From Terriglobus aquaticus (GTDB taxonomy: Bacteria > Acidobacteriota > Terriglobia > Terriglobales > Acidobacteriaceae): DNA of 64,000 nucleotides. Positions 1-64,000 of this stretch are shown here, in pieces (the first letter of the stretch is position 1; the number at the start of each line of letters is the position of its first letter). The notes beneath the pieces are model-generated. The model had not been told where the DNA came from, did not search any database, and saw nothing but the letters and a program-made list of their open reading frames with translations. The position numbers and the translations under genes were made by a program. The stretch is from positions 124,001 to 188,000 of the forward strand of contig NZ_JAGSYB010000001.1 of NCBI RefSeq assembly GCF_025685415.1, given 5' to 3'.

Positions 1-3
1 CAT
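1..3 (-). other. Possible start codon of next operon gene (ilvC expected)
   Basis: The first three bases read ATG on the minus strand, and an AGGAAG ribosome-binding site lies ten bases upstream of it (bases 14-19). This fits a gene that continues outside the window, 56 bases after the ilvN stop. In many bacteria ilvBN is followed by ilvC, so ketol-acid reductoisomerase is the natural guess, but no coding sequence is visible. Confidence 0.35.
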
Positions 4-59
4 CGCTTGATGTCTTCCTTTGTCGTTCTAACGTTTGTTTGAAAGGTTGAATGAGGAGC

Positions 60-686
60 TTACGCTTCGTGATCGGCGAACTGATTAGGCAGCGCGTCCA
101 TGGGGTCGAGGGCGTCTGGGTCGGCGGTTTCGTCGAAGGTTTGCTGGTGATTTTTGCTGCCGAGGGCGCGCATGACGCGGGTGCTGTGCGCGCCGCGGCG
201 CATGGCCATGCGGCCGGTGCGGCTGACCTCGAGGATCTCGTAGCCGGACTCGCGCAGGACCTGGATGAGACCTTCGATCTTGGACGAGGAGCCGGTCATC
301 TCGAGCATGATGCTGTCGGGTGCGAGGTCGACGACGCGGGCGCGGAAGACGTCGGAGAGCTCGAAGATTTGGGTGCGCGACTGGATGCCGTGCGGAGACT
401 GCGGGCCGGCGGCGACCTTGATAAGGCAGAGCTCGCGGACGACTGCTTCGGCGCGGCCGACTTCGTCCACGTCGCGCGTGATCTCGAGCTTGTAGAGCGA
501 CGCGCGGATGCGGTGGGCGGCATTCTCTGCGGCTTCGCAGACGATGGTCATGCGCGAGACGTCTTCGTTCTCGGTCTCGCCGACGGTGAGCGAGGCGATG
601 TTGATGTTGAGCCGGCGGAAGAGCGAGGCGACGCGCGTGAGCACGCCGGGCTTGTTGTCCACGAGTGCGATGAAGGTGTGCAGCAT
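60..686 (-). CDS. ilvN: Acetolactate synthase small (regulatory) subunit
   Basis: Regulatory subunit of acetohydroxyacid synthase, which binds the IlvB catalytic subunit and confers valine feedback inhibition in the cytoplasm. The protein is 208 aa from the ATG at 686, which is preceded by GGAG four bases away; a longer upstream reading has no family similarity. Residues 4-76 are a typical N-terminal ACT domain (FIALVDNKPGVLTRVASLF, then NINIASLTVGETE). Residues 84-164 match the C-terminal ALS small-subunit domain (VVRELCLIKV, SIMLEMTGSSSKIEGLI, ILEVSRTGRMAMRRG). An acidic tail of about 40 residues follows and makes it longer than the usual 160-175 aa. It is the last complete gene of the leu-ilv operon, separated from the gene before it by an 83-base leader that carries short direct repeats. 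Confidence 0.95.
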   Translation of the reverse strand: MLHTFIALVDNKPGVLTRVASLFRRLNINIASLTVGETENEDVSRMTIVCEAAENAAHRIRASLYKLEITRDVDEVGRAEAVVRELCLIKVAAGPQSPHGIQSRTQIFELSDVFRARVVDLAPDSIMLEMTGSSSKIEGLIQVLRESGYEILEVSRTGRMAMRRGAHSTRVMRALGSKNHQQTFDETADPDALDPMDALPNQFADHEA

Positions 687-727
687 AAAACTCCAGCGAG
701 TCAGCAGAACCCTTTCGGGTGTGATTC

Positions 728-753
728 GAGTCAGCGAAGTCAGCGGGTCAGCG
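728..753. repeat. Tandem GTCAGC repeats in the ilvN leader
   Basis: Three consecutive near-copies of a 9-bp unit (GAGTCAGCG, AAGTCAGCG, GGTCAGCG) lie here, and a fourth GAGTCAGC lies at 698-705. Between them is a small hairpin ACCC-GAAA-GGGT on the transcript (about 709-720). In the mRNA the repeats read CGCTGAC. This is the only sizeable gap within the ilv half of the operon, so a role in translation or mRNA processing of ilvN is conceivable, but nothing in the sequence proves it. Confidence 0.5.
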
Positions 754-769
754 CTGGTTGCTGAGCGGC

Positions 770-1306
770 TTAGTCGGTGATGCGTTCGAGTACGTTCATG
801 GTGCGGAAGTAGAGCGTAAGTTGGCCGGGTGTTGGCGGTTCTGTTGTCTTGCCACAACGGTTTTGCGCGACCACCCCGGTTGAAAGAATCTGGGCGATGG
901 AGAAGCGTTCTGCCTTATCGGTATCGATGCTGCTCTTCGTTCGCGGTGTGCAGGACTTGTAGTCGACAACGATCGGGTTCAGGATTTCGCCTTTGTCCGC
1001 GACGGTGGCTTCGGCGAGCCCGTTCGTGTCGGTCTTAATTTCATGTTCTTCCGCGTGCGACATGAGGTGTTGTTTGTTGCGTTCGAGGAAGATTTCTTTA
1101 TCTGCGATGGGCTGGCCGGTCTTGCCATTGAGTAGGCGGATGTGGATGGTCGTTGTGGCTTCGGCACCGAACGGCCTGCGCTGCTGTGTGTCGGCCTGCT
1201 GCCGTTGCGGCGCAACGGTTTCGTTCTGCGCGGGCGCGGTTTGCGCGTACGCAAGCGTTGCGCCGAACAGGACCGAAGAAGCAGCGATGAGGTGACGAGT
1301 TCCCAC
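770..1306 (-). CDS. Secreted protein of unknown function inside the ilv operon
   Basis: Not recognised as a named family. The 178-aa product starts with a GTG that shares its first base with the ilvB TAG stop (TAGTG), preceded by GAGGA, so it is translationally coupled to ilvB. Residues 1-21 look like a Sec signal peptide (hydrophobic core ending AYAQ). A Q/T-rich linker follows, then about 110 residues with a beta-rich pattern (TTIHIRLLNGKTGQPIADKEIFL, TDTNGLAEATV) that resembles the carboxypeptidase-regulatory/Ig-like folds used in bacterial secreted adapters. Two cysteines near the C-terminus (KSCTPRT, QNRCGKT) could form a disulphide. An exported protein sitting between ilvB and ilvN is unusual, and its function is unknown. 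Confidence 0.7.
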   Translation of the reverse strand: MGTRHLIAASSVLFGATLAYAQTAPAQNETVAPQRQQADTQQRRPFGAEATTTIHIRLLNGKTGQPIADKEIFLERNKQHLMSHAEEHEIKTDTNGLAEATVADKGEILNPIVVDYKSCTPRTKSSIDTDKAERFSIAQILSTGVVAQNRCGKTTEPPTPGQLTLYFRTMNVLERITD

Positions 1307-3108
1307 TAGTCCTCGCTCGTTTCGATCAGCGGGTTGGGGCGGCGCACCATTTCGTGCAGGGCGGAGCCGGGCGCGATCATCGGGTACACGCCGTCTTCTT
1401 TTTCAACGGCGAAGTTGATGAGGAAAGAGCCTTCACCGGTGCGGGCGCGGGTGACCGTGGGCAGCACCTGGCTTCGTTCGGTCACGTGTGCGCCGGGGAT
1501 GCCGTGCGCGTCGGCGAGCTTCACGAAGTCGGGCGAGAGGATGGGGGAGCAGGCGTAGTTCTTGTCGTAGAACGCCTCCTGCCACTGGCGCACCATGCCC
1601 AGAAAGCCGTTGTTGATGACGGCGATGTTGATGTGCAGCTTCTCCTGCTGAATGGTAGAGAGTTCCGCGGCGGTCATCTGGAAGCCGCCGTCGCCGGCGA
1701 TGACCCAGACGTCTTTTTCGGGGCAGGCCATCTTGGCACCGATGGCCGCCGGCAGCCCGAAGCCCATGGTGCCCAGGCCGCCCGAGGTCATGAGGGTGCG
1801 GGTGTCTTCGTGACGGTAGTACTGCGCCTCCCACATCTGGTGCTGGCCCACGTCGGTCGAGATGATGGTCTGGTCGAGGCGGCCTGCGGCTTTGGCCTCC
1901 TGCCAGATGTCGTTGATGACGTGAGCGGCGTAGAGGTGGCCGTTGTCGGGCAGCGAGAGGATGTCGCGCACGCTGGCATCGCCCTTCATGCGGCGGATCT
2001 CCTCGCGCCATTGCGAGGTGGCGTCGTGGTCGCGTGGCGCGCCAAGCCGATCGATGAGCGGAGCGATGGTGTGCAGCACCTGCTTCAAGTCACCAATTAG
2101 AGCGACGTCGACCTTGACGTTCTTATTGATCTCGCTGGGATCGATCTCAATGTGGATCTTCTTCGCGTTGGGAGCGTAGTGCGCCAGGTTGCCGGTGACG
2201 CGATCATCGAAGCGCATGCCAAACGCGAGCAGCAGATCGGCCTGCTGGATGGCGTGGTTGACCCATGACTCGCCGTGCATGCCCATCATGCCGAGCGCGA
2301 GCGGGTGCGACGCAGGGAAGGCACCAAGGCCAAGCAGCGTGGTGGCGACGGGGATCTTGTGGCGCTCGGCGAAGGCGAGCACTTCGGCTTCGGCCTCACT
2401 CTGCATGATGCCGTGTCCCGCGAGGATGACAGGGCGCGAGGACGCGCGCATGAGTTCGATGGCGCGCTGCATCTCTGCCGATTCGGAGCGCAGCATGGGG
2501 TGCGGGCGATACGGCTTGGGTGCGGCCTGCGCGAAGTCGAACAGCGTGGAGGCCTGCTGCGCGTCCTTCGTGATGTCGACGAGCACGGGGCCGGGGCGGC
2601 CGGACTGCGCAATCTGGAAAGCTTGACGCAGCATGGGAGCGATGTCTTCGGCGCGCGTGGCGACAAAGTTGTGCTTGGTGATGGGCAGGGTGATGCCCGT
2701 GATGTCGATCTCCTGAAAAGCGTCGGTGCCGAGCACCTTGCTGGCGACCTGGCCGGTGATGGCGACGACCGGGATGGAGTCGAGCATGGCAGTCGCGAGA
2801 CCGGTGACCAGGTTGGTTGCGCCGGGACCGCTGGTGGCGACGCATACGCCGACCTTGCCGCTGGCGCGCGCGTAGCCGTCGGCCATGTGCGCCGCTCCCT
2901 GTTCGTGGCGCACGAGCACGTGGTGGATTGGGAACTTGCGCAGGGCGTCGTAGACGGGGAGGATGGCGCCTCCGGGATAGCCAAAGACGGTGGTGACGCC
3001 TTCGCCGGCGAGGGTAGCCCAGAGGATTTCAGCGCCGGTGAGGGTTGGCGCTGCACCTTGCAGGTGATTGTTGTCCTGGCTTGATTGCATCGTGTTCTGG
3101 TCGCTCAT
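1306..3108 (-). CDS. ilvB: Acetolactate synthase large (catalytic) subunit
   Basis: ThDP-dependent enzyme that condenses two pyruvates to acetolactate, or pyruvate with 2-oxobutyrate, the first committed step of valine/isoleucine synthesis. It is 600 aa from the ATG at 3108, which overlaps the stop of the TPR gene as ATGA and has GGGGAG eight bases upstream; an in-frame extension to 3246 is not supported. Three-domain architecture: an N-terminal Pyr domain with the catalytic glutamate (VLVRHEQGAAHMADGYARA, E69), a central domain, and a C-terminal ThDP domain with GDGGFQMTAAEL...NNGFLGMVRQWQ. A poorly conserved Q/N-rich stretch of about 20 residues precedes the core. It pairs with IlvN, encoded downstream. 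Confidence 0.97.
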   Translation of the reverse strand: MSDQNTMQSSQDNNHLQGAAPTLTGAEILWATLAGEGVTTVFGYPGGAILPVYDALRKFPIHHVLVRHEQGAAHMADGYARASGKVGVCVATSGPGATNLVTGLATAMLDSIPVVAITGQVASKVLGTDAFQEIDITGITLPITKHNFVATRAEDIAPMLRQAFQIAQSGRPGPVLVDITKDAQQASTLFDFAQAAPKPYRPHPMLRSESAEMQRAIELMRASSRPVILAGHGIMQSEAEAEVLAFAERHKIPVATTLLGLGAFPASHPLALGMMGMHGESWVNHAIQQADLLLAFGMRFDDRVTGNLAHYAPNAKKIHIEIDPSEINKNVKVDVALIGDLKQVLHTIAPLIDRLGAPRDHDATSQWREEIRRMKGDASVRDILSLPDNGHLYAAHVINDIWQEAKAAGRLDQTIISTDVGQHQMWEAQYYRHEDTRTLMTSGGLGTMGFGLPAAIGAKMACPEKDVWVIAGDGGFQMTAAELSTIQQEKLHINIAVINNGFLGMVRQWQEAFYDKNYACSPILSPDFVKLADAHGIPGAHVTERSQVLPTVTRARTGEGSFLINFAVEKEDGVYPMIAPGSALHEMVRRPNPLIETSED

Positions 3109-3677
3109 GCGGTGTGCTCCCCGTGGTGGATGTTCAGCGACTTGCTGTACTGTTCGTGGTGCTTCAGACCTTCCAGGTGCTCTTCTGCTTCGCGAACGCC
3201 GTCGGTGACGTTCTGTGATGCGTAGAGGAGTTTGGCCTCGAGCCACTGCGAGTGCGCCTGGCGTTCGTTGTTCAGCGCGGAGACACGCAGCGCGTTGGCA
3301 AGATCGAGCGATTCGGACTCAACCTCGGTGGAGCGATAGAGGCGAATGGCTTCTTCGATCTGCGTACCGGCGACGCCGTATTCCTTCATCTCAGAGCGGA
3401 CTTCCGCGGCGTGACGTAAGGCGTGCGCGAGTTCGGTGGTGTTGTTGGCCGTGCGAAAGAGCGTGATGGCTTCGGCGTAGTAGATGGCTGCGCCCGTGCG
3501 GTCGCCTGCGTCGCGACGGGCTTGCGCGACACCCACAAGCGCTTCGGCGCGCTCGCAGGCTTCATGCGCCTCGGCCTGCGCAGCGGCTTCTTTGAAAAGG
3601 CGCTCGGCTTCAGCAGCTTCGCCCGATTGGCGAAGATGCCGCGCGCGATGCAGCAGCGACTTGAACTGTTCGATCAC
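3105..3677 (-). CDS. TPR-repeat protein embedded between ilvD and ilvB
   Basis: A 190-aa soluble, all-helical protein with tetratricopeptide-like repeats through residues 1-150, each pairing small residues with aromatics (LRQSGEAAEAERLFKEA; AQARRDAGDRTGAAIYYAEAITLF; LRHAAEVRSEMKEYGVAGTQIEEAIRLY). TPRs mediate protein-protein contacts, so a scaffolding or assembly role for the Ilv enzymes is an inference only. The start is a GTG that overlaps the ilvD stop (GTGA), and its own stop overlaps the ilvB start (ATGA), so it is translationally coupled on both sides. There is no signal peptide or membrane segment. I know of no standard ilv-operon component of this type. Confidence 0.85.
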   Translation of the reverse strand: MIEQFKSLLHRARHLRQSGEAAEAERLFKEAAAQAEAHEACERAEALVGVAQARRDAGDRTGAAIYYAEAITLFRTANNTTELAHALRHAAEVRSEMKEYGVAGTQIEEAIRLYRSTEVESESLDLANALRVSALNNERQAHSQWLEAKLLYASQNVTDGVREAEEHLEGLKHHEQYSKSLNIHHGEHTA

Positions 3678-5374
3678 GACGTCACCGCGCCCTGGCTGGC
3701 GCTGCCTACACTGTTGGCGTACTTGGCAAAGACGCCACGCTGGTAGCGAGGAACTCTTGGCTGAAAGTTGCGGAGGCGCTCAGCGAGTTCCTCGTCGCTG
3801 ATGTTTACGTTGAGCTGGCGGTTTGGGATGTCGAAGGTGATCATGTCGCCTTCGCGCACTGCGGCGATGGGACCGCCGAGTTGTGCTTCGGGAGCAACGT
3901 GGCCAGCCATAAGGCCGCGTGTAGCGCCTGAAAAGCGGCCATCGGTGAGCAGGGCAACGGTCTCGCTGAGTTCGGGGATGCCTTTGATGGCGGCAGTGAC
4001 GGCGAGCATCTCGCGCATACCTGGGCCGCCCTTTGGGCCTTCGTAGCGAATAACGCAGACGTCGTTCGGCTTGATGTCGCCACGCTCGACCGCGGCAAAG
4101 CAGAGGTCTTCGGAGTCGAAGACGCGCGCGGGGCCGGTGTGGTGGATGCGTTCGTGGCCGGCGACTTTCACGACGCAGCCATCGGGTGCAAGATTGCCGC
4201 GCAGGATGACGAGGCCGCCGGTGGGCTTCAATGGGTCTGACCAGTTATGGATGACGGGCTGGTTCGGCGTTTCGTGCGCGGTGCTGGCTTCTTCGCGCAG
4301 GGTCCTGCCGCTGACGGTGATGTTGTCGTGAAGCTGGTTGCGCTCGATGAGGCGCTGCGCGAGAACACGGCTGCCGCCGGCTTCCTGGTAGTCCTTGGCG
4401 TTGTACTTGCCGCCTGGCGACAGATCGCAGATGAATGGGGTGCGCTCGCTGATTTTGTCGAAGTCCTCCATCGTCAGCGGAATGCTGAGTTCATGCGCGA
4501 TGGCAATCAGGTGGAGCACGGCGTTGGTGGAGCCGCCCGATGCGCAGACTGCCGTGATGGCGTTTTCGATGGACTCGCGCGTCAGGATCTGCGATGGCTT
4601 GATGTTTTTACGCACCAGGTCCATGACCATGCGACCGGCTTCGCGCGAGGCGTTTGCCTTTTCGGGCGACATGGCGGGGACGCCGGTGATTTCCATGGGG
4701 CTGATACCGAGGAACTCGCCCGCCATGGCCATCGTGTTCGCGGTGAACTGGCCGCCGCAGGCGCCGGGCCCGGGGCAGGCCGCGGCCTCTACGGCTTCAA
4801 GCTGGTCGTCGTTGATCTTGCCAGCCGCGTGTGAGCCGATGGCCTCGAAGACGTTGAGGATGGTGATCTCTTTGTTCGTGCCGTCGGGCTGGCGCAATTG
4901 GCCAGGCATAATCGATCCGCCGTAGAGCATGAGACCGGGGATGTCGAGACGAGCGAGCGCCATGACTGCAGCGGGCATGTTCTTGTCGCAGCCAGCGATG
5001 CAGACCAGACCGTCGAAGCTGTTACCGCGCGTGACGAGTTCGATGGAGTCGGCGATGACTTCGCGCGAGATGAGCGAGGCCTTCATGCCCTCGGTGCCCA
5101 TGGTGATGCCGTCGGAGATGGTGACGGTGTTGAACTCCATGGGTGTGCCGCCTGCTTCGCGAATGCCTTGCTTCACGGCTTCGGCGACCTGGCGCAGATG
5201 AAAGTTGCAGGGGCCGATCTCGGTCCACGTGTTTGCGATGCCGATGATGGGCTTGTGCAGGTCTTCTTTGCTGAAGCCTACGCCGCGCAGGTAGGAGCGT
5301 GCGGCCGCGCGGGATGGGCCTTCGGTGAGGACGGTGCTGTTGCGCTTTCCGGGATCGTTCTGCATTGTGCTCAT
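3674..5374 (-). CDS. ilvD: Dihydroxy-acid dehydratase
   Basis: Fe-S-dependent dehydration of 2,3-dihydroxy-3-methylbutanoate and its isoleucine counterpart to the 2-oxo acids. The 566 aa match the family length. Conserved cysteine motifs are visible: CIAGCDKNMPAAVM near residue 125 and AACPGPGACGGQFTANTM near residue 195. The C-terminal signature is LTDGRFSGATRGLMAGHVAPEA. The chosen ATG at 5374 overlaps the stop of the upstream 74-aa gene (ATGA); a second ATG three codons later is possible, and the region upstream is not family-like. It is coupled to the TPR gene by a GTGA overlap at its 3' end. Confidence 0.97.
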   Translation of the reverse strand: MSTMQNDPGKRNSTVLTEGPSRAAARSYLRGVGFSKEDLHKPIIGIANTWTEIGPCNFHLRQVAEAVKQGIREAGGTPMEFNTVTISDGITMGTEGMKASLISREVIADSIELVTRGNSFDGLVCIAGCDKNMPAAVMALARLDIPGLMLYGGSIMPGQLRQPDGTNKEITILNVFEAIGSHAAGKINDDQLEAVEAAACPGPGACGGQFTANTMAMAGEFLGISPMEITGVPAMSPEKANASREAGRMVMDLVRKNIKPSQILTRESIENAITAVCASGGSTNAVLHLIAIAHELSIPLTMEDFDKISERTPFICDLSPGGKYNAKDYQEAGGSRVLAQRLIERNQLHDNITVSGRTLREEASTAHETPNQPVIHNWSDPLKPTGGLVILRGNLAPDGCVVKVAGHERIHHTGPARVFDSEDLCFAAVERGDIKPNDVCVIRYEGPKGGPGMREMLAVTAAIKGIPELSETVALLTDGRFSGATRGLMAGHVAPEAQLGGPIAAVREGDMITFDIPNRQLNVNISDEELAERLRNFQPRVPRYQRGVFAKYANSVGSASQGAVTS

Positions 5375-5595
5375 TTCTGCAAGGTGCCCAGCGTGTTGAT
5401 CTCGGTTCGGTGTTGCCTGCGTTCTCTCCAAAAGCCGACGACAGACAGCAAGAGACCTGTGAGTTGTATCAATGCTGCTAGATGTCTGCTTGCTCGGGCA
5501 TGCGCTTCAGGATTCTCCGAAAACCACAGGGTTAGAAGAGAACCGATGACAAGCAAGCCATAGGCGAACCAACGAAAAAGCCGTATTCGAGTCAT
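5371..5595 (-). CDS. Small two-helix membrane protein in the leu-ilv operon
   Basis: A 74-aa protein with two predicted transmembrane helices (about residues 8-25, WFAYGLLVIGSLLTLWF, and 40-57, AALIQLTGLLLSVVGFW) and a basic, polar C-terminus (RERRQHRTEINT). It starts one base after the leuD stop and ends in an ATGA overlap with ilvD. This tight packing is the main argument that it is real, since no homologous family is recognised. Together with the 58-aa protein upstream of leuC it forms a pattern of tiny membrane proteins interleaved with cytosolic enzymes. Its function is unknown. Confidence 0.7.
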   Translation of the reverse strand: MTRIRLFRWFAYGLLVIGSLLTLWFSENPEAHARASRHLAALIQLTGLLLSVVGFWRERRQHRTEINTLGTLQK

Positions 5596-5596
5596 C

Positions 5597-6250
5597 TTAG
5601 GAGCTGCTCTGCAGCGCCTTCGGAGCGGACCAGAACTCCGCGTTGTGTCTCGTTTCGAAGGCGTCGAGCGCGTCGGTGTGGCGCAGGGTGAGGCCGATGT
5701 CGTCGAGCCCGTTGAGCAGGCAGAACTTGCGGAACGGATCGATCTCGAAGCGAGCGTGGAAGCCCTGATCGTCGACTACGGTCTGGTGTTCCAGGTTGAT
5801 CGTGATCTGGTGATCGGGGTTCCGGGTGGAGCGCTGCAGGAGTGTCTCGACCTTGTCGTCGTCGAGGCGGACGAGGATGATGCCGTTCTTGCCCGCGTTC
5901 GAAAAGAAGATGTCGGCAAAGGTGGGTGCGATGACGCAGCGGAAACCGTACTGCTGGATGGCCCACGCGGCGTGTTCGCGCGAGGAGCCGCAGCCGAAGT
6001 TCTTTTCGGCGATGAGGATCTTCGCGCCCTGGTATTCGGGCTTGTTCAGCACGAAATCGCGCTTGGGCAGCAGTTGTTCCGAGAGGCCCGAGCCGGTGCC
6101 CACGTCGTAGCGCCAGTCGAAGAAGAGGAAGTCGCCGTAGCCGGTGCGCTCGATGCGCTTGAGGAACTGCTTCGGGATGATCTGGTCCGTGTCGATGTTG
6201 GGCAGGGGCAGGGGAACGGCTTTGCTGGTGAGGATATTGATGGGTTCCAC
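5597..6250 (-). CDS. leuD: 3-isopropylmalate dehydratase small subunit
   Basis: Small (swivelling) subunit of isopropylmalate isomerase, which with LeuC converts 2- to 3-isopropylmalate. It is 217 aa from a GTG start that shares a base with the leuC stop (TAGTG), with a strong AAGGAGG six bases upstream; a longer ATG-started reading (from 6280) inside leuC is less likely. The family core is clear: NIDTDQIIPKQFLKRI near the N-terminus, then FGCGSSREHAAWAI and the IAPTFADIFFSNAGKNGI segment. It forms a translationally coupled pair with leuC. Confidence 0.96.
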   Translation of the reverse strand: MEPINILTSKAVPLPLPNIDTDQIIPKQFLKRIERTGYGDFLFFDWRYDVGTGSGLSEQLLPKRDFVLNKPEYQGAKILIAEKNFGCGSSREHAAWAIQQYGFRCVIAPTFADIFFSNAGKNGIILVRLDDDKVETLLQRSTRNPDHQITINLEHQTVVDDQGFHARFEIDPFRKFCLLNGLDDIGLTLRHTDALDAFETRHNAEFWSAPKALQSSS

Positions 6251-7683
6251 TAGCGACCTCCTTCGGAGTTCTGCTTCCATTTGCGGACGTCGGTGAAGTG
6301 GCCTGCGATGGCTGCTGCTGCGGCCATTTCGGGACTGACGAGATGGGTGCGGCCGCCGCGGCCCTGGCGGCCTTCGAAGTTGCGGTTGGATGTGCTGGCG
6401 CAGCGCTCGCCCGGCGAGAGAATATCGGGGTTCATGCCGAGGCACATGCTGCAGCCGGGTTCACGCCACTCGAAGCCGGCCTGCTTAAAGACGGTGTCCA
6501 AGCCTTCTTCTTCGGCCTGCTTCTTCACGACCTGTGAGCCGGGTACGACCATTGCGCGGATCTTTGCAGCGATGTGCTGGCCGCGCACGATGTCTGCCGC
6601 GGCGCGCAGGTCTTCGATGCGGCCGTTGGTGCAGGAGCCGAGGAAGACTGTGTCGATCTGAATCTGTTCCATGGGCGTGCCGGGCTTCAGATCCATGTAC
6701 TCATAGGCGCGCTCGAAGCTCTTGCGATCGGCTTCAGTCGGCGCTTGGTCGAGCGTGGGCACAGCGCCGTCGATGGTGGCGTGCATGCCGGGCGAGGTGC
6801 CCCAGGTGACTGCGGGTGCGAGTGTGGCGGCATCGATGGTGAGCTCGCGGTCGAAGATTGCGCCGGGGTCTGTGGGCAGCGTGCGCCAGTGGGCAACGGC
6901 CTCGTCCCAGGCTGCACCCTGCGGGCTGAAGCGGCGGCCTTTCAGGTAAGCGAAGGTAGTTTCGTCGGGGGCGATCATGCCGGCGCGGGCCCCTGCTTCG
7001 ATGCTCATGTTGCAGACCGTCATGCGGCCTTCCATGCTGAGCGCGCGGATGGCGGAGCCGGCGTACTCCACGGCGTAGCCAGTTGCGCCGTCGGTGCCGA
7101 TGCGGCCGATGATGTCGAGGATGATGTCCTTTGCGGTGACGCCGAAGGGCAGATCGCCTTCAACGTTGATGCGAAAGGTCTTGGGCTTCGGTTGCGGCAG
7201 CGTTTGAGTCGCCATCACGTGCTCGACTTCGCTGGTGCCGATGCCGAAGGCCAGCGCACCGAAAGCGCCGTGCGTGCTGGTGTGCGAGTCGCCGCAGACG
7301 ATGGTCATGCCGGGCTTGGTCGCGCCCAACTCCGGCCCAATCATGTGCACGATGCCCTGCGATGCGTCCTGCACGTCGAAGAACTCGATGCCGAACTCGG
7401 CGCAGTTCTTGCGGAGGGCATTGACCTGTGCGGCGCTGACCTGGTCGACGATGTTGAGGCGATCGGCAGCGCTGGTGGTCGGTACGTTGTGGTCGACCGT
7501 GGCGATGTGGCGGTCGGGGCGGCGCAGTTTGCGGCCGGCCATGCGCAGGCCATCGAAGGCCTGCGGTGACGTGACTTCGTGCACCAGCTGCAAATCAATG
7601 TAGAGCAGCGGCGGTTCGCCTGCGGGCTCTGCGACGATGTGTTGCTGCCAGATCTTTTCGAACAGTGTTTTCGGTTGCGACAT
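6250..7683 (-). CDS. leuC: 3-isopropylmalate dehydratase large subunit
   Basis: Aconitase-family large subunit carrying the 4Fe-4S cluster. It is 477 aa from ATG 7683, which overlaps the stop of the 58-aa gene as TGATG and has GAGGA nine bases upstream. Visible hallmarks are [26 protein letters not shown], the first cluster cysteine in [13 protein letters not shown], and the last two in [31 protein letters not shown]. About 44 in-frame residues upstream of the chosen start are not family-like. It acts with LeuD in the cytoplasm. Confidence 0.97.
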
Positions 7684-7859
7684 CAGCGTAATCCTCTTGC
7701 TGCTTGCTTCTGCTTCCAGTACATCAGGCCGTTGGCGATGGGGAGAGCGATCGTGGCAGTAATCACGATCGCCACCCAAGGTGCGCCCCGCCAAAGCTCT
7801 ATCGCCAGACCGCACACAATTGCGACGTTCACAACTGCGGCTCTGACGAGCGGTGTCAT
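7683..7859 (-). CDS. Tiny two-helix membrane protein between leuB and leuC
   Basis: A 58-aa ORF with two hydrophobic helices (about residues 5-22, [18 protein letters not shown], and 28-46, [19 protein letters not shown]) and a basic tail ending [10 protein letters not shown]. It is bounded by an ATGA overlap with the leuB stop and a TGATG overlap with the leuC start. The double coupling makes it a credible gene although it matches no family I know. A longer ATG/GTG-started reading in the same frame runs antisense-like through leuB and is rejected. Its function is unknown; it is a second example of a membrane micro-protein in this operon. Confidence 0.65.
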
Positions 7860-8968
7860 GCGGCGCTCAGCCTCGCTTCGACTTTGCCGAGGATCAACTC
7901 GCCCATCTGCGTGGTGGCGAGCGTGGTCTGGCCGGCTACGTTGCCGCGGGCGATATCGGTGGTGCGGTTGCCCTCGTTCAGGGCTTCGTCTACGGCGTCC
8001 TCGATAAGCTTCGCTTCGGCTTCCATGCCGGCGGAGTGACGCAGCACCATGGCGGCGGTCAGGATGGCGCCAATGGGGTTCGCTTTGCCGGTGCCGGCGA
8101 TGTCTGGCGCGGAGCCATGCACGGGTTCGTACAAATTCACTTTGCCACCCAACGTGGCGGAGGGAAGCATGCCGAGTGAGCCGGTGATGACGCCCGATTC
8201 GTCGGAGAGAATGTCGCCGAACAGGTTCTCGGTGAGGACCACGTCGAAGTCGCGCGGGCGCGTCATCAGGTGGATAGCCATAGAGTCGACGAGCTGGTGT
8301 TCGAGCGTGACGGTCGGGTAGTCGCGAGAGACGTCGGTAACGACAGCGCGCCACAGTTGCGAGCACTCGAGAACGTTCGCCTTGTCGACGCTGGTGATCT
8401 TCTTCTTTTCGCGACGCGACGCCAGGTCAAAGGCGATGCGTGCGACCCGTTCCACCTCGGCGCGGGTGTAGACCATGGTGTTGTGAGCGCGGTCGGTGCT
8501 CTTGTGCCAAGCGCGCGGCTCGCCGAAGTAGAGGCCACCGAGGAGTTCGCGCACAAAGAGGATGTCGGCGCCGTCGGTAATCTCCGGGCGCAGGGGGCTG
8601 TTGTCGGCCAGCGCCTTGTAGGCTACCGCGGGACGCAGGTTGGCAAAGCCGCCCAGCGCTGCACGAATCCTCAGCAGGCCGGCCTCTGGGCGCTCGCTGG
8701 GTGGCAGGTGATTGAACTTGTTATCTCCTACCGCGCCCAGTAGGGCGGCGTCGCATCTGAGCGTCTTTTCGAGCGTCTCGGGCGGCAGCGGTGTTCCGTA
8801 CGCCGTGATCGCAACGCCACCGATGAGCAGTGGAATGTACTCGAAGACGTGACCGCGTGCGTTCGCAACGGTGGTGAGTACATTGACGGCTTCGTTGGTG
8901 ACTTCAGGGCCGATGCCGTCTCCGGCGAGGATTGCAATCTTCAGGTGCACGTACACGTCCTTAGGCAT
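7856..8968 (-). CDS. leuB: 3-isopropylmalate dehydrogenase
   Basis: NAD-dependent oxidative decarboxylation of 3-isopropylmalate to 2-oxoisocaproate. The 370 aa match the family. The N-terminus [14 protein letters not shown] binds cofactor/substrate. The RxxLxxFxxLRP-type segment ([17 protein letters not shown]), the [19 protein letters not shown] loop and the metal aspartates in [27 protein letters not shown] are all present, followed by [19 protein letters not shown]. The start could be the ATG at 8968 or an in-frame GTG six codons later that has AAGGA seven bases upstream. It follows leuA after a 69-base gap containing a palindromic repeat. Confidence 0.96.
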
Positions 8969-8990
8969 TCAGGGGGCGAGTTCTAAGAGC

Positions 8991-9016
8991 AGATCCTTCG
9001 CTTCGCTCAGGATGAC
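8991..9016. repeat. REP-like palindrome between leuA and leuB
   Basis: The 26-bp block reads, on the transcribed strand, GTCATCCTGAGC-GAA-GCGAAGGATCT. ATCCT/AGGAT and GC/GC arms pair around a GAA loop. I recognise this sequence as a type found intergenically many times in some environmental bacterial genomes, Acidobacteria included; that is from memory, not a search. Only one copy is visible in this window. Located inside the operon, it could stabilise or terminate the leuA part of the message. Confidence 0.65.
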
Positions 9017-9037
9017 ACTGCTGTGAGAAAGGGTGAG

Positions 9038-10198
9038 CTAGACCGTTTGCGGCACCAGCGCGATGATGTCCTGGTCGTAGATGGACTTCTTGCGATCGGC
9101 CAGAGCCGTGAAGCGCGTGTAGGTCTGGTCAAGCTCTTCGCGGCTCAGTTCGAAGCCTAGTTCTTTGAGCCGGTGCTCCAGGGCGCGGCGGCCACTGTGC
9201 TTGCCGAGCACGATGGTGTTGGCATTCACGCCAAATCGTGAGGCGGACATGATCTCGTAGGTGAGCGGGTTGGCGAGAACGCCGTGCTGGTGGATGCCGC
9301 TGGCGTGAGCGAAGGCGTTCTTGCCCACAATAGCTTTGTTGGGCGACGGCGTGAAGGAGATGATCTCGTCGAGCAGACGGCTCGTGGCGCCAATCTCGTC
9401 CAGCTTGAGCCGGTTGGCAAAGGGGTACTGGTCGTGGCGGATGTTGAGAATGGCAGCAACCTCCTCCAGCGCAGCGTTGCCGGCGCGCTCGCCGATGCCG
9501 TGGATCGAAACTTCCACCTGGCGGGCACCACCGCACACGCCGGAGAGGGTGTTGATGGTGGCGAGCCCAAGGTCGTCATGGCAGTGCGTGGAGAAGACGA
9601 CGGTATCGGCGCCGGGAACACGATCGCGCACAGCCTGGAACATCTGCTGGTACTCGGCGGGGGTGGAGTAGCCCACCGTGTCGGGCAGGTTGATGGTCGT
9701 GGCGCCCGCCTGGATGGCGACGGTGATCATCTGCACGAGAAAGTCGAGGTCGGAGCGGGTGGCGTCTTCTGCGGAGAACTCAACATCTTCGGCGAAGGTG
9801 CGCGCCAAGCGAACGCACTCCCCGGTCTGGTCCAGCGCCTGCTGGCGGGTGATGCGCAGCTTGGCTTCCAGATGAAGGTCAGACGAGGCAAGAAAGGTGT
9901 GGATGCGATTGCTCTGTGCGGGCGCCACCGCGGCCGCGGCGCGCTCGATGTCGCCCTGCTTACAGCGGGCGAGAGCAGCGATACGGGCGCCGCGCACCTC
10001 GGTCGCGATGGCGCGAACGGACTCGAAATCGCCGTCGGAGGCGATGGGGAAACCCGCCTCGATGATGTCCACATTGAGTTGCGCGAGCTGGTGGGCGAAG
10101 CGCACTTTTTCTGCGTGGTGCATGGTGCAGCCGGGCGATTGCTCGCCGTCGCGGAGTGTGGTGTCGAAAAAAAGTACCTGATTGTTTGCCGTGGTCAT
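9038..10198 (-). CDS. leuA: 2-isopropylmalate synthase, short form without regulatory domain
   Basis: Condenses acetyl-CoA with 2-oxoisovalerate, the first step of leucine synthesis. The DRE-TIM-barrel catalytic domain is intact: FFDTTLRDGEQSPG (residues 10-23), FSTHCHDDLG with the metal-binding HxH, VEVSIHGIGERAGNAALEEV, and AFAHASGIHQHGVL. The protein is only 386 aa, against about 510-570 for ordinary LeuA. It ends shortly after the subdomain-II helices (LIALVPQTV), so the C-terminal LeuA allosteric (leucine-binding) domain is absent and no continuation is visible in other frames. Leucine feedback inhibition may therefore be missing. A related activity (citramalate or homocitrate synthase) is possible, but the adjacent leuBCD supports LeuA. 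It is the first gene of the operon, and its SD is weak. Confidence 0.9.
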   Translation of the reverse strand: MTTANNQVLFFDTTLRDGEQSPGCTMHHAEKVRFAHQLAQLNVDIIEAGFPIASDGDFESVRAIATEVRGARIAALARCKQGDIERAAAAVAPAQSNRIHTFLASSDLHLEAKLRITRQQALDQTGECVRLARTFAEDVEFSAEDATRSDLDFLVQMITVAIQAGATTINLPDTVGYSTPAEYQQMFQAVRDRVPGADTVVFSTHCHDDLGLATINTLSGVCGGARQVEVSIHGIGERAGNAALEEVAAILNIRHDQYPFANRLKLDEIGATSRLLDEIISFTPSPNKAIVGKNAFAHASGIHQHGVLANPLTYEIMSASRFGVNANTIVLGKHSGRRALEHRLKELGFELSREELDQTYTRFTALADRKKSIYDQDIIALVPQTV

Positions 10199-10228
10199 CG
10201 AAGAAAACCTACTAGGAGGAGTATAGAG

Positions 10229-10243
10229 ATAAGCAAGCCTTAT
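10229..10243. promoter_or_regulatory. LysR-type operator candidate (ATAAG-N5-CTTAT)
   Basis: A perfect 5-bp inverted repeat, ATAAG CAAGC CTTAT, contains the T-N11-A core (T10230, A10242) typical of LysR-family boxes. It lies in the 90-bp divergent region between leuA and a lysR gene, 31 bases upstream of the leuA start and 46 bases upstream of the regulator start, where such a regulator would normally bind. Confidence 0.55.
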
Positions 10244-10252
10244 GCCGCATGA

Positions 10253-10272
10253 TAGCGGTATTCAAACTGCTA
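10253..10272. promoter_or_regulatory. Second imperfect palindrome in the leuA-lysR intergenic region
   Basis: TAGC-G-GT ... AC-T-GCTA forms a 20-bp imperfect inverted repeat (outer arms TAGC/GCTA, inner GT/AC) just upstream of the lysR start. It could be the autoregulatory or activation site that accompanies the box at 10229. Weaker than the first site. Confidence 0.35.
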
Positions 10273-10288
10273 ATGGCGAGAGCTGCTG

Positions 10289-11221
10289 ATGGATCTGTTT
10301 GCACTGGAAACCTTTGTTGCTGTAGCGGAAGAACGTAGCTTTTCGCGGGCGGCCCTGCGGCTGCGACGCACCCAGCCTGCGGTGAGCCAGACTATCGCCA
10401 AGCTGGAAGCCGAACTGGGTGAGACCCTATTTGAGCGAGCGGCTCGGGACGGATCGCTGACAGACGCGGGCGAGGTTCTGCGCGAATACGCCCAGAAATT
10501 GCTGAATCTACGACAGGAGGCGACCGACGCCCTCGGGGACCTGCGATCGCTGCACCGGGGGCGGCTGAACCTGGCCGCCAACGAGTACACCTGCCTCTCC
10601 CTGCTTCCGGTTCTGGATCAGTTTTGCCGGGCCTATCCCAGGATCAAGGTCGCCGTGCAGCGATCGCTTGCAAGCCGCATTCCGGACGAGGTGCTGGCGC
10701 ACGGCGTGGAACTGGGAATCGTCAGCTTTCGCCCGGACGATCCTTCGCTGGAGTCGATTGTGATCTTCCGCGACGAGCTGGCGTTTGTGGTGAATCCGGG
10801 CCATGCGCTGGCGGGTGCGGAGTCTGTTTCGATCCGGCAGCTAGATGGCGAGCACTTTGTCGCGCACAATGTGGCGTCGCCGCAACGGCAAAAGGTGCTG
10901 GAGGCATTCCAGCGGCACAAGACGCACCTGCGAATCGATGTGGAGTTGCCGTCGCTTGAGGCGGTCCGGCGCTTTGTAGAGCAGGGAAACGGCGTGGCGC
11001 TGGTTCCGGCGCTGACTGTAGAGAGAGAACTGTCATCGGGGGCGCTGGTACGTGTTCCTGTCCGCGAACTGCACATGGAACGCAAGCTGCGTGTGGTGTA
11101 TCGCAGGAATGCTGCGCTGTCCCACGCTGCAGTGAGCTTCCTGCGGCAGGTGGAGATGTACGCAGCCGGCTCCGGCGGTGCCTACTGCTACGAACAGGAA
11201 AAGCCGGCAAAGCTGCGATAG
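10289..11221 (+). CDS. LysR-family transcriptional regulator, divergent from leuA
   Basis: A 310-aa LysR-type regulator. Residues 1-60 form the winged helix-turn-helix (FVAVAEERSFSRAALRLRRTQPAVSQTIAKLEAELGETLFER), followed by a linker helix and a periplasmic-binding-like effector domain (about 90-295; LGIVSFRPDDPSLESI, VRRFVEQGNGVALVPALTVE). The gene is divergent from leuA with operator-like palindromes between them. By the usual LysR rule it probably controls the leu-ilv operon and itself, perhaps with a pathway intermediate as coinducer, as IlvY and LeuO-type regulators do; the effector is unknown. The ATG at 10289 has only a weak purine-rich SD. The C-terminal 20 residues are non-conserved. 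Confidence 0.93.
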   Translation: MDLFALETFVAVAEERSFSRAALRLRRTQPAVSQTIAKLEAELGETLFERAARDGSLTDAGEVLREYAQKLLNLRQEATDALGDLRSLHRGRLNLAANEYTCLSLLPVLDQFCRAYPRIKVAVQRSLASRIPDEVLAHGVELGIVSFRPDDPSLESIVIFRDELAFVVNPGHALAGAESVSIRQLDGEHFVAHNVASPQRQKVLEAFQRHKTHLRIDVELPSLEAVRRFVEQGNGVALVPALTVERELSSGALVRVPVRELHMERKLRVVYRRNAALSHAAVSFLRQVEMYAAGSGGAYCYEQEKPAKLR

Positions 11222-11364
11222 GGATGCTCACCGATACGGTCGCGGCGAGTCGTACAGGTACAATAACGGATGGAACGGACGGCTCGCGTTTTGGTTGTGG
11301 GCTGCGCTTCACCGCTGCGCCGCGCGTGCAGAGATGCCCTGATTTGAGGTTGGTAATTTTTCGC

Positions 11365-11985
11365 ATGAAGAAAACAGTGTGGATTTGCGCGGTGCTTGCG
11401 GGTACCGTGGCCGCGGCAGTTGTTCCAAACGCAGCACTCGCGCAGGAAAGCCGGCAGGACGTGAGCCTGAGCGCGTCCTACCTGTTCGCTCCACAGGTGA
11501 ACGGCAATGCCGCCCAGCTAAACACGCATGGCTTCCTGGGAGCGTTGGCAAGCTACCGGTTCATGCTGACCCCGCGGTCGGCCCTGGAAGCGAACTACGG
11601 GTTTACGCAGTACCGCGATACGCTGCAGAACTCGCGCGCGACCTACAACGTCCACACCCGCCAGCAGGAAATCTCGCTGGGTTACGTGTACAGCCGGACG
11701 TATCACAATTTCAGCCCGTTCCTTGAGGGCGGCGTGGCAGGCGTGTTCTTTTCGCCGATCAAGGATTTTGAGACGACGACGCTGGACGCGCAGCGGCAGA
11801 CGTCGTTGGGCGGCATGTTCGGCGGCGGCGTGGCGTATGAGCTGAGCCCCAGCTTCGACCTCCGTGTGCAGTACCACGGCGTGGTGGTGAAGGCGCCCAG
11901 CTTCAAGGTGGAAGACCCGAACTACAACACCGGCCGGTATGAGTTGATCTCGACGCCAGCCATCGGCATTGCGTACCACTTCTAG
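11365..11985 (+). CDS. Outer-membrane beta-barrel protein (OmpA-like 8-strand type)
   Basis: A 206-aa exported protein. The signal peptide covers residues 1-26 (KKTVWICAVLAGTVAAAV...ALAQ), which fixes the start at 11365; the longer upstream reading is not used. The remainder shows alternating hydrophobic/polar strands separated by short turns (DVSLSASYLF, HGFLGALASYRFML, ALEANYGFTQY, QEISLGYVYSR, FSPFLEGGVAGVFF, GGMFGGGVAYELSP, FDLRVQYHG) and ends in IGIAYHF, an aromatic terminal residue as the BAM complex requires. Ligand or function unknown. It converges with a second small barrel gene across a hairpin. Confidence 0.8.
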   Translation: MKKTVWICAVLAGTVAAAVVPNAALAQESRQDVSLSASYLFAPQVNGNAAQLNTHGFLGALASYRFMLTPRSALEANYGFTQYRDTLQNSRATYNVHTRQQEISLGYVYSRTYHNFSPFLEGGVAGVFFSPIKDFETTTLDAQRQTSLGGMFGGGVAYELSPSFDLRVQYHGVVVKAPSFKVEDPNYNTGRYELISTPAIGIAYHF

Positions 11986-12004
11986 CGTGACGCTGATTGC
12001 AAAT

Positions 12005-12039
12005 AACAGAAGGCCCCGGGGAACCGGGGCCTTTCTGTT
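12005..12039. terminator. Bidirectional hairpin terminator
   Basis: AACAGAAGGCCCCGG pairs with CCGGGGCCTTTCTGTT (one bulged base) around a 4-base loop. The stem is about 15 bp with T/A-rich flanks on both sides, and sits between two convergent barrel genes, 20 bases after one stop and 28 after the other. This is a strong intrinsic terminator for both directions. Confidence 0.85.
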
Positions 12040-12066
12040 GGTACTGCTCGGTTGTAAGCGAGCGCT

Positions 12067-12744
12067 CTACTGGAAGTGGTATGCCGCCCCGATGGTGATG
12101 ACCTGTGGCGAGAGCGATGCCGAATTCGAAGTGACATTGCCCTGGCTGACAAAGCCGCGGAAATTGAACCAGTTCTGGTATTCGTAATCCGCGCGGACGT
12201 TGATGTGACGGGTCGCGTTGTAGTCCACACCCACGCCGATGGCGCCGATGTTGTAAGCCAGGTTCGCCACGTTGTACTCGTAATTGAAGACACCGCGACC
12301 GTACATGAGCTTGCCGTAGGGATGGAAGTTTCCGTAATGGCGCACGTAGCGGCCACCCAGTTCATAGGTGCGCTCGTAGAGCTTGCTGGGGCTCGGGGCG
12401 TTGATCTGGTGGATGTTGAATTCGACTCCGTAGTGATACTTGAAATCGAACGTGGCGTAACCCATGTAGCCCTTGAACATGTCGCGGCCATAATCGGGAG
12501 CCGCCAGAACGAAGCCACCACCGGCCTGCAGGTCGCCGGCGCGGGTTGCGGTGGGTTTGGCCTGGGCGTGAGCCGCACCGGCGCATGCTAGCGAAAGCAC
12601 GCAGGCGCCGCTCGCCGCCAAGGTGCGGAGTCTACGGGGAATGCAACCTTGCATGGAGTGGCTATCGGCTGCATCCGCTTCAGGCTTGAGCGAAGCGGAA
12701 AGAGGGCGTCCGTCTTGGATCGAGTAGGCGTCCGTGGTCAGCAA
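12067..12744 (-). CDS. Small outer-membrane beta-barrel protein
   Basis: A 225-aa exported barrel-type protein. The best SD (AAGGAG, five bases away) belongs to a TTG at 12744. The first in-frame ATG, at 12654 (residue 31), would give a more conventional signal peptide (MQGCIPRRLRTLAASGACVLSLACAGAAHAQ) but has no SD. The mature part has repeated amphipathic strands (GGGFVLAAPDYG, YMGYATFDFKYHYGVEF, RTYELGGRYVRHYG, FHPYGKLMYGRGVFNYEY, IGAIGVGVDYNATRHINVRADYEYQNWF) and ends QVITIGAAYHFQ, one residue after the terminal aromatic. It may form an operon with the degenerate-peptidase gene and tonB upstream. Function unknown. Confidence 0.78.
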   Translation of the reverse strand: MLTTDAYSIQDGRPLSASLKPEADAADSHSMQGCIPRRLRTLAASGACVLSLACAGAAHAQAKPTATRAGDLQAGGGFVLAAPDYGRDMFKGYMGYATFDFKYHYGVEFNIHQINAPSPSKLYERTYELGGRYVRHYGNFHPYGKLMYGRGVFNYEYNVANLAYNIGAIGVGVDYNATRHINVRADYEYQNWFNFRGFVSQGNVTSNSASLSPQVITIGAAYHFQ

Positions 12745-12818
12745 AACGACTCCTTGCAGGTGAAAACAACGTGCTGGGGAGGGGAGCGAGTTCGCGTCGG
12801 CGAATCGCTCCCGCTCTG

Positions 12819-14798
12819 TTATTTCTGCGGCGGGTTGCTGGTGCCGGTGGCCGGAGCGGTGGGTTGCGCGGTGCCGGTTCCGTCTGCCGGGGCGGTGCCA
12901 TTGGAGGGCTGCGCGGCAGGAGCTGCCGTGCCGTTCGCGGGAGCGGCCTGGCCGTTCGCAGACTGAGACGCCACGTCTGCAGCGGTGCTTCCCGCGGCGT
13001 TCTGGGCGGCGGCATTGGCCGCAGCCTGGTCGACCGCGGTTGTCGGTGCCTTGTAGTACGCCAGCTTCAGGTACACGGGCGTCACTTCAAACGGCATCTT
13101 GTCGCGAGACGAAAGCAGGGGCTCGTAGGTGGAGTGCATCTGCACCACCTGGTCGGTCCAGGGGTCAAACCGCAGGAACGATCCCAGCGGCATGGCCGCG
13201 TTCTGCTTCAGGTCGTTCATGTTCAGCTTCTGACCCTTGCTGACAAGACCCTGCAGCCAGAACGTGCCTGTCTTGGCGTCCTTGAGCAGGGAATCGCCCA
13301 GCATCGGCTCGTTCAGCGCGGTCAAAGACTTGTAGCGCGCCTGCATCTGCGCGAGATACAGGCCAAACTGACCGGCTGCGTCCTGCAGTTCTTTGGGCTG
13401 CAACAGCTCGACAGTCTTCTTGGCCGCTTCTTCGTTGTCACGATCCGTGTGATGCATCGGGATCCTGGCGAACGCAGCAGTGTCGGGGAAGAGCAGGCGA
13501 TCGTTGAAGGCGTACTTCGTGTCCAGGCGGTGACCCTGGATGATGTGGGCCAACTGGAACGCGATGACGGCGTACAGGTTGTTGACCTGTTCGTTCTTAT
13601 CGCCGGGTACCGCGGTGGTGTCGATCAGGCTCTTGGAGAGCACGATGGTGTTGCCGATGGCAAGCGACTCGAGCGGCTCGGTGAGCAGCGTGCGGACACG
13701 GATCGGGCGGGCCGTCTGGATGTTGTTGTAGGCGAGAATGTTGCCGGCGATCTGCTCCAGAATCTTGTCGAAGTCAGAGGGCGCGTCCAACAGGCCGGCC
13801 TGAAAGAGCCGCTCGATGACGTTGTCTTCCGCCTGCTGCACCCAGGCGCGCTGAGCGCCGAGCGGCGAGACATCCTGCGCATCGTTGGATACGTCTGTGG
13901 CGCCTGCCACTTCCACGTCCACGTTGTCGGACGTGTTCTGCGGCACCTTCAGCACATAACCCCAGATGTGATTGACGGCCTTAAACTTGACCGTGTTCTC
14001 TTCGCTCTTGGGATCGCTCTCTTCCATGTAGGAGCTGGTGGGCAGCCAAAGGCCGGGCTGCACGTTGGTGCGCCAGGAATCGAAGTGGTAGTACTCGCGG
14101 ATGTCCTTTTCCGTGCCGGCAAATGAACCGTTGAAGCGGACGATGTTGCCGCCCTGCGGCTCAATCCAGATGCGACCAAAGAAACGGCCGCGGGTGTGGT
14201 TCGTCGCGGGCTCCACGTCAAAGACGGCGGTGCGGACCGAACCCACAAAATCGTTGCGGACAAACCCGAACTTGTACTGGGTGCGGTTGAAGTCCTTGGA
14301 GTCGATCAGCAGCATCTGGACGAAGCCAGCCTCGCTGAACTCCAGGTGGAGCGACCGGTTGAGACCACCGATGTAGCTTCCGGAACCCTTGAAGACGTTG
14401 AGCTTGCTCATGAAGCCCTTCTTCTCGCCGGCCGTTCCGGTGTGCTTGACCGCGCTTTTTTCGTACGGGTTGTCACCGATCACCTTGCCGAAATCCACGC
14501 GGCCCAGAAAGTGCTGATCGGAGACGGGCACCTGCAACAGGGCCGGATCCGGCTTCATGTTCTGGATGTACGTTTCGACGAGCGGAGCGCGATCGCGGAC
14601 CACCTTAACCACCTCGGCTTCACGCGCGATTGCCTTGTCAATCAGGGCGTTCTGTGCCGGGGTGAGCTTGCGCGCGGGCAGGTCGTCCTTGGGCTTCTTC
14701 TTTCCGAGAAGAGGGATGGCCGCATGCGCCTGGGTCGCGCTGACCGCGAGCATGCCTGCGAGAAGTCCCGCGATGCATGGCTTTCGAAGATTGGTCAT
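12819..14798 (-). CDS. Exported protein with a decayed M48 zinc-peptidase motif
   Basis: 659 aa from the ATG at 14798, chosen because it begins a clear signal peptide (MTNLRKPCIAGLLAGMLAVS...HA). The middle resembles the M48/BepA-type peptidase core: a strand-helix segment SLAIGNTIVLSKSLID, then VIAFQLAHIIQGHRLD where M48 enzymes have HExxH plus a third histidine, then DNEEAAKKTVELL in the position of the family's downstream glutamate motif. The first His and the catalytic Glu are replaced (F and Q at residues 414-415), so zinc catalysis is unlikely. The N-terminal 370 residues are unrecognised. The C-terminal 75 residues are a low-complexity A/P/G/T/N tail. It lies 89 bases downstream of tonB, so a chaperone or assembly role at the outer membrane is a reasonable inference. 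Confidence 0.75.
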   Translation of the reverse strand: MTNLRKPCIAGLLAGMLAVSATQAHAAIPLLGKKKPKDDLPARKLTPAQNALIDKAIAREAEVVKVVRDRAPLVETYIQNMKPDPALLQVPVSDQHFLGRVDFGKVIGDNPYEKSAVKHTGTAGEKKGFMSKLNVFKGSGSYIGGLNRSLHLEFSEAGFVQMLLIDSKDFNRTQYKFGFVRNDFVGSVRTAVFDVEPATNHTRGRFFGRIWIEPQGGNIVRFNGSFAGTEKDIREYYHFDSWRTNVQPGLWLPTSSYMEESDPKSEENTVKFKAVNHIWGYVLKVPQNTSDNVDVEVAGATDVSNDAQDVSPLGAQRAWVQQAEDNVIERLFQAGLLDAPSDFDKILEQIAGNILAYNNIQTARPIRVRTLLTEPLESLAIGNTIVLSKSLIDTTAVPGDKNEQVNNLYAVIAFQLAHIIQGHRLDTKYAFNDRLLFPDTAAFARIPMHHTDRDNEEAAKKTVELLQPKELQDAAGQFGLYLAQMQARYKSLTALNEPMLGDSLLKDAKTGTFWLQGLVSKGQKLNMNDLKQNAAMPLGSFLRFDPWTDQVVQMHSTYEPLLSSRDKMPFEVTPVYLKLAYYKAPTTAVDQAAANAAAQNAAGSTAADVASQSANGQAAPANGTAAPAAQPSNGTAPADGTGTAQPTAPATGTSNPPQK

Positions 14799-14887
14799 GA
14801 TGTCGGAACTCCTGAAGCTTGGCTGAAAGCCGATCTGCTGTGTGCCACTTGGCGTATTATCCCGCATTGCGCTCCGGGGGCTGGAGC

Positions 14888-16030
14888 TTAGCTGGCGAGC
14901 TGGAAGGTGATGTTGACCACGCCGTCCCAGTCGACGGCCTTGCCGTCCTGCGTGGCGGGTTGGAAGCGCATGCCCTGTGCAGCACGTTCGGCTGCCTGGT
15001 CAAGACCGTGACCCAGGCTGCTGGACACGCCCAGAACCTGGACCGAGCCGCTGGACGTGACGTGGATGCGAACTGCAACACTGCCTTCGATGTGTGCGTT
15101 CTTGGCATCTTCGGTGTATTCCGGCCGAGGCTTGAACAGGACCTTGGGAGCTGTTCTGGGAGCAGACACGGGCTGAGCGATCTGAGTTGCGACCGGCTGC
15201 GGTTTATTGTTCATTGCGATCTGGATGGCACCCGCGCGTGCCGGACCGCTGCCGTTGCTGCCCGCCATGCCGTTGCTCAGGCCACGGATCGGCACGGCGG
15301 CGTTGTCGCGGCCCGCCATGTTGGTGCCATTGGGGCTACCTGACCCCGAGAGGGCGATCTTGGTGGGGTTACCCAGGCCCGAGTTGGACGCGTTCATGCC
15401 AGGAGCGCCGGAGCGGCCCAAGTTGATGGGCGACACTGCGGGGCCGGAGGTGTTGTTGATCGGGTTGGTCAGGTTGCCAAGGCGAACGGGGCTGGGGTGT
15501 GCGCTGTTGTTGGGCACCGAGGCAGCCTGGGCGATCTGAATCGCAACCGGCTTGGGCGCGGGCGGCGGTTCGACGGCCTTGGGCGCGGGCGACGTCTTTA
15601 CAACTTCAGGAGCCGGCTTGACCACGGGCGGCTGGATCTTGGGAGGCTCCGGCGTTTCGACCACGATGGGCGGCTTGATCGGTTCGATCGGCTTGATCTT
15701 GGGCGGCGGCGGAAGCTTGACGATCGGCTTCGGCTTGGGCGGCTCCGGGGGCAGGGGCTTCACGGCGTTAAAGGTGATGACCTTCTGCTGCTCGAGCTGC
15801 TTCTTGACCGTGGTCTTGATCATGAGAGCGGCGGTCAGCACGGAGCCGAAGATGAGCAGTGCAACCGGGTAGGACCGCTTGTCCTGCTTGCCGGTGTCCA
15901 CCACGCCGAAGTCTTTGAAGGCCAGATCGCGCTGTGTGCGCAGGGTCGGGTCGGACGTGGCGGCGGGAACACGCGAGGTTGCAGGAGCGGGGCGTGTTGT
16001 CTGGGGTGGACGGGGGGTCTCAGTCGTCAT
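14888..16030 (-). CDS. tonB: TonB energy-transducer protein
   Basis: A 380-aa inner-membrane protein that transmits proton-motive force to outer-membrane receptors with ExbB/ExbD, which are not in this window. A cytoplasmic N-terminus of about 54 residues precedes one transmembrane helix (YPVALLIFGSVLTAALMI). The periplasm-spanning region is Pro/Lys/Glu-rich (about residues 90-165, repeated PPxPKP and PIxP units), followed by an Asn/Ser/Gly-rich linker. The C-terminal TonB domain (about 295-380) reads KVLFKPRPEYTEDAKNAHIEGSVAVRIHV ... GMRFQPATQDGKAVDWDGVVNITF. The long cytoplasmic tail is unlike enterobacterial TonB. It could energise the TonB receptor at 27.0-29.7 kb. Confidence 0.92.
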   Translation of the reverse strand: MTTETPRPPQTTRPAPATSRVPAATSDPTLRTQRDLAFKDFGVVDTGKQDKRSYPVALLIFGSVLTAALMIKTTVKKQLEQQKVITFNAVKPLPPEPPKPKPIVKLPPPPKIKPIEPIKPPIVVETPEPPKIQPPVVKPAPEVVKTSPAPKAVEPPPAPKPVAIQIAQAASVPNNSAHPSPVRLGNLTNPINNTSGPAVSPINLGRSGAPGMNASNSGLGNPTKIALSGSGSPNGTNMAGRDNAAVPIRGLSNGMAGSNGSGPARAGAIQIAMNNKPQPVATQIAQPVSAPRTAPKVLFKPRPEYTEDAKNAHIEGSVAVRIHVTSSGSVQVLGVSSSLGHGLDQAAERAAQGMRFQPATQDGKAVDWDGVVNITFQLAS

Positions 16031-16552
16031 ACGAGCGTCAGTTCCTCGGCAAAGGCCTAGAAGTTCGGTTGTGTTTCAGTCGAAACATGCGATCTGTGCA
16101 GGGGATTCCTTGGGAGTGCACATGCCCACGTTGTAGGGCGCTTGCTGTCTCTGTTTCCTCAACAGCGATCGCGTGTTCTGGAGTGCAACACTGCCAGGTT
16201 TGATGCCTCCGATCATAAGGCGCATCGGCGGGTGATTTCTGGAAATATCGCTGCAACTTTTGTGCCAGCGCGGTGTCCACAAGCATTACTTCTTTCTTAG
16301 GACGGTGGAGTCGCCAAAGGGGTTCTGCATAGGATGCGAAAAAAGCGCGACGTGTCCACCAAGGGCTGGATTCGGCGTACTGCCGATTGTTGTTTCTGCA
16401 AGTTGCAGGTCCTCTTTAGCGACTTGAAAACGTCCGCGTAGCGACTCATTTTGCAGCGCTGTGCGCGATGCGACAGCATTGGTGTCCACGCGTCTCGAAA
16501 GATTCGGAAGCGGTACAAAAGGCTTGCACTCGGTGTCCTTTAGTCTGCTCCC
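16031..16552. other. Non-coding stretch between tonB and the DUF421 gene
   Basis: Some 520 bases with no supportable gene; two short minus-strand frames have no family features, no good SD and atypical composition. It must hold the divergent promoters for tonB and the DUF421 gene. The octamer GTGTCCAC occurs three times in the same orientation (16273-16280, 16352-16359, 16482-16489), which may mark a regulator site. Confidence 0.5.
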
Positions 16553-17146
16553 ATGCTTCAAGAGATGTTTCACGTGCCGCTTCCGCTGCTGGAAAAGATT
16601 CTTCGGCCGATTCTTGTGTATCTTGCGTTGATTCTTTTGCTGCGCTTATTCGGCAAGCGGGAGCTCGCGCAATTGAATCCGTTCGACCTGGTGTTGCTGC
16701 TGATGCTGTCAAACACAGTGCAGAACGCAATCATCGGAGATGACAATTCGCTATCCGGCGGCATTGTGGGTGCGGTCGCGTTGCTCTTGACGAACTTCCT
16801 GCTCAATCGTCTTCTGTTCCACTTTCCGAAGCTCGATCGCGCGCTGCAGGGAGAACAGACAGTGCTCGTGAGAGATGGAGCCGTGGATGCAAAAGCAATG
16901 AAGCAGGAGATGTTGACGCGCGAGGAATTGATACAGGTGATTCATCGACAGAACATCACCGGCCTCGCTGACGTTCGTCTGTGCGTGCTGGAACCGAACG
17001 GCACTTTCTATGTAGAAAGCACGCCCGACAGCGTGCCTCGGCTTCGTCACGAAGAACTGATGAAGCGGCTGGACGCCATGCAGCGCGAACTCTCGGAGTT
17101 ACGCTCGAATGGACCTTCCAGGGACTCCGACCAAGCCACAGCTTAG
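16553..17146 (+). CDS. DUF421 (YetF/YcaP-type) membrane protein
   Basis: A 197-aa protein. Residues 15-35, 43-62 and 66-85 are hydrophobic helices (LVYLALILLLRLFGKREL, the family signature with GKREL; FDLVLLLMLSNTVQNAIIGDDNSLSGG; VGAVALLLTNFLL). A cytoplasmic domain of about 100 residues follows (LDRALQGEQTVLVRDGAVDAKAMKQEMLTREELIQVIHRQNITGLADVRLCVLEPNGTFYV). This matches the DUF421 family, whose biochemical function is not established. It is monocistronic here: a divergent gap precedes it, and it overlaps a doubtful reading on the other strand. Confidence 0.92.
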   Translation: MLQEMFHVPLPLLEKILRPILVYLALILLLRLFGKRELAQLNPFDLVLLLMLSNTVQNAIIGDDNSLSGGIVGAVALLLTNFLLNRLLFHFPKLDRALQGEQTVLVRDGAVDAKAMKQEMLTREELIQVIHRQNITGLADVRLCVLEPNGTFYVESTPDSVPRLRHEELMKRLDAMQRELSELRSNGPSRDSDQATA

Positions 17147-17322
17147 CGACGCTGCAACCGGCGCATCTGCTCGCGATAGCGATCGCTCGTACCGCCCGCG
17201 GCGGCATCTCGCAGCGCTGAGCGATAGCCTGCAAGGAAGATGGTGTAGAGCACGGCCGCAGCGCAGCCCACACCGAAGAAAAAGCCCAGTGCCAGGCCGA
17301 TCGCAGCGGAGATGGCAAAGCT
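17143..17322 (-). pseudogene. Possible remnant of a small one-helix membrane protein
   Basis: In the gap between the DUF421 gene and acs, one minus-strand frame gives 59 protein-like codons: a transmembrane helix (FAISAAIGLALGFFFGVG, then AAAVLYTIFLAGY) and a charged tail (RYREQMRRLQRR) before TAA. The frame is closed upstream by TGA with no ATG; a GTG at 17271 would leave 42 residues. It may be a decayed or frameshifted gene, or chance. The rest of the 17147-17456 gap shows nothing else. Confidence 0.25.
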
Positions 17323-17456
17323 TCAGAACACCTGCACAGAGTATCTCTCGATAGCGGGAGCGCCGATGACAAGAACTGGATGCCAGTCGCGCGATGCGCT
17401 CTGTAGAATCTACGAGCCGCGGCAGATTGTCGCGTGACTGTGAGGAGGCGCCCGCT

Positions 17457-19454
17457 GTGGCTGATGTGGTGACGGAAAGCGTATCGAAGCCGGGAACGGA
17501 AGCAGGCGGGCAACATCTGAAGTCGTCGCTGCGCGAAAATCGTGTGTTTCCGCCACCGGCGGAGTTCTCTGCGCGCGCACACGTTCGTTCCCTGGGCGAC
17601 TACGAAGCGATGTATCGCCGCTCGGTGGAAGAACCCGATGCGTTCTGGGCCGAGGCCGCGGATTCGCTTGACTGGATGGAGCGCTGGACGCGCGTGCTGG
17701 ACTGGGACGGCAGCCGCGCGCAATGGTATGTCGGCGGCAAGCTGAACCTGTGCGCGAATGCGGTGGACCGTCATGCTCTTGGTTCGCGCGCGAGCAAGGT
17801 TGCACTCCTGTGGGAAGGCGAACCGGGAGAGCAGCGCAGCTTGACGTATCAGGAGTTGCACACGGAGGTGCAGCGGTTCAGCAATGGCCTGAAGTCGCTG
17901 GGCGTGCGCAAGGGCGATCGCGTTTCGATCTACATGGGCATGTGCCCGGAGCTGGCCATCGCACTGCTAAGCTGCGCGCGCATTGGCGCCGTACATTCCG
18001 TGGTCTTCGGTGGCTTCGCGGCGCAGGCGCTGGCAGACCGCACCAACGACGCCCAATGCAAGGTGCTGATCACCCAGGATTCGAGCTTTCGGCGCGGCCA
18101 GCCGGTTCCCCTGAAAGCCATTGCCGATGAGGCGCTGACGCGCTGTGCGTGCGTGGAGAACGTGGTCGTGTTCCGCCGTAGCGGAACTCCGGTGCCGATG
18201 CAGGATGGCCGCGATCATTGGTGGCACGACGTGGTCGAGCGTGCCGAACGCGAGTGCGCGCCGGAGCCTATGGACGCGGAAGATCCGCTGTTCATCCTGT
18301 ACACGAGCGGAACCACCGGGAAGCCGAAAGGTTTGGTTCACACGACAGGTGGGTACGGCGTCGGCACGCTGCTGACCACGCGCTACAACTTCGACCTGCA
18401 CGAGACCGATGTGTACTTCTGCACGGCCGACATCGGATGGATCACCGGGCATAGCTACGTGGTGTACGGACCTCTGCTGAACGGTGCGACGGTGATGCTG
18501 TATGAGGGCGCGCCGAACTGGCCGGAGACGGATCGCTTCTGGCGCATGATCGATACGCACAAGGTCACGATCTTCTACACCGCACCGACAGCGATCCGCG
18601 CGTTCATGAAGTGGGGTACGGACTGCGTGCGGAAGCACTCGCTGTCATCGCTGCGCCTGCTGGGAACCGTGGGCGAGCCGATCAATCCCGAGGCATGGAT
18701 GTGGTACCACCGCGAGATCGGGCACGAGCGTTGCCCCATTGTGGATACGTGGTGGCAGACGGAAACGGGCATGCACATGATCGCTCCCGTGCCCGGCGCG
18801 GTGCCGACGAAACCCGGCTCGGCGACACGTCCCTTCTTTGGCGTTGTGCCAGAGATTGTGACCAAGCAGGGCGAACCGGTGCCCGCGGGCTGTGGTGGCC
18901 TGCTGGTGATCCGCCGGCCCTGGCCTGCCATGGCGCGCACGATCTTTGGGGATCACGAGCGGTATGTGAAGACGTACTGGAGCGAGATCCCGGGAAGCTA
19001 TTTCACAGGCGATGGCGCGCGCGTAGACGAGGACGGCTACTTCTGGCTGATGGGCCGCGTGGACGATGTCTTGAACGTGAGCGGGCACCGGCTGGGTACG
19101 ATGGAGATCGAATCGGCACTGGTGGCGCACACGTCCGTTGCAGAGGCCGCTGTGGTGGGCCGGCCCGACGAGATGAAGGGAGAAGGTGTGATTGCCTTTG
19201 TGTCCCTGGCGGACGAACGCGAGCCTTCGCCGGCGCTGAAAGATGAGCTGAAGAAGTGGGTGGCGAAAGAGATCGGCGCGCTGGCGCGTCCGGACGACAT
19301 CCGCTTTACGCCGGCGTTGCCGAAGACGAGGTCGGGCAAGATCATGCGGCGCCTGCTGCGTGAACTGGCCGCCACCGGGGAAGTGAAGGGCGACACGACC
19401 ACGCTGGAGGATTTCAGCGTGGTCGCAAGCCTGAAGGAGAAGGACGAGGAGTAG
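17457..19454 (+). CDS. acs: Acetyl-CoA synthetase (AMP-forming)
   Basis: Activates acetate to acetyl-CoA via acetyl-AMP in the cytoplasm. It is 665 aa from a GTG at 17457 with AGGAGG eight bases upstream; an ATG 21 codons earlier lacks an SD. ANL-family motifs are present: the P-loop [33 protein letters not shown], and [38 protein letters not shown]. The C-terminal [17 protein letters not shown] contains the catalytic lysine that is the classic acetylation site of Acs. The N-terminus ([35 protein letters not shown]) is the ACAS_N segment. It stands alone and converges on a histidine-kinase gene. Confidence 0.96.
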
Positions 19455-19460
19455 CGCAGG

Positions 19461-19518
19461 CTGCGGCGCGAAGGATGCGAGCGGCGCGGGATGCCGCTCC
19501 GTCCGCCTTCGCGCGCAG
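19461..19518. terminator. Nested hairpin between convergent acs and histidine-kinase genes
   Basis: The outer stem CTGC-GCGCGAAGG / CCTTCGCGC-GCAG encloses an inner stem GAGCGGC / GCCGCTC. It begins six bases after the acs stop. There is no U-tract, so it may act in both directions, as a stabiliser, or as a repeat-type element rather than a textbook terminator. Confidence 0.5.
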
Positions 19519-19547
19519 AAATACTTGTGTGCTGATCGCAGACCCGC

Positions 19548-19574
19548 GGCTGGCGCTCGCGGAGCTCGCCAGCC
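19548..19574. terminator. Hairpin downstream of the histidine-kinase gene
   Basis: GGCTGGCG pairs with CGCCAGCC (8 bp, 11-base loop), 19 bases beyond the stop of the minus-strand kinase gene. No T-run follows. It is a candidate 3'-end structure for that gene. Confidence 0.4.
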
Positions 19575-19593
19575 AGGTTTGCGTCGAATGCTG

Positions 19594-22023
19594 CTAGCGC
19601 AGGCTGCTGCTGGGTTTCGAGGGCAGGCTGATGAAGAAGCTGGAGCCTTTCCCGACTTCGCTCTCGGCCCAGATGCGGCCGCCATGCTGGGTGACGATGG
19701 AACGGCAGATGGCGAGGCCTAGGCCGGTGCCGCCCATGGTGCGGGCGTCGGAGGCGTCCACCTGCTGGAAGCGGCCAAAGATGTGTTCCAGCTTTTCTGG
19801 AGGAATGCCGCGGCCTGTGTCGGCGACCTCGATCTGCACCTCGTTTGGTCCCATGCTGCGCGTGCTGAGCGTGATGGTGCCACCGGAAGGTGTGAACTTG
19901 AGAGCGTTGGAGATGAGGTTGGTGACCGTCTGAACGATGCGCTCGCCGTCGGCCCAGGCGAGCACGGGCTCCAGTTGGAAGCGTAGCGTGATGCCGGCTT
20001 TGGCAGCGCTCGCGGCCAGGAGTTCGGCTGCGTGGCGCACCAGGGCATCGGCAGAGACGCTGCTGTAGTGCAGCTCGGCCTTGCCAGAGCCGATCCGCTC
20101 CAGCTCCAGGATGTCGTTGACCAGGTTGACGAGGCGGTCGGTGTTGCCGATGGCGATCTGGAGCATCTGCTCCTGTTTCTCGGGCCTGGTGGCAAGCGCG
20201 CCGGAGGCGATGAGACCCAGGGAGGCGCGCATGCTGGTAAGCGGCGTCCGCAACTCGTGCGACACCGTGGAGACGAACTCGTCCTTCATGCGGTCCAGGG
20301 CGCTGCGTTCGGTGACGTCGGTGAAGGCGACCACAACACCCGTCACGTCCCCGTTTTCCGTGATGGGACAGGCAACGTACTCGACCGGGAAGCTGGTGCC
20401 GTCAGCGCGCCAGAAGACTTCGGAGGAGATGCGAACAGTCTTGTGTTCGCGTGCGGCGTTCAGGATGGGGCTGTCGTGTTCCGCGTAGACACGGCCGTCG
20501 GCGCGATGGTGGTGCACCAGCTCGTGGAGATTCTTGCCGAGGATGTCGGTTGCGATCTGCTCGCTGCTGAAGCCCAGCATGTGCGCCGCGGCCGGATTAC
20601 AGACCGTACAGGCGCCGTCCAGGTCCATGCCGAGGATGCCGTCGCCAACGGAGTCGAGGATGGAGTTCGATTGTTGCGTCAGCCGGAGCAGCCGCTCTTC
20701 CGCACGCACTTTTTCCGTGATGTCGACGGCGAAACAGAGGGCGTAGATTTCGCCGGCGCTGGACTCGGCGAGGCGGTTGCGGAAAGCGAGGATACGAAGG
20801 CTGCCGTCGCGATGGCACAGGTCAAAGGTGCCCTGCGCCTCGCCGGTTTTGAGCAGGCGGCGCAGGTAGCTGCCGAACCCCGCGCGATCTTCGTCCTGCA
20901 GAAACACATTCAGCGGTCGGCCCAGCATCTCTGAGACGCTATAGCCCAGGTTTTCAGCACCATAGCTATTGATCGACAGGAGGTTGCCGCGCTGATCGTG
21001 CGTGAAGACGGCGCCCAGGGAGCCTTCGATAAGCTGCCGGTACCGGGATTCGCTTTCCCGCAGCGTCTCCTCTGCTTCGCGCTGCATGGTGACGTCGATG
21101 CCGGTGGCAATGATGAACGCGACGTCCTTCTGTCCGTCCGTCAGCGCCGTGGCCGTCCATTGGATGAGGCGCGTGGTCTTGTCGCGAGTGAGCCAGCGAT
21201 CTTCGTACTCGGCAGGGAAGCGGCCCTCGCGCAGGCGCGCAAACGCCTCGATCGCTTCTGAACGATCGGAAGGCGGAACCAGGGTGTCCCACAGGGTGTG
21301 ACCGACGATCTCTTCCACCGCGTAGCCGGAGATGGTTTCGCAAGTCCGGTTGAACCGGACAACACGGCCCGCAGTGTCAAACACGACGACCAGGGCACCT
21401 ACCGTGTCCAGAACGGCGGAGACGAAGTTGCGCTCCACGGTAAGGGCTGCTTCCACGCGCTGCCGCGTGCGAGCTTCGCGCTCGTTGGAACGAAGCCGGA
21501 CGCTGAGCTCCAGGCGGGTCAGGATCGTCTGCGCGAGCGTGCGGAGCGTGGTTGCTTCAATCTCATCCAGGTCGCGCGGCTCGTAGTCGTAGATGCAGAG
21601 GCAGCCGATGGCGAAGCCGTCGGCCGTGATGAGCGGCGCTCCGGCATAGAACTGGAACGACTGCGACCCGACACGGATGCCGGTGTTGGCGTACTGCTCG
21701 TCTTCCGCCGCGTGCGGAATGCTGAACAGGTCGTTGCCGCGGATGGTCTCATCACAAGGTGCATCGCTGCGCGGCATGTCAGACGCCTGCAGGCCGACAC
21801 TGGCCTTGAACAGGACGAAGTCGCGACCGACCAGCGAAATGGCGGCGGCGCTCACCTGGCACACGTCTGCACACAGTTGCACGATGGCTTCCAGGGCAGG
21901 ATCGGCGGGAGTGTCCAGGATTTCCATGCGCTCCAGCCCTCGGAGACGCGCAGCCTCGCGCTGCTGCGCGGATTGCGCAGCGACATGCGGCATGCGGGTT
22001 GGAAGCGGGAGCTGTGTGCTCAT
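19594..22023 (-). CDS. Sensor histidine kinase with GAF and three PAS domains
   Basis: 809 aa with no transmembrane segment, so probably cytosolic. Order: GAF-like domain (about 35-185, LVGRDFVLFKASVGL...SFQFYAGAPLITADGFAIGCLCIYD); PAS 1 (about 200-320, LDTVGALVVVFDTAGRVVRFN); PAS 2 (about 330-445, GSLGAVFTHDQRGNLLSIN); PAS 3 (about 455-565, LDSVGDGILGMDLDGACTVCN); HisKA with the phospho-acceptor in [13 protein letters not shown]; and an HATPase domain with N-box LISNALKFTPSGG, G1 VADTGRGIPPEKLEHIF and G2 [14 protein letters not shown]. No receiver domain is present, and no response regulator is encoded next to it, so its partner is elsewhere. Signal unknown; GAF/PAS suggests small-molecule or redox sensing. 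Confidence 0.92.
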   Translation of the reverse strand: MSTQLPLPTRMPHVAAQSAQQREAARLRGLERMEILDTPADPALEAIVQLCADVCQVSAAAISLVGRDFVLFKASVGLQASDMPRSDAPCDETIRGNDLFSIPHAAEDEQYANTGIRVGSQSFQFYAGAPLITADGFAIGCLCIYDYEPRDLDEIEATTLRTLAQTILTRLELSVRLRSNEREARTRQRVEAALTVERNFVSAVLDTVGALVVVFDTAGRVVRFNRTCETISGYAVEEIVGHTLWDTLVPPSDRSEAIEAFARLREGRFPAEYEDRWLTRDKTTRLIQWTATALTDGQKDVAFIIATGIDVTMQREAEETLRESESRYRQLIEGSLGAVFTHDQRGNLLSINSYGAENLGYSVSEMLGRPLNVFLQDEDRAGFGSYLRRLLKTGEAQGTFDLCHRDGSLRILAFRNRLAESSAGEIYALCFAVDITEKVRAEERLLRLTQQSNSILDSVGDGILGMDLDGACTVCNPAAAHMLGFSSEQIATDILGKNLHELVHHHRADGRVYAEHDSPILNAAREHKTVRISSEVFWRADGTSFPVEYVACPITENGDVTGVVVAFTDVTERSALDRMKDEFVSTVSHELRTPLTSMRASLGLIASGALATRPEKQEQMLQIAIGNTDRLVNLVNDILELERIGSGKAELHYSSVSADALVRHAAELLAASAAKAGITLRFQLEPVLAWADGERIVQTVTNLISNALKFTPSGGTITLSTRSMGPNEVQIEVADTGRGIPPEKLEHIFGRFQQVDASDARTMGGTGLGLAICRSIVTQHGGRIWAESEVGKGSSFFISLPSKPSSSLR

Positions 22024-22044
22024 CGTGATTTCCTGGCTACCTCC

Positions 22045-22599
22045 CTACGGGTTGGGCAGTTTGCAGCAGTCGCCGGCCGCGGGTGGTTCGTCGGCACTGG
22101 CATCCAGGGCGACCTTCCATTTGCCGTCCGGCATCTTCTTCCACACGGTGATGTATCGGCCGGACGTCTTGACAGGATTACCGTTCTGATCCTTGCTGGA
22201 TCCTTCGTAGTGGCCCCAGGTGTAGCCCATGTCGCCTGATGGGCCCATTTGCGCGAATTCGGGGTACCAGGTGAGTTGGTAGGTGTCGGGCTTCCAGGTG
22301 GCAGCGGCGGCGATGCGGGTACGACCGTACACGGCCGCCTTGCCGTTGTTTAGCGTCATGCCATCGTCTGCGAACCAGCTTGCAAATGCAGCTCCGCCGC
22401 CCTTGGCAACAGCCTGGGAGAACTGGCCATCCAGGGTCAGCAGCTCCACAGCGCCAGGGGAGAGCGTTGGCTGCGTAAGCGGTGTTCCGGCGCTAGGAGC
22501 GCTGCGCGACGGGTCCAGGCCGATCTGGGCCTGCGCCGCGCGCGGGCGCAGCGCGCACAGCAGCAGTGGCGCGCATACGATAAGCTTCTGCAATTGCAT
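22045..22599 (-). CDS. Exported SnoaL-like/DUF4440 protein
   Basis: 184 aa from ATG 22599, which begins a signal peptide (LIVCAPLLLCALRPRAAQAQ); about 170 upstream in-frame codons are noise over the divergent symporter gene. Residues 50-170 match the NTF2-like/DUF4440 fold: VELLTLDGQFSQAVAKGGGAAFASWFADDGMTLNNGKAAVYGRTRI, then MGYTWGHYEG and GRYITVWKKMPDGKWKVALDASADEPP. Such proteins bind small molecules or act as periplasmic steroid-isomerase-like domains; no activity can be assigned. Its stop lies 21 bases upstream of the histidine-kinase start, so co-transcription with the kinase is likely. Confidence 0.85.
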   Translation of the reverse strand: MQLQKLIVCAPLLLCALRPRAAQAQIGLDPSRSAPSAGTPLTQPTLSPGAVELLTLDGQFSQAVAKGGGAAFASWFADDGMTLNNGKAAVYGRTRIAAAATWKPDTYQLTWYPEFAQMGPSGDMGYTWGHYEGSSKDQNGNPVKTSGRYITVWKKMPDGKWKVALDASADEPPAAGDCCKLPNP

Positions 22600-22732
22600 T
22601 GGCAACGAGTCTCCACCATGGGTGAGATTGTTTGCAATAGCAATGTGGACAGGGGCTAACCCGGCAAGGTTAGCGCGCCTCCCACAAACGGTGCATTCCC
22701 AGAGTGCGCGAAAATTTGCTGAAGGGGAGAGC

Positions 22733-24157
22733 GTGCGGCCAAGAAATCTGAACCAGATCGGAACACCGCTGATCTCGGTTGTTCTGTTGCTGGCGGGCTT
22801 TGCGGTGCGCATCGCGGGCATTTCGTCCGGCGGCATGCATACGGCGGGCCTCTCCGCGCGGGTACTGGGCTGCGCTCTCCTGCTGTACTGGGCGGGCTGG
22901 GTTCGCCGCAGCCTCACGCCCCTGATCCTGGCGGGCATGGTACTTGGCATCGAGGTCGGGCTGGACACGCCCGGCGTTGCCGTCGGTGCGCACTTCCTGA
23001 GCGACATTTTTCTGCGGCTGGTCAAGACCATCGTCGCACCGCTGATTCTGGTCACGCTGATCTCGGGCATCGCGGGACACGGTGACCTGAAGAGCGTGGG
23101 CCGCATGGGATGGAAGAGCCTCGTCTATTTCGAGGTATTGACCACGGTGGCGCTGGTGCTGGGACTGATTGCGGCCAACCTGACGCATGCAGGTAGAGGT
23201 CTGAAGATGCCCGCTGAACTGGGCGGAGGGCTCGGAGCAGTTCCTCCACCGCTCCACTGGCAGGACTTCCTGGTCCACACGGTTCCGGAAAATTTGGCCA
23301 AGTCCGTCGCGGAAGGTCAGGTGTTGCAGGTGGCCGTCTTTGCGGTGCTCTTCGGCATCGGGCTGGCCCTCGTGCCTCGGGACAAGGCAGAGCCGCTGCT
23401 CCGCCTCACACACAGCATCAGCGAAGTGATGTTCCGGTTCACCAACCTGGTCATGTACCTGGCGCCCCTGGCAGTGGCCTCAGCCATGGCATTCACGGTA
23501 GCCAAGCTGGGCGGGGGAGTCCTGATCCACCTGGGCAAGCTGTTGGCTGTTTTCTATGCGACGGCTGCGGTGTTCGTGGCGGGCGTGCTGGTGCCGGTGG
23601 CGCTGCTGGCGCGGGTACCTCTGCGCCGATTTGTTCAACACGTGTCGGCACCAGCGGCGATTGCGTTTGCCACTGCCGCCAGCGAGGCGGCGCTGCCCCG
23701 GGCGATGGAGGAGATGGAGCTGCTGGGGGTTCCGCGGCGCGTGCTGGCGTTTGTGATCCCGGCCGGGTACTCGTTCAACCTGGATGGTTCGACGCTGTAC
23801 CTGGCAATGGCCACGGTGTTTGTGGCCCAGGTGGCGGGCATGCCGCTAAGCGTGGGAACGCAGGTATTCATGGTCGGCACGCTGATGCTGGCGTCAAAAG
23901 GCGTCGCGGGCGTGCCGCGCGCGGTGCTGGTGGTGCTGCTTGCGACGGCATCGACGCTGCGGTTGCCAAGTGAGCCGATCCTGGTGCTGCTGGGCATTGA
24001 CGCCCTGATGGACATGGGCCGGACCGCAATCAATGTGATCGGCAACTGCCTGGCCAGCGCGGTGGTAGCACGCTGGGAGGGTGTGTTTGGCGAGCAGACC
24101 GCCTCGGTCGCCGTCCGCGAGGAGGATTTGCTTTTGCAGGCGACTGGAGACAGATAA
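22733..24157 (+). CDS. Dicarboxylate/amino acid:cation symporter (DAACS family)
   Basis: 474 aa from a GTG at 22733 with a GGGGAG-type SD; the 150 in-frame codons upstream lie antisense to the neighbouring gene and are not used. About eight to ten membrane helices. Family signatures: SDIFLRLVKTIVAPLILVTLISGIAG early, the HP1-type serine motif degraded to ATAASEAALPRAMEEM, PAGYSFNLDGSTLYLAMATVFVAQ, and LGIDALMDMGRTAINVIGN for sodium/substrate binding. It transports glutamate, aspartate or C4-dicarboxylates with Na+ or H+ in known members. The serine-rich loop is poorer in serine than in GltP/DctA, so substrate range is uncertain. Two extra N-terminal helices precede the core. Confidence 0.9.
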   Translation: MRPRNLNQIGTPLISVVLLLAGFAVRIAGISSGGMHTAGLSARVLGCALLLYWAGWVRRSLTPLILAGMVLGIEVGLDTPGVAVGAHFLSDIFLRLVKTIVAPLILVTLISGIAGHGDLKSVGRMGWKSLVYFEVLTTVALVLGLIAANLTHAGRGLKMPAELGGGLGAVPPPLHWQDFLVHTVPENLAKSVAEGQVLQVAVFAVLFGIGLALVPRDKAEPLLRLTHSISEVMFRFTNLVMYLAPLAVASAMAFTVAKLGGGVLIHLGKLLAVFYATAAVFVAGVLVPVALLARVPLRRFVQHVSAPAAIAFATAASEAALPRAMEEMELLGVPRRVLAFVIPAGYSFNLDGSTLYLAMATVFVAQVAGMPLSVGTQVFMVGTLMLASKGVAGVPRAVLVVLLATASTLRLPSEPILVLLGIDALMDMGRTAINVIGNCLASAVVARWEGVFGEQTASVAVREEDLLLQATGDR

Positions 24158-24269
24158 TAGGAGGATTGCGCCGGATCAATTCCGGGTTCGATCCGGTCTC
24201 CGTCTTCGCCGTGGGGAGAGCGTCCAAGCAACAGTACCGCCGTGTGGCGGCAGGAGTTCCAAGCTCGGC

Positions 24270-26162
24270 ATGAGTTCACTGCTAAGTACGATCGAATCGC
24301 CGGCGGACGTTAAGAAACTGACCATGCCGGAACTGCTGCAACTGGCAGAGGAGATTCGTGAGCGGCTGATTCGATCAGTGGCCAAGACGGGCGGTCACAT
24401 CGGGCCGAATCTCGGCGTGGTGGAACTGACCCTGGCGATGCACTTCGTGTTCGATACACCGAAGGATTCGTTTGTCTTTGACGTGAGCCACCAGGCGTAC
24501 GTTCACAAGCTGCTGACGGGGCGCGAGAAGCGGTTCGACACCATTCGGCAGCCCGGCGGGCTGAACGGATTTATGCTGCGCACCGAAAGCGAGCACGACA
24601 GCTTTGGCGCGGGCCACGCCGGTACCGCACTCAGCGCTGCGCTGGGTATGGCGGTAGCGCGCGACCGCAGCGGCGGGTCGGAACACATTGTGGCGCTGGC
24701 GGGCGATGCGGCGTTTACCTGCGGGATTTCGTACGAGGCGCTCAACAACATCGCATCGCAAACCAGGCGCATGATCATCGTGCTGAACGATAACGCCTGG
24801 TCAATCGACAAGAACGTGGGAGCGATCGCGTCGTACTTCCACAAGATCGTTACCCATCCCAGCTTTCGCTACCTGCATGAGCGTGCCACCAGCCTGATCG
24901 AGCGCTTTGGCGGCAAGGCAGCGTCGCACGTGGCTCGAAAGGCCGAGGAGAGCGTGAAAGGCCTGCTTGGCCCGTCCATGCTGTTTGAGGAGTTCGGCCT
25001 GGACTACTACGGGCCGATCGATGGCCACGACCTGCCGCTGCTGATCCAGACGTTCCAGTTCCTGAAGACGCAGAACCGGCCGGTCATCCTGCACGCGATT
25101 ACGCAAAAGGGCAAAGGCTTTCAGCCGGCGCTGGATAAGCAGAAGAAGTTCCATGGCCTGGGACCGTACGATCCCGATACTGGCGAGACCGTAGCCGCAG
25201 GACAGAAGACATACTCCGAGGTGTTCGCGGAGACGCTGGTGAAGCTTGCGGACGGGGACGATAAGGTCGTGGCGATTACGGCGGCCATGCCGAACGGAAC
25301 CGCGCTGGACCTGTTTCGGCCGCACCATCCTACGCGGTACTTCGATGTGGGCATCGCAGAGGAGCACGCGGTCATCTTCGCCGCCGGCATGGCGACCAAG
25401 GGATACCGGCCGTTTGTCGCGATTTACTCGACCTTTCTGCAGCGGGCGTTCGATCCAATCGTGCACGATGTCGCGTTGCAGAACCTGCCGGTTGCTTTCT
25501 GCATGGACCGCGGCAGCCTGAGCGGGGATGACGGCCCGACGCACCACGGCCTGTTCGACATCAGCTACCTGCGTTGCGTTCCGAACCTGGTGCACATGGT
25601 GCCCAAGGATGAGGATGAGCTTGCGGACATGATGCAGACGGCACTGGCGCATCCGGGCCCGAGCGCCATCCGGTACCCGCGTGGCACGGGGCCGGGTACG
25701 ACGCTGAAGGCAAAGCCGGAGGCCCTCGCAATCGGGCGTGCGGAGATCCTGCAGGATGGCACGGACATCGCGATCCTTGGTCTTGGCGCGTTGCTGCCGC
25801 TGGCCTGGGACATGGCAAGGCGACTGGAGCAGCAGGGTTTCTCGGTGGCGGTGATCAATCCGCGCTTCGTTAAGCCGATCGACCGCGACACTGTGGAGCA
25901 CTACGGCCGCGGATGTGGTCTGGTGGTGACGTTTGAAGATCACGTGCTGGCCGGTGGGTTCGGCTCGGCCGTGCTGGAGACGTTGAGCGCAGCCGAGATC
26001 ACGACTCCCGTGGTGCGCATCGGCTGGCCCGATGAATTTGTGGACCACGGTAAGGTCGAGGCGCTGCGCCAGAAGTATGGGGTCACGGTCGAGCGCGCGA
26101 TGGAACTGGCGCAGCCCCACCTGCAGGCGCTGGAGCATCGTCGCTTGGTAACGCATCAGTAG
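24270..26162 (+). CDS. dxs: 1-deoxy-D-xylulose-5-phosphate synthase (divergent clade)
   Basis: ThDP enzyme condensing pyruvate with glyceraldehyde 3-phosphate, the first step of the MEP isoprenoid pathway. 630 aa from ATG 24270, whose only SD is a distant AGGAG; upstream in-frame residues are noise. Clear DXS features: GGHIGPNLGVVELTLAMHFVFDTPKDSFVFDVSHQAYVHKLLTGR, LDYYGPIDGHDLPLLI, FDVGIAEEHAVIFAAGMA, DDGPTHHGLFDISYLR, and the C-terminal transketolase domain. It differs from typical DXS in the ThDP loop (GDAAFTCGISYEALNNI instead of GDGA-type; LNDNAWSIDKNVGAI instead of LNDNEMSIS) and in VSHQAY for VGHQAY. It is either a variant DXS or a DXS-like paralogue. It follows the symporter by 112 bases. 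Confidence 0.88.
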   Translation: MSSLLSTIESPADVKKLTMPELLQLAEEIRERLIRSVAKTGGHIGPNLGVVELTLAMHFVFDTPKDSFVFDVSHQAYVHKLLTGREKRFDTIRQPGGLNGFMLRTESEHDSFGAGHAGTALSAALGMAVARDRSGGSEHIVALAGDAAFTCGISYEALNNIASQTRRMIIVLNDNAWSIDKNVGAIASYFHKIVTHPSFRYLHERATSLIERFGGKAASHVARKAEESVKGLLGPSMLFEEFGLDYYGPIDGHDLPLLIQTFQFLKTQNRPVILHAITQKGKGFQPALDKQKKFHGLGPYDPDTGETVAAGQKTYSEVFAETLVKLADGDDKVVAITAAMPNGTALDLFRPHHPTRYFDVGIAEEHAVIFAAGMATKGYRPFVAIYSTFLQRAFDPIVHDVALQNLPVAFCMDRGSLSGDDGPTHHGLFDISYLRCVPNLVHMVPKDEDELADMMQTALAHPGPSAIRYPRGTGPGTTLKAKPEALAIGRAEILQDGTDIAILGLGALLPLAWDMARRLEQQGFSVAVINPRFVKPIDRDTVEHYGRGCGLVVTFEDHVLAGGFGSAVLETLSAAEITTPVVRIGWPDEFVDHGKVEALRQKYGVTVERAMELAQPHLQALEHRRLVTHQ

Positions 26163-26195
26163 ACGGCACACATGCTGGTGCTGCGCGCTGTCGCT

Positions 26196-26732
26196 CTAGC
26201 GTCGTGCCCGGCGTTCGGCATACAGCGGCATCAGCTTCGCTGTTTTGCGATGGCGAGTGCGAAAGATGTGGTGCATTTGGAGCCGGCCGCCCAACAGGTT
26301 GGCCAGGTCTCCCAGCGGACCTCCGGGAAACTCGTACTCCACCCTGTCGTGCACGATGCTGCCCGGAACGCCGTCGCGCGTTTCGGCTCGCACGCTGTGG
26401 CAATGCCGCCAGTAGTGGAATGGACCGGCGGTTTGCTCGTCGCAGAAGTGGTCGTTCCACGCAAACTCCGGGATCAGCGCATGCCAGCGGATGCGGAAGG
26501 GCAAACCGGGCAGAGCTCGAAAGCTGAGCACCATGGTCGTGCCTGCGCCCGTTGCGATGCGCGCCGGTGATCCGGGCGGCGGTGGCGGCGGCGCAACAAA
26601 GAACACTTCTTCGATGCGTGCCTTCTGCCAGCCCGGCATCAACGGGGGCAGGTTCTGCGGATTCGCGAAGAACGCAAAGACCAGTTCGGGCGCAAAGGGG
26701 AGCCATTGTTCCGCTTCGAAAACGTGGCGCAT
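26196..26732 (-). CDS. SRPBCC-family (cyclase/dehydrase-like) protein
   Basis: 178 aa from the ATG at 26732; a GTG six codons upstream is also possible and neither has a good SD. The N-terminus FEAEQWLPFAPELVFAFFANPQNLPPLMPGWQ is the typical first strand and helices of the START/SRPBCC polyketide-cyclase fold, followed by LSFRALPGLPFRIRWHALIPEFAWNDHFCDEQTAGPFHYWRHCH and VEYEFPGGPLGDLANLLGGRLQMHHIFRTRHRKT. Members bind hydrophobic ligands in a deep cavity; many annotated relatives are of unknown role. A poly-proline stretch (APPPPPPGSP) interrupts the fold in a loop. Convergent with dxs. Confidence 0.85.
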   Translation of the reverse strand: MRHVFEAEQWLPFAPELVFAFFANPQNLPPLMPGWQKARIEEVFFVAPPPPPPGSPARIATGAGTTMVLSFRALPGLPFRIRWHALIPEFAWNDHFCDEQTAGPFHYWRHCHSVRAETRDGVPGSIVHDRVEYEFPGGPLGDLANLLGGRLQMHHIFRTRHRKTAKLMPLYAERRARR

Positions 26733-27008
26733 GGGTGATTGGAGGCACACGGCGGAGCCTCTGTTGCAGCGTTGGAATGCGCGACTCGGGCGTTTATCGC
26801 GAAATTGGGAGTTGATTGCGGACCGATCTAGTCTTCGTTTGAGGTATGCTGCTCATATCGGACCAGAGATGTCGCAGTTCGGAGCGGAAAGGCTTCGATA
26901 CAGGCGCACTACGGTCAAGCGAGGCAAGGTTGAGGGACCGGCCGAGCGAGCAAGAGCGGGACAGATGTTTGAGGGAACAAGTCACCGCCGCACTCTCGGA
27001 GTAGGACG

Positions 27009-29726
27009 TTGAAGAAGTACGGAAAAGCAGGCAAGTGGAAGTCCCGTTCGTCGCGGCTGATTATGCTGGGCGCGCTGGCAACAGGCGCGGTAGCGGCGAA
27101 TCCGGCGAGCGCGGCGGTGCTCGGACGGACCCATGACAAGCACGATCAGGCACAGGCGCCGACGCTGTCCTTCGATATCGGCGCCGGGCAACTGGTAGAC
27201 GCCCTGGAGTGCTGGAAGCATGTGACCGGGCTGGGATTAGGCCTGCACATGACGCCGGAGACGCTGGCCGGGTTCCAGACCAAGGGTCTGCACGGCACGT
27301 TCACCGCGGAAGCGGCTCTCCAAAGTTTGCTGGAAGGCACTGGGCTGGGCTACGTCGCGAAGGATAGTGGCACCCGGTTCGACATCCAGATTCTGAATGC
27401 GGAGCGGGTTGAGGTGCAGTCGAGCGCGAACTCCGTGGCGCTGAGCGGAATGACCGAGTCGCTGACCGACACCGCGCAAACGGTGAGTGTAGTTCCGCAG
27501 TACATCCTGCAGGAGCAGGCTGCGACGACGTTGCGGGACGGGCTGCGGAATGTGCCCGGCATCAGCCTGGCGGCGGGAGAAGGCGGATCGCAGGGCGACA
27601 ACCTGACGATCCGCGGCTTCAGCGCTCGGAACGATATTTACCTCGACGGCATCCGCGACTTCGGGTCGTACTACCGCGATGCGTTCGACTACGAGTCGGT
27701 CGACGTTCTGGAGGGACCGGCGAGCGTGGAGTTTGGCCGCGGGTCGACCGGTGGGGTTGTGAATCAGGAGACGAAGCAGGCTGGCCCGCACCAGTTCGTT
27801 CGCACTGGAGTGCAGTTCGGCACAGACGGCCTGCGTCGCGGAACGGCGGACGTGAACCTGCCGTTGACCCAAATCCTGCCGCACGCTGCATGGCGCATCA
27901 ACGCGGTGGGCATGGAAAGCGGCGTCGCCAGCCGCAATGTAACGGAGGTGCGCCGTGTCGGTGTGGCTTCGTCGCTGGCGTTCGGGGTAGGACAGCCGAC
28001 GCGGTTCACCCTGAACTATCTGCACGAGTTCGAAGATTCGCAGCCCGACTACGGCCTGCCGTACTACGGCGCTGGCGTGGCAGCGGTGCCGCGCGCGAAC
28101 TACTACGGCTTCGCCAAAGGCAATTACCTGACCACGCAGCCTGATGTGGTGACGGGCATCTTCGAGCACGACTTCGGCCTGCATCTGACGGTGCGCAACA
28201 GCCTGCGGTGGGGCTTCTACCCGCGCAATGTACTGATCACAGAACCGCAGATCAACACCACGGGAACCATCACCGGTGTTGGCGCGCCGCTGTATGGCAC
28301 CAGCGGCAGCAGCGCGGTCTATGCCAACTACACGGTCACCTGCAATCCGAATGCCGCGGCGATCGCTTCACAGTGTTATCCGGTGGATACGCCGCTCAGT
28401 TCCGTGAGCGTGCTGCGCAACCAGATCAACGCGAACTCAGTGGAAGATGTGTTGTGGGATCGCGCCGAGGCAATTGGGCACTTGCGTTTTCACGGCATCG
28501 ATAACGACTTCACCGTTGCGATGGAGGGGGGACGCGAACGTTCGAACCCGCTGCGGACCAAGTTCGTGTTTGCGCCGACGCAACAGTACACCAACGCTCT
28601 GAATCCCACGCCGGGCGACAACTTCTCTCCGACGGCGGCGGCGTTCAACGGATTTACCCACGTGAGCTCGCAAAGCTACGCGGTGAACTTTCTGGACACG
28701 CTGAAGCTGCGTCCCTGGTTGCTGCTGTCGGGCGGTGTGCGTTTCGACTACTTCAACACGCGTGCGCAGGCGGCAGCAGTGCCGGCGAACGCTACGGCCA
28801 GCGTTTCAGCAGCGGCGGCAACGGACCTGAGCCGGTTGGACAAGCAGCCGACGTATCGGGCTGCGGTGGTGGTGAAGCCGACGCAGAATGGCAGCGTGTA
28901 TTTCGACTACGGCACCAGCTTCAATCCATCGGCTGAGTCGCTGTCGCTGGCGGCGAACACGGCGACTGCGCCACCTGAGGAGAACACGACCTATGAGGTT
29001 GGTGTGAAGTGGGATCTGCTGAACAGCCGCCTGAACCTGAACAGCAGCGTGTTCCGCACGGAGAAACTGAACGCACGCGAGACCGATCCGACGAACTCGC
29101 TGAATTCCTTGCTGGTGGGCAATCAGTTGGTACGAGGCGCGCAGATCGGCGCGCTGGGGCATCTGCCTCATCACTTCGACCTGATCGTCGGGTACGCGTA
29201 TCTGGACGGGCGTGTGGAGAAGTCCGTGGTGAACGCTTCGCCGTTCGCAGCGATCAACAACAACTTCTATGCAGCCGCGTTGAAACTGAACCCGGCAAAC
29301 CCGCTATCCGTCATCGATCCGCGGTACAACACGGCTCCGTACTACCTGTCGCCCAACAACTTCCCGTTTGCAAACGTTCCGAAGAACAGTGGCAATGTGT
29401 GGGTGACACACGGTTTGCCCTGGCGACTGGTGGGCGGCTTCGGCGGCAACTACCTGGGCGCTCGACGGGCTTCGTCGACCAGTGCGATTGCGCTATACAA
29501 CCAGCCCGGGCCTGCGCCGCTGTCGACGATTCCATTCGCCTTCAAAGCCATCCCCGGTTACACCGTGCTTAGCGCGATGGTGCGACGGCCGATCAACGAG
29601 CGCATGGACCTGCAGGTGAACTTCAACAATCTGACGAACAAATTCTTCATCGACACGCCGCACCCGAATCACCTGATTCCGGGCGAAGGCTTCAACACGC
29701 AATTCAGCTACAACGTTCACTTCTAG
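27009..29726 (+). CDS. TonB-dependent siderophore-type receptor with N-terminal STN domain
   Basis: Outer-membrane active transporter, probably for ferric siderophores, energised by TonB. 905 aa; the start is a TTG with GGAG seven bases upstream, followed by a signal peptide (about 1-36, [20 protein letters not shown]). Residues 50-115 form a secretin/TonB short N-terminal (STN) domain ([48 protein letters not shown]). The plug covers about 140-255 ([86 protein letters not shown]). The 22-strand barrel ends in [14 protein letters not shown] domains usually signal to an anti-sigma partner, but none is encoded nearby. A PiuC-type hydroxylase gene follows after 17 bases, a pairing known for Piu iron-uptake loci. 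Confidence 0.94.
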
Positions 29727-29743
29727 GGTGCGAGGAGAGCCGG

Positions 29744-30415
29744 ATGCTGATCGCAATTCCAGAGGTGTTCAACAAGGAGCAGACGCGCCAGTTGCGTGCG
29801 GAACTGGACAAGGCGGAGTGGGTGGACGGCAAGGTGACCGCCGGCCACCAGTCCGCGATGACCAAGCGCAACTCGCAGATACCGGAAAGCTCGCCGGTGG
29901 CTCGTGCCGTGGGGGAGCGCATTCTGCAGGCGCTGGGGAGCCATCCGCTGTTTCGTTCGGCGGCTCTGCCGCTGCGGGTCTTTCCGCCGTTGTTCAACCG
30001 GTATGCGGGTGGGCAGGATTTTGGAACGCACGTGGACAATGCGATTCGCACGCACGCTGCGAGCGGACACCGCATTCGCACGGACCTGTCGTGCACGCTC
30101 TTCTTTAGCGAGCCCGACGAGTATGACGGCGGAGAACTGATCGTGGAGGACACCTACGGATCGCAGAGCATCAAGCTGCCTGCGGGGCACATGGTGCTGT
30201 ACCCGTCGACCAGCCTGCATTCTGTGAAACCGGTCACGCGTGGCGCTCGCGTGAGCAGCTTTTTCTGGCTGCAAAGCATGGTGCGCAGCGACGAGCAGCG
30301 GCGACTTCTGTTTGACCTGGACAACAGCATTCAGATGCTGGAGCCGGGCAGCGCCGCGGCCGTGAAGCTGACCGGGATCTATCACAATCTGTTGCGCCAA
30401 TGGGTCGAGATGTAG
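29744..30415 (+). CDS. piuC: PKHD-type Fe(II)/2-oxoglutarate hydroxylase (PiuC/YbiX family)
   Basis: 223 aa, the usual length of the PKHD hydroxylase family. Iron ligands are visible as THVDN (HxD, residues about 97-99) and [14 protein letters not shown] (distal His and the 2-oxoglutarate-binding Arg). The motifs [19 protein letters not shown] and [11 protein letters not shown]-like [15 protein letters not shown] are typical. It probably modifies a siderophore or related ligand, or otherwise supports iron uptake by the TonB receptor encoded immediately upstream (17 bases), as the piuA-piuC pairing suggests; the substrate is not established. Cytoplasmic, with no signal peptide. Confidence 0.93.
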
Positions 30416-30433
30416 TTCAGAGAGCATCAGGCT

Positions 30434-30507
30434 GCCCGCAAAGCAAGAGCTGCGGGCGGAGCGCGGGAGACTCGGCACTGCCCTCACAGTGCGGGTCTCC
30501 CGCTTTA
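30434..30507 (+). terminator. Terminator hairpins after the TonB-receptor/piuC pair
   Basis: A short hairpin (GCCCGCA 30434-30440 / TGCGGGC 30451-30457) is followed by a long one beginning GCGGGAGAC at 30463 and closing with GTCTCCCGC at 30495-30503, with an inner GCACTG/CAGTGC pairing, then TTTAT. The second is a convincing intrinsic terminator for the plus-strand operon. Confidence 0.75.
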
Positions 30508-30536
30508 TCGGCTGTAGAACGGCTGCGCTTGGAACG

Positions 30537-30572
30537 CGCAAACGAGATGCTCTTGCGAGCATCCCGTTTGCG
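30537..30572 (-). terminator. Terminator hairpin of the fasciclin gene
   Basis: CGCAAACGAGATGCTC pairs with GAGCATCCCGTTTGCG (16 bp, a single G-T pair on one strand) around a TTGC loop. It lies about 20 bases beyond the stop of the minus-strand fasciclin gene. The stem is strong, but a U-tract is not evident. Confidence 0.7.
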
Positions 30573-30593
30573 TATACCCGAGGGTAGAGGCAG

Positions 30594-31154
30594 TTAGTTG
30601 GGCATCAACACGGTGTCGATCACGTGGATCACGCCGTTGCTCTGGAAGACGTCAGCGGTGGTGACGGTTGCAGTGCCACCCTTTTCGTCGGTCAGCGTGA
30701 TGTTGCTGCCGTTCATCATCGCCTTCAGGGTGCCGCCTTCGACGGTGGTCAGCGTCGCGGTGCCGTTGCCCTTCTTGATCATCTTGGCGAGATCCTTGGA
30801 CGAGATCTTTCCTTTGACGACGTGGTAGGTGAGGATCTTGGTCAACTGCGCCTTGTTTTCAGGCTGAGTCAGCGTGTCGACCGTGCCGGCGGGCAGCTTG
30901 TTGAAGGCATCGTCGGTAGGAGCAAATACGGTGAACGGGCCGGCGCTGCTCAAGGTGTCGACCAGGCCGGCAGCTTTGACAGCGGTAACCAGGGTCTTGT
31001 GAATGGGGGAGGCGGCGGCGTTCTCAACGATGGTCTTGTTGGGGTACATGGGCGCTCCGCCCACGTCAGGATCTTTCTGTGCGACAGCGTGGTTTGCGCC
31101 AAACAGACCTGCGGCCAACGCGAGCGCGAGCAAAGCTCTCGTGATCTTCTTCAT
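30594..31154 (-). CDS. Secreted fasciclin (FAS1) domain protein
   Basis: 186 aa with a signal peptide (residues 1-25, KKITRALLALALAAGLFGANHAVAQ) and one FAS1 domain spanning about 40-186. The two conserved FAS1 boxes are FTVFAPTDDAFNKLPAGTVDTL and SNGVIHVIDTVLMPN, and the YH motif is in ILTYHVVKGKIS. FAS1 proteins are extracellular or periplasmic adhesion and matrix proteins; the specific partner is unknown. Divergent from rmlD across a 310-base gap and probably monocistronic, with its own terminator. Confidence 0.93.
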   Translation of the reverse strand: MKKITRALLALALAAGLFGANHAVAQKDPDVGGAPMYPNKTIVENAAASPIHKTLVTAVKAAGLVDTLSSAGPFTVFAPTDDAFNKLPAGTVDTLTQPENKAQLTKILTYHVVKGKISSKDLAKMIKKGNGTATLTTVEGGTLKAMMNGSNITLTDEKGGTATVTTADVFQSNGVIHVIDTVLMPN

Positions 31155-31464
31155 GGTGTTGCTCCTTGTGTCGTGTCCGCCCGGCGCCTGGGCTACACAG
31201 GGAGAACGAGAGGGCCTGAGAAAAGGATTGGACTCGCATGCTGATTATTTTCCGGTTTGAAGGGTGACAGGAAAGAGAGGGGCAGGTCGGCGTACTCACC
31301 TGCACCTGCGTGGGCTTGACCCTGCGTGCGCCAGTCAGTAGTTTGAGGGCATCCCGTCTGCAGTTGGCCCGTTGCATCAGGGCTGCATCTCATCCCTGCT
31401 ATGCCGTGCATAGCCAGCCGTCGCCCGTACGAGATGTTCGTCGCGGCAACATCAGCAGGATCTC
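31155..31464. other. Divergent intergenic region, fasciclin gene / rmlD
   Basis: About 310 bases with no gene that I can support. It must contain promoters for both divergent genes. I see no convincing -35/-10 pair, riboswitch or long repeat. Confidence 0.4.
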
Positions 31465-32349
31465 TTGAAGGTACTCATCACAGGAAGTACAGGGCAGGTA
31501 GGCAGCTACCTGGTGGATGCAATGCGCGGCTCTGCGCAGGTGGTTGCGCCGACACGTGCGGAACTGGATTTGCAATCGGAAGCGAGCATTCGCGAGGCCG
31601 TGCGAAGCGTGAACCCGGATTGGATTCTGCATCCTGCTGCATACACCGCCGTAGATCGCGCTGAGACGGAACGAGATCTTTGCTTTGCGATCAACGCTGC
31701 GGCCACCCGCACCTTTGCGGAAGAAAGTTTGAGGATCAACGCGGGGTTGGTCACGTTTTCGACGGACTACGTGTTCGATGGAAGCGCGGACCGCGCCTAT
31801 CGCGAAGACGATGCGACCGCCCCGATCAACGTGTACGGGGAATCGAAGCTGCTGGCCGAGCAGTCGCTGCAGGAAGTGGGTGGGCTGTACTTCAACTTCA
31901 GGACGAGCTGGGTGTACAGCGCTCGCGGAAACAACTTTGTAAAGACGATGCTGCGCCTGGCGTCGACGCGGCCCGAGTTGAAGGTGGTTGCGGATCAGCA
32001 AGGATGTCCGAGCTCCGCGCGTGAGATCGCAGCTTGCGTTACCGCTCTGGTGAGCCGGCCCAAGGATGAACTCGGAGGCAAAGCGGGCAATTACCACCTG
32101 GCGGGGCAGGGTGAAACGACTTGGTTCGGATTTGCGCAGGAAGTGATCGCGCAAGCGAAGAAGCTGAAGCCCGAGATGCCTTGGGTCGAGCCGGAGCCGG
32201 TGCCGAGTTCAGCCTATGTGACGCCGGCGCGCCGGCCGGCCAACTCGCGGCTCTGCTGCGACCTTGCTCGAGAGCGACTCGCGTTGAGCATGCCGGAATG
32301 GACGAAGTCTATCGCCGAGGTTGTGCAGGAGCTACTGGCGCAGCAGTAG
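31465..32349 (+). CDS. rmlD: dTDP-4-dehydrorhamnose reductase
   Basis: NADPH-dependent last step of dTDP-L-rhamnose synthesis. 294 aa from a TTG start with AGGA upstream. The extended SDR fold is clear: KVLITGSTGQVGSYLVD (nucleotide binding), NPDWILHPAAYTAVDRAE, STDYVFDGSA with DDATAPINVYGESKLLAEQ (active-site Tyr and Lys in YGESK), and FRTSWVYSARGNNFVKTMLRL. First gene of the polysaccharide region; convergent with rmlC 13 bases away, with rmlA and rmlB just beyond, so all four rml genes are present although split over three transcription units. Confidence 0.95.
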   Translation: MKVLITGSTGQVGSYLVDAMRGSAQVVAPTRAELDLQSEASIREAVRSVNPDWILHPAAYTAVDRAETERDLCFAINAAATRTFAEESLRINAGLVTFSTDYVFDGSADRAYREDDATAPINVYGESKLLAEQSLQEVGGLYFNFRTSWVYSARGNNFVKTMLRLASTRPELKVVADQQGCPSSAREIAACVTALVSRPKDELGGKAGNYHLAGQGETTWFGFAQEVIAQAKKLKPEMPWVEPEPVPSSAYVTPARRPANSRLCCDLARERLALSMPEWTKSIAEVVQELLAQQ

Positions 32350-32362
32350 CTCCTGGTTAGAC

Positions 32363-32914
32363 CTACGGGTAGGTTTCGGCAGTGGCCAAAGGCGAGCCGG
32401 CAAGATCCTTGGCGGAGAGGATCGCCTCGGCTGCACTGATGGGCCAGGAAATCTGCAGCGCGGGATCGTTCCACAAGAGGGTACGTTCGCCAGTCGGATG
32501 GTGTACATCGCTCACCTTGTACATCATGACCGTGTTCTCTTCGAGGGAGACAAAGCCGTGTGCGAAGCCAATGGGCACCAGCAGCGCGCGACCGTCGCCC
32601 TCACGAAGCTCGACCGCGACATGCTTGCCAAATGTGGGCGAACTGCGGCGCAGGTCTACGGCGTAGTCGATGACAGCGCCTCGCAGGACCCGCACCAGCT
32701 TGGCCTGCGGACGGCCGAGCTGATAATGCAAGCCGCGAACCACGTTCTTGCGCGAGTTGGAGATGTTGTCCTGTACCCACGTGGTCGCAAGTCCCGCTTC
32801 GCGGAAGGCTGCTTCGTTGAACAGCTCCTGGAAGTAGCCGCGATCGTCGCGGAAAACCGGCGATTCGTACAGGCGCACGCCTTCGATGGAGGTGGGCTGG
32901 CTAGTGACGGGCAT
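32363..32914 (-). CDS. rmlC: dTDP-4-dehydrorhamnose 3,5-epimerase
   Basis: Cupin-fold epimerase of the dTDP-rhamnose pathway. 183 aa from ATG 32914, one base after the rmlA stop; 48 upstream in-frame codons belong to noise over rmlA. Motifs: PVFRDDRGYFQELFNEAAFREAG (N-terminal), QDNISNSRKNVVRGLHYQ with the catalytic-region His in RGLHYQ, VDLRRSSPTFGKHVAVEL, and IGFAHGFVSLEENTVMMYKVSD with the active-site Tyr. It is translated after rmlA in a two-gene minus-strand operon. Confidence 0.95.
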   Translation of the reverse strand: MPVTSQPTSIEGVRLYESPVFRDDRGYFQELFNEAAFREAGLATTWVQDNISNSRKNVVRGLHYQLGRPQAKLVRVLRGAVIDYAVDLRRSSPTFGKHVAVELREGDGRALLVPIGFAHGFVSLEENTVMMYKVSDVHHPTGERTLLWNDPALQISWPISAAEAILSAKDLAGSPLATAETYP

Positions 32915-32915
32915 G

Positions 32916-33857
32916 CTAGAGAATCTCGCTTGCTGCGTTGGACAGCGCAGCGTGTTCCTGGAGAATTTGCAGGAGGTACTCGCCGTAACCGCTCTTGCGC
33001 AAGGGCGTCGCAAGCTCCTGCAGTTTGGCTGCGTCGATAAAACCCATGCGGTAGGCAATCTCTTCCGGGCAAGCGACTTTCAGACCCTGGCGATGCTCAA
33101 TAGTCTGAATGAACGCGCCGGCCTCCAGCAGGGACGTGTGCGTTCCGGTGTCGAGCCAGGCGGTACCGCGGCCCAGCGGCATGACGTCCAGCTTGCTGCT
33201 GCGCAGGTAATGAAGATTGACGTCGGTGATTTCCAGTTCACCGCGGGGCGATGGACGGATGCCTTTTGCAACGTCGACGACGTTCTTATCGTAGAAGTAG
33301 AGTCCGGTCACGGCATAGGGGGAGCGAGCCTTGGTGGGCTTCTCTTCGATGGAGATTGCCCTGCCTGTGCTATCGAACTCGACTACGCCGTAACGCTCCG
33401 GATCGGAGACGCGGTAGGCAAAGACGGTGGCACCGTCAGCGCGGGAAGAGGCTTCGCGAAGAAGCACGCCGAGCGATGTGCCAAAGAACAGGTTGTCGCC
33501 TAGCACGAGCGCGCTGGCGTCGCCGCCGATGAACTCTTCGCCAATGAGGAAGGCCTGTGCAAGTCCGTCGGGCCGTGGCTGCACGGCGTACTGGATGCTG
33601 AGTCCCCAGGCGGAGCCGTCGCCCAGCAACTGCGTAAAACGAGGCGTGTCTTCGGGCGTGGAGATGACAAGGATGTCCCGGATACCGGCCAGCATGAGTG
33701 TGCTGAGCGGGTAATAAATCATGGGCTTGTCATAGACGGGCAGCAACTGTTTCGACAGAACCTGGGTTAGCGGGTAGAGGCGCGTGCCGGAACCACCAGC
33801 CAGGATAATGCCCTTGCGCCGAATCGGGGCGCCGGTACCAATTTGAGACGGAGTCAT
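32916..33857 (-). CDS. rmlA: Glucose-1-phosphate thymidylyltransferase
   Basis: Makes dTDP-glucose from dTTP and glucose-1-phosphate, the first step of the rhamnose pathway. 313 aa from ATG 33857; 68 upstream codons overlap the divergent rmlB and are not used. Nucleotidyltransferase motifs: [77 protein letters not shown], and [12 protein letters not shown]. Divergent from rmlB with a 79-base shared promoter region. Confidence 0.96.
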
Positions 33858-33936
33858 GCCAGCCGCAATTGTATATGGGAGACTTTGCTTCAGATCGCGG
33901 TAAAGTGAGAGAACGCGAAAAAAGGAAAGAGAAGGA

Positions 33937-35001
33937 ATGCCAGTATTAGTGACAGGCGGCTGCGGCTTTATTGGTGGGAACTTCGTGCTGGACTGGTTGA
34001 AGCAGTCGGACGAACCGATCATCAATCTGGACAAGCTGACGTACGCGGCCAATCCCGCCACGCTGAAGTCCGTCGAAGGTTCCCCGAGCTACACGTTTGT
34101 GCACGGCGACATCACCGACGGGGCATTGCTGGCCAACGTGTTCGCAAGGTATAAGCCGCGCGCTGTGGTTCACTTTGCAGCAGAAAGTCACGTGGATCGT
34201 TCTATCGCGAACCCTGAAGCGTTCCTCGCAACCAACGTCTTTGGAACGTACCACCTGTTGCAGGCGGCGCGCGAGTTTGTGAAGAGCGGTGCGGTGCCGG
34301 TCGACGAGTTCCGATTCTTGCATGTGTCCACCGACGAGGTTTATGGCACGTTGGAGCCGGAAGATCCTGCCTTCCACGAGGACACACCGTTCCGTCCGAA
34401 CTCCCCCTACGCGGCCTCGAAAGCGTCGAGCGATCACCTGGCCCGGGCCTGGCATGAGACGTATGGCTTGCCGGTTCTCATTACTAACTGCTCCAACAAC
34501 TACGGACCGTATCAATTTCCAGAGAAATTAATCCCGCTAGTTCTGCATCGCGCGCTGCGAGGTGAGACGCTGCCGGTATACGGCGATGGCAAGCAGGTGC
34601 GCGACTGGCTCTATGTGGGTGACCACTGCTCCGCCATCCGCACGGTTCTGCAGTCGGGCCGGCCCGGTCAGACCTACAACGTAGGCGGATGCAATCAGCG
34701 TACGAACCTGGAAGTGGTTCACACGCTTTGTTCGCTGCTGGACGAGCTTTCGCCGGACGCGAGCGGTGAGCCGTATTCCCGTCTGATCCGTCACGTAACT
34801 GATCGGCCAGGGCATGATCGCCGATATGCTATCGACGCGACCAAGATCGAGCGCGAGCTTGGCTGGACTCCGACCGAGACTTTTTCTACGGGTCTGCGTA
34901 GAACGGTAGAGTGGTACCTGCAACATCAACAGTGGGTCGAGGAAATCGCGAGTGGTGAGTACCTGAAATGGGTGGGACAAAACTACGCGGATCGGCAGTA
35001 A
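33937..35001 (+). CDS. rmlB: dTDP-glucose 4,6-dehydratase
   Basis: NAD-dependent conversion of dTDP-glucose to the 4-keto-6-deoxy sugar. 354 aa, start ATG with AAGGA immediately upstream. SDR signatures: [41 protein letters not shown] (catalytic Thr-Asp-Glu), [22 protein letters not shown] (YxxxK) and [18 protein letters not shown]. It begins the plus-strand polysaccharide gene run; the sugar-transferase gene follows it. Confidence 0.97.
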
Positions 35002-35141
35002 CTCATGACGCTTCCGGAAAATTCACGCGAACCCGGAATCGTTCCTGGCACGGTACTATCAGGAGAACAGCGAGTCGACTCCAGAATGGAGGCGGAGCAA
35101 TCCTGACCTCAAACCATGCATCTGACTCGGTAGGCCTCCCT

Positions 35142-35870
35142 ATGTTGCCGATCGGCTCCCCCCACGTGAGTGTGACTCCAGCTTCCGCTCATCGAGTGAA
35201 CCGGCAGGAACCGGCGAGACCCGTCCCCCTATGGGTGCATGGGGCAGGGAAGCGGGCCATGGACGTGGTCTTTGCTGCCACGGCCTTGCTGTTTCTCTCG
35301 CCGCTGCTTACAGCCATTGCTATCGCAGTCAAACTGACCTCAAAGGGGCCTGTTCTCTTCCGGCAGGAGCGGATGGGCAAGGGGGGTCAGTCCTTTACGA
35401 TTCTGAAGTTCAGGACGATGCGAGTGCAGGATGGACCGTTGGTGACTGCACGCAACGACTCGCGCATTACGCAGGTTGGCCGGTGGTTGCGGCGCGCAAA
35501 GCTGGACGAGTTGCCGCAGATCGTTAACGTGCTTCGCGGCGACATGAGCCTGGTCGGACCGCGGCCCAAGATCAGCGATCACCAGGCTTTTGAGTTGATC
35601 TGCAGGCCGGGTCTTACTGGAGCAGCGACGCTCGCCTTCATCGAAGAAGAGAAGATGCTGGTGACGGTACCGGAAGACCAGTTGGAAACCTACGTGATCG
35701 ACGTGCTGCACCGCATCAAGGCCGAGGTGGATCACGAGTACGCGCTCCGCAGCACCTTCGGGACAGACCTGATGCTGCTGTCCTCCACGGCTTTGCACCT
35801 GCTCCGGGTCCGCCGCTCCCGCAGGGTCGAGATGATGAACGACCACATCCGACAGTCGCAGCCAAGCTAG
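35142..35870 (+). CDS. Initiating sugar (phosphoglycosyl) transferase
   Basis: Bacterial sugar transferase (PF02397-type), which transfers a sugar phosphate to undecaprenyl phosphate to start repeat-unit synthesis at the inner membrane. 242 aa from ATG 35142; this start is uncertain because its SD is poor and longer readings, including one from 34968 inside rmlB, are possible. A re-entrant/transmembrane helix (KRAMDVVFAATALLFLSPLLTAIAIAVKLT) precedes the core motifs GPVLFRQERMGKGGQSFTILKFRTMR, RRAKLDELPQIVNVLRGDMSLVGPRPK and CRPGLTGAATL. Only one membrane segment is visible, so it is the short PssY/WbaP-C type. Probably co-transcribed with rmlB. Confidence 0.88.
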   Translation: MLPIGSPHVSVTPASAHRVNRQEPARPVPLWVHGAGKRAMDVVFAATALLFLSPLLTAIAIAVKLTSKGPVLFRQERMGKGGQSFTILKFRTMRVQDGPLVTARNDSRITQVGRWLRRAKLDELPQIVNVLRGDMSLVGPRPKISDHQAFELICRPGLTGAATLAFIEEEKMLVTVPEDQLETYVIDVLHRIKAEVDHEYALRSTFGTDLMLLSSTALHLLRVRRSRRVEMMNDHIRQSQPS

Positions 35871-35875
35871 GGTGC

Positions 35876-35912
35876 GGGCGAAGCCGGTTTAGAGTCGCCC
35901 TTAGGCTTTTTT
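35876..35912 (+). terminator. Candidate terminator after the sugar transferase
   Basis: GGGCGA (35876-35881) pairs with TCGCCC (35895-35900), and a TTTTTT run lies a few bases on (35907-35912). The stem is short with a long loop, but the run of T is good and the position, six bases after the stop, is right. Confidence 0.45.
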
Positions 35913-36296
35913 GCCAGCACCGGGTTGGCTGTACCCGATCGTCGCAACCAGCCACTCGTCACCGCATAAGGCGGCGCCATCGTGGTCTCCCGGGACCGGA
36001 AGCGCGGGCGCCTCATCGGGGAATGGAAGCGCACGCCGCTTTATCGGGCGATTTCGTCTGTCCAGCGGAGTGGTCAGTAATCACCCGCTCCCGGGGCGCT
36101 GGGACTCGCTTGTGACATCGGCGGACCATGATCTTGATTCCAGTGCCACAAGAGCACGCAGTACATCAGGAATTCAGCCCGGCACGGCGGAAAATGTTCG
36201 CGGCTGGCGGCAGAACTTGCCCGTTCGCTAGGAGATACGGGAGGGTAGTACGGTGTTCGGCTGCGACATCGCGCGTGGTATCCTCAGGACTTGAGG
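35913..36296. other. Gap without recognised gene inside the polysaccharide region
   Basis: About 380 bases between the sugar transferase and the first GT2 gene. Short frames in both directions have no protein-like features. A promoter for the downstream glycosyltransferase operon is expected here; I cannot pin it. Confidence 0.4.
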
Positions 36297-37217
36297 ATGC
36301 TTCAAACGAGCGCGAGTCTCGTGGTGTACCAAACCCCTGCTGCGGAGTTGCAGCAGCTTTTACAGACCCTGCAATCCGCAGTGGACGTTTGGGTTCTGGT
36401 AGACAACTCCGTCGATCAAAAGCAAGAAGCGGAGGAGCGCAAGCAGGCCACCCTGGCCTGTGGGGGCATTTACGTGCCGTCTCCAACCAATGTCGGATTC
36501 GGCGGCGGTCACAATGTGGCGTTGTCCTACCTGCGCGATGCGGGATTCGCCACGCGGTATCACCTGATGGTGAACCCGGATATTGTGTTCGATCCGGCTA
36601 TCCTTAGCCCGCTGACACAGGTTTTGAATGAACGGCCCGACGTCGGGTGGGTCATGCCCCAGGTGCGTTCGGGTGATGGCAGTGTGCAGCCATTGTGTAA
36701 GCTGCTGCCCACACCATTCGACCTGCTGGGCCGGCGCTTCGTGCCGTCGTTCGTGCGTCGGCTGCTTGGCCTTTCCCAGGACGATTATGAGATGAAGGGC
36801 ATCGCTGATCTTTCCTCGGAAGACGTCCCGTTCCTCTCCGGGTGCTTCGTCTTCGCGCGATATGACCTGTTGCAAAAGGCGAACGGGTTCGACTCGCGGT
36901 ACTTCATGTACATGGAAGATGTTGACCTGAGCCGCAGGTTCCGGCGTTACGGCAAGCTCCTGTACTGGCCGGAGGTGCATGTGATCCACGGGCACCGGCG
37001 CGGTTCGTACCACGACCTGCGTTTGACCCTGCTGCACATCCGCTCGGCCATCCTGTACTTTCAGCGATGGGGATGGTTCTCTGACCGGGAAAGAAGTGCT
37101 TTGAACGCGCAGGCGCTGCGGTCATTGCGGAATGAAATCCGATTCGCACACAGCGCTGAGCGGTCCCGTGCCGAGAGCATGGTCGAGCCGCGCTCCTGGA
37201 ATACGCCTCATGGATAG
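36297..37217 (+). CDS. GT2 glycosyltransferase (rhamnosyltransferase-like)
   Basis: 306 aa from ATG 36297 (AGGA seven bases upstream); a TTG two codons earlier is an alternative. GT-A fold of family 2: N-terminal SLVVYQTPAAELQQLLQTL, DNS motif, PSPTNVGFGGGHNVALSYL, the metal-site segment LMVNPDIVFDP, and the acceptor-side FDSRYFMYMEDVDLSRRFRRYG, with VHVIHGHRRGSYHDLRLTLLHIRSAILYFQRWG at the end. The pattern matches rhamnosyltransferases of the WbbL/RfbF kind, in keeping with the rml genes, but donor sugar is inferred from context. It overlaps the start of the chain-length gene by eight bases. Confidence 0.9.
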   Translation: MLQTSASLVVYQTPAAELQQLLQTLQSAVDVWVLVDNSVDQKQEAEERKQATLACGGIYVPSPTNVGFGGGHNVALSYLRDAGFATRYHLMVNPDIVFDPAILSPLTQVLNERPDVGWVMPQVRSGDGSVQPLCKLLPTPFDLLGRRFVPSFVRRLLGLSQDDYEMKGIADLSSEDVPFLSGCFVFARYDLLQKANGFDSRYFMYMEDVDLSRRFRRYGKLLYWPEVHVIHGHRRGSYHDLRLTLLHIRSAILYFQRWGWFSDRERSALNAQALRSLRNEIRFAHSAERSRAESMVEPRSWNTPHG

Positions 37218-38493
37218 TTCCGAATCCACCTTGCATACCGCAGCGCCGCCGACCCCGAGAGGCAGCCAGGTGCGGGTCACGCACCTCTATTCAGCGGATG
37301 TGCCGCAGCCATCGTCCGCCGAAGATCCTGGCCTGATCGGCGTGTTGGACCTGCTGAAGCCAATCATTCGCAGACGTTGGCTGCTGCTGGTGTGCACGCT
37401 CGTCGGTCTGCTCGCGGGCATGCTGTGGACGCTGCGCAAGGGCGATTATGTGGCCTTCACAACCGTTTTGCCGCCGCAGTCTTCTGTGACGAGCAGCCTG
37501 CTTGGTCAGATTGGCGGCCTGGCGAACCTTGTAGGCGGAGCCGGCCTCTCCGGCGGACACGGTAGCAACGACCTCTATGTGTCGCTGCTGCAGACGCCCT
37601 CCGTGCAGGATGCCGTGGTGCGTCGCTTTCATCTGCAGCAGGTCTATGGCGCGCCCACGCCGTTCGTGGCGCGCATCATCTTCGCCCAGCACACGACAGT
37701 CGACGGCTTTGGGCGTGATGGCATGATCCGTATCTTCTTCAACGATGCGAAAGATCCGAAACGCGCTGCCGCGGTCGCCAACGGCTACGTCGAGGAGTTC
37801 ATGAAGTTCATGAGCCATCTCGCAGTCAGCGAGGCAGGTCAGCGCCGGGCGTTCTTTGAGCAGCAGATGGATGAGGAGAAGGACAAGCTCGCCGATGCGG
37901 AAGAGGCGATGCGCAAGCTGGAGCAGAAGACCGGAGCGCTTCAACTGGATGCGCAAACCCGCATGCTGCTGGACACCACGACCGGCCTGAGAGCCCAAGT
38001 GACGGCGAAGCAGGTGGAGATTCAATCCATTCGCTCGTATGCCGGTCCAGACAATATCAATCTGCAGCGGGCAGAGCATGAATTGGCAGCGCTACAGGCG
38101 CAACTCGCCAAGGTCACGAGTGCGGGCGATCCAACTGAAGCTGCGGCTCTGTCGCACAACGCTCTGCCGCAAACGGCGCTGGAAAATATCCGCGCTCAAC
38201 GTGAGGTGAAGTCTCACGAGGCGATCCTGGGCATTCTCTCGAACCAGTACGAAGCGGCTCGCCTGGATGAAGCGCGCGAAGGTGGCGCGCTGCAGGTGGT
38301 GGAGCCCGCGACACCGCCCGAGGGACGAACCTCAGTACCCTCAAGCCGGAAGATCCTGATTGGAAGTCTGGTTGGTTTGTTTCTGGGGCTCACCTACGTG
38401 ATGCTCGCTTACGCCTGGGAGCGGTTGAAGGCAAACCGGATGTTCGCGGGCAAGCTGAACGAACTGAGCGATGTCTACGCCAGGGGCGAGTGA
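37210..38493 (+). CDS. Wzz-type chain-length determinant / polysaccharide co-polymerase
   Basis: 427 aa from ATG 37210, which overlaps the end of the GT2 gene. Two transmembrane helices flank a large periplasmic part: TM1 (about 55-74, WLLLVCTLVGLLAGMLWTL) and TM2 (about 370-393, ILIGSLVGLFLGLTYVMLAYAW), preceded by the Pro-rich PATPPEGRTSVPSSRK motif typical of Wzz proteins. The periplasmic part contains long coiled-coil-prone helices (EQQMDEEKDKLADAEEAMRKLEQKTG; INLQRAEHELAALQAQLAKV). No cytosolic tyrosine-kinase domain is attached, so this is a Wzz/PCP-1-like or kinase-less PCP-2 protein. It sets polymer length together with the Wzy-like gene downstream. Confidence 0.9.
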   Translation: MDSSESTLHTAAPPTPRGSQVRVTHLYSADVPQPSSAEDPGLIGVLDLLKPIIRRRWLLLVCTLVGLLAGMLWTLRKGDYVAFTTVLPPQSSVTSSLLGQIGGLANLVGGAGLSGGHGSNDLYVSLLQTPSVQDAVVRRFHLQQVYGAPTPFVARIIFAQHTTVDGFGRDGMIRIFFNDAKDPKRAAAVANGYVEEFMKFMSHLAVSEAGQRRAFFEQQMDEEKDKLADAEEAMRKLEQKTGALQLDAQTRMLLDTTTGLRAQVTAKQVEIQSIRSYAGPDNINLQRAEHELAALQAQLAKVTSAGDPTEAAALSHNALPQTALENIRAQREVKSHEAILGILSNQYEAARLDEAREGGALQVVEPATPPEGRTSVPSSRKILIGSLVGLFLGLTYVMLAYAWERLKANRMFAGKLNELSDVYARGE

Positions 38494-39547
38494 GTCTCCG
38501 CGAACCGCCATCATCCTGCTCAACTGGAACGGTTGGCGCGACACTCTCGCATGCCTGGAATCGCTTCTCGGGAGCGATCGCCAGGGCTTCGTTGCGATCG
38601 TGTGTGACAACGGGTCCAGTGACGATTCGTGGGAACAAATCAGCCGGTGGGGCAGGCAGAGGCTAGGTGACCGCTTTAGCGCTTGGTCCCTTGGGGAACA
38701 GTGGAAGCCGGATCAGCAGATTGTGCTGATCCAGACCGGGGCCAATCTTGGTTTCGCTGGCGGATGCAACATCGGCATCCGGTTTGCGCTCCAGCAGACT
38801 CCGTGTGAGTATCTGTGGCTCCTGAACAACGACACGGAAGTCGCGCCAAATAGTCTGTCGGAACAGGTGCGCCGCATGGAGCGGGATCGCGGTCTCGGTT
38901 TACTTGGATCGACGCTGATCCATGACGCGCCGTCGCGCCCGGTGCAGTGCTTCGGCGGGTACGGTTTCAATTTCTGGACGGGGCGTGTGCGGCCCTTTCC
39001 CTTTCCGCTGGATGCATCGCATCCACCCAGCGTGCCGGAGGTGGAACAGCGGCTGCGCTACGTGAGTGGAGCTTCCACCTTTGCCACGCGTGCATTTGTG
39101 GAGGCGGTGGGTCTGCTGAACGAACAATACTTTCTGTATTTCGAAGAGATTGATTGGGCGGTGCGCGGCAAGGGCTTTCGGCTGAGTTACTGCCCTGAAA
39201 GCGTCGTTCTCCACAAGGAAGGCCGGGCCATTGGGTCGGCAGCATCATCGGCCCAGCGCAGCGAACAGTCGGAACTCTGGCTGACGCGCAACCGCGTCCT
39301 GTTTACGCGGACGTACTTTCCGTTGCGGCTGCCAGTCGCGATCGCATGGATGCTGGTGGTTGCCCTGATCCGCGGCTTGAAGCACGGCCCGAGTCACGCA
39401 CGGCTGCTGCTGCGTGGCGTGTGGAACGGCCTGAAAGCGCCCATCCGCCCGCTGCCGACGATGAACGAGTGGCCCGCGGAAACGCTGCAAGCGGCTAACA
39501 GGCAAGCACTGCCTGTCGACGGTGCTCAGCCTGCGGTTCGCACGTGA
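38471..39547 (+). CDS. GT2 glycosyltransferase
   Basis: 358 aa; its start overlaps the Wzz gene by 23 bases. GT-A motifs: AIILLNWNGWRDTLACLESLL, VCDNGSSDDSWEQI, QTGANLGFAGGCNIGIRFAL, LWLLNNDTEVAP and LLNEQYFLYFEEIDWAVRGKGFRLSY. These are typical of rhamnosyl- or other family-2 transferases that build O-antigen or EPS repeat units. The C-terminus has a hydrophobic segment (FPLRLPVAIAWMLVVALIRGL) that may anchor it to the membrane. Its stop is coupled by GTGA to the polymerase gene. Donor and acceptor cannot be deduced. Confidence 0.9.
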   Translation: MSTPGASESPRTAIILLNWNGWRDTLACLESLLGSDRQGFVAIVCDNGSSDDSWEQISRWGRQRLGDRFSAWSLGEQWKPDQQIVLIQTGANLGFAGGCNIGIRFALQQTPCEYLWLLNNDTEVAPNSLSEQVRRMERDRGLGLLGSTLIHDAPSRPVQCFGGYGFNFWTGRVRPFPFPLDASHPPSVPEVEQRLRYVSGASTFATRAFVEAVGLLNEQYFLYFEEIDWAVRGKGFRLSYCPESVVLHKEGRAIGSAASSAQRSEQSELWLTRNRVLFTRTYFPLRLPVAIAWMLVVALIRGLKHGPSHARLLLRGVWNGLKAPIRPLPTMNEWPAETLQAANRQALPVDGAQPAVRT

Positions 39548-40914
39548 GGTCTTCTACAATCAGACACACGCACTCCCCCTCCGCAAGCATGGCCCAAGCC
39601 GGCAAATCACAACACGACGAACTGGCGGGCGCGGTGCAAAGCCGGGTTGCCACCCGGACGAAGTTGTACCTGTTTCTGCTAGTCCTATCGCTTCCGATCG
39701 ACTACTTCGCGCCCACGGGTTCAATTCTGCGAGAGGGAGGGGCGAAGCCTGCGATTCCGCTCATGGTTCTGGGGTCTGCCTGGATTTACTCGCGGCACTG
39801 GCCGGAGCTCTTCTTCAACTGTCCCAGGTTGTGGCGGACTCTACTCCTGATCTGCATCGCGATCACGTTCCTGAGCACGTTCGCCTTCATTGCGAACGTC
39901 GGCCTTGATATCTCGTACTGGGACGGCGCGCGCAGCCCGTGGGGCCAGTTCCTCTTTCAGGGTGCGCTGTTCGTTCTGGTGGCCCCAGTGCTCATTGCGC
40001 ATGCCTGGCTGTTCTCGCGCCCTGAAGTCAGGTCGTCATTCTTCCGCGCGTTTCCACCGGCTGTGATAATCCACTTGGCAGTGATCCTGGCAGAGTGGGT
40101 GGGTCTGCTGCACGCAACATCGTTTCCGCTCACGCTCTTTCGAGGTACGTTCGTCGTTTACGGCCGCAAGCCGACCGGCATGATGACCGAGCCTTCGTAC
40201 GTGGGCACGTTTGCAGCGACGTACGGCTTGGCTTTGCTGCTGTGTATGCCGGTGAAGCGCTGGCGAGATCGCCTCCTGGCGCTGATGAGCATCGTGATCG
40301 CCCTGGCGATGGGCGGCAAGACGATGGTCCCCGCTCTGGTGGCCGGTCTGGTCGCCTACGCCTACCAGACACGAGTCAAGATCCTCAACTGGAAATCTGT
40401 GGCGGCGGTTGCATGTGTAGGGATCGTCGGCCTCTACACGGTGCTGACCTATTCCGTGCTCGACGTGCAGGCGAACCTGAGTTCCGCGATGCGGATCGGC
40501 TCAACGCTCCTCGCCTTCAATGCTGCTGCATCCGGATACGGCCTGTTGGGCCTTGGCTTCGGTCAGTTTCACTTTGTGTATTTGCCGCGATTCGCACCGA
40601 CGTTCCTCACGTATGTCCCGGAGGCAACCGCATTTTTCTCGCATTGGATGAACGCGCGCGCTTCCACCTATAACCTGCCGGTGCGCTACCTGGTGGAAGA
40701 TGGCGTTGTCGGACTGCTGCTCTTTGTGGCGATGGTGTGGCTGGTTGTGCGGAATGGCCGGTCATTCAACGATCTTTGGCACCAGCTTGGAGCGGTGTTG
40801 ACGGGGACAAGTCTTGGATTCCTGCTTACGCAGGACAACTACTTCTTTCCCGCGTTTGTGTGTGGGGCGGCAATCCTGGCTTCGCGGCCTCTTCGAAGCC
40901 GAGGAGAAGTCTAG
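39544..40914 (+). CDS. Wzy/O-antigen-ligase-like polytopic membrane protein
   Basis: 456 aa from a GTG overlapping the preceding stop (GTGA); an ATG 15 codons later is also possible. About ten to eleven hydrophobic helices with a large periplasmic loop near residues 330-390 (LPRFAPTFLTYVPEATAFFSHWMNARASTYNLPVRYLVEDGVVGLLL), the general layout of Wzy polymerases and WaaL ligases, which are too divergent for a motif-based call. The TM segment GRKPTGMMTEPSYVGTFAATYGLALLLC resembles the conserved Wzy region before the loop. By context (sugar transferase, Wzz, three glycosyltransferases) polymerase is the best guess. Confidence 0.75.
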   Translation: MRSSTIRHTHSPSASMAQAGKSQHDELAGAVQSRVATRTKLYLFLLVLSLPIDYFAPTGSILREGGAKPAIPLMVLGSAWIYSRHWPELFFNCPRLWRTLLLICIAITFLSTFAFIANVGLDISYWDGARSPWGQFLFQGALFVLVAPVLIAHAWLFSRPEVRSSFFRAFPPAVIIHLAVILAEWVGLLHATSFPLTLFRGTFVVYGRKPTGMMTEPSYVGTFAATYGLALLLCMPVKRWRDRLLALMSIVIALAMGGKTMVPALVAGLVAYAYQTRVKILNWKSVAAVACVGIVGLYTVLTYSVLDVQANLSSAMRIGSTLLAFNAAASGYGLLGLGFGQFHFVYLPRFAPTFLTYVPEATAFFSHWMNARASTYNLPVRYLVEDGVVGLLLFVAMVWLVVRNGRSFNDLWHQLGAVLTGTSLGFLLTQDNYFFPAFVCGAAILASRPLRSRGEV

Positions 40915-42015
40915 TTGCCTCGTCCTCTGCTCGTTGTCGTTATGCCGTCGCTCCGCATCTCTGGTGGAAACAAAGAGGTGGTGCGTCTGGTTCAGGAGTT
41001 GCTGGAGCAGGGAGGCACGGATGCAGTAATCGCCTGCATGTGGAAGCATCCGCATGAGGTGGAGACAAACGGCATTCCCGTGATCCACCTGTCGGATACC
41101 ATCCCGGTTCGGGGAAGCGCGCTGGGGCAGTTACCGGGAATCGCTCTTGGATTTCGCCGACTGATCCGGCGATTGCAGACCGGAGCACATGGGCAACTCC
41201 ATCTTCTGCTGGGGCACTACTCAACCTATCTGGCGGTGTTCCTCGCTCCGCTGCTCCCGCGCATCTGCTTCAACCAGGACATGGAGTGGCTGTTTGTGCG
41301 GCAGGGCTGGAAGCGTTCCCTGCTGAAGCGTGCCATCCTGCTGACGAACCGTAGATCGTGCGTGGTTACAACGAATGAATTCGTCACCGAGAGCTACCGT
41401 GCCAACGGTGTTCAGCCATTTGGCGAAGCTTCCATCTGGGCAGAGCCGCGATGGCTGGCAACATCGGTTTCGGCGAATCGTCATATCGACGTACTGATGC
41501 TGCTGCGCGGCAGCGGGATCAAGCGGCTGGACCTGGCGCGCGAAGCGCTGAGCCTGTTTCAGGCGAGAACGCGGTTGCGTGTAGCGGTGATCACTCCCGA
41601 TACTGCGATCGCGGACAGCATCTCAGGCGATCTTGCCCAGGTGTTCCTTCGTCCCAGCGATGACGACATGGAGGCGATCTTTGCCCGGTCGCGCGTGTTC
41701 TTGCTGCTGAGCGATGTGGAAGGATTCGGCCTGCCGCCGCTGGAGGCCATGGGAAGCGGATGCGTTCCCGTGTGCCGTGATTCGGGCGGGGTTCGCTGCT
41801 ACATGCACGGGGAGTTCCACGAGCTGTTGTTTCCGCTTGATCGGCCTGTTGAGGAGATTGTGGATGCGGTGGCGGAGCGCGTCCGAAGCGGAAGTCTGCC
41901 CACCAGCGCAGCGGCGCAGCAGGCATTCCGGGACGGTTTGCAGGCAAGCCGCGCAAGCCGCGAGGACTGCCTCCGCAGGCTGCACCAGATGCTCTGCGGC
42001 CCGCCTACAGACTAG
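40915..42015 (+). CDS. GT4-type glycosyltransferase
   Basis: 366 aa; the start is a TTG directly after the previous stop (TAGTTG) with AGGAG upstream. GT-B fold: the N-terminal LVVVMPSLRISGGNKEVVRLVQELLEQGG is a family-4 acceptor-domain pattern, and the C-terminal DDDMEAIFARSRVFLLLSDVEGFGLPPLEAMGSGCVPVCRDSGG is the nucleotide-sugar-binding region with the E-x7-E motif. Adds a sugar to the lipid-linked repeat unit; donor unknown. Last gene of the plus-strand polysaccharide operon; a small bulged hairpin (41998-42019) overlaps its stop and the gene converges with the export gene. Confidence 0.88.
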   Translation: MPRPLLVVVMPSLRISGGNKEVVRLVQELLEQGGTDAVIACMWKHPHEVETNGIPVIHLSDTIPVRGSALGQLPGIALGFRRLIRRLQTGAHGQLHLLLGHYSTYLAVFLAPLLPRICFNQDMEWLFVRQGWKRSLLKRAILLTNRRSCVVTTNEFVTESYRANGVQPFGEASIWAEPRWLATSVSANRHIDVLMLLRGSGIKRLDLAREALSLFQARTRLRVAVITPDTAIADSISGDLAQVFLRPSDDDMEAIFARSRVFLLLSDVEGFGLPPLEAMGSGCVPVCRDSGGVRCYMHGEFHELLFPLDRPVEEIVDAVAERVRSGSLPTSAAAQQAFRDGLQASRASREDCLRRLHQMLCGPPTD

Positions 42016-42037
42016 GCGGCCCGCAGGCCGGCAGCAT

Positions 42038-44590
42038 TTAGTTGAAGAGACCGAGCGCCACTGCGGTAAACGCGAGATTGCCGAACGACTGCGTAAGGCC
42101 AATGAGTTGGTAGATGTTGAACGGCGTCTTCAGCTTGGGCGGCACGATGACGGTGTCGCCTGGGTAGATGATGAGACGATCGAAGCGGGAGTGGGTGTCC
42201 CGGCTCAGCACCGTACCATCGGCCCGCAACAAGAACTCCTGGCCCTTGTCGCCCGTACGCGTCTTGTCGCCCGCCAGCTTCAGGTAGTGATGCACCGTGG
42301 CGTCCTTGGAGTAGAGCAGCGAGCCCGCATTGAAGACGTTGCCAAGCACGTCTACCGTGGTGGGCTGTGGCGGCACGAACAGACGATCGCCATCTTGTAG
42401 CTGCAATTCAGGAACATCCCCGAGCGTTGTCGCTCCTGGCTTGATCTGGAGCGTGATGCGCCCGGTGGCGCGGATCCGGCTGAGTGCTGCGACGTAGGCA
42501 CGACGCAACTCCAGGTTGCCCCCACTCCCATCCGGCTGCGCCTGCTGGTTGGCGGGAGACAGGACATCCCGCGCGGCCTGGGAGACGTATTGCTGAATCT
42601 TCGCATCCTGTGCGATTCGCACGCTTTCGCGCGTGAACTGTGCGGCGTACAGGTAGCCATGCGGAGCAACGCCACCGGCTCGCGCCACCAGGTCTCGCAG
42701 GGTCTCATTGCCTTCCAGGCGATAGATACCCGGACGCATGACTTCGCCGTCGACGCGGACGAAACGGGCACGCAGCTCGGTCGGCAAGTTGATGTCATCG
42801 CGTGAGTACACCGTGACCACATCGCCAGGTTGAAGGGTCTTGTTCTCGGGCGAGGCTGGGTCGTCGATGGCTTCGCCAAGCGCAAATGGAATCAGGTCGG
42901 TCTTGAGCGTTTTCTGATCGAGCCGTTCGATGACTGCATAATTCCAGTTGATTTCGGTCTCGTGGTTGCCGAGGTCCTTCTGAGGCGCGATCGTCGCAGC
43001 ACTAACCACCGGAGCGGTCGCGGAGGCGGCTGCTTCGGCCTGCGAGATCGCGGTGCTGCGTGGACCCTGCAAGGGGTTTGGGTCAAGCGCCGTCCCATCC
43101 TGCACGACAGAGAAGGGTCGTGTCGGCTGCGCCGGCGTCAGCGCGTTCTGCTCGTTGTAGTAGCGCCGCGTGATCAGGAACTGGCGTGACGGGATCAGGT
43201 CGGCTACGCGCATGCCTTCCCGCCACGAGTACCGGCCCGGCTGACCCACATTGCCGCGCAGCGTTACCGCTTTATCGAACCGCGGTGAGATTGGGAAGAT
43301 GCGGAGCACGTCACCACCCTGCACGGGAATCAGCTTCTGTGCGCCGGTGAGGGGGAAATCCTGAACCTCGCGACGCGCGTGATCCACTATGCGGTCCAGC
43401 GAGGCGCGATCTGTCGCTGCAACAGCGGTAAGCCCGCCGGCATAGGAAAGTAGTTGGTCGACCGAAGTCGGCCCACGCAGTTCAAAGATGGCGGGCTTGT
43501 TTACGTCGCCATCAACCGCGGCTTGTGGCCCAGCGGGTGGGATGTAGAGGATGTCGCCGGGTTGCAGACGGACGTCGCCGCTCTTGTCACCGCTCAGCAG
43601 CAGGCTATAGAGGTCGAGATGCGTGATGGTTTTTCCATCCCGCTTCAGTTGGATGTCGCGCAAGCTGCCGGTTGGCGAGGGTCCACCTGAGGCGAACAGG
43701 GCATTCACCAGCGTGCTAAGAGCGCTGACCGTGTGCAGGCCGGGTTGTTGCGCCTCGCCAAGAAGGAAGACCTGAATAGAGCGAAGCTGCCCTAAGGTGA
43801 CCGTCAGGTCGTAATTGCGATATTGACGGTCCATCGCCGTGCGAACGGCCGATTGAACTTCGCTGAGCTGCAGGCCAGCCACTTGGATCGTCCCGACCTG
43901 TGGCAGGAAGATGAAGCCGTTGCGGTCTACGGTCGTCAGAACATCCAGCGAAACCGCGCCCGAGGTGCGCACGCGAACCTGGTCATTCGGGCCGACCACG
44001 AAGTCCGCCGGTGCCGCCATGTCACTGCTGGTGGTGGACAGGTCTAAAGCTGACCGGTTCCGGAAGTAATCCAGACCAAAGATCCGCAGGGCGCGACCGG
44101 TGGAGGACTGTACGTAGAGTTCGAAGTCGGTGGGCGGGGGCGGTGTGACGGTCTGCGAGGCCCCGATGCGATTGGGATCGTTGGGTGCGGCGTTAGTCTG
44201 CTGTGTCTGCCGGGTTGTGGAACTTTGCGGTGTCCCGGTGCCAGTGGTGTTATTGCGGTTGTTCCCGCTGGTGGACTGGTTTACGCCTGATGTCGTGCTC
44301 GTGCCCGACGTGTTGCTGCCATTCTGACTATCCTGCGTCCCATTCGTTGTTGTCGAGGACGTGCTGGGGCACCCGTTCGCGTCACAGTTGACGGTTTGTT
44401 GCGAGTTGGACTGGTCAGTCTGGTTTTGAGTCTGGTTCGGATCCTGGTAGCTTCCGCTCTGTCCTGCCATGGTCGCGGGTGCGGTAAGCAGCAGGGCAGC
44501 GCAGACCGACAAAGCGCCGGCGGCCGCTCTAGGCGAAGTGGAGACGCGAAGGGCAGAGAGGGAGATCAGTGCGGGAAACCGGGCAGACAT
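42038..44590 (-). CDS. Large SLBB-domain polysaccharide export protein (Wza-like)
   Basis: Outer-membrane/periplasmic channel component of capsule or EPS secretion. 850 aa; N-terminal signal peptide (about 21-43, RAAAGALSVCAALLLTAPATMA) without a lipobox cysteine, so not a standard Wza lipoprotein. Residues 44-135 are a strongly biased N/Q/T/S/G region. The Poly_export domain follows (about 190-275, FVVGPNDQVRVRTSGAVSLDVLTTVDRNGFIFLPQVGTIQVAG), then several SLBB-type repeats (VFLLGEAQQPGLHTVSALSTLVNALFASGG; GDVNKPAIFELRGPTSVDQLLSYAGGL; RVDGEVMRPGIYRLEGNETLRDLVARAGGV; VDVLGNVFNAGSLLYSKDATVHHYLKLAGD). It is more than twice the size of E. coli Wza. Opposite strand to the glycosyltransferase operon. 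Confidence 0.9.
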   Translation of the reverse strand: MSARFPALISLSALRVSTSPRAAAGALSVCAALLLTAPATMAGQSGSYQDPNQTQNQTDQSNSQQTVNCDANGCPSTSSTTTNGTQDSQNGSNTSGTSTTSGVNQSTSGNNRNNTTGTGTPQSSTTRQTQQTNAAPNDPNRIGASQTVTPPPPTDFELYVQSSTGRALRIFGLDYFRNRSALDLSTTSSDMAAPADFVVGPNDQVRVRTSGAVSLDVLTTVDRNGFIFLPQVGTIQVAGLQLSEVQSAVRTAMDRQYRNYDLTVTLGQLRSIQVFLLGEAQQPGLHTVSALSTLVNALFASGGPSPTGSLRDIQLKRDGKTITHLDLYSLLLSGDKSGDVRLQPGDILYIPPAGPQAAVDGDVNKPAIFELRGPTSVDQLLSYAGGLTAVAATDRASLDRIVDHARREVQDFPLTGAQKLIPVQGGDVLRIFPISPRFDKAVTLRGNVGQPGRYSWREGMRVADLIPSRQFLITRRYYNEQNALTPAQPTRPFSVVQDGTALDPNPLQGPRSTAISQAEAAASATAPVVSAATIAPQKDLGNHETEINWNYAVIERLDQKTLKTDLIPFALGEAIDDPASPENKTLQPGDVVTVYSRDDINLPTELRARFVRVDGEVMRPGIYRLEGNETLRDLVARAGGVAPHGYLYAAQFTRESVRIAQDAKIQQYVSQAARDVLSPANQQAQPDGSGGNLELRRAYVAALSRIRATGRITLQIKPGATTLGDVPELQLQDGDRLFVPPQPTTVDVLGNVFNAGSLLYSKDATVHHYLKLAGDKTRTGDKGQEFLLRADGTVLSRDTHSRFDRLIIYPGDTVIVPPKLKTPFNIYQLIGLTQSFGNLAFTAVALGLFN

Positions 44591-44717
44591 CAGCGTTCAG
44601 GGTACCGCATTCGCCCCCGGGGAAGAGAACGAAAGCAGTGCCGTCCTGGGCTCTTTCCGATCTCGAAGGGGCCAGCGCGTTCCAGTCCAGCAGGAACGCG
44701 GCCCTCGGAGCGACGGC

Positions 44718-46034
44718 TTACTTTCGAATTCGAGCGCCCAGAACGAACCCGAAGAGGCCGAGCAGGACCGTTCCAAGCACCGTCTGCAAGCTGGACAGGA
44801 GGGTACCCAGCTCACCCGCGGGACGGAGAGCGACCTCCGAGGTCCCGACCGTGGTCATCGAGTCGAGGCTGAACAGCAGATAGTTGACCAGGGTAAAAGG
44901 GTGCAGCGCCGTGGAACTCTCGCGCGGCCGCAGACTGCCGGTCAGCCAGTACACCGCGGCGAACGTGATTAGGATGACTAAGAAGGCGCGGGCGACCCGA
45001 TACAAGCTCTCGCCGTAATCGCAAAGCCACTCGGCCATTACGTCGCCGAGCCAGCGGAACCCGTGCACGACCGCCGACCTTCGCTGTTGCTGCTTCCAGC
45101 AGGCGGCCGCCTGGGCCGCGTGCAACCTGCGGCCGACGCGACGCCGCCGAAGGTACGCCCAGCTTGCGTCATCCGTGATACCGAGCGACTCGAAGTTGCG
45201 CTCTAGCACGATATAGCTATCGATGGCGGCTTGTAGGTCGCCCGCGGCTTCTTCGCCCACATGGCCGCCCAACTGCCGGGCGCGCATGCGGGTGCGATCG
45301 AGCCAGGCACCGGCAAATCGAACGTTGGCCAGGTTGCAATTGCTGAGCGACAGGTTTGGCAGGCTGGCGCCGCTCAGGTTGGCACCCGTCAGATTCGCGC
45401 CCTCCAGTACCGCGTCGCGCAGGTTCACATTCTGCATGCGGGCGTGCGACAGGTCAGTCCGCCGAAGCGTTGCGCCTGAAAAATCGGCACCCGCCAGGTC
45501 GGCACCGGCCAGGCTGCTTTCGTCCAGTCGGGCGTTGCGAAACAGTGCTCGATCTGCGGCGGTGTTACGCAGCTTTGCACCCCACAGATCGGCGCGCGAC
45601 AGGTCCGCACCGTCCAGGATGGCATTGCCGAAGTCGGCGAAGCGCAGCTGGGCTCCCGTCATCACGGCGTCTTCCAGCAGTGCTTCGCAGAAACTCGCTT
45701 CGCCGGCGCTGACGGTGGTCAGGGTCGCGCCTGCGAGGTCCGTGCGCGCAAGCTGCGCGGCCTCCAACCGGGCGCAGGTCAGATCGATGCCGGCGCAAGC
45801 GGCGTCCGACAGGTCTGCCCCGGTTAGGTTAGCTTGCGACAGATTGGCCGAGCGGAGACTCGCGCCGCTTAGGTTGCGCCCGTGCAGGTCGAGCCCACCA
45901 TGTGCGGCGTCGGTCACTTCGATGGGCGCGGAAGCAGCGGTCAGGGCCTCCGGCGAGGCGTCCGCCCCGTCAAACACCGCGAGCTCGGCATCGGCGTTCT
46001 CGGCGAAGTGCAGCAGCAGTTCGAGTGGAGCCAT
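44718..46034 (-). CDS. Pentapeptide-repeat protein fused to a two-helix ion-channel module
   Basis: 438 aa. Residues 45-245 are about 35-40 tandem A(D/N)LXX pentapeptide repeats (for example LSGASLRSANLSQANLTGADL), forming a right-handed quadrilateral beta-helix. A charged helical linker (about 250-340) follows. The C-terminal 95 residues have two transmembrane helices (VARAFLVILITFAAVYWLTG and LGTVLLGLFGFVLGARI) around a pore-like loop NYLLFSLDSMTTVGTSEVAL, resembling a K+-channel pore whose GYGD filter is replaced by GTSE. No signal peptide is seen, so the repeat domain would be cytoplasmic. It is nine bases downstream of a receiver-domain gene in a signalling operon. Ion selectivity and gating are unknown. 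Confidence 0.82.
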   Translation of the reverse strand: MAPLELLLHFAENADAELAVFDGADASPEALTAASAPIEVTDAAHGGLDLHGRNLSGASLRSANLSQANLTGADLSDAACAGIDLTCARLEAAQLARTDLAGATLTTVSAGEASFCEALLEDAVMTGAQLRFADFGNAILDGADLSRADLWGAKLRNTAADRALFRNARLDESSLAGADLAGADFSGATLRRTDLSHARMQNVNLRDAVLEGANLTGANLSGASLPNLSLSNCNLANVRFAGAWLDRTRMRARQLGGHVGEEAAGDLQAAIDSYIVLERNFESLGITDDASWAYLRRRRVGRRLHAAQAAACWKQQQRRSAVVHGFRWLGDVMAEWLCDYGESLYRVARAFLVILITFAAVYWLTGSLRPRESSTALHPFTLVNYLLFSLDSMTTVGTSEVALRPAGELGTLLSSLQTVLGTVLLGLFGFVLGARIRK

Positions 46035-46043
46035 GGTGCGGCG

Positions 46044-46433
46044 CTAAGCCGACTCTTTCGAAGCGTGGGTGCTACCTGTGATTGCCTCGATCTGTGCCAG
46101 CAGTTGTGCAAACACCACCGGCTTCGGATGGTAGTCGTTGCATCCGGCATCGAGCGCCTTCTGCTTGTCGCCAGACATGGCGTGTGCCGTCAACGCGATG
46201 ATCGGGATGCCCGCGGTATCCGGTTCGGATTTCAGGGTCCGTGCGATCGTCCATCCATCCACGATGGGAAGGTTCATGTCCAGCAGCATGACGTCCGGAT
46301 GCAGTTCGCGAGCCTTGTCGAGACCTTCCTGTCCGTCCTTGGCTACAGCTACTTCGAAACCACGCCGCTGGAGCCTGCGGGAGAGGAAATCCCAAAGTTC
46401 TTCATGATCTTCCACGATCAACAATCGCATCAT
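46044..46433 (-). CDS. Stand-alone response-regulator receiver protein
   Basis: 129 aa, a single CheY-type receiver. The acidic pocket is at the N-terminus (LLIVEDHEELW), the phospho-acceptor is in VMLLDMNLPIVDGW, the conserved Thr is in IIALTAHAMSGD and the Lys is in HPKPV. No output domain is attached. It lies between the hybrid kinase (31 bases upstream) and the pentapeptide-channel gene (nine bases downstream), so it is a likely phosphorelay partner and perhaps regulates the channel by direct interaction; the latter is inference. Confidence 0.92.
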   Translation of the reverse strand: MMRLLIVEDHEELWDFLSRRLQRRGFEVAVAKDGQEGLDKARELHPDVMLLDMNLPIVDGWTIARTLKSEPDTAGIPIIALTAHAMSGDKQKALDAGCNDYHPKPVVFAQLLAQIEAITGSTHASKESA

Positions 46434-46464
46434 CGTTACAACCTTTTCTTTTCTGTGGGGGCGT

Positions 46465-49374
46465 TCATTTCGGTTCGTCGTGCTGCGGGTGCGAAGCGTG
46501 ATGATCGCCTGCGGGAGCCAGGGCGCGGAGAGTTCCGGTCAACTGGCGCATGTCTGTTTCGCCCTTCACCAGTACGCGGTCTGCGCTTTCCAACTGCTTG
46601 CGCTCCGCCGCATCCAGCAGCCTGGCGGTGTAGACGACGACCGGGATGTCCGCACAGCCGGGGCGCAACCGCAACTCATGCAGAAAGTCGAAGCCATCCA
46701 TCACGGGCATCGTCAGATCCAGCAGGATGACCCGGGGCGGCGTGTGAGTGACGGTCTCCAGAGCTTTCAAGCCGTTCTCCGCGGTGCTCACAGTCCAGCC
46801 ATCGCGTTCAAATACGGTCCTGAGGCGGCGCCGGGTGTCTTCGTCGTCGTCGACCACCAGCACGTCGCCCGTCTCGCCGCGGAAGCGCTCCATCACGGAC
46901 TTCAGCCGGCTCCACTCCACGGGCTTCTGCACGGTCTCAGCCGCACCCAGGTATTCGCTCAAGCCCGGCTCGTTCACAAACGAGACCATGACGACGGGGA
47001 TGCGCTCCGTTTCCGGGTCGCTCTTGATCGCGGACAAAACGGACCAGCCATCCATCTGCGGCATCATCACGTCGAGCAGGATGGCCCGCGGCTGCAGGGA
47101 ACGGGCGAGCTCTACCCCGGTTTTTCCGTCCGCGGCAGTCCGCACACCGAAGCCCTCGCGCTCCAGGAAGCGCTTCAGCAACTCTCGTTGGGCCGGGTCG
47201 TCGTCCACCACCAGGACGATCTGCTTGTCATCCTCAACATGCGCGGCGGGCGCGTCGGCCTCGGCTTGAAGATTTTGCTGAGGAAGTATCGCGGGTATCC
47301 GCATGGTGAAGGTCGACCCGGAACCGTACACGCTCGAAACGGTGATGTCGCCACCCATCAGCCGGCAAAAGGCGCGTGTGATCGCCAGTCCCAGCCCCGT
47401 GCCGCCAAACTTGCGTGTGGTGGATTCGTCGGCCTGCTGAAAGCGTTCGAACAGGCGGCTCGTCTGTTCCTCGGTCATGCCGATTCCACTGTCGATGACG
47501 CTGAAGAGCACGTCGTCGCCCTTGCGCTCGGCTTTCAGTGTGATCGTCCCGTTTTCGGTGAACTTGGCCGCATTGCCGATCAGGTTGAAGAGGCATTGGC
47601 GGAGCTTCACCAGGTCCGTGTGCATGACCCCCAGATCGGCCGGAGCGTCCAGCAGGAGGCGGTTCGCCTTCTGCTCGACCAGTCCGCTCATCGTGTCGCG
47701 AACACTGCCGAGGATCTCGTATGCGTTGAAGTCCTCCGGGTACACCGTCATGCGGTCGGCTTCGATCTTCGAAAGATCCAGAACATCGTTGATCAGGGCG
47801 AGCAGGTGCCGGGCGTTTGACTGGATCTTGCGCACGTCATCGAGATTTGCCGTGCCGCCGGAGTCCTCCATCTCTTCTTCCAGCAGCTCGCTGTAACCGA
47901 TCACGGCAGAGAGCGGCGTCCTGAGTTCGTGACTCATGTTCGCCAGGAACTGGCTCTTGGCCCGGTTCGCTGACTCGGCCGCTTCCTTTGCCATGCGCAG
48001 TTCTTCCTGCGCCTGGTTGCGTTCCGTGATGTCGGTGTTGGTGCCGACCCATTCCCGGATTTCGCCGTTCTCATCCAGCACAGGGACGCCGCACACGTGC
48101 ATGCTGCGCCACTGCCCGTCGGAACGGCGGAGCCGGTACTCCGTATCGAAGTCGGTTTTGGTTTCCACGGCGGCCCGCCAGGCCTGCAACGCCTCCGGGC
48201 GGTCATCCGGATGAACCGCGTTGAGCCACCCGGTGCCGCGGTACTCTTCCACCGGCTGTCCGGTGAAGCGTTGCCATGAGCCTTGGCCTTCCCGCAACCG
48301 ACCATCCGGTGTGGTGGTCCAAATGATAGCGGCACTGCTCTCCACCAGCGTGCGGAAGCGCGATTCGCTTTCCGCCACCCGCTGCTCGGCGCGCTTCTCT
48401 TCCGTGATGTCCGTTAGCACAATGCCGGCGCCGGAGCGCAGAACCTTTCGGTTATCGGAAGGAAGAGGGAAGAACCCGACCTGAAAAACTCGCTGACCGG
48501 TCTCCGCTTTGCCGCTTTGCACCTGCAGGCTGGCGCGCGTAGTCCCATCCTGCAATGTTTCGCGCAGCGCTGGCCCGAGCTGCGGTTCCAGATCTCCGAA
48601 GATGCGCCACACGTTCTGACCGATGACGGTTTCGCCGGAGTGTCCAGTGATGCTCACCAGCGCGGGATTCATCTGGATGACGCGATACTCGTTGTCGATC
48701 AGGCCCAGGCCGATGGGCGCGTTGTCCATCACGCGGCTAAGCAGGGCAATGCTGGCGCGCTCCGCCCGGCGGCGCAGGATAGCCAGGGTGAGCACCGCGA
48801 GGAAGGCGACACTGAAGCCGACGGCGCCGATCAGCTGCAGCACCGGCGACCAGCGGGACTGCCTCCGTTCTTTCCGAGTGATGTCTTCGCTGGCGTTGTT
48901 CTGGATGGTGTGGACGGTGGTTCGCACCTGATCCATCAGCATCTTGTCACGGCCGGAAAGAATGAGCGCACGCGCGCTCTGCTCGCCGTTTTGATTGATC
49001 GAGTCGATCACCTCGCGAGCGAAAGCCCGCTTTGCGGTGACCTCGCGTGTAAGCGGGGCGCGCTGCGCATCGGGGATTTCCAGCCGTGCAAGCTCGCTGT
49101 CCAGGACGCTTTCGCTCGCGTAATACGGAGCCAGGTAATTCGGGTCCGCGGTGATGACGTACCCGCGCTCGCCGGTCTCCAGGTCCTTCATGTCCGAGAG
49201 CAGTTCGCTGCCCACCAGGAGGATGCGGTTGCTGCGAGCGATGTCTGCGCGCGTGGTGGCCACCAGCACAGAAAACAGGATGGCTGCAACGGCACCGACC
49301 ACAAGGCCGAGGCCCGCGATGACGCTGAGTGCGCGGGCAAGGCGGCCCGACTGGTCGCGGCGGCGGTTCGGCAT
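46465..49374 (-). CDS. Hybrid sensor histidine kinase (CHASE3-PAS-PAS-HK-REC-REC)
   Basis: 969 aa. TM1 (about 15-38) and TM2 (about 183-203) bracket a periplasmic CHASE3 domain ([36 protein letters not shown]). Two PAS domains follow ([73 protein letters not shown]). Then comes the HisKA domain with the phospho-His in [16 protein letters not shown], and the HATPase with [35 protein letters not shown] and [13 protein letters not shown]. Two receivers complete the protein: [17 protein letters not shown]...[12 protein letters not shown] and [17 protein letters not shown]...[12 protein letters not shown]. First gene of a three-gene signalling operon. The final tail is His/Asp/Pro-rich. Confidence 0.94.
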
Positions 49375-49573
49375 CCGTGGTTGATCCTTCAGAGCAGAGG
49401 TGGGACAAGCCGCGGTTCAGCTATGGGCGGCAGGATGTCCTTCTACTCTGATGCCGTGAGAAAGTCATGAGTTCGCCCGGGTGCCACGGAAGGAGCCGAG
49501 TGGCGCGCGCACAGTGCTGTGCGAGCAGCTCACCGGCAAGCAGGCAACCACAAACGGCAAACCTCTGCTCCGA

Positions 49574-51646
49574 TCAGTGCTCCATCTTGGTTCGGAGCGC
49601 CTTGATGAAGACACCTCCCACCACGCTGCGTGCCTGGAAACCTTCCTGTTTGCCGGTCTTGGTGTCGTACCAGTCGGTCAGCGGAACGCGGGTCGGGCCT
49701 TCATTGAGCCAGGTGTAGATGGGGCTCATGATTGCCTGGAAGGTCGCATCGTCATCCGCAAGCGTGCCGGTCCAGATCTCCCAGTCCAGCTTGGTGTAGT
49801 CGCGCCGGCTATCCAGCGGCAGGCCGTACCGGTTGATCTTGGTCTTGTAGAACGCAAGCTCATCGCGGGCCACCGAGGCTGGAAACAGGTCGTAGTGCAG
49901 CAGCTTGTCCCAGACGAGGTTATATTTCTGGCTCCATGTACCGGGGCTGTTGAATGCCAGCTTGTAGTGATCGCCCTCGCGCGCCAGCTTCAACCACTCG
50001 GTCGCCATGCGGTGCGCCTCGGCGTTGTAGCGGTTCGCCTCGTCCTCGTGGTGCAGCAGTTTTGCCAGGTGCGCATAGGCCGCCACGCCTTCGGCAGCCT
50101 TGATGGAGAGATTGCTGTTGTGCGCGACGTGCCCGGCAAAGTCATCGGTGGTGAGCTGATTTTCTGGGTCCAGGCCGTGCGTCCGGAGGTATTCGGCCCA
50201 CTGGCTGAGTCTAGGCCAGAACTGCGCGGCCAGCGTCGTGTCCTTCTCCGCGCGGGCCAGCGCGTCCACCAGGATCAGCAGGTTGCCGGTTTCTTCCACC
50301 GGCATCTGATCCTCCTCCGTCTTCTCACCGCCGCCGTACTCCTGCCCATTAGCTAGCGGAAACTGGCCCAGGTCGTGTGGCGCAAATGGAAAGTGCCAGC
50401 GATCCGTCATGCTGGCGTAGCGCAGCACGGGCAGCACCTCGGCATGCAGCAGCTTCGGGTTGAAGAGCAACCAGATCGGCGCGCCCGGGTAGATCACGTC
50501 CACCGTAGCGGTGTCGCCGTTGGAAAAGTTCTCCTTCTCAAAGGTGAGCGGCTCCCCGTCTGCACCCGCGACCAGCGTATGCGCTGCGATCGCCTGGCGG
50601 TATGAGAGCGTGCACAGCCAGGCGTACTGCTCTCCACCCGCTGCCGTCATCGTCTGCTGGAAGCTCGTCTCGAACGCGGCAGCTTTCTGTTCCAGCGAAC
50701 TGTATTCCGTCGCAGCATGATCCAGCATGGTGCCGACGGTCATGCCGTTGCGCTGCCAATAGGGCCTCAGGTTCTGGTGGAACAGTTGGAACGAGTAGTC
50801 CTCGGTATAGGTCAGCAGGACGTGGCGGCTGACGGGTGCCTGGCCCACGCTGCCTAGGTCCAGCGCAGCTGCGATGTGATCGCTGTGGTGATTCGCGCCG
50901 GTCGGCACAGAGAGATCGTCTTCCTGGGGCAGCTCTCCGTTGGTGAAGCTGCGCAGCAGGCGATCGCCCGTGGCGAGCGTGGCCGCTTCGTCGTGCGGCA
51001 CGGCAATGCGGAAGTAGCCCCAGTCGATGCGGAGGTCATCGCCGGAACGATTCAGCACCTGCTGATCGCGGGAGCCGACGGACACCACGTCCGTCTGCGC
51101 CGTCCGTGCGCGCGATGTAGTCACTGGCTGGCCGGGGTAGCTGGTGGCCAGGTCCGCCGAAGCATCCAGCACGGCTTCCACCTTGTGCGAGGCACCATCG
51201 GTGGAGGCTACGGTCCAGGTCAGGTAGGTCACCGGGCGCGACATCACGTCCAGGTCGTCGGTGAACGCGGGCGTGAAGAAGGTGAGTGTGACCGCGACGC
51301 CCGCGCCTGTGAAGCGGTAGATAGTGTGCAGCGCCGTCACCTGCCGGGCCGTCTGCTGCAAGGGTTGGCCCGGGCCGCGACCCATCACGCGGTAGACCTT
51401 GCCGTCGATGCGCAACAGGCTTGTCAGCGGGTTCGCATGGCCGGTCCAATGCACGGTTTCGGAGTCGTTCAACGTATCCGCGTCCGACCAGATGCTGAAA
51501 TACGGATTGTGTGTGACCAGCGGTGTGGCGGGCGGCCGCGGGGACTGCTGCGCTACGGCCGATGCTGCTAGAAGAGCCGAGCCGGCAACTGCAAGAGCCG
51601 AGCAGGCAACGGCACAGCGAAGCCACGGTGTAGAACGAAACGTCAT
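49574..51646 (-). CDS. Exported DUF4965 / glutaminase-A-like protein
   Basis: 690 aa from ATG 51646 with GAGGA four bases upstream, beginning a signal peptide (LRCAVACSALAVAGSALLAASAVAQ). The layout matches the glutaminase-A (GtaA-type) family: a beta-rich N-terminal DUF5127 region (THNPYFSIWSDADTLNDSETVHWTGHANPLTSLLRIDGKVYRVMG), the DUF4965 region, and an (alpha/alpha)-barrel DUF1793 core (LCTLSYRQAIAAHTLVA; EETGNLLILVDALARAEKD; DDFAGHVAHNSNLSIKAAEGVAAYAHLAKLL; ETKINRYGLPLDSRRDYTKLDWEIWTGTL). Members are called glutaminases from fungal work, but the alpha/alpha fold is shared with glycoside hydrolases, and a carbohydrate role would suit this locus. Divergent from the Gfo/Idh operon. Confidence 0.85.
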   Translation of the reverse strand: MTFRSTPWLRCAVACSALAVAGSALLAASAVAQQSPRPPATPLVTHNPYFSIWSDADTLNDSETVHWTGHANPLTSLLRIDGKVYRVMGRGPGQPLQQTARQVTALHTIYRFTGAGVAVTLTFFTPAFTDDLDVMSRPVTYLTWTVASTDGASHKVEAVLDASADLATSYPGQPVTTSRARTAQTDVVSVGSRDQQVLNRSGDDLRIDWGYFRIAVPHDEAATLATGDRLLRSFTNGELPQEDDLSVPTGANHHSDHIAAALDLGSVGQAPVSRHVLLTYTEDYSFQLFHQNLRPYWQRNGMTVGTMLDHAATEYSSLEQKAAAFETSFQQTMTAAGGEQYAWLCTLSYRQAIAAHTLVAGADGEPLTFEKENFSNGDTATVDVIYPGAPIWLLFNPKLLHAEVLPVLRYASMTDRWHFPFAPHDLGQFPLANGQEYGGGEKTEEDQMPVEETGNLLILVDALARAEKDTTLAAQFWPRLSQWAEYLRTHGLDPENQLTTDDFAGHVAHNSNLSIKAAEGVAAYAHLAKLLHHEDEANRYNAEAHRMATEWLKLAREGDHYKLAFNSPGTWSQKYNLVWDKLLHYDLFPASVARDELAFYKTKINRYGLPLDSRRDYTKLDWEIWTGTLADDDATFQAIMSPIYTWLNEGPTRVPLTDWYDTKTGKQEGFQARSVVGGVFIKALRTKMEH

Positions 51647-51855
51647 ACGATCCTCACGCCAGATGGTTGCGATGGTCTGCATCAGCTTGCACTACCGACC
51701 GTGAGCGGCGCAACCAGGCCGGCCTTGCATTGGCCCATGCTCCACTCAGGCGTGTACGATGCTGGTGCTTCGACATTGTTCCTTTGTGGTGCTGCAGAAC
51801 TCGCGCCTCGCCGCGGCACCATGGCGACACACCTCATCCAGCACCGGAGATGAAG

Positions 51856-53202
51856 ATGTCTTTCTCGCGCCGCCGCTTTCTTTCCACCTTTCCCATCGCC
51901 ACCGCTGCAACTCTGCCTGCCACGCACCGGCTGCTCGCCGCGACACAGACTGCTCCCGCACGCCAGCGCGGTCCCAACGACCAGATCCAATTTGCTCTGG
52001 TGGGAGCGGGCATCCGCGGGCAACAGATCGCGTCGGCGGCGCTGCAAACGCCGAACGTCAAGATCGTTGCCGTTGCGGACTGTTATGACGGCCGCCAGCG
52101 CCGCAGCAAGGAACTGTGGGGACAGGACGTGTTCACCACGCGGGATTACCGCGAAATCCTCGCACGGCCGGATGTGGACGCGGTGATTGTCGCCACGCCC
52201 GACCACTGGCACAAGCAGGCCTCCATTGATGCCATGCACGCCGGTAAGGACGTGTACCTGGAAAAGCCGATGATTCACCTGTACGCAGACGGTCCGGAGA
52301 TCATCGCCGCCGCACAGCGGACCAATCGCATTCTCCAGGTTGGATCGCAGCGGGTGAGCAATGCTTTGTATCGCAAAGCGAAGGAGCTGCTGGCGTCGGG
52401 CGCCATTGGCAAGTTGAACCTGGTGGCTGCGCGCTGGGATCGCTCCAGCTCGTTGGGAGCTTGGAACTACAGCGTGCCGCCCGATGCCAGCCCCGAGACG
52501 TGTGACTGGCCGCGTTTTCTGGGTTCTGCGCCCAAGATCCCGTGGAACGCCGAGCGCTTTTTCCAGTGGCGCAAGTGGACCGACTACGGCTCCGGCGTGG
52601 CGGGCGATTTGTTCGTACACCTGTTCAGCGGAACCCACTTCATCACGGGAGCCCATGGGCCCACCCGCGCCTACGCCACGGGCGCCATCCGCTACTGGAA
52701 CGACGGCCGCAACGTCCCCGACGTGATGCTGGCCCTGTTCGATTACCCGGAAGGTTTCAACCTGAGCCTGCGGGTGAATCAAATTTCCGGCGGGGAAGAG
52801 GCGGAAAGCTTCCTGTTCACCGGGTCGGAAGGAACGCTCGAGATCGCCAGCTCTGGGCTGACTCTGCATCGCGTTCCGATGCAGAAGGATCCGGGTTACA
52901 TGGTGAACACCTTCGCCAAAGCCGAGCAGCAGGCGTACATCCAGCAGTACGAAGCTAAGTACCCACCGAATCCGCCGGGCACGCTCTCTGACGAGAAGAC
53001 TGAGCGCTACCAGAACCCACGTGGTTACGACGATACGGTGGAGCACTTCCGCAACTTCTTCGAGTCGGTGCGCTCACGCACGCAGCCTGTCGAGGACGCG
53101 ACGTTCGGCTTCCGCGCGGCCGGCGCAGCCCTGCTGAGCAATGTGAGCCTGCAGCGGGACAGCGTCGTTCACTGGAACCCCGAAACCATGAAGCTGAGCT
53201 AA
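51856..53202 (+). CDS. Exported Gfo/Idh/MocA-family oxidoreductase
   Basis: 448 aa from ATG 51856, with GGAG six bases upstream; another ATG lies two codons earlier. The N-terminus FSRRRFLSTFPIATAATLP is a twin-arginine signal, so the folded, cofactor-loaded enzyme is exported. Rossmann domain: FALVGAGIRGQQIASAALQ, VVATPDHWHKQA-like VIVATPDHWHKQASIDAMHAGKDVYLEKPM with the family's EKP motif. C-terminal beta-sheet domain from about residue 180 (KIPWNAERFFQWRKWTDYGSGVAGDLFVHLFSGTHFI). These enzymes oxidise or reduce sugars with tightly bound NAD(P), and periplasmic members often work on glycosides. Followed by a second Gfo/Idh gene after 27 bases. Confidence 0.92.
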   Translation: MSFSRRRFLSTFPIATAATLPATHRLLAATQTAPARQRGPNDQIQFALVGAGIRGQQIASAALQTPNVKIVAVADCYDGRQRRSKELWGQDVFTTRDYREILARPDVDAVIVATPDHWHKQASIDAMHAGKDVYLEKPMIHLYADGPEIIAAAQRTNRILQVGSQRVSNALYRKAKELLASGAIGKLNLVAARWDRSSSLGAWNYSVPPDASPETCDWPRFLGSAPKIPWNAERFFQWRKWTDYGSGVAGDLFVHLFSGTHFITGAHGPTRAYATGAIRYWNDGRNVPDVMLALFDYPEGFNLSLRVNQISGGEEAESFLFTGSEGTLEIASSGLTLHRVPMQKDPGYMVNTFAKAEQQAYIQQYEAKYPPNPPGTLSDEKTERYQNPRGYDDTVEHFRNFFESVRSRTQPVEDATFGFRAAGAALLSNVSLQRDSVVHWNPETMKLS

Positions 53203-53229
53203 CCCATGCAAGACCGCACAAGGAGCAGG

Positions 53230-54348
53230 ATGCTGCGCTTCGTTTTATCTCTCGTTGCAATCGCGGGCTTGCTGGGAACGACTGCCGGTGCTCAACAGGT
53301 GCCTGCGGACCGGCCCATCCGCGTGGTGATTGTGGGCCTGGTACATGGGCATGTGGGCGGCTTCCTGCACGCACTGCCGCAGAATCACGATGCCACCCTG
53401 GTCGGGATCGTAGAGCCAGACACCGCGCTTGCCGCGAAGTATCGCTCCCAGTACAAGCTGGATCCGGCGTTGTTCCATACCGATCTGGAAGAGACTCTGA
53501 ACGCGGTGAAGCCGGATGCGGTGTTGGTCTACACGACGATCCAGGACCATCGCAAAGTGATAGTTGCCGCCGCGCGACACGGCATCGGCAGCATGGTCGA
53601 AAAGCCGCTGAGCACGACCATGGCCGATGCCTTCGCCATCCGGGATGCGTCGCGCAAGTATCACGTACAGGTTCTGGTGAACTACGAGACCACGTGGTAC
53701 AGCTCCAACGCGGAAGCGTTGCGGCTGGCCGCGGACGGGAAACTGGGAACCATCCGCAAGGTGGTTGTGCACGACGGGCATGAGGGGCCGAAGGAGATTG
53801 GCGTTGGCCCGGAGTGGCTGCCCTGGCTCACCGATCCCGTGCAGAACGGTGCGGGCGCGCTGTTCGACTTCGGCTGCTATGGCGCCGATCTTCTAACGGT
53901 GATGATGCACGGCAAGGCTCCGCTGAGCGTAACGGCAGTGTCGCAGACCGACAAGCCGCAAACCTATCCGCACGTGGAAGACGACAGTACCGTGATCCTT
54001 CGCTACAACGGAGCGCAGGGTGTGCTCATGCCGTCCTGGGACTGGAGTTTTGCGCGCAAGGACATGGAGGTCTACGGCAGCGAAGGCACCGCGGTGACGG
54101 TGGGTCCTTCCGGCATCCGCACCCGGTTGCGTCCGGCGAAGGAAGAGACCTCGACCACGGCACCAGCTCTGCTTCCGGATCAGGCGGGCTCGCTGGCCTA
54201 TCTGGCGGCGGTTCTTCACGGACAGGTGAAGGCCGAGGGTGACCTGTCTGCGCTCGATACCAACATGGTGGTGATGCAGATCCTGGATGCGGCTCGCACC
54301 AGTGCCGCCACGGGACGCACCGTCACGCTGCAACCACTGCCACAGTAG
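53230..54348 (+). CDS. Second exported Gfo/Idh/MocA-family oxidoreductase
   Basis: 372 aa from ATG 53230, which has AGGAG four bases upstream; an ATG eight codons earlier lacks an SD. A Sec-type signal peptide (LRFVLSLVAIAGLLGTTAGAQ) instead of the Tat signal of its neighbour. Rossmann part RVVIVGLVHGHVGGFLHALPQ (a G-x2-H-G-H-x-G variant), TTIQDHRKVIVAAARHGIGSMVEKPLS (EKP motif), and the C-domain with GAGALFDFGCYGADLLTVMMHGKAP. An exported NAD(P)-dependent oxidoreductase with a Sec signal raises the question of how it obtains cofactor; a cofactor-free or carry-over mechanism, or no catalysis, are alternatives. Middle of a four-gene operon. Confidence 0.88.
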   Translation: MLRFVLSLVAIAGLLGTTAGAQQVPADRPIRVVIVGLVHGHVGGFLHALPQNHDATLVGIVEPDTALAAKYRSQYKLDPALFHTDLEETLNAVKPDAVLVYTTIQDHRKVIVAAARHGIGSMVEKPLSTTMADAFAIRDASRKYHVQVLVNYETTWYSSNAEALRLAADGKLGTIRKVVVHDGHEGPKEIGVGPEWLPWLTDPVQNGAGALFDFGCYGADLLTVMMHGKAPLSVTAVSQTDKPQTYPHVEDDSTVILRYNGAQGVLMPSWDWSFARKDMEVYGSEGTAVTVGPSGIRTRLRPAKEETSTTAPALLPDQAGSLAYLAAVLHGQVKAEGDLSALDTNMVVMQILDAARTSAATGRTVTLQPLPQ

Positions 54349-54360
54349 AAGGGATTCAGC

Positions 54361-55722
54361 ATGTTCCGCGGCACCCCGTCGAAGTTCAAGTTTCGTACGC
54401 TGCTTCTGGCCGCGCCTCTGCTCTGCATCGGCGTGCAGGCCCAGCATGAGACGCGCAAGGCACAGCCCGGCAATGGTCCGAACGGCGTTCCGGAGAGCGT
54501 ATTTCTGGCACATCGGCTGGGCACCGATCATGCAGAAGGCATCAGCGCCATCGACGTGAACGGTGACGGCTTTCTGGACCTGCTGAGCGGCGCTTACTGG
54601 TACCAAAATCCCGGCAAGAACGGCGGGGACTGGAAGCAGCACCAATGGCGCTCCGTTCCGGTCCACGGCGAGTTTGTCAGCGACTGTGGCGAGTGGGTAG
54701 TCGACGTAAACCATGACGGCCATCCCGACGTGGTGACTGCGGGCTGGATCACCAACGGCGCGTGGTGGTTTGAGAATCCCGGATCTGCGGGCGTGGCCGC
54801 GGGCACCATGTGGAAGAAGCACTTCATTGGCGACAGCTTCGACACTGAAGGCGGTGCCTTCGCCGACATCAACGGCGACGGCAAACCGGATCTCGCATTG
54901 GCACACTACAACCACTCCGGCCTTCTGTGGATCGACTTCAGCGGAGCAAAGCCGAAGATGCACGTGCTTGCGCCCAAGGAGGCGGACGGCCACGGTGTTG
55001 GCATTGCGGACATCGATGGCGACGGCAAGGCCGATCTGCTGACGCCCTCTGGTTGGTTCCGCAACATCGATGCCAATGCGGACAAATGGGAGTGGCACCC
55101 GGACTGGCAGCTTGGCGACGCTGGTTTCCCGATCCTGGGTTATGACGTGAACGGGGACGGTCGCACCGACCTGATCGTCGGCCAGGGACACGGATATGGC
55201 CTGTACTGGTGGGAGCAGGGTGGTCCCAAGGACAAGCCAACCTGGACGCGCCACACCATCGATGAAAGCTTCTCGCAATCGCATGCCTTGAAGCTGGTCG
55301 ACCTGGATGGGGACGGCGTGCCGGAGCTGGTGACGGGCAAGCGCTACCGCGGCCACAATGGCCATGACCCCGGGTCGTACGATCCCGTGGTGCTCTTCTA
55401 CTACAAGCTTGACCGCAAGACCGCCACTTGGAAGCGGACCGCCATCAGCATGAACGGCACGGCGAGTGCGGGAACGCAGATCCTTGCCGAGGACTTCGAT
55501 CACGACGGCGACATTGACCTGGCGACCGCGGGCAAACTCGGCGTCCACTTTCTCGAAAACCTGAAGGTGAGCACGGCGACGGAAGAGGTTCGCGAAGCGC
55601 AGCAGCCCATTGAGCGCAAGTGGCCGTTCCCCGGCGAAGGTGTCGAGGTGCAGCAGGAAGACGGGCCCGCGACGCGCCACGTGAACGATGCGGTCATGCC
55701 GCCGCCTGCACCGGAACAATAA
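54361..55722 (+). CDS. Secreted FG-GAP/VCBS-repeat beta-propeller protein
   Basis: 453 aa with a signal peptide (FKFRTLLLAAPLLCIGVQAQ). Seven evenly spaced calcium-loop repeats are visible: DVNGDGFLD, DVNHDGHPD, DINGDGKPD, DIDGDGKAD, DVNGDGRTD, DLDGDGVPE and DFDHDGDID, the DxDxDG signature of FG-GAP/VCBS blades, so a seven-bladed propeller is expected. Aromatic-rich segments (GAYWYQNPG, GAWWFENPG, SGWFRN, GLYWWEQGG) follow the loops and could bind sugars. It may recognise the polysaccharide or a cell-surface partner; no catalytic residues are identifiable. Twelve bases after the previous gene. Confidence 0.9.
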   Translation: MFRGTPSKFKFRTLLLAAPLLCIGVQAQHETRKAQPGNGPNGVPESVFLAHRLGTDHAEGISAIDVNGDGFLDLLSGAYWYQNPGKNGGDWKQHQWRSVPVHGEFVSDCGEWVVDVNHDGHPDVVTAGWITNGAWWFENPGSAGVAAGTMWKKHFIGDSFDTEGGAFADINGDGKPDLALAHYNHSGLLWIDFSGAKPKMHVLAPKEADGHGVGIADIDGDGKADLLTPSGWFRNIDANADKWEWHPDWQLGDAGFPILGYDVNGDGRTDLIVGQGHGYGLYWWEQGGPKDKPTWTRHTIDESFSQSHALKLVDLDGDGVPELVTGKRYRGHNGHDPGSYDPVVLFYYKLDRKTATWKRTAISMNGTASAGTQILAEDFDHDGDIDLATAGKLGVHFLENLKVSTATEEVREAQQPIERKWPFPGEGVEVQQEDGPATRHVNDAVMPPPAPEQ

Positions 55723-55742
55723 GCAAGCAGGAGATCTGAACC

Positions 55743-57020
55743 ATGACCATGTCCATGCGAGCGCGGCTCGGCACCATGCTCTTCCTGGAGTACTTTATCT
55801 GGGGCGCCTGGTACGTAACGCTGGGCACGTGGCTTGCGCAGGGCCTGCACTTCACCGGAGCGCAGGTCGGGCTGGCGGCGGGCACCACGGCTGTCGGCGG
55901 CATGGTCTCGCCGTTCCTGGTCGGTTTCGTCGCGGATCGCGTAGCAGCCACAGAGCGCATGCTCGCCGCTCTCCACGCGCTAGGCGGCATCCTGCTGTTC
56001 GTCGCCGCGCGCCAGGTGCAGTTCACGTCGCTGTACTGGATCGTGCTGCTGTATTGCTTCTGCTTTATGCCGACTCTGTCGCTGACGAACTCGCTCGCGT
56101 TTCGCCAGATGCGGCACCCTGAAACGGAGTTCGGCGGCATCCGCGTGCTGGGAACGCTGGGGTGGATCGTCGCCGGTCTGCTGGTAGGCGCGATGCGGGT
56201 GGAAGCGACCGCGGTTCCGATGCAGATTGCCGGAGGCATGTCGCTCCTGATGGCGATCTACTGCCTGACGCTGCCTCATACGCCTCCGGCGCGCACCAGC
56301 GGACCGCTCACGTTCGGTTCGGTCTTTCCGAAGGAGGCAGTGCTGCTGCTGCGTGAGCGGCCGGTGGCCATCTTCGCTGCCGCCAGCTTCCTCATCTGCA
56401 TACCGCTGCAGTTCTACTACGCGTTCACCAACCTGTTTCTGAACCAGAGCGGCGTAGTGAACGCCGCGGGCAAGATGACCGGCGGTCAGATGAGTGAACT
56501 CCTCTGCATGCTTCTGCTTCCAGTGTTCTTCCGCCGCCTGGGCGTAAAGTGGATGCTCGCCGTTGGCATGCTCGCCTGGGTGCTGCGCTACCTTCTGTTC
56601 GCATACGGAAACGCCGGGCCGGGCATGTGGATGTTTTGGCTCGGCATCCTTCTGCACGGCATCTGCTATGACTTCTTCTTCGTCACGGGCCAGATCTATA
56701 TCGACCAGAAGGCCGCTGTCGACCTGCGCGCGGCAGCGCAGGGCTTCATCACGTTCCTCACCTACGGCGTCGGCATGTTCGTCGGTTCATGGCTGTCAGG
56801 CAATGTCGTCGAGCACTACCGCGTCGTCACCGGCGACTTCTCTGGACAGCCGTTGGGCGAGCAGCACTACAACTGGCATGCCATCTGGCTGTTCCCGGCG
56901 GCGTTTTCGGCCGTGGTGCTCCTGGTGTTCCTCGCGTTCTTCTCAGACCGCAGTCGCCAGAAGGAATCGTTGCCGCAGAGCGACTTCGAAACGGCGGGCG
57001 AGCCGCCTCTACCGGTGTAG
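55743..57020 (+). CDS. MFS transporter of the nucleoside:H+ symporter family
   Basis: 425 aa, twelve hydrophobic helices. Resembles the NupG/XapB-type nucleoside:H+ symporter branch: RARLGTMLFLEYFIWGAWYVTLGTWLAQ at the start, FGGIRVLGTLGWIVAGLLVG in the middle and DFFFVTGQIYIDQKAAVDLRAAAQGFITFLTYGVGMFVGSWLSGNVVEHY near the end. Members of this family in sugar-oxidation loci often carry modified sugars rather than nucleosides, so the cargo is best left open. Last gene of the plus-strand operon; it converges on an epimerase gene nine bases away. Confidence 0.88.
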   Translation: MTMSMRARLGTMLFLEYFIWGAWYVTLGTWLAQGLHFTGAQVGLAAGTTAVGGMVSPFLVGFVADRVAATERMLAALHALGGILLFVAARQVQFTSLYWIVLLYCFCFMPTLSLTNSLAFRQMRHPETEFGGIRVLGTLGWIVAGLLVGAMRVEATAVPMQIAGGMSLLMAIYCLTLPHTPPARTSGPLTFGSVFPKEAVLLLRERPVAIFAAASFLICIPLQFYYAFTNLFLNQSGVVNAAGKMTGGQMSELLCMLLLPVFFRRLGVKWMLAVGMLAWVLRYLLFAYGNAGPGMWMFWLGILLHGICYDFFFVTGQIYIDQKAAVDLRAAAQGFITFLTYGVGMFVGSWLSGNVVEHYRVVTGDFSGQPLGEQHYNWHAIWLFPAAFSAVVLLVFLAFFSDRSRQKESLPQSDFETAGEPPLPV

Positions 57021-57028
57021 CAGGAGCG

Positions 57029-57994
57029 CTACGTCCACCAGGCCTCGACCGGAGGCTCGGTCAGGACAACGCGCGAGAGCATCGCGGTCGCGGAGGACAA
57101 CCCTTCGTGGATCGACGCCAGAGCGTCCTCGTGCTCGATGCTGAGCACGTAGTCGTAGCCGGCCAGTCGCAGCGCGGAGACGATGGCCTTCCACTCCAGC
57201 TCGCCATGGCCCCAGCCCACCGTGCGAAATAGCCAGGAACGCTCGGCCATCTCCGCATAGCTCTTCGTGTCCAGCACGCCATTCCGAGCAATCTTTGACG
57301 GAGCAAGCGCAACGTCCTTGGCGTGCACGTGAAAGATGGCCTCGCCCAATGCGGAGATCACCGACGGAATGTCCATGCCCTGCCACCACAGATGACTCGG
57401 GTCGAGGTTGATCCCAAGCCCGTTGCCAGTTGCTCCACGCAAGCGCAGCAGCGTCTCCGTGTTGTACACGCAGAACCCCGGGTGCGCTTCGAGCGCAACC
57501 CGAACGCCATGCTGTTGCGCGTCGGTCACTGCATCGCGCCAGTACGGGATCAGGCGCTCTTCCCATTGCCACCGCGACGCTTCCGCGTACTCCGGCGGCC
57601 ACGCAGCCGTGATCCAGTTTGGCGTCGCATCCTGCGGGCCACCACCAGGACAGCCGGAAAATGTGACCACCACTGGCACTTCGAACGCCTCTGCAAGCCG
57701 AACCGTATCGCGCAACAGCGTTGCATCGCGCTCCGCGATCTCCCGCCTGGGATGCACCGGGTTGCCGTGACAGGAGAAGGCGCTGATGGACAGACCGGCA
57801 TCCTGAAGGCGAGCCCGGTACTCGCGGAGACGCTCTCGCGAAGAGAGCATCTCCGCCATGTTGATGTGGCTTGCGCCCGGCCAGCCGCCGGTGCCAATTT
57901 CGAGCATCCGGATCGCGGGATACTTCGCAACTTCGCGCAACAGGCCGTCAAAATCAACGCTGTTGAACACGGGGGTAAACAGACCGATCTGCAT
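57029..57994 (-). CDS. Cytosolic sugar phosphate isomerase/epimerase-type TIM barrel
   Basis: 321 aa of the xylose-isomerase-like/AP-endonuclease-2 TIM-barrel superfamily. Metal-ligand segments in order: VALEAHPGFCVYN (Glu), GINLDPSHLWWQGMD (Asp/His), IFHVHAKDVAL (His/Asp) and VLSIEHEDAL (Glu). No signal peptide. Its start is three bases from the stop of the second epimerase gene, so they are co-transcribed. In related loci such enzymes epimerise, isomerise or eliminate keto-sugars; the exact reaction is not predictable from the sequence. Confidence 0.9.
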   Translation of the reverse strand: MQIGLFTPVFNSVDFDGLLREVAKYPAIRMLEIGTGGWPGASHINMAEMLSSRERLREYRARLQDAGLSISAFSCHGNPVHPRREIAERDATLLRDTVRLAEAFEVPVVVTFSGCPGGGPQDATPNWITAAWPPEYAEASRWQWEERLIPYWRDAVTDAQQHGVRVALEAHPGFCVYNTETLLRLRGATGNGLGINLDPSHLWWQGMDIPSVISALGEAIFHVHAKDVALAPSKIARNGVLDTKSYAEMAERSWLFRTVGWGHGELEWKAIVSALRLAGYDYVLSIEHEDALASIHEGLSSATAMLSRVVLTEPPVEAWWT

Positions 57995-57997
57995 CCG

Positions 57998-58891
57998 TTA
58001 GGCCTTGAGCGAGCGCCAGAAATCCGCATCGATCTTCAGCGACTCCTGCCACGGCACGTCAAAGGCTTCCTGCTCGACGAAAGCGTGCGTGATGTGCTGA
58101 TTCTTTGCGGCCTGGGCGAATACGGGACGGTAGTCGATGGAGCCTCTGCCCAGCTCAGTGACCACGCTTTCTTCACGCTTGTCCGGTTGCGGGTTGGCGG
58201 CCAGCTTGAAATCTTTCACGTGCAACATGCTGAAGCGGTGCGGATGCTGCTGCATCAATTGCACCGGATTTACACCCGCCACGTTCACCCAGCCCGCATC
58301 CATCTCGAAGGTCACCTTGGCGGGGTCGGTCAACCGCAGCAACTCCTCGTACGGAACCTTGCCTTCAACGGGGATGAACTCGCCCGTGTGGTTGTGATAC
58401 CCAAAGTGCAGGCCAACTCCGTTTGCCTTCTCGCCGACGCTGTTGAACTGCTCCGCCGCATAGTGCCAGTCGTCCAGGGACATCGGCGAGTGAGCGTTAG
58501 GGAAGGTGCCGTCGCGCTTCGGCGACGAAGGACAGATGAGATAAGTGCATCCGAGCTCCTTAACGAATGCTGCCGTCTCATCAAAACGCGTAGTCACGTC
58601 GGCGAAGCTGTTGTGTGAACTCACGCATCGCAGACCCGCCTTGTCTAGGGCAGCGCGGATTTCCTTCGCCGGCTTTTTCGGCAGCGCGGCCGATTCCACC
58701 TCGGTGTAGCCAGCCGCGTGAACCGCAGCGAGTGCGCCATCCAGGTCCTGTGCCATCTGCTGGCGAACGCTGTACAGCTGCAGGCCCGCAGGCAGACCTA
58801 GCGGGTTTGCCCAGGCAAAACCCCCGCGCATCGACAGGGCAAGGCCGGCAGCGGCGGTGGAGCAAAGAAAGGTTCTGCGAGTCATGGACAC
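57998..58891 (-). CDS. Exported sugar phosphate isomerase/epimerase-type TIM barrel
   Basis: 297 aa; GTG at 58891 has GGGAG nine bases upstream, while an ATG two codons later is also possible. N-terminal twin-arginine signal (MTRRTFLCSTAAAGLALSM), so it acts in the periplasm. TIM-barrel motifs: GLQLYSVRQQMAQDLDGALAAVHAAGYTEVES, FGYHNHTGEF, TFEMDAGWVNVAG, SMLHVKDFKLA and HAFVEQEAFD, providing the usual His/Asp/Glu metal site. It lies between the GMC oxidoreductase and the cytosolic epimerase, which suggests that the oxidised sugar is processed in the periplasm first. Confidence 0.92.
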   Translation of the reverse strand: MSMTRRTFLCSTAAAGLALSMRGGFAWANPLGLPAGLQLYSVRQQMAQDLDGALAAVHAAGYTEVESAALPKKPAKEIRAALDKAGLRCVSSHNSFADVTTRFDETAAFVKELGCTYLICPSSPKRDGTFPNAHSPMSLDDWHYAAEQFNSVGEKANGVGLHFGYHNHTGEFIPVEGKVPYEELLRLTDPAKVTFEMDAGWVNVAGVNPVQLMQQHPHRFSMLHVKDFKLAANPQPDKREESVVTELGRGSIDYRPVFAQAAKNQHITHAFVEQEAFDVPWQESLKIDADFWRSLKA

Positions 58892-58907
58892 GTTTCGGGT
58901 CTCCCGG

Positions 58908-60479
58908 TTACACGTTCAGCTTATTCATCTCCGCGGCCAAATGCTCAGAGGCCCGCATGGACAGGGACGCAATGGTGATGGTCGGGTTCTGCCATCCAGC
59001 GCTGGTGAATGCCGCGCCATCCACTACGAAGAGGTTCTTGTGATCGTGACTCTGATTCCACCGATTCAGCACGCCCTTCTTCGGATCGTCGTGCATGCGG
59101 CAGGTTCCAACCTCATGGATGCTGTATCCCGGCGGGTTGGGAACGACGTTGCTCGACAGCACCTCAAACCCGGCGTCGTGGGCCATCTGTGACCCGGTCG
59201 CGACTGCGTCCTTTGCCATCGCGTATTCGTTGTCGGTGTACTTTGTCTCCACATGCAGCACCGGTATTCCCCACGCGTCCGTCACGTCGGGGTTGATGCG
59301 GACGTGGTTTTCGTAACGCGCCAGCACCTCGCCCATGATCGTCATGTAAAAGGCTGAGCCGTGGTACTCGTCCATCTTGCGCTGCAGTTCGGCCCCATAG
59401 GCTGCGAAATTCCGCGGCTCCAGGCCACCCGCACGGCTGGTCACGTTGAAGGCGTAGCCCCGCAGGAAACGCGGATCCTTCGTCGTGATGTTGCGGAAGC
59501 GGGGAACGATGGCGCCCCCGCCCATCAGCGCTGGGGTTGCGCGTCCGTTGCGCGCTTCGGGCACGCTGCAGGTAACCCCGGCACCGTAAATCTGATCGCA
59601 AAGGTAACGACCCACTAGGCCGCTGCTGTTGGCCAGCTTGCTGTTCAGCAGCAGTCGTGTGCTCTCCAGCGTGCCCGCGGCGAGCACAATCACGCGCGCC
59701 TTCACCTGCATTTCGCGGTGCGACAGGCGATCGATGAAGATGACGCCGTTGGGCCGCCCGGTGCTTTTATCGACAGTGATCTCGCGCACGATCGCGTTTG
59801 AGACCGAAGTCAGCTTGCCTGTCCGTTCGGCGTCCGGAATCAGCAGGTTCACAGAGCTTGCCAGACCGTCGCGCCCACGTGCCGTGCGCTGCTTGCACAC
59901 GGCAACTCCAACCGGCTTGCCCGCCGCGATGAAACGCTTCATCGACTCGGTCCACGGAGCGTCGTCGATCACAAAGTTGCCGTCCGGCATCTGCGGCGGC
60001 CCGTCCTTCGCCCCGTATACCTGGAAGATGTCCTCAACCCGCGAGTAGAACGGCGATAATTCCGCGTGGTCGATCGGCCAGTCTTCGCCGAAACCGTCGT
60101 GCGACTTACCCTTGAACTCGTAATCGCTCAAGCGGAACGACTGTCGCGACCAGAACAGAGATCGCCCGCCAAATAGCCGCACCCGCACCCAGTTGTAAGG
60201 GTTCTGCGGAGCAAAGGTGTAGGGCACCTCCTGCTCGTCAACCCATACATTGGTGTTGTATTCGCTGGCCTGGAACACGTGTTCCAGCTTGCCGGGTGGC
60301 TTGAAACCGCGAAACGGCAATTCGTACGGTGCTTTGCGCTGCGTGTGCCGACCTACATCGGCTACGGGCCCGGCGTTCAGCATCAGGCACTTCACGCCCT
60401 TTTCGCAAAGCACCTTGGCGGCCATGCCGCCCGCATGACCGGAGCCAATGATGAGCACGTCTACAGGTTCGTTGGGCAT
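58908..60479 (-). CDS. GMC-family FAD oxidoreductase (sugar/glycoside dehydrogenase)
   Basis: 523 aa. FAD-binding Rossmann motif at the N-terminus (VDVLIIGSGHAGGMAAKVL), a second FAD contact region VRLFGGRSLFWSRQS, and the C-terminal GMC signature with the catalytic His in GYSIHEVGTCRMHDDP and the Asn in VVDGAAFTSAGWQNPTITIASLSMRASEHL. The substrate-binding middle domain is about 190-400. No signal peptide, so it is probably carried out with the Tat-type signal of the small subunit encoded 15 bases upstream. The pairing with a gluconate-2-dehydrogenase subunit-3-like protein is the LacA/LacC arrangement of glucoside 3-dehydrogenases. SD AGGA precedes the ATG. Confidence 0.93.
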   Translation of the reverse strand: MPNEPVDVLIIGSGHAGGMAAKVLCEKGVKCLMLNAGPVADVGRHTQRKAPYELPFRGFKPPGKLEHVFQASEYNTNVWVDEQEVPYTFAPQNPYNWVRVRLFGGRSLFWSRQSFRLSDYEFKGKSHDGFGEDWPIDHAELSPFYSRVEDIFQVYGAKDGPPQMPDGNFVIDDAPWTESMKRFIAAGKPVGVAVCKQRTARGRDGLASSVNLLIPDAERTGKLTSVSNAIVREITVDKSTGRPNGVIFIDRLSHREMQVKARVIVLAAGTLESTRLLLNSKLANSSGLVGRYLCDQIYGAGVTCSVPEARNGRATPALMGGGAIVPRFRNITTKDPRFLRGYAFNVTSRAGGLEPRNFAAYGAELQRKMDEYHGSAFYMTIMGEVLARYENHVRINPDVTDAWGIPVLHVETKYTDNEYAMAKDAVATGSQMAHDAGFEVLSSNVVPNPPGYSIHEVGTCRMHDDPKKGVLNRWNQSHDHKNLFVVDGAAFTSAGWQNPTITIASLSMRASEHLAAEMNKLNV

Positions 60480-60494
60480 GACTTTCCTGATCGT

Positions 60495-61220
60495 TTAGCG
60501 AGGGTAGGAGGGGGACGTGTTGGACGACTTGGGCGCTGCCTGTACGGGCGCCGGCCGCTGGTGGACCGCGCGGTAGTTGTCAGCGCTGGTGTCCGGATCG
60601 ATGGGCGACCAGTACATCTGTGCCGCGTTGGCATTGCCGCGGCCGTGGGTTTCGGCATTGACCCAGGCGCGGCTGTTCATGGTCGCGGTGCGAATGTCGG
60701 CGTGGGCGATGTTCACGAAGTCCGCATGCGGTTCGGTGGGCGGATGATCGCTCATCCACGTCCGTAGCCACGGCCGCAGCACCGCATCGGCCTGCTCTGG
60801 TGTGGTCTTTGCAAACGGGACACCGTTCTTGCGGCGCGACTCCGCCTCCAGCCAATCCAGGCCGCCGGTATACAGCGCCTTGCGCGAGGCAGGGGAGTCG
60901 CCGATCAGGAAATCGAGAAACTGCGGAGTCTGCGCTTCCACGGCACCCGGCATCTCTCCCAGAGGCGGCAGCAACACGCTGCTGAGATGGATCAACGTCG
61001 CCATCTGCACGGGCGAGAAGAAGTCCGCGTCGGTGGCGGCAACGTCGTCCGGCGTTTCCGTGTGGGGAAGGGGCGTCTTGCTGTTCAGGCCCAGCGTCCA
61101 CGGCACCGGTGCCGGTGGTGGAGGCAATGGATTCTGTGTGGTCGCCGCCTGCTGTGTCCACAGCGCATCCGGCAGAACGCAGGCGCCTGCCACCATCCAC
61201 ACGAACCTTCGACGCTTCAT
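60495..61220 (-). CDS. Gluconate 2-dehydrogenase subunit 3-like partner of the GMC oxidoreductase
   Basis: 241 aa from ATG 61220 with AGGAG eight bases upstream. A much longer in-frame reading runs upstream over treZ and is rejected. N-terminal RRR-F signal of twin-arginine type (KRRRFVWMVAGACVLPDAL). Residues 65-195 match the small helical subunit-3 family: DFFSPVQMATLIHLSSVLLPPLGEMPGAVEAQTPQFLDFLIGDSPASRKALYTGGLDWLEAESRRKNG. The Pro-rich linker (PLPPPPAPVPW) before it and a disordered C-terminus are unusual. It probably stabilises and exports the GMC enzyme. A cytochrome c subunit, as in LacB, is not found in the window. Confidence 0.88.
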   Translation of the reverse strand: MKRRRFVWMVAGACVLPDALWTQQAATTQNPLPPPPAPVPWTLGLNSKTPLPHTETPDDVAATDADFFSPVQMATLIHLSSVLLPPLGEMPGAVEAQTPQFLDFLIGDSPASRKALYTGGLDWLEAESRRKNGVPFAKTTPEQADAVLRPWLRTWMSDHPPTEPHADFVNIAHADIRTATMNSRAWVNAETHGRGNANAAQMYWSPIDPDTSADNYRAVHQRPAPVQAAPKSSNTSPSYPR

Positions 61221-61343
61221 CGGTTCAGCTCCTGGGGTTAGCGACACTTGTAGTGCAGCGACCACAGCACTGTCAACGCTGGCAGCGGAGGCGCCAGTGC
61301 GACGGCAGGCGGTGCTACAGCGTAAGCGTGCATCCAAACGCCT

Positions 61344-63185
61344 GTGCCCGACCCAGCGCTCCACGGCCAATTTACGCTTCACACGAGTCATCCCATGCCC
61401 TTCGGCGCGCAACTGATGCCGGAGGATGGCGTACGCTTCCGGCTCTTTGCGCCCGGAGCTGAAACAGTGCGCTTGCGCCTGGAGAATGCCGGCGATGATC
61501 TGCCGATGCAGCGTTCCAAGGAGGGCTGGTTTGAACGCGTCGAGCCAACCGCCGAAGCTGGCAGCCGGTATCGTTTCGTCTTGGAGGACGGAACCGCGGT
61601 TGCCGATCCGGCGTCGCGCTTTCAGCCAGACGATGTTCACGGCCCAAGCCAGGTCATCGATCCTCTCGCATTTGCCTGGGCCGATGGTGGGTGGCAAGGC
61701 CGCCCCTGGTCGCAGAGCGTGCTCTACGAATTGCACATCGGCACGTTCACGCCAGAAGGCACGTTTGCCGCAGCCGCTGAGAAGCTGACTCTGCTCGCTG
61801 AAATCGGCATCACCGCGATCGAGATCATGTGCCTGGCCGATTTCGCGGGCAACCGAAACTGGGGCTACGATGCGGTTCTGCTGTATGCGCCTGACTCGAC
61901 CTATGGGCACCCGAATGACCTGAAACACCTGATCGACGTCGCACACCGGCACGGCATCCAGGTGATCCTGGACGTGGTGTACAACCACTTCGGCCCGGAA
62001 GGGAACGACCTGCCGAAGTACTTTCCGCAACTGCTTACGAAAGATCACTGCACCCCGTGGGGCGATGCTCTGAACTTCGATGAAGACAACGCCGGAGATT
62101 GCGCCAGGCAGGTGCGGGAACTCATCATCCAGAACGCGCTGTACTGGGTTGAAGAGTTCCACGTGGACGGCCTGAGACTCGACGCCACCCACGCCATCGT
62201 CGACACGAGCAAGGTGCATGTGCTGGACGAGTTGGCCTCGCGGGTCCACGAGTTCGGCGCAGCGCACCAGCCGCCACGCCAAATCCACCTGATCCGCGAA
62301 GACGAACAGAACGTCGCTCCGAAGCTGTTGCGCAATGAGAAGGGCCATTGCGAGAAGTTCACGGCGCAGTGGAACCATGATATGTCGCATCTGCTGGGAG
62401 CAGCCATGCGACAGGATTTCTCAGGTGCGCAAGAGGACGAGGAAACCACCAAGCAGGCGGAGAGCGTTGCCGAAGGTTTCATCATCGCAGTGGAAGAACG
62501 CGGTGAGTCTGGCGATGTCCGTTGTCATGTGCCTCCGACTGCGTTTGTCTCGTTCGTGCAAACTCACGACCTGATCGGGAACCGCATCGGAGCGGAGCGG
62601 ATTCACGCGCTGGCGCCGCCGGCAGCCGTGCGAGCCGTGATGTCCCTGCTGCTACTCACGCCACAAATTCCCATGATCTTCATGGGCGACGAGTTCGGCG
62701 CGACCACGCCCTTCCCCTACTTCTGCGACTTCGGTGGCGATCTGGGCAAGGCTGTAAGCCGGGGTCGGCGCGAGTTTCTCGCGCAATTGCATAACGCGGA
62801 CGAGGCGGCACTGAAGAACGCGCCCGACCCGCAACAGGAGAGCACTTTTCTTTCCGCAAAGCTCGATTGGGCACAGCGGGAAGAGTCGACCTGGCCGGAC
62901 TGGTACCGCCGCATCCTAGCAGTCCGGCAGGAGCATGTGAGCCCATCTCTCGAGAGTCTGCATCAGCGATGCGGAGAGTTCCGGGTTCTGCGCGCCGGAG
63001 CATTTCAGATCGGGTGGGATCTGGACGGGAAGCGTTTGGAGGTGTCTGCGAACCTGCGTCCTGACGCAACCGATGGGTTCGACGCGGGCGGCGAAACGAT
63101 CTGGCTGGAAGGGCAGTCGAGCGTTCCCGGTAGCCTCGACGCATTCTCCGTGCGATGGAGTGTGACGAGCTCGACAAGGTCCTGA
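61344..63185 (+). CDS. treZ: Malto-oligosyltrehalose trehalohydrolase
   Basis: Hydrolyses maltooligosyltrehalose to trehalose plus a shorter maltodextrin in the TreYZ route from glycogen. 613 aa; the start is a GTG at 61344 with no clear SD, and an ATG 17 codons later is the alternative. N-terminal CBM48-like domain (FRLFAPGAETVRLRLENA), then a GH13 barrel: YELHIGTFTPEGTF, ILDVVYNHFGPEGNDL, nucleophile in EEFHVDGLRLDATHAI, general acid in HLIREDEQNV, stabiliser in FVQTHDLIGNRIG (QTHD where most homologues have QNHD). C-terminal beta domain about 530-613. No treY is in the window; treZ converges on glgP. Confidence 0.92.
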   Translation: MPDPALHGQFTLHTSHPMPFGAQLMPEDGVRFRLFAPGAETVRLRLENAGDDLPMQRSKEGWFERVEPTAEAGSRYRFVLEDGTAVADPASRFQPDDVHGPSQVIDPLAFAWADGGWQGRPWSQSVLYELHIGTFTPEGTFAAAAEKLTLLAEIGITAIEIMCLADFAGNRNWGYDAVLLYAPDSTYGHPNDLKHLIDVAHRHGIQVILDVVYNHFGPEGNDLPKYFPQLLTKDHCTPWGDALNFDEDNAGDCARQVRELIIQNALYWVEEFHVDGLRLDATHAIVDTSKVHVLDELASRVHEFGAAHQPPRQIHLIREDEQNVAPKLLRNEKGHCEKFTAQWNHDMSHLLGAAMRQDFSGAQEDEETTKQAESVAEGFIIAVEERGESGDVRCHVPPTAFVSFVQTHDLIGNRIGAERIHALAPPAAVRAVMSLLLLTPQIPMIFMGDEFGATTPFPYFCDFGGDLGKAVSRGRREFLAQLHNADEAALKNAPDPQQESTFLSAKLDWAQREESTWPDWYRRILAVRQEHVSPSLESLHQRCGEFRVLRAGAFQIGWDLDGKRLEVSANLRPDATDGFDAGGETIWLEGQSSVPGSLDAFSVRWSVTSSTRS

Positions 63186-63246
63186 TCTGGGCACAACGCT
63201 GGAGTGGCGACGCGAGGCAGCACCTCACGCCACTGCTCCCGGCGCG

Positions 63247-64000
63247 CTACCTGTCCAGGTTGATCTTCCAGATGTTCTGGCAGTACTCGCGAATCGACCG
63301 ATCGGAGCTGAACTTGCCCGATCGCGCCGTGTTCAGCAGGCTCATGCGGCTCCATTTCTTGCTGTCGCAGAAGATCTTGCCAGCCTCGGACTGAGCTCGC
63401 GCGTAGTCGTCGAAGTCGGCCATTACGAAGTAGCGGTCCACCTCTAGCAGGTCGCGAACGAGCGGAGCGAACGTGTCGCGGTCTCCGTTACTGAATCTGC
63501 CGTCGCGCAGGCCGTCCATCACTTCGCGAAGCAAGGGGCTCTTTTCGTAGAAGTCGCGCGGACGGTACCCGGCCTTCTGCTTTTCTGCGATCTGTGGTGC
63601 GGTCAGGCCGAAGAGGAAGAAGTTCTCCTCGCCGACCTCTTCGCGGATTTCGATGTTCGCGCCGTCCAGCGTGCCGATGGCCACCGCGCCGTTCATCATG
63701 AACTTCATGCAGCCCGTTCCGCTGGCCTCTTTGCCCGCGGTGCTGATCTGCTCACTCAGGTCGGCGGCAGGGTAAATCCGCTGCCCGAGAGAAACGCTGT
63801 AGTCCGGGACGAACAGGACGCGCAAGAGGTCCTTGGTCTGCGGATCCTTGCCAACCAACTCGCCGACGGTGCACACCAGCTTGATCATCAGCTTGGCGTA
63901 GGTGTAGCTGGGTGCGGCCTTTCCGCCAAAGAGGAAGGTGCGCGGCGGCAGGTCTTTCAGCTCGCCGCTCTTGATGCGGCAGTACAGGCCCAGAATGTGC
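63247..64000 (-). CDS. glgP: Glycogen phosphorylase, C-terminal part (runs off window)
   Basis: The 3' portion of a glycogen/maltodextrin phosphorylase, open at the window edge: about 250 residues are present, against about 810 in a full protein. The reading begins HILGLYCRIKSGE and PRTFLFGGKAAPSYTYAKLMIK. The PLP-binding lysine lies in ASGTGCMKFMMNGAVAIGTLDGANIEI (codon at 63703-63705). The C-terminus is DFDDYARAQSEAGKIFCDSKKWSRMSLLNTARSGKFSSDRSIREYCQNIW, a typical phosphorylase end. It releases glucose-1-phosphate from glycogen and converges on treZ, so both act on alpha-glucans. Confidence 0.95.
   Translation of the reverse strand, partial: HILGLYCRIKSGELKDLPPRTFLFGGKAAPSYTYAKLMIKLVCTVGELVGKDPQTKDLLRVLFVPDYSVSLGQRIYPAADLSEQISTAGKEASGTGCMKFMMNGAVAIGTLDGANIEIREEVGEENFFLFGLTAPQIAEKQKAGYRPRDFYEKSPLLREVMDGLRDGRFSNGDRDTFAPLVRDLLEVDRYFVMADFDDYARAQSEAGKIFCDSKKWSRMSLLNTARSGKFSSDRSIREYCQNIWKINLDR

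Follow-up and report, generated by a model that had tools for sequence, protein, structure and literature searches.

The leu-ilv locus in the Terriglobus aquaticus window (the whole stretch of 64,000 nucleotides that was analysed) is probably the leuABCD-ilvDBN-ilvC operon usual in acidobacteria, with passenger genes lodged in the intergenic slots. The additional genes are regarded as passengers in fixed slots because they come and go in relatives while the enzyme genes stay. Six protein families occupy definite slots in the operon. They are nearly confined to a single Granulicella/Edaphobacter/Terriglobus clade, where their distribution is patchy. Three of them are represented in the window, namely a small predicted membrane protein (mem58), a TPR protein and a putative exported protein (sec); the other three, referred to as cl0, cl1 and cl7 (17, 12 and 6 members, respectively), have no member in it. 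A fourth insert of the window, the predicted membrane protein mem74, is an orphan.

All genes of the operon lie on the reverse strand (to which the coordinates below refer unless stated otherwise), in the order leuA-leuB-mem58-leuC-leuD-mem74-ilvD-TPR-ilvB-sec-ilvN (10198-60). The enzyme identities are backed by NCBIfam and Pfam models: leuA, 2-isopropylmalate synthase of 386 aa (9038..10198; NF002086, 582.8 bits against a cut-off of 532); leuB, 3-isopropylmalate dehydrogenase (7856..8968; TIGR00169); leuC and leuD, the large and small subunits of isopropylmalate dehydratase (6250..7683, TIGR00170; 5597..6250, PF00694); ilvD, dihydroxy-acid dehydratase (3674..5374; TIGR00110, NF002068); and ilvB and ilvN, the large and small subunits of acetolactate synthase (1306..3108, TIGR00118 and TPP domains; 60..686, TIGR00119 and PF10369). 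The operon goes on into ilvC, whose ATG start codon lies at 1..3 (window 3-1) and whose remainder, with the KARI domains PF07991 and PF01450, lies just past the window edge. The preliminary description of eleven genes from leuA to ilvN with hardly any gaps holds except for two spacers, leuA-leuB (+69 nt) and sec-ilvN (+83 nt), and its statement that each of the four inserts is joined to one or both neighbours is confirmed by the junctions read from the sequence. These are leuB-mem58 (-4, ATGA), mem58-leuC (-1, TGATG), leuD-mem74 (+1), mem74-ilvD (-4), ilvD-TPR (-4, GTGA), TPR-ilvB (-4) and ilvB-sec (-1, TAGTG), so that a 4-nt or 1-nt overlap or a 1-nt gap is found at 7 of the 8 insert flanks; the enzyme pair leuC-leuD also overlaps (-1, TAGTG). 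Tight gene packing is in itself ordinary in operons.

Upstream, a LysR-type regulator is encoded divergently from leuA (10289..11221, forward strand; PF00126 and PF03466 above cut-off), and a divergent LysR-like open reading frame, judged by eye, precedes leuA in most of the relatives displayed. LysR boxes are of the T-N11-A type, and the palindrome ATAAGGCTTGCTTAT (10229..10243), chosen by eye from the window, is of this type and a candidate LysR operator; among the regions upstream of leuA in other loci, 16 of 59 contain a relaxed form of it, compared with 8 of 4000 130-mers drawn at random from these loci. The leuA-leuB spacer contains a REP-like repeat (8991..9016), whose 26-mer occurs once in the window and whose 23-mer core occurs four times in the genome.

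Regarding the inserts, mem58 (58 aa; 7683..7859) is covered by hydrophobic windows over residues 1-47 (Kyte-Doolittle), and has no solved relative below E 0.3. The TPR protein (190 aa; 3105..3677) is modelled by AlphaFold with a pLDDT of 88.9 as nine helices, forming repeated helix pairs in a solenoid; fold matches to TPR domains reach E values down to 1.9e-5, the best being those of kinesin light chain, and the Pfam TPR_12 score (24.1 bits) is below the cut-off of 30.1. Sec (178 aa; 770..1306) has a signal-peptide-like N terminus ending in AYA|Q, as judged by eye, and a small beta-sandwich domain; its model has a pLDDT of 74.4. CnaB/transthyretin-like beta-sandwiches were considered for it, the best Foldseek E value being 2.8e-3 (CnaB domain), with none at or below 0.001. 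No Pfam match above cut-off was obtained for sec or for members of A3. Hhalign revealed no remote relationship between sec and either the lipoprotein-like family cl1 (probability 0.2%) or cl7 (1.1%), and such a link was rejected. Among the members of cl0, cl1 and cl7, Pfam matches are at chance level (best E 0.034, 0.036 and 0.013, respectively), and neither cl0 nor cl1 has a solved relative below E 0.3.

The status of mem74 (74 aa; 5371..5595) is probable but not secure, since an open reading frame of at least 70 codons ending in its ATGA arises in 367 of 20,000 shuffles. Across 150 genomes of the family, its own included, nothing but mem74 itself was retrieved at E<=1e-3, the next best value being 0.0038; the best Pfam candidate, DUF202, scored 17.1 bits, under the cut-off of 23.4, and was discarded. 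Its composition is atypical, with a GC3 of 0.53 and a CAI-like index of 0.22 vs 0.80-0.89 and 0.62-0.81 in the seven enzymes on which the index itself was trained; the values of mem58 are low too (0.66 and 0.33). That mem74 is a chance open frame, leaving three inserts, is in our view rather unlikely: the orphan state, the atypical codon use and the roughly 2% frequency of such frames in shuffles speak for it, but the frame fills its spacer exactly, starting 1 nt after leuD and overlapping ilvD by 4 nt.

The set leuABCD-ilvDBN-ilvC is conserved across Acidobacteriaceae, and the extra genes vary. One or more of the six slot families are found in 31 of 41 other rows of the clade vs 1 of 39 outgroup rows. 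These counts are not independent, since several of the rows are very closely related (L067, L069, L071 and L072; also L077 and L078), and they were made after excluding 8 duplicate loci, loci in which fewer than two enzymes of the operon were present and loci with an IlvD below 66% identity. In a profile search of the leu-ilv spacers, each family appeared in one slot only: mem58 homologues in the leuB|leuC slot of 13 operons, TPR homologues in the ilvD|ilvB slot of five, and six sec homologues in the ilvB|ilvN slot of five. One of the lists of matches used in the analysis comprises the best 80. A further TPR relative follows ilvD at a contig end (L076), and is not included in the slot counts, as that contig lacks ilvB. 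In Terriglobus roseus DSM 18391, the operon encodes both mem58 and TPR, L079 and L135 being one and the same locus. Thus, the suggestion that the four proteins might be found again at corresponding positions in leu-ilv operons of the family stands for mem58, TPR and sec, and fails for mem74. On the other hand, the combination of mem58, TPR and sec was found in none of 56 other complete operons, and close relatives with the operon and none of the six families do exist (4 of 28 other complete clade operons, L074, L077, L078 and L137), as do 27 of 28 complete outgroup operons; this is the situation that the preliminary description had named as refuting its reading. Sec and cl1, which share the ilvB|ilvN slot, never occur together in complete operons, in numbers too small for mutual exclusion.

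The slots are also visited by other genes. Spacers above 250 nt amount to 88 of 229 in the clade vs 13 of 244 outside it, and in some operons they hold unrelated genes, such as Y1 transposases, GNAT, cyanate lyase or GH127; Y1 (RAYT-like) transposases were noted in 10 of 41 clade rows, one of which was checked. Called genes are found in slots of the outgroup loci L156, L160, L166, L173 and L184 too, and inserts are therefore not confined to the clade. Within the same genus, 15 of 81 his-operon spacers exceed 250 nt with the window counted, vs 26 of 96 leu-ilv spacers without it, in a comparison of spacer lengths over 19 genomes less G160; since the his operon also has long spacers, leu-ilv is not shown to be uniquely prone to insertion.

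The five slot families tested are under purifying selection, with dN/dS of 0.09-0.51 in unsaturated pairs, from 14 pairs chosen by hand and with dS near saturation in many. Pairs of mem58 gave 0.11-0.51, with one pair saturated, TPR pairs 0.14-0.32 and the single sec pair 0.17; the values of the five families usually lie above those of the enzymes of the same pair, not always above ilvD. Selection alone fails to single out passengers, as transposase and GNAT pairs also show 0.07-0.21. On a quick IQ-TREE tree of three proteins of this very operon (LeuC, IlvD and IlvB), rooted at its midpoint for display and not an independent species tree, mem58 and cl0 require six and three state changes within the clade, respectively, equally good results being seen in 0 of 200 shuffles; TPR and sec show a weak vertical signal (as good in 8 of 200 shuffles each), and cl7 shows none. 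An operon swollen by chance and by mobile elements, in which the slots would be landing sites and genes of little use would stay only because their removal would disturb the operon, could draw on the transposases, the REP-like repeat and the long his spacers described above; the purifying selection and the inheritance in place of mem58 and cl0 make it improbable.

Regarding the junctions in relatives, a 4-nt overlap of TPR with ilvB is present in 4 of 5, and cl0 overlaps the following leuC in 11 of 17; by comparison, of 263 short junctions between enzyme genes, not counting the leuC-leuD pair, which usually overlaps, 14 are at -4 or -1. Sec overlaps its downstream gene in 0 of 6 and cl1 in 0 of 12. 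The upstream gene is overlapped by sec in 1 of 6, a type of count inflated because the rule for choosing start codons gave preference to -4/-1 starts in inserts; downstream counts are unaffected. Against mere passengers, the striking slot fidelity and the recurrent TPR-ilvB and cl0-leuC overlaps could reflect selected co-translation with the enzymes; against such coupling as a rule, the flanks of sec and cl1 mostly lack overlaps. We give little chance to the view that the slot families make up one envelope/adaptor module, deliberately wired to branched-chain amino-acid supply through translational coupling in this clade and kept as different subsets by different species. The members of such a module would be a small membrane protein, an exported domain protein or lipoprotein, secreted proteins and a TPR protein.

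The passenger reading accords with inserts that are embedded and co-oriented in a conserved pathway operon, which is intact in relatives lacking them, and whose homologues lie outside the pathway (mem58-like, sec-like, TPR) or, at E<=1e-3, are lacking (mem74). A mem58-like gene is situated between gcvH and gcvPA in another genus, and relatives of TPR and sec also occur at unrelated loci, in all cases away from branched-chain genes. The slot families would have been acquired at the root of the clade or close to it, and thereafter inherited in place and often lost. Transcription of the passengers would start from the LysR-linked leu promoter, and ribosomes might reach some of them via the stop/start overlaps. 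Each product would work independently: mem58 and mem74 within the membrane, sec on its far side, and TPR as an adaptor in the cytoplasm. The advantage would lie in expression linked to growth or to the supply of amino acids, rather than in catalysis or assembly of the Leu/Ilv enzymes. The role in assembling or anchoring these enzymes put forward in the preliminary description, spelled out here as a membrane-linked metabolon with mem58 and mem74 as anchors, TPR as scaffold and co-translation through overlaps aiding assembly, finds some encouragement in the recurrence in the same slots, the recurrent ATGA overlaps (chiefly TPR-ilvB) and the typically protein-binding TPR fold, but is unsupported and very unlikely: the extras are not present wherever close kin have the operon, all eight enzymes being kept without them, the set of the window is unique vs the 56 other complete operons, relatives of mem58, TPR and sec stand beside unrelated genes, unrelated genes also fill the slots, and sec, should its N terminus indeed direct export, would be unable to scaffold cytosolic enzymes.

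This locus thus offers a clean comparative case of a housekeeping operon gaining, holding and losing passengers in fixed slots. For the uncharacterised, conserved families (mem58, sec and the three outside the window), operon position becomes a testable clue to the time of production; the locus also cautions that tight packing need not mean a protein complex.

Among known systems, IlvX is a tiny protein of 16 aa from the ilvGXMEDA operon of E. coli and, like the inserts described here, a small extra protein of a branched-chain operon, of different size. In mosaic operons arising by gene displacement, content changes and the core gene order persists, as here; the difference is that here genes are added between the enzymes. 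No matching report was found in the open-access literature, which is weak evidence of absence; PMC7074687 was dropped as a source on leuC, its "leuc" match being the word leucine. The nearest enzyme loci are the leuABCD-ilvDBN-ilvC ones of Silvibacterium, Acidobacterium and Terracidiphilus (among the 39 outgroup rows), identical to the window in enzyme order and differing in their mostly short spacers (the above-mentioned 13 of 244 over 250 nt) and a few other inserts. "Alien" and "ORFan" genes in operons are described in a review (PMC10138114), and resemble the present inserts in being out-of-pathway genes, or genes without close homologues, inside a biosynthetic operon; they differ in that, in the present case, a number of unrelated families remain faithful to their slots throughout a clade of genera, some of them overlapping enzyme genes. 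Alien and ORFan genes in operons are thus known, and the slot-faithful set is a new variation on them.

The leu-ilv operon of the window runs on the minus strand from 10198 to 60, in the order leuA-leuB-mem58-leuC-leuD-mem74-ilvD-TPR-ilvB-sec-ilvN. The eleven-gene run with four non-enzymatic inserts, as laid out in the preliminary description, is present, and NCBIfam and Pfam matches confirm the names of its leu and ilv enzymes. The next gene, 56 nt on, is ilvC, of which only the ATG lies inside the window, as the last three bases of the minus strand. A divergently oriented gene for a LysR-type regulator is found upstream of leuA, and the gap between both genes holds the T-N11-A palindrome ATAAGGCTTGCTTAT (10229-10243, minus strand), which in this setting is a likely operator. 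Among 59 other leuA upstream regions, 16 have a relaxed form of it, compared with 8 among 4000 control stretches; within the genus (L065-L079), this form is found in 10 of 12 other upstream regions. The leuA-leuB spacer carries a REP-like repeat, GTCATCCTGAGCGAAGCGAAGGATCT (8991-9016, minus strand), whose 23-base core has 4 copies genome-wide.

The four extra proteins are heterogeneous. Mem58 is a hydrophobic protein of 58 residues with zero Pfam or NCBIfam matches at E<=1. The database matches of mem74 are all sub-threshold, no homologue beyond itself was found in 150 family genomes at E<=1e-3, and its codon use differs from that of the rest of the operon. The predicted fold of TPR is a helical solenoid (pLDDT 88.9, model built from six sequences), and its best fold matches are TPR domains of kinesin light chains. 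The N terminus of sec resembles a signal peptide by eye, and its model is a small beta-sandwich (pLDDT 74.4) with weak, CnaB/transthyretin-like fold matches, none of which reach E<=0.001. Taken together, sequences and models suggest that mem58 and mem74 are membrane proteins, sec an exported protein and TPR an adaptor.

Every spacer was mapped in an operon sample comprising loci from family genomes and the best 80 named loci (L079 and L135 are a duplicate locus of T. roseus, from the window's genus, whose named members are Terriglobus), and 1207 spacer ORFs (>=35 aa) were searched by iterated profiles at E<=1e-3. Recurrence in the same slots (spacers between enzyme genes), previously raised for all four inserts, held for mem58 (13 relatives, every one in leuB-leuC), TPR (five, every one in ilvD-ilvB, with a sixth after ilvD at a contig end, L076) and sec (six from five operons, every one in ilvB-ilvN), and failed for mem74, with zero relatives among these ORFs. 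Three further families are absent from the window: cl0 (17 members, leuB-leuC), cl1 (12 members, ilvB-ilvN, with an invariant lipobox-like cysteine) and cl7 (6 members, leuD-ilvD); cl0 and cl7 appear secreted by eye. Slots also contain GNAT genes (three operons), a GH127-like cluster in ilvN-ilvC (three operons, one member tested) and Y1 transposase genes in reverse orientation to the operon, chiefly in ilvB-ilvN and in some cases in ilvD-ilvB. The latter (RAYT-like, one copy tested) were seen at L065, L066, L067, L074, L077-L079, L132, L133 and L143, the L133 copy being split into two pieces. A cyanate lyase gene sits in the ilvB-ilvN slot of a single operon, that of the close relative L064 (6358-6807). 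Outside the clade, operons L156, L160, L166, L173 and L184 hold other called genes inside slots, and cl0 is also found in Acidipila rosea (L169).

In the 81-row tree of loci, a branch with SH-aLRT 100 splits 42 rows, holding the window and Granulicella, Edaphobacter and Terriglobus names, from the other 39. At least one of the six slot families (mem58, TPR, sec, cl0, cl1 and cl7) is present in 31 of 41 rows of this clade (window excluded) vs 1 of 39 other rows, although not all absences are real, since many rows are truncated contigs. State changes within the clade were as few in 0/200 shuffles for mem58 and for cl0, and in 1/200 for cl1; clustering was weak for TPR and sec (8/200 each) and not found for cl7 (200/200). 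The view that the Leu/Ilv enzymes need the inserts, be it for assembly or for anchoring in a membrane-linked metabolon, is made unlikely by four of the 28 complete clade operons (L074, L077, L078 and L137), which have no slot family, and by the finding of mem58, TPR and sec together in 0 of 56 complete operons. As a separate observation, G163, a genome of the same genus (94% complete), lacks matches to IlvD at E<=1e-150 and to IlvB at E<=1e-200; as these cut-offs are strict, that the enzymes are missing or replaced there is a possibility only. G150 too fails the IlvB cut-off of E<=1e-200, though its operon (L066) has ilvB.

The families are also found at other loci. Matches to the mem58 profile occur in 7/150 family genomes, in the leu-ilv operon of the window and two others; the other four have no leu-ilv gene within the flank (~1.5 kb or less). 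Of these four, one is part of a longer frame of 169 residues, and another, a mem58-like protein of 63 aa from a different genus of the family (L263, 7549-7740), has gcvH and gcvPA as its neighbours on either side. In the window's own genome, the glycine cleavage operon likewise has 191-, 114- and 173-aa called ORFs, between gcvPA and gcvPB (L262, 10581-12051; gene names by eye). Sec-like proteins occur in 27/150 family genomes, the window's genome having a second copy, and among the match loci retrieved only the window and G098 have ilvB and ilvN flanking the gene. TPR matches occur in 34/150, 24 of them weak (E above 1e-5) and mostly long frames; the better ones lie in the operon in the window and for one G064 copy, while nine others, including the second G064 copy, have no leu-ilv gene in the 12-18 kb region retrieved for each. 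One such relative is located upstream of a chorismate synthase gene. Long spacers themselves are a general habit of these genomes and not specific to leu-ilv, as his junctions can be long too: 15/81 exceed 250 nt (18 of the genus's 19 genomes, window included), against 26/96 leu-ilv junctions (genus, window left out). All spacers among the six his genes examined in the window's genome are <=157 nt.

Synonymous and non-synonymous changes were compared in 14 hand-chosen pairs, covering the slot families other than cl7. The dN/dS values for TPR were 0.14, 0.14 and 0.32. Those for mem58 ranged from 0.11 to 0.51 and those for cl1 from 0.11 to 0.32, each family having one saturated pair; cl0 ranged from 0.09 to 0.26, and the single sec pair gave 0.17. 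Enzymes in the same pairs had values <=0.24. TPR did not exceed ilvD in two pairs, and sec and cl0 had lower values than ilvD in one; thus, the inserts evolve faster than the enzymes in most, not all, comparisons. By this sequence measure, the slot-family genes tested are working protein-coding genes. Low values were also obtained for transposase (0.14, 0.07) and GNAT (0.21) pairs, and a low dN/dS is by itself no proof of membership in the Leu/Ilv pathway. As to coupling, the 4-nt TPR-ilvB overlap is shared by the window and 4/5 relatives, and cl0 overlaps the downstream leuC in 11/17; the baseline is a -4 or -1 spacing in 14/263 short enzyme-enzyme junctions, excluding leuC-leuD, usually at -1. 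Overlaps are few for sec (1/6 upstream, 0/6 downstream) and cl1 (0/12 downstream), so co-translation may matter for certain inserts, not for every insert.

All this fits passenger genes within a stable operon, because the enzymes of close kin manage without them, the set is unique in the sample and the families are found elsewhere. That the passengers are real is shown by how faithfully they keep to their slots, by the purifying selection on them and by some of the overlaps, and they are perhaps partly under deliberate co-expression. In the available part of a study on Granulicella sp. WH15, valine- and leucine-related pathways are among those repressed at high sugar (PMC7074687), a result that, as far as that part goes, bears nothing on the inserts. 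No description of a leu-ilv operon with such slot inserts was found in the open-access literature searched; "alien" and "ORFan" genes can occur in operons, as stated in the available part of a review (PMC10138114).
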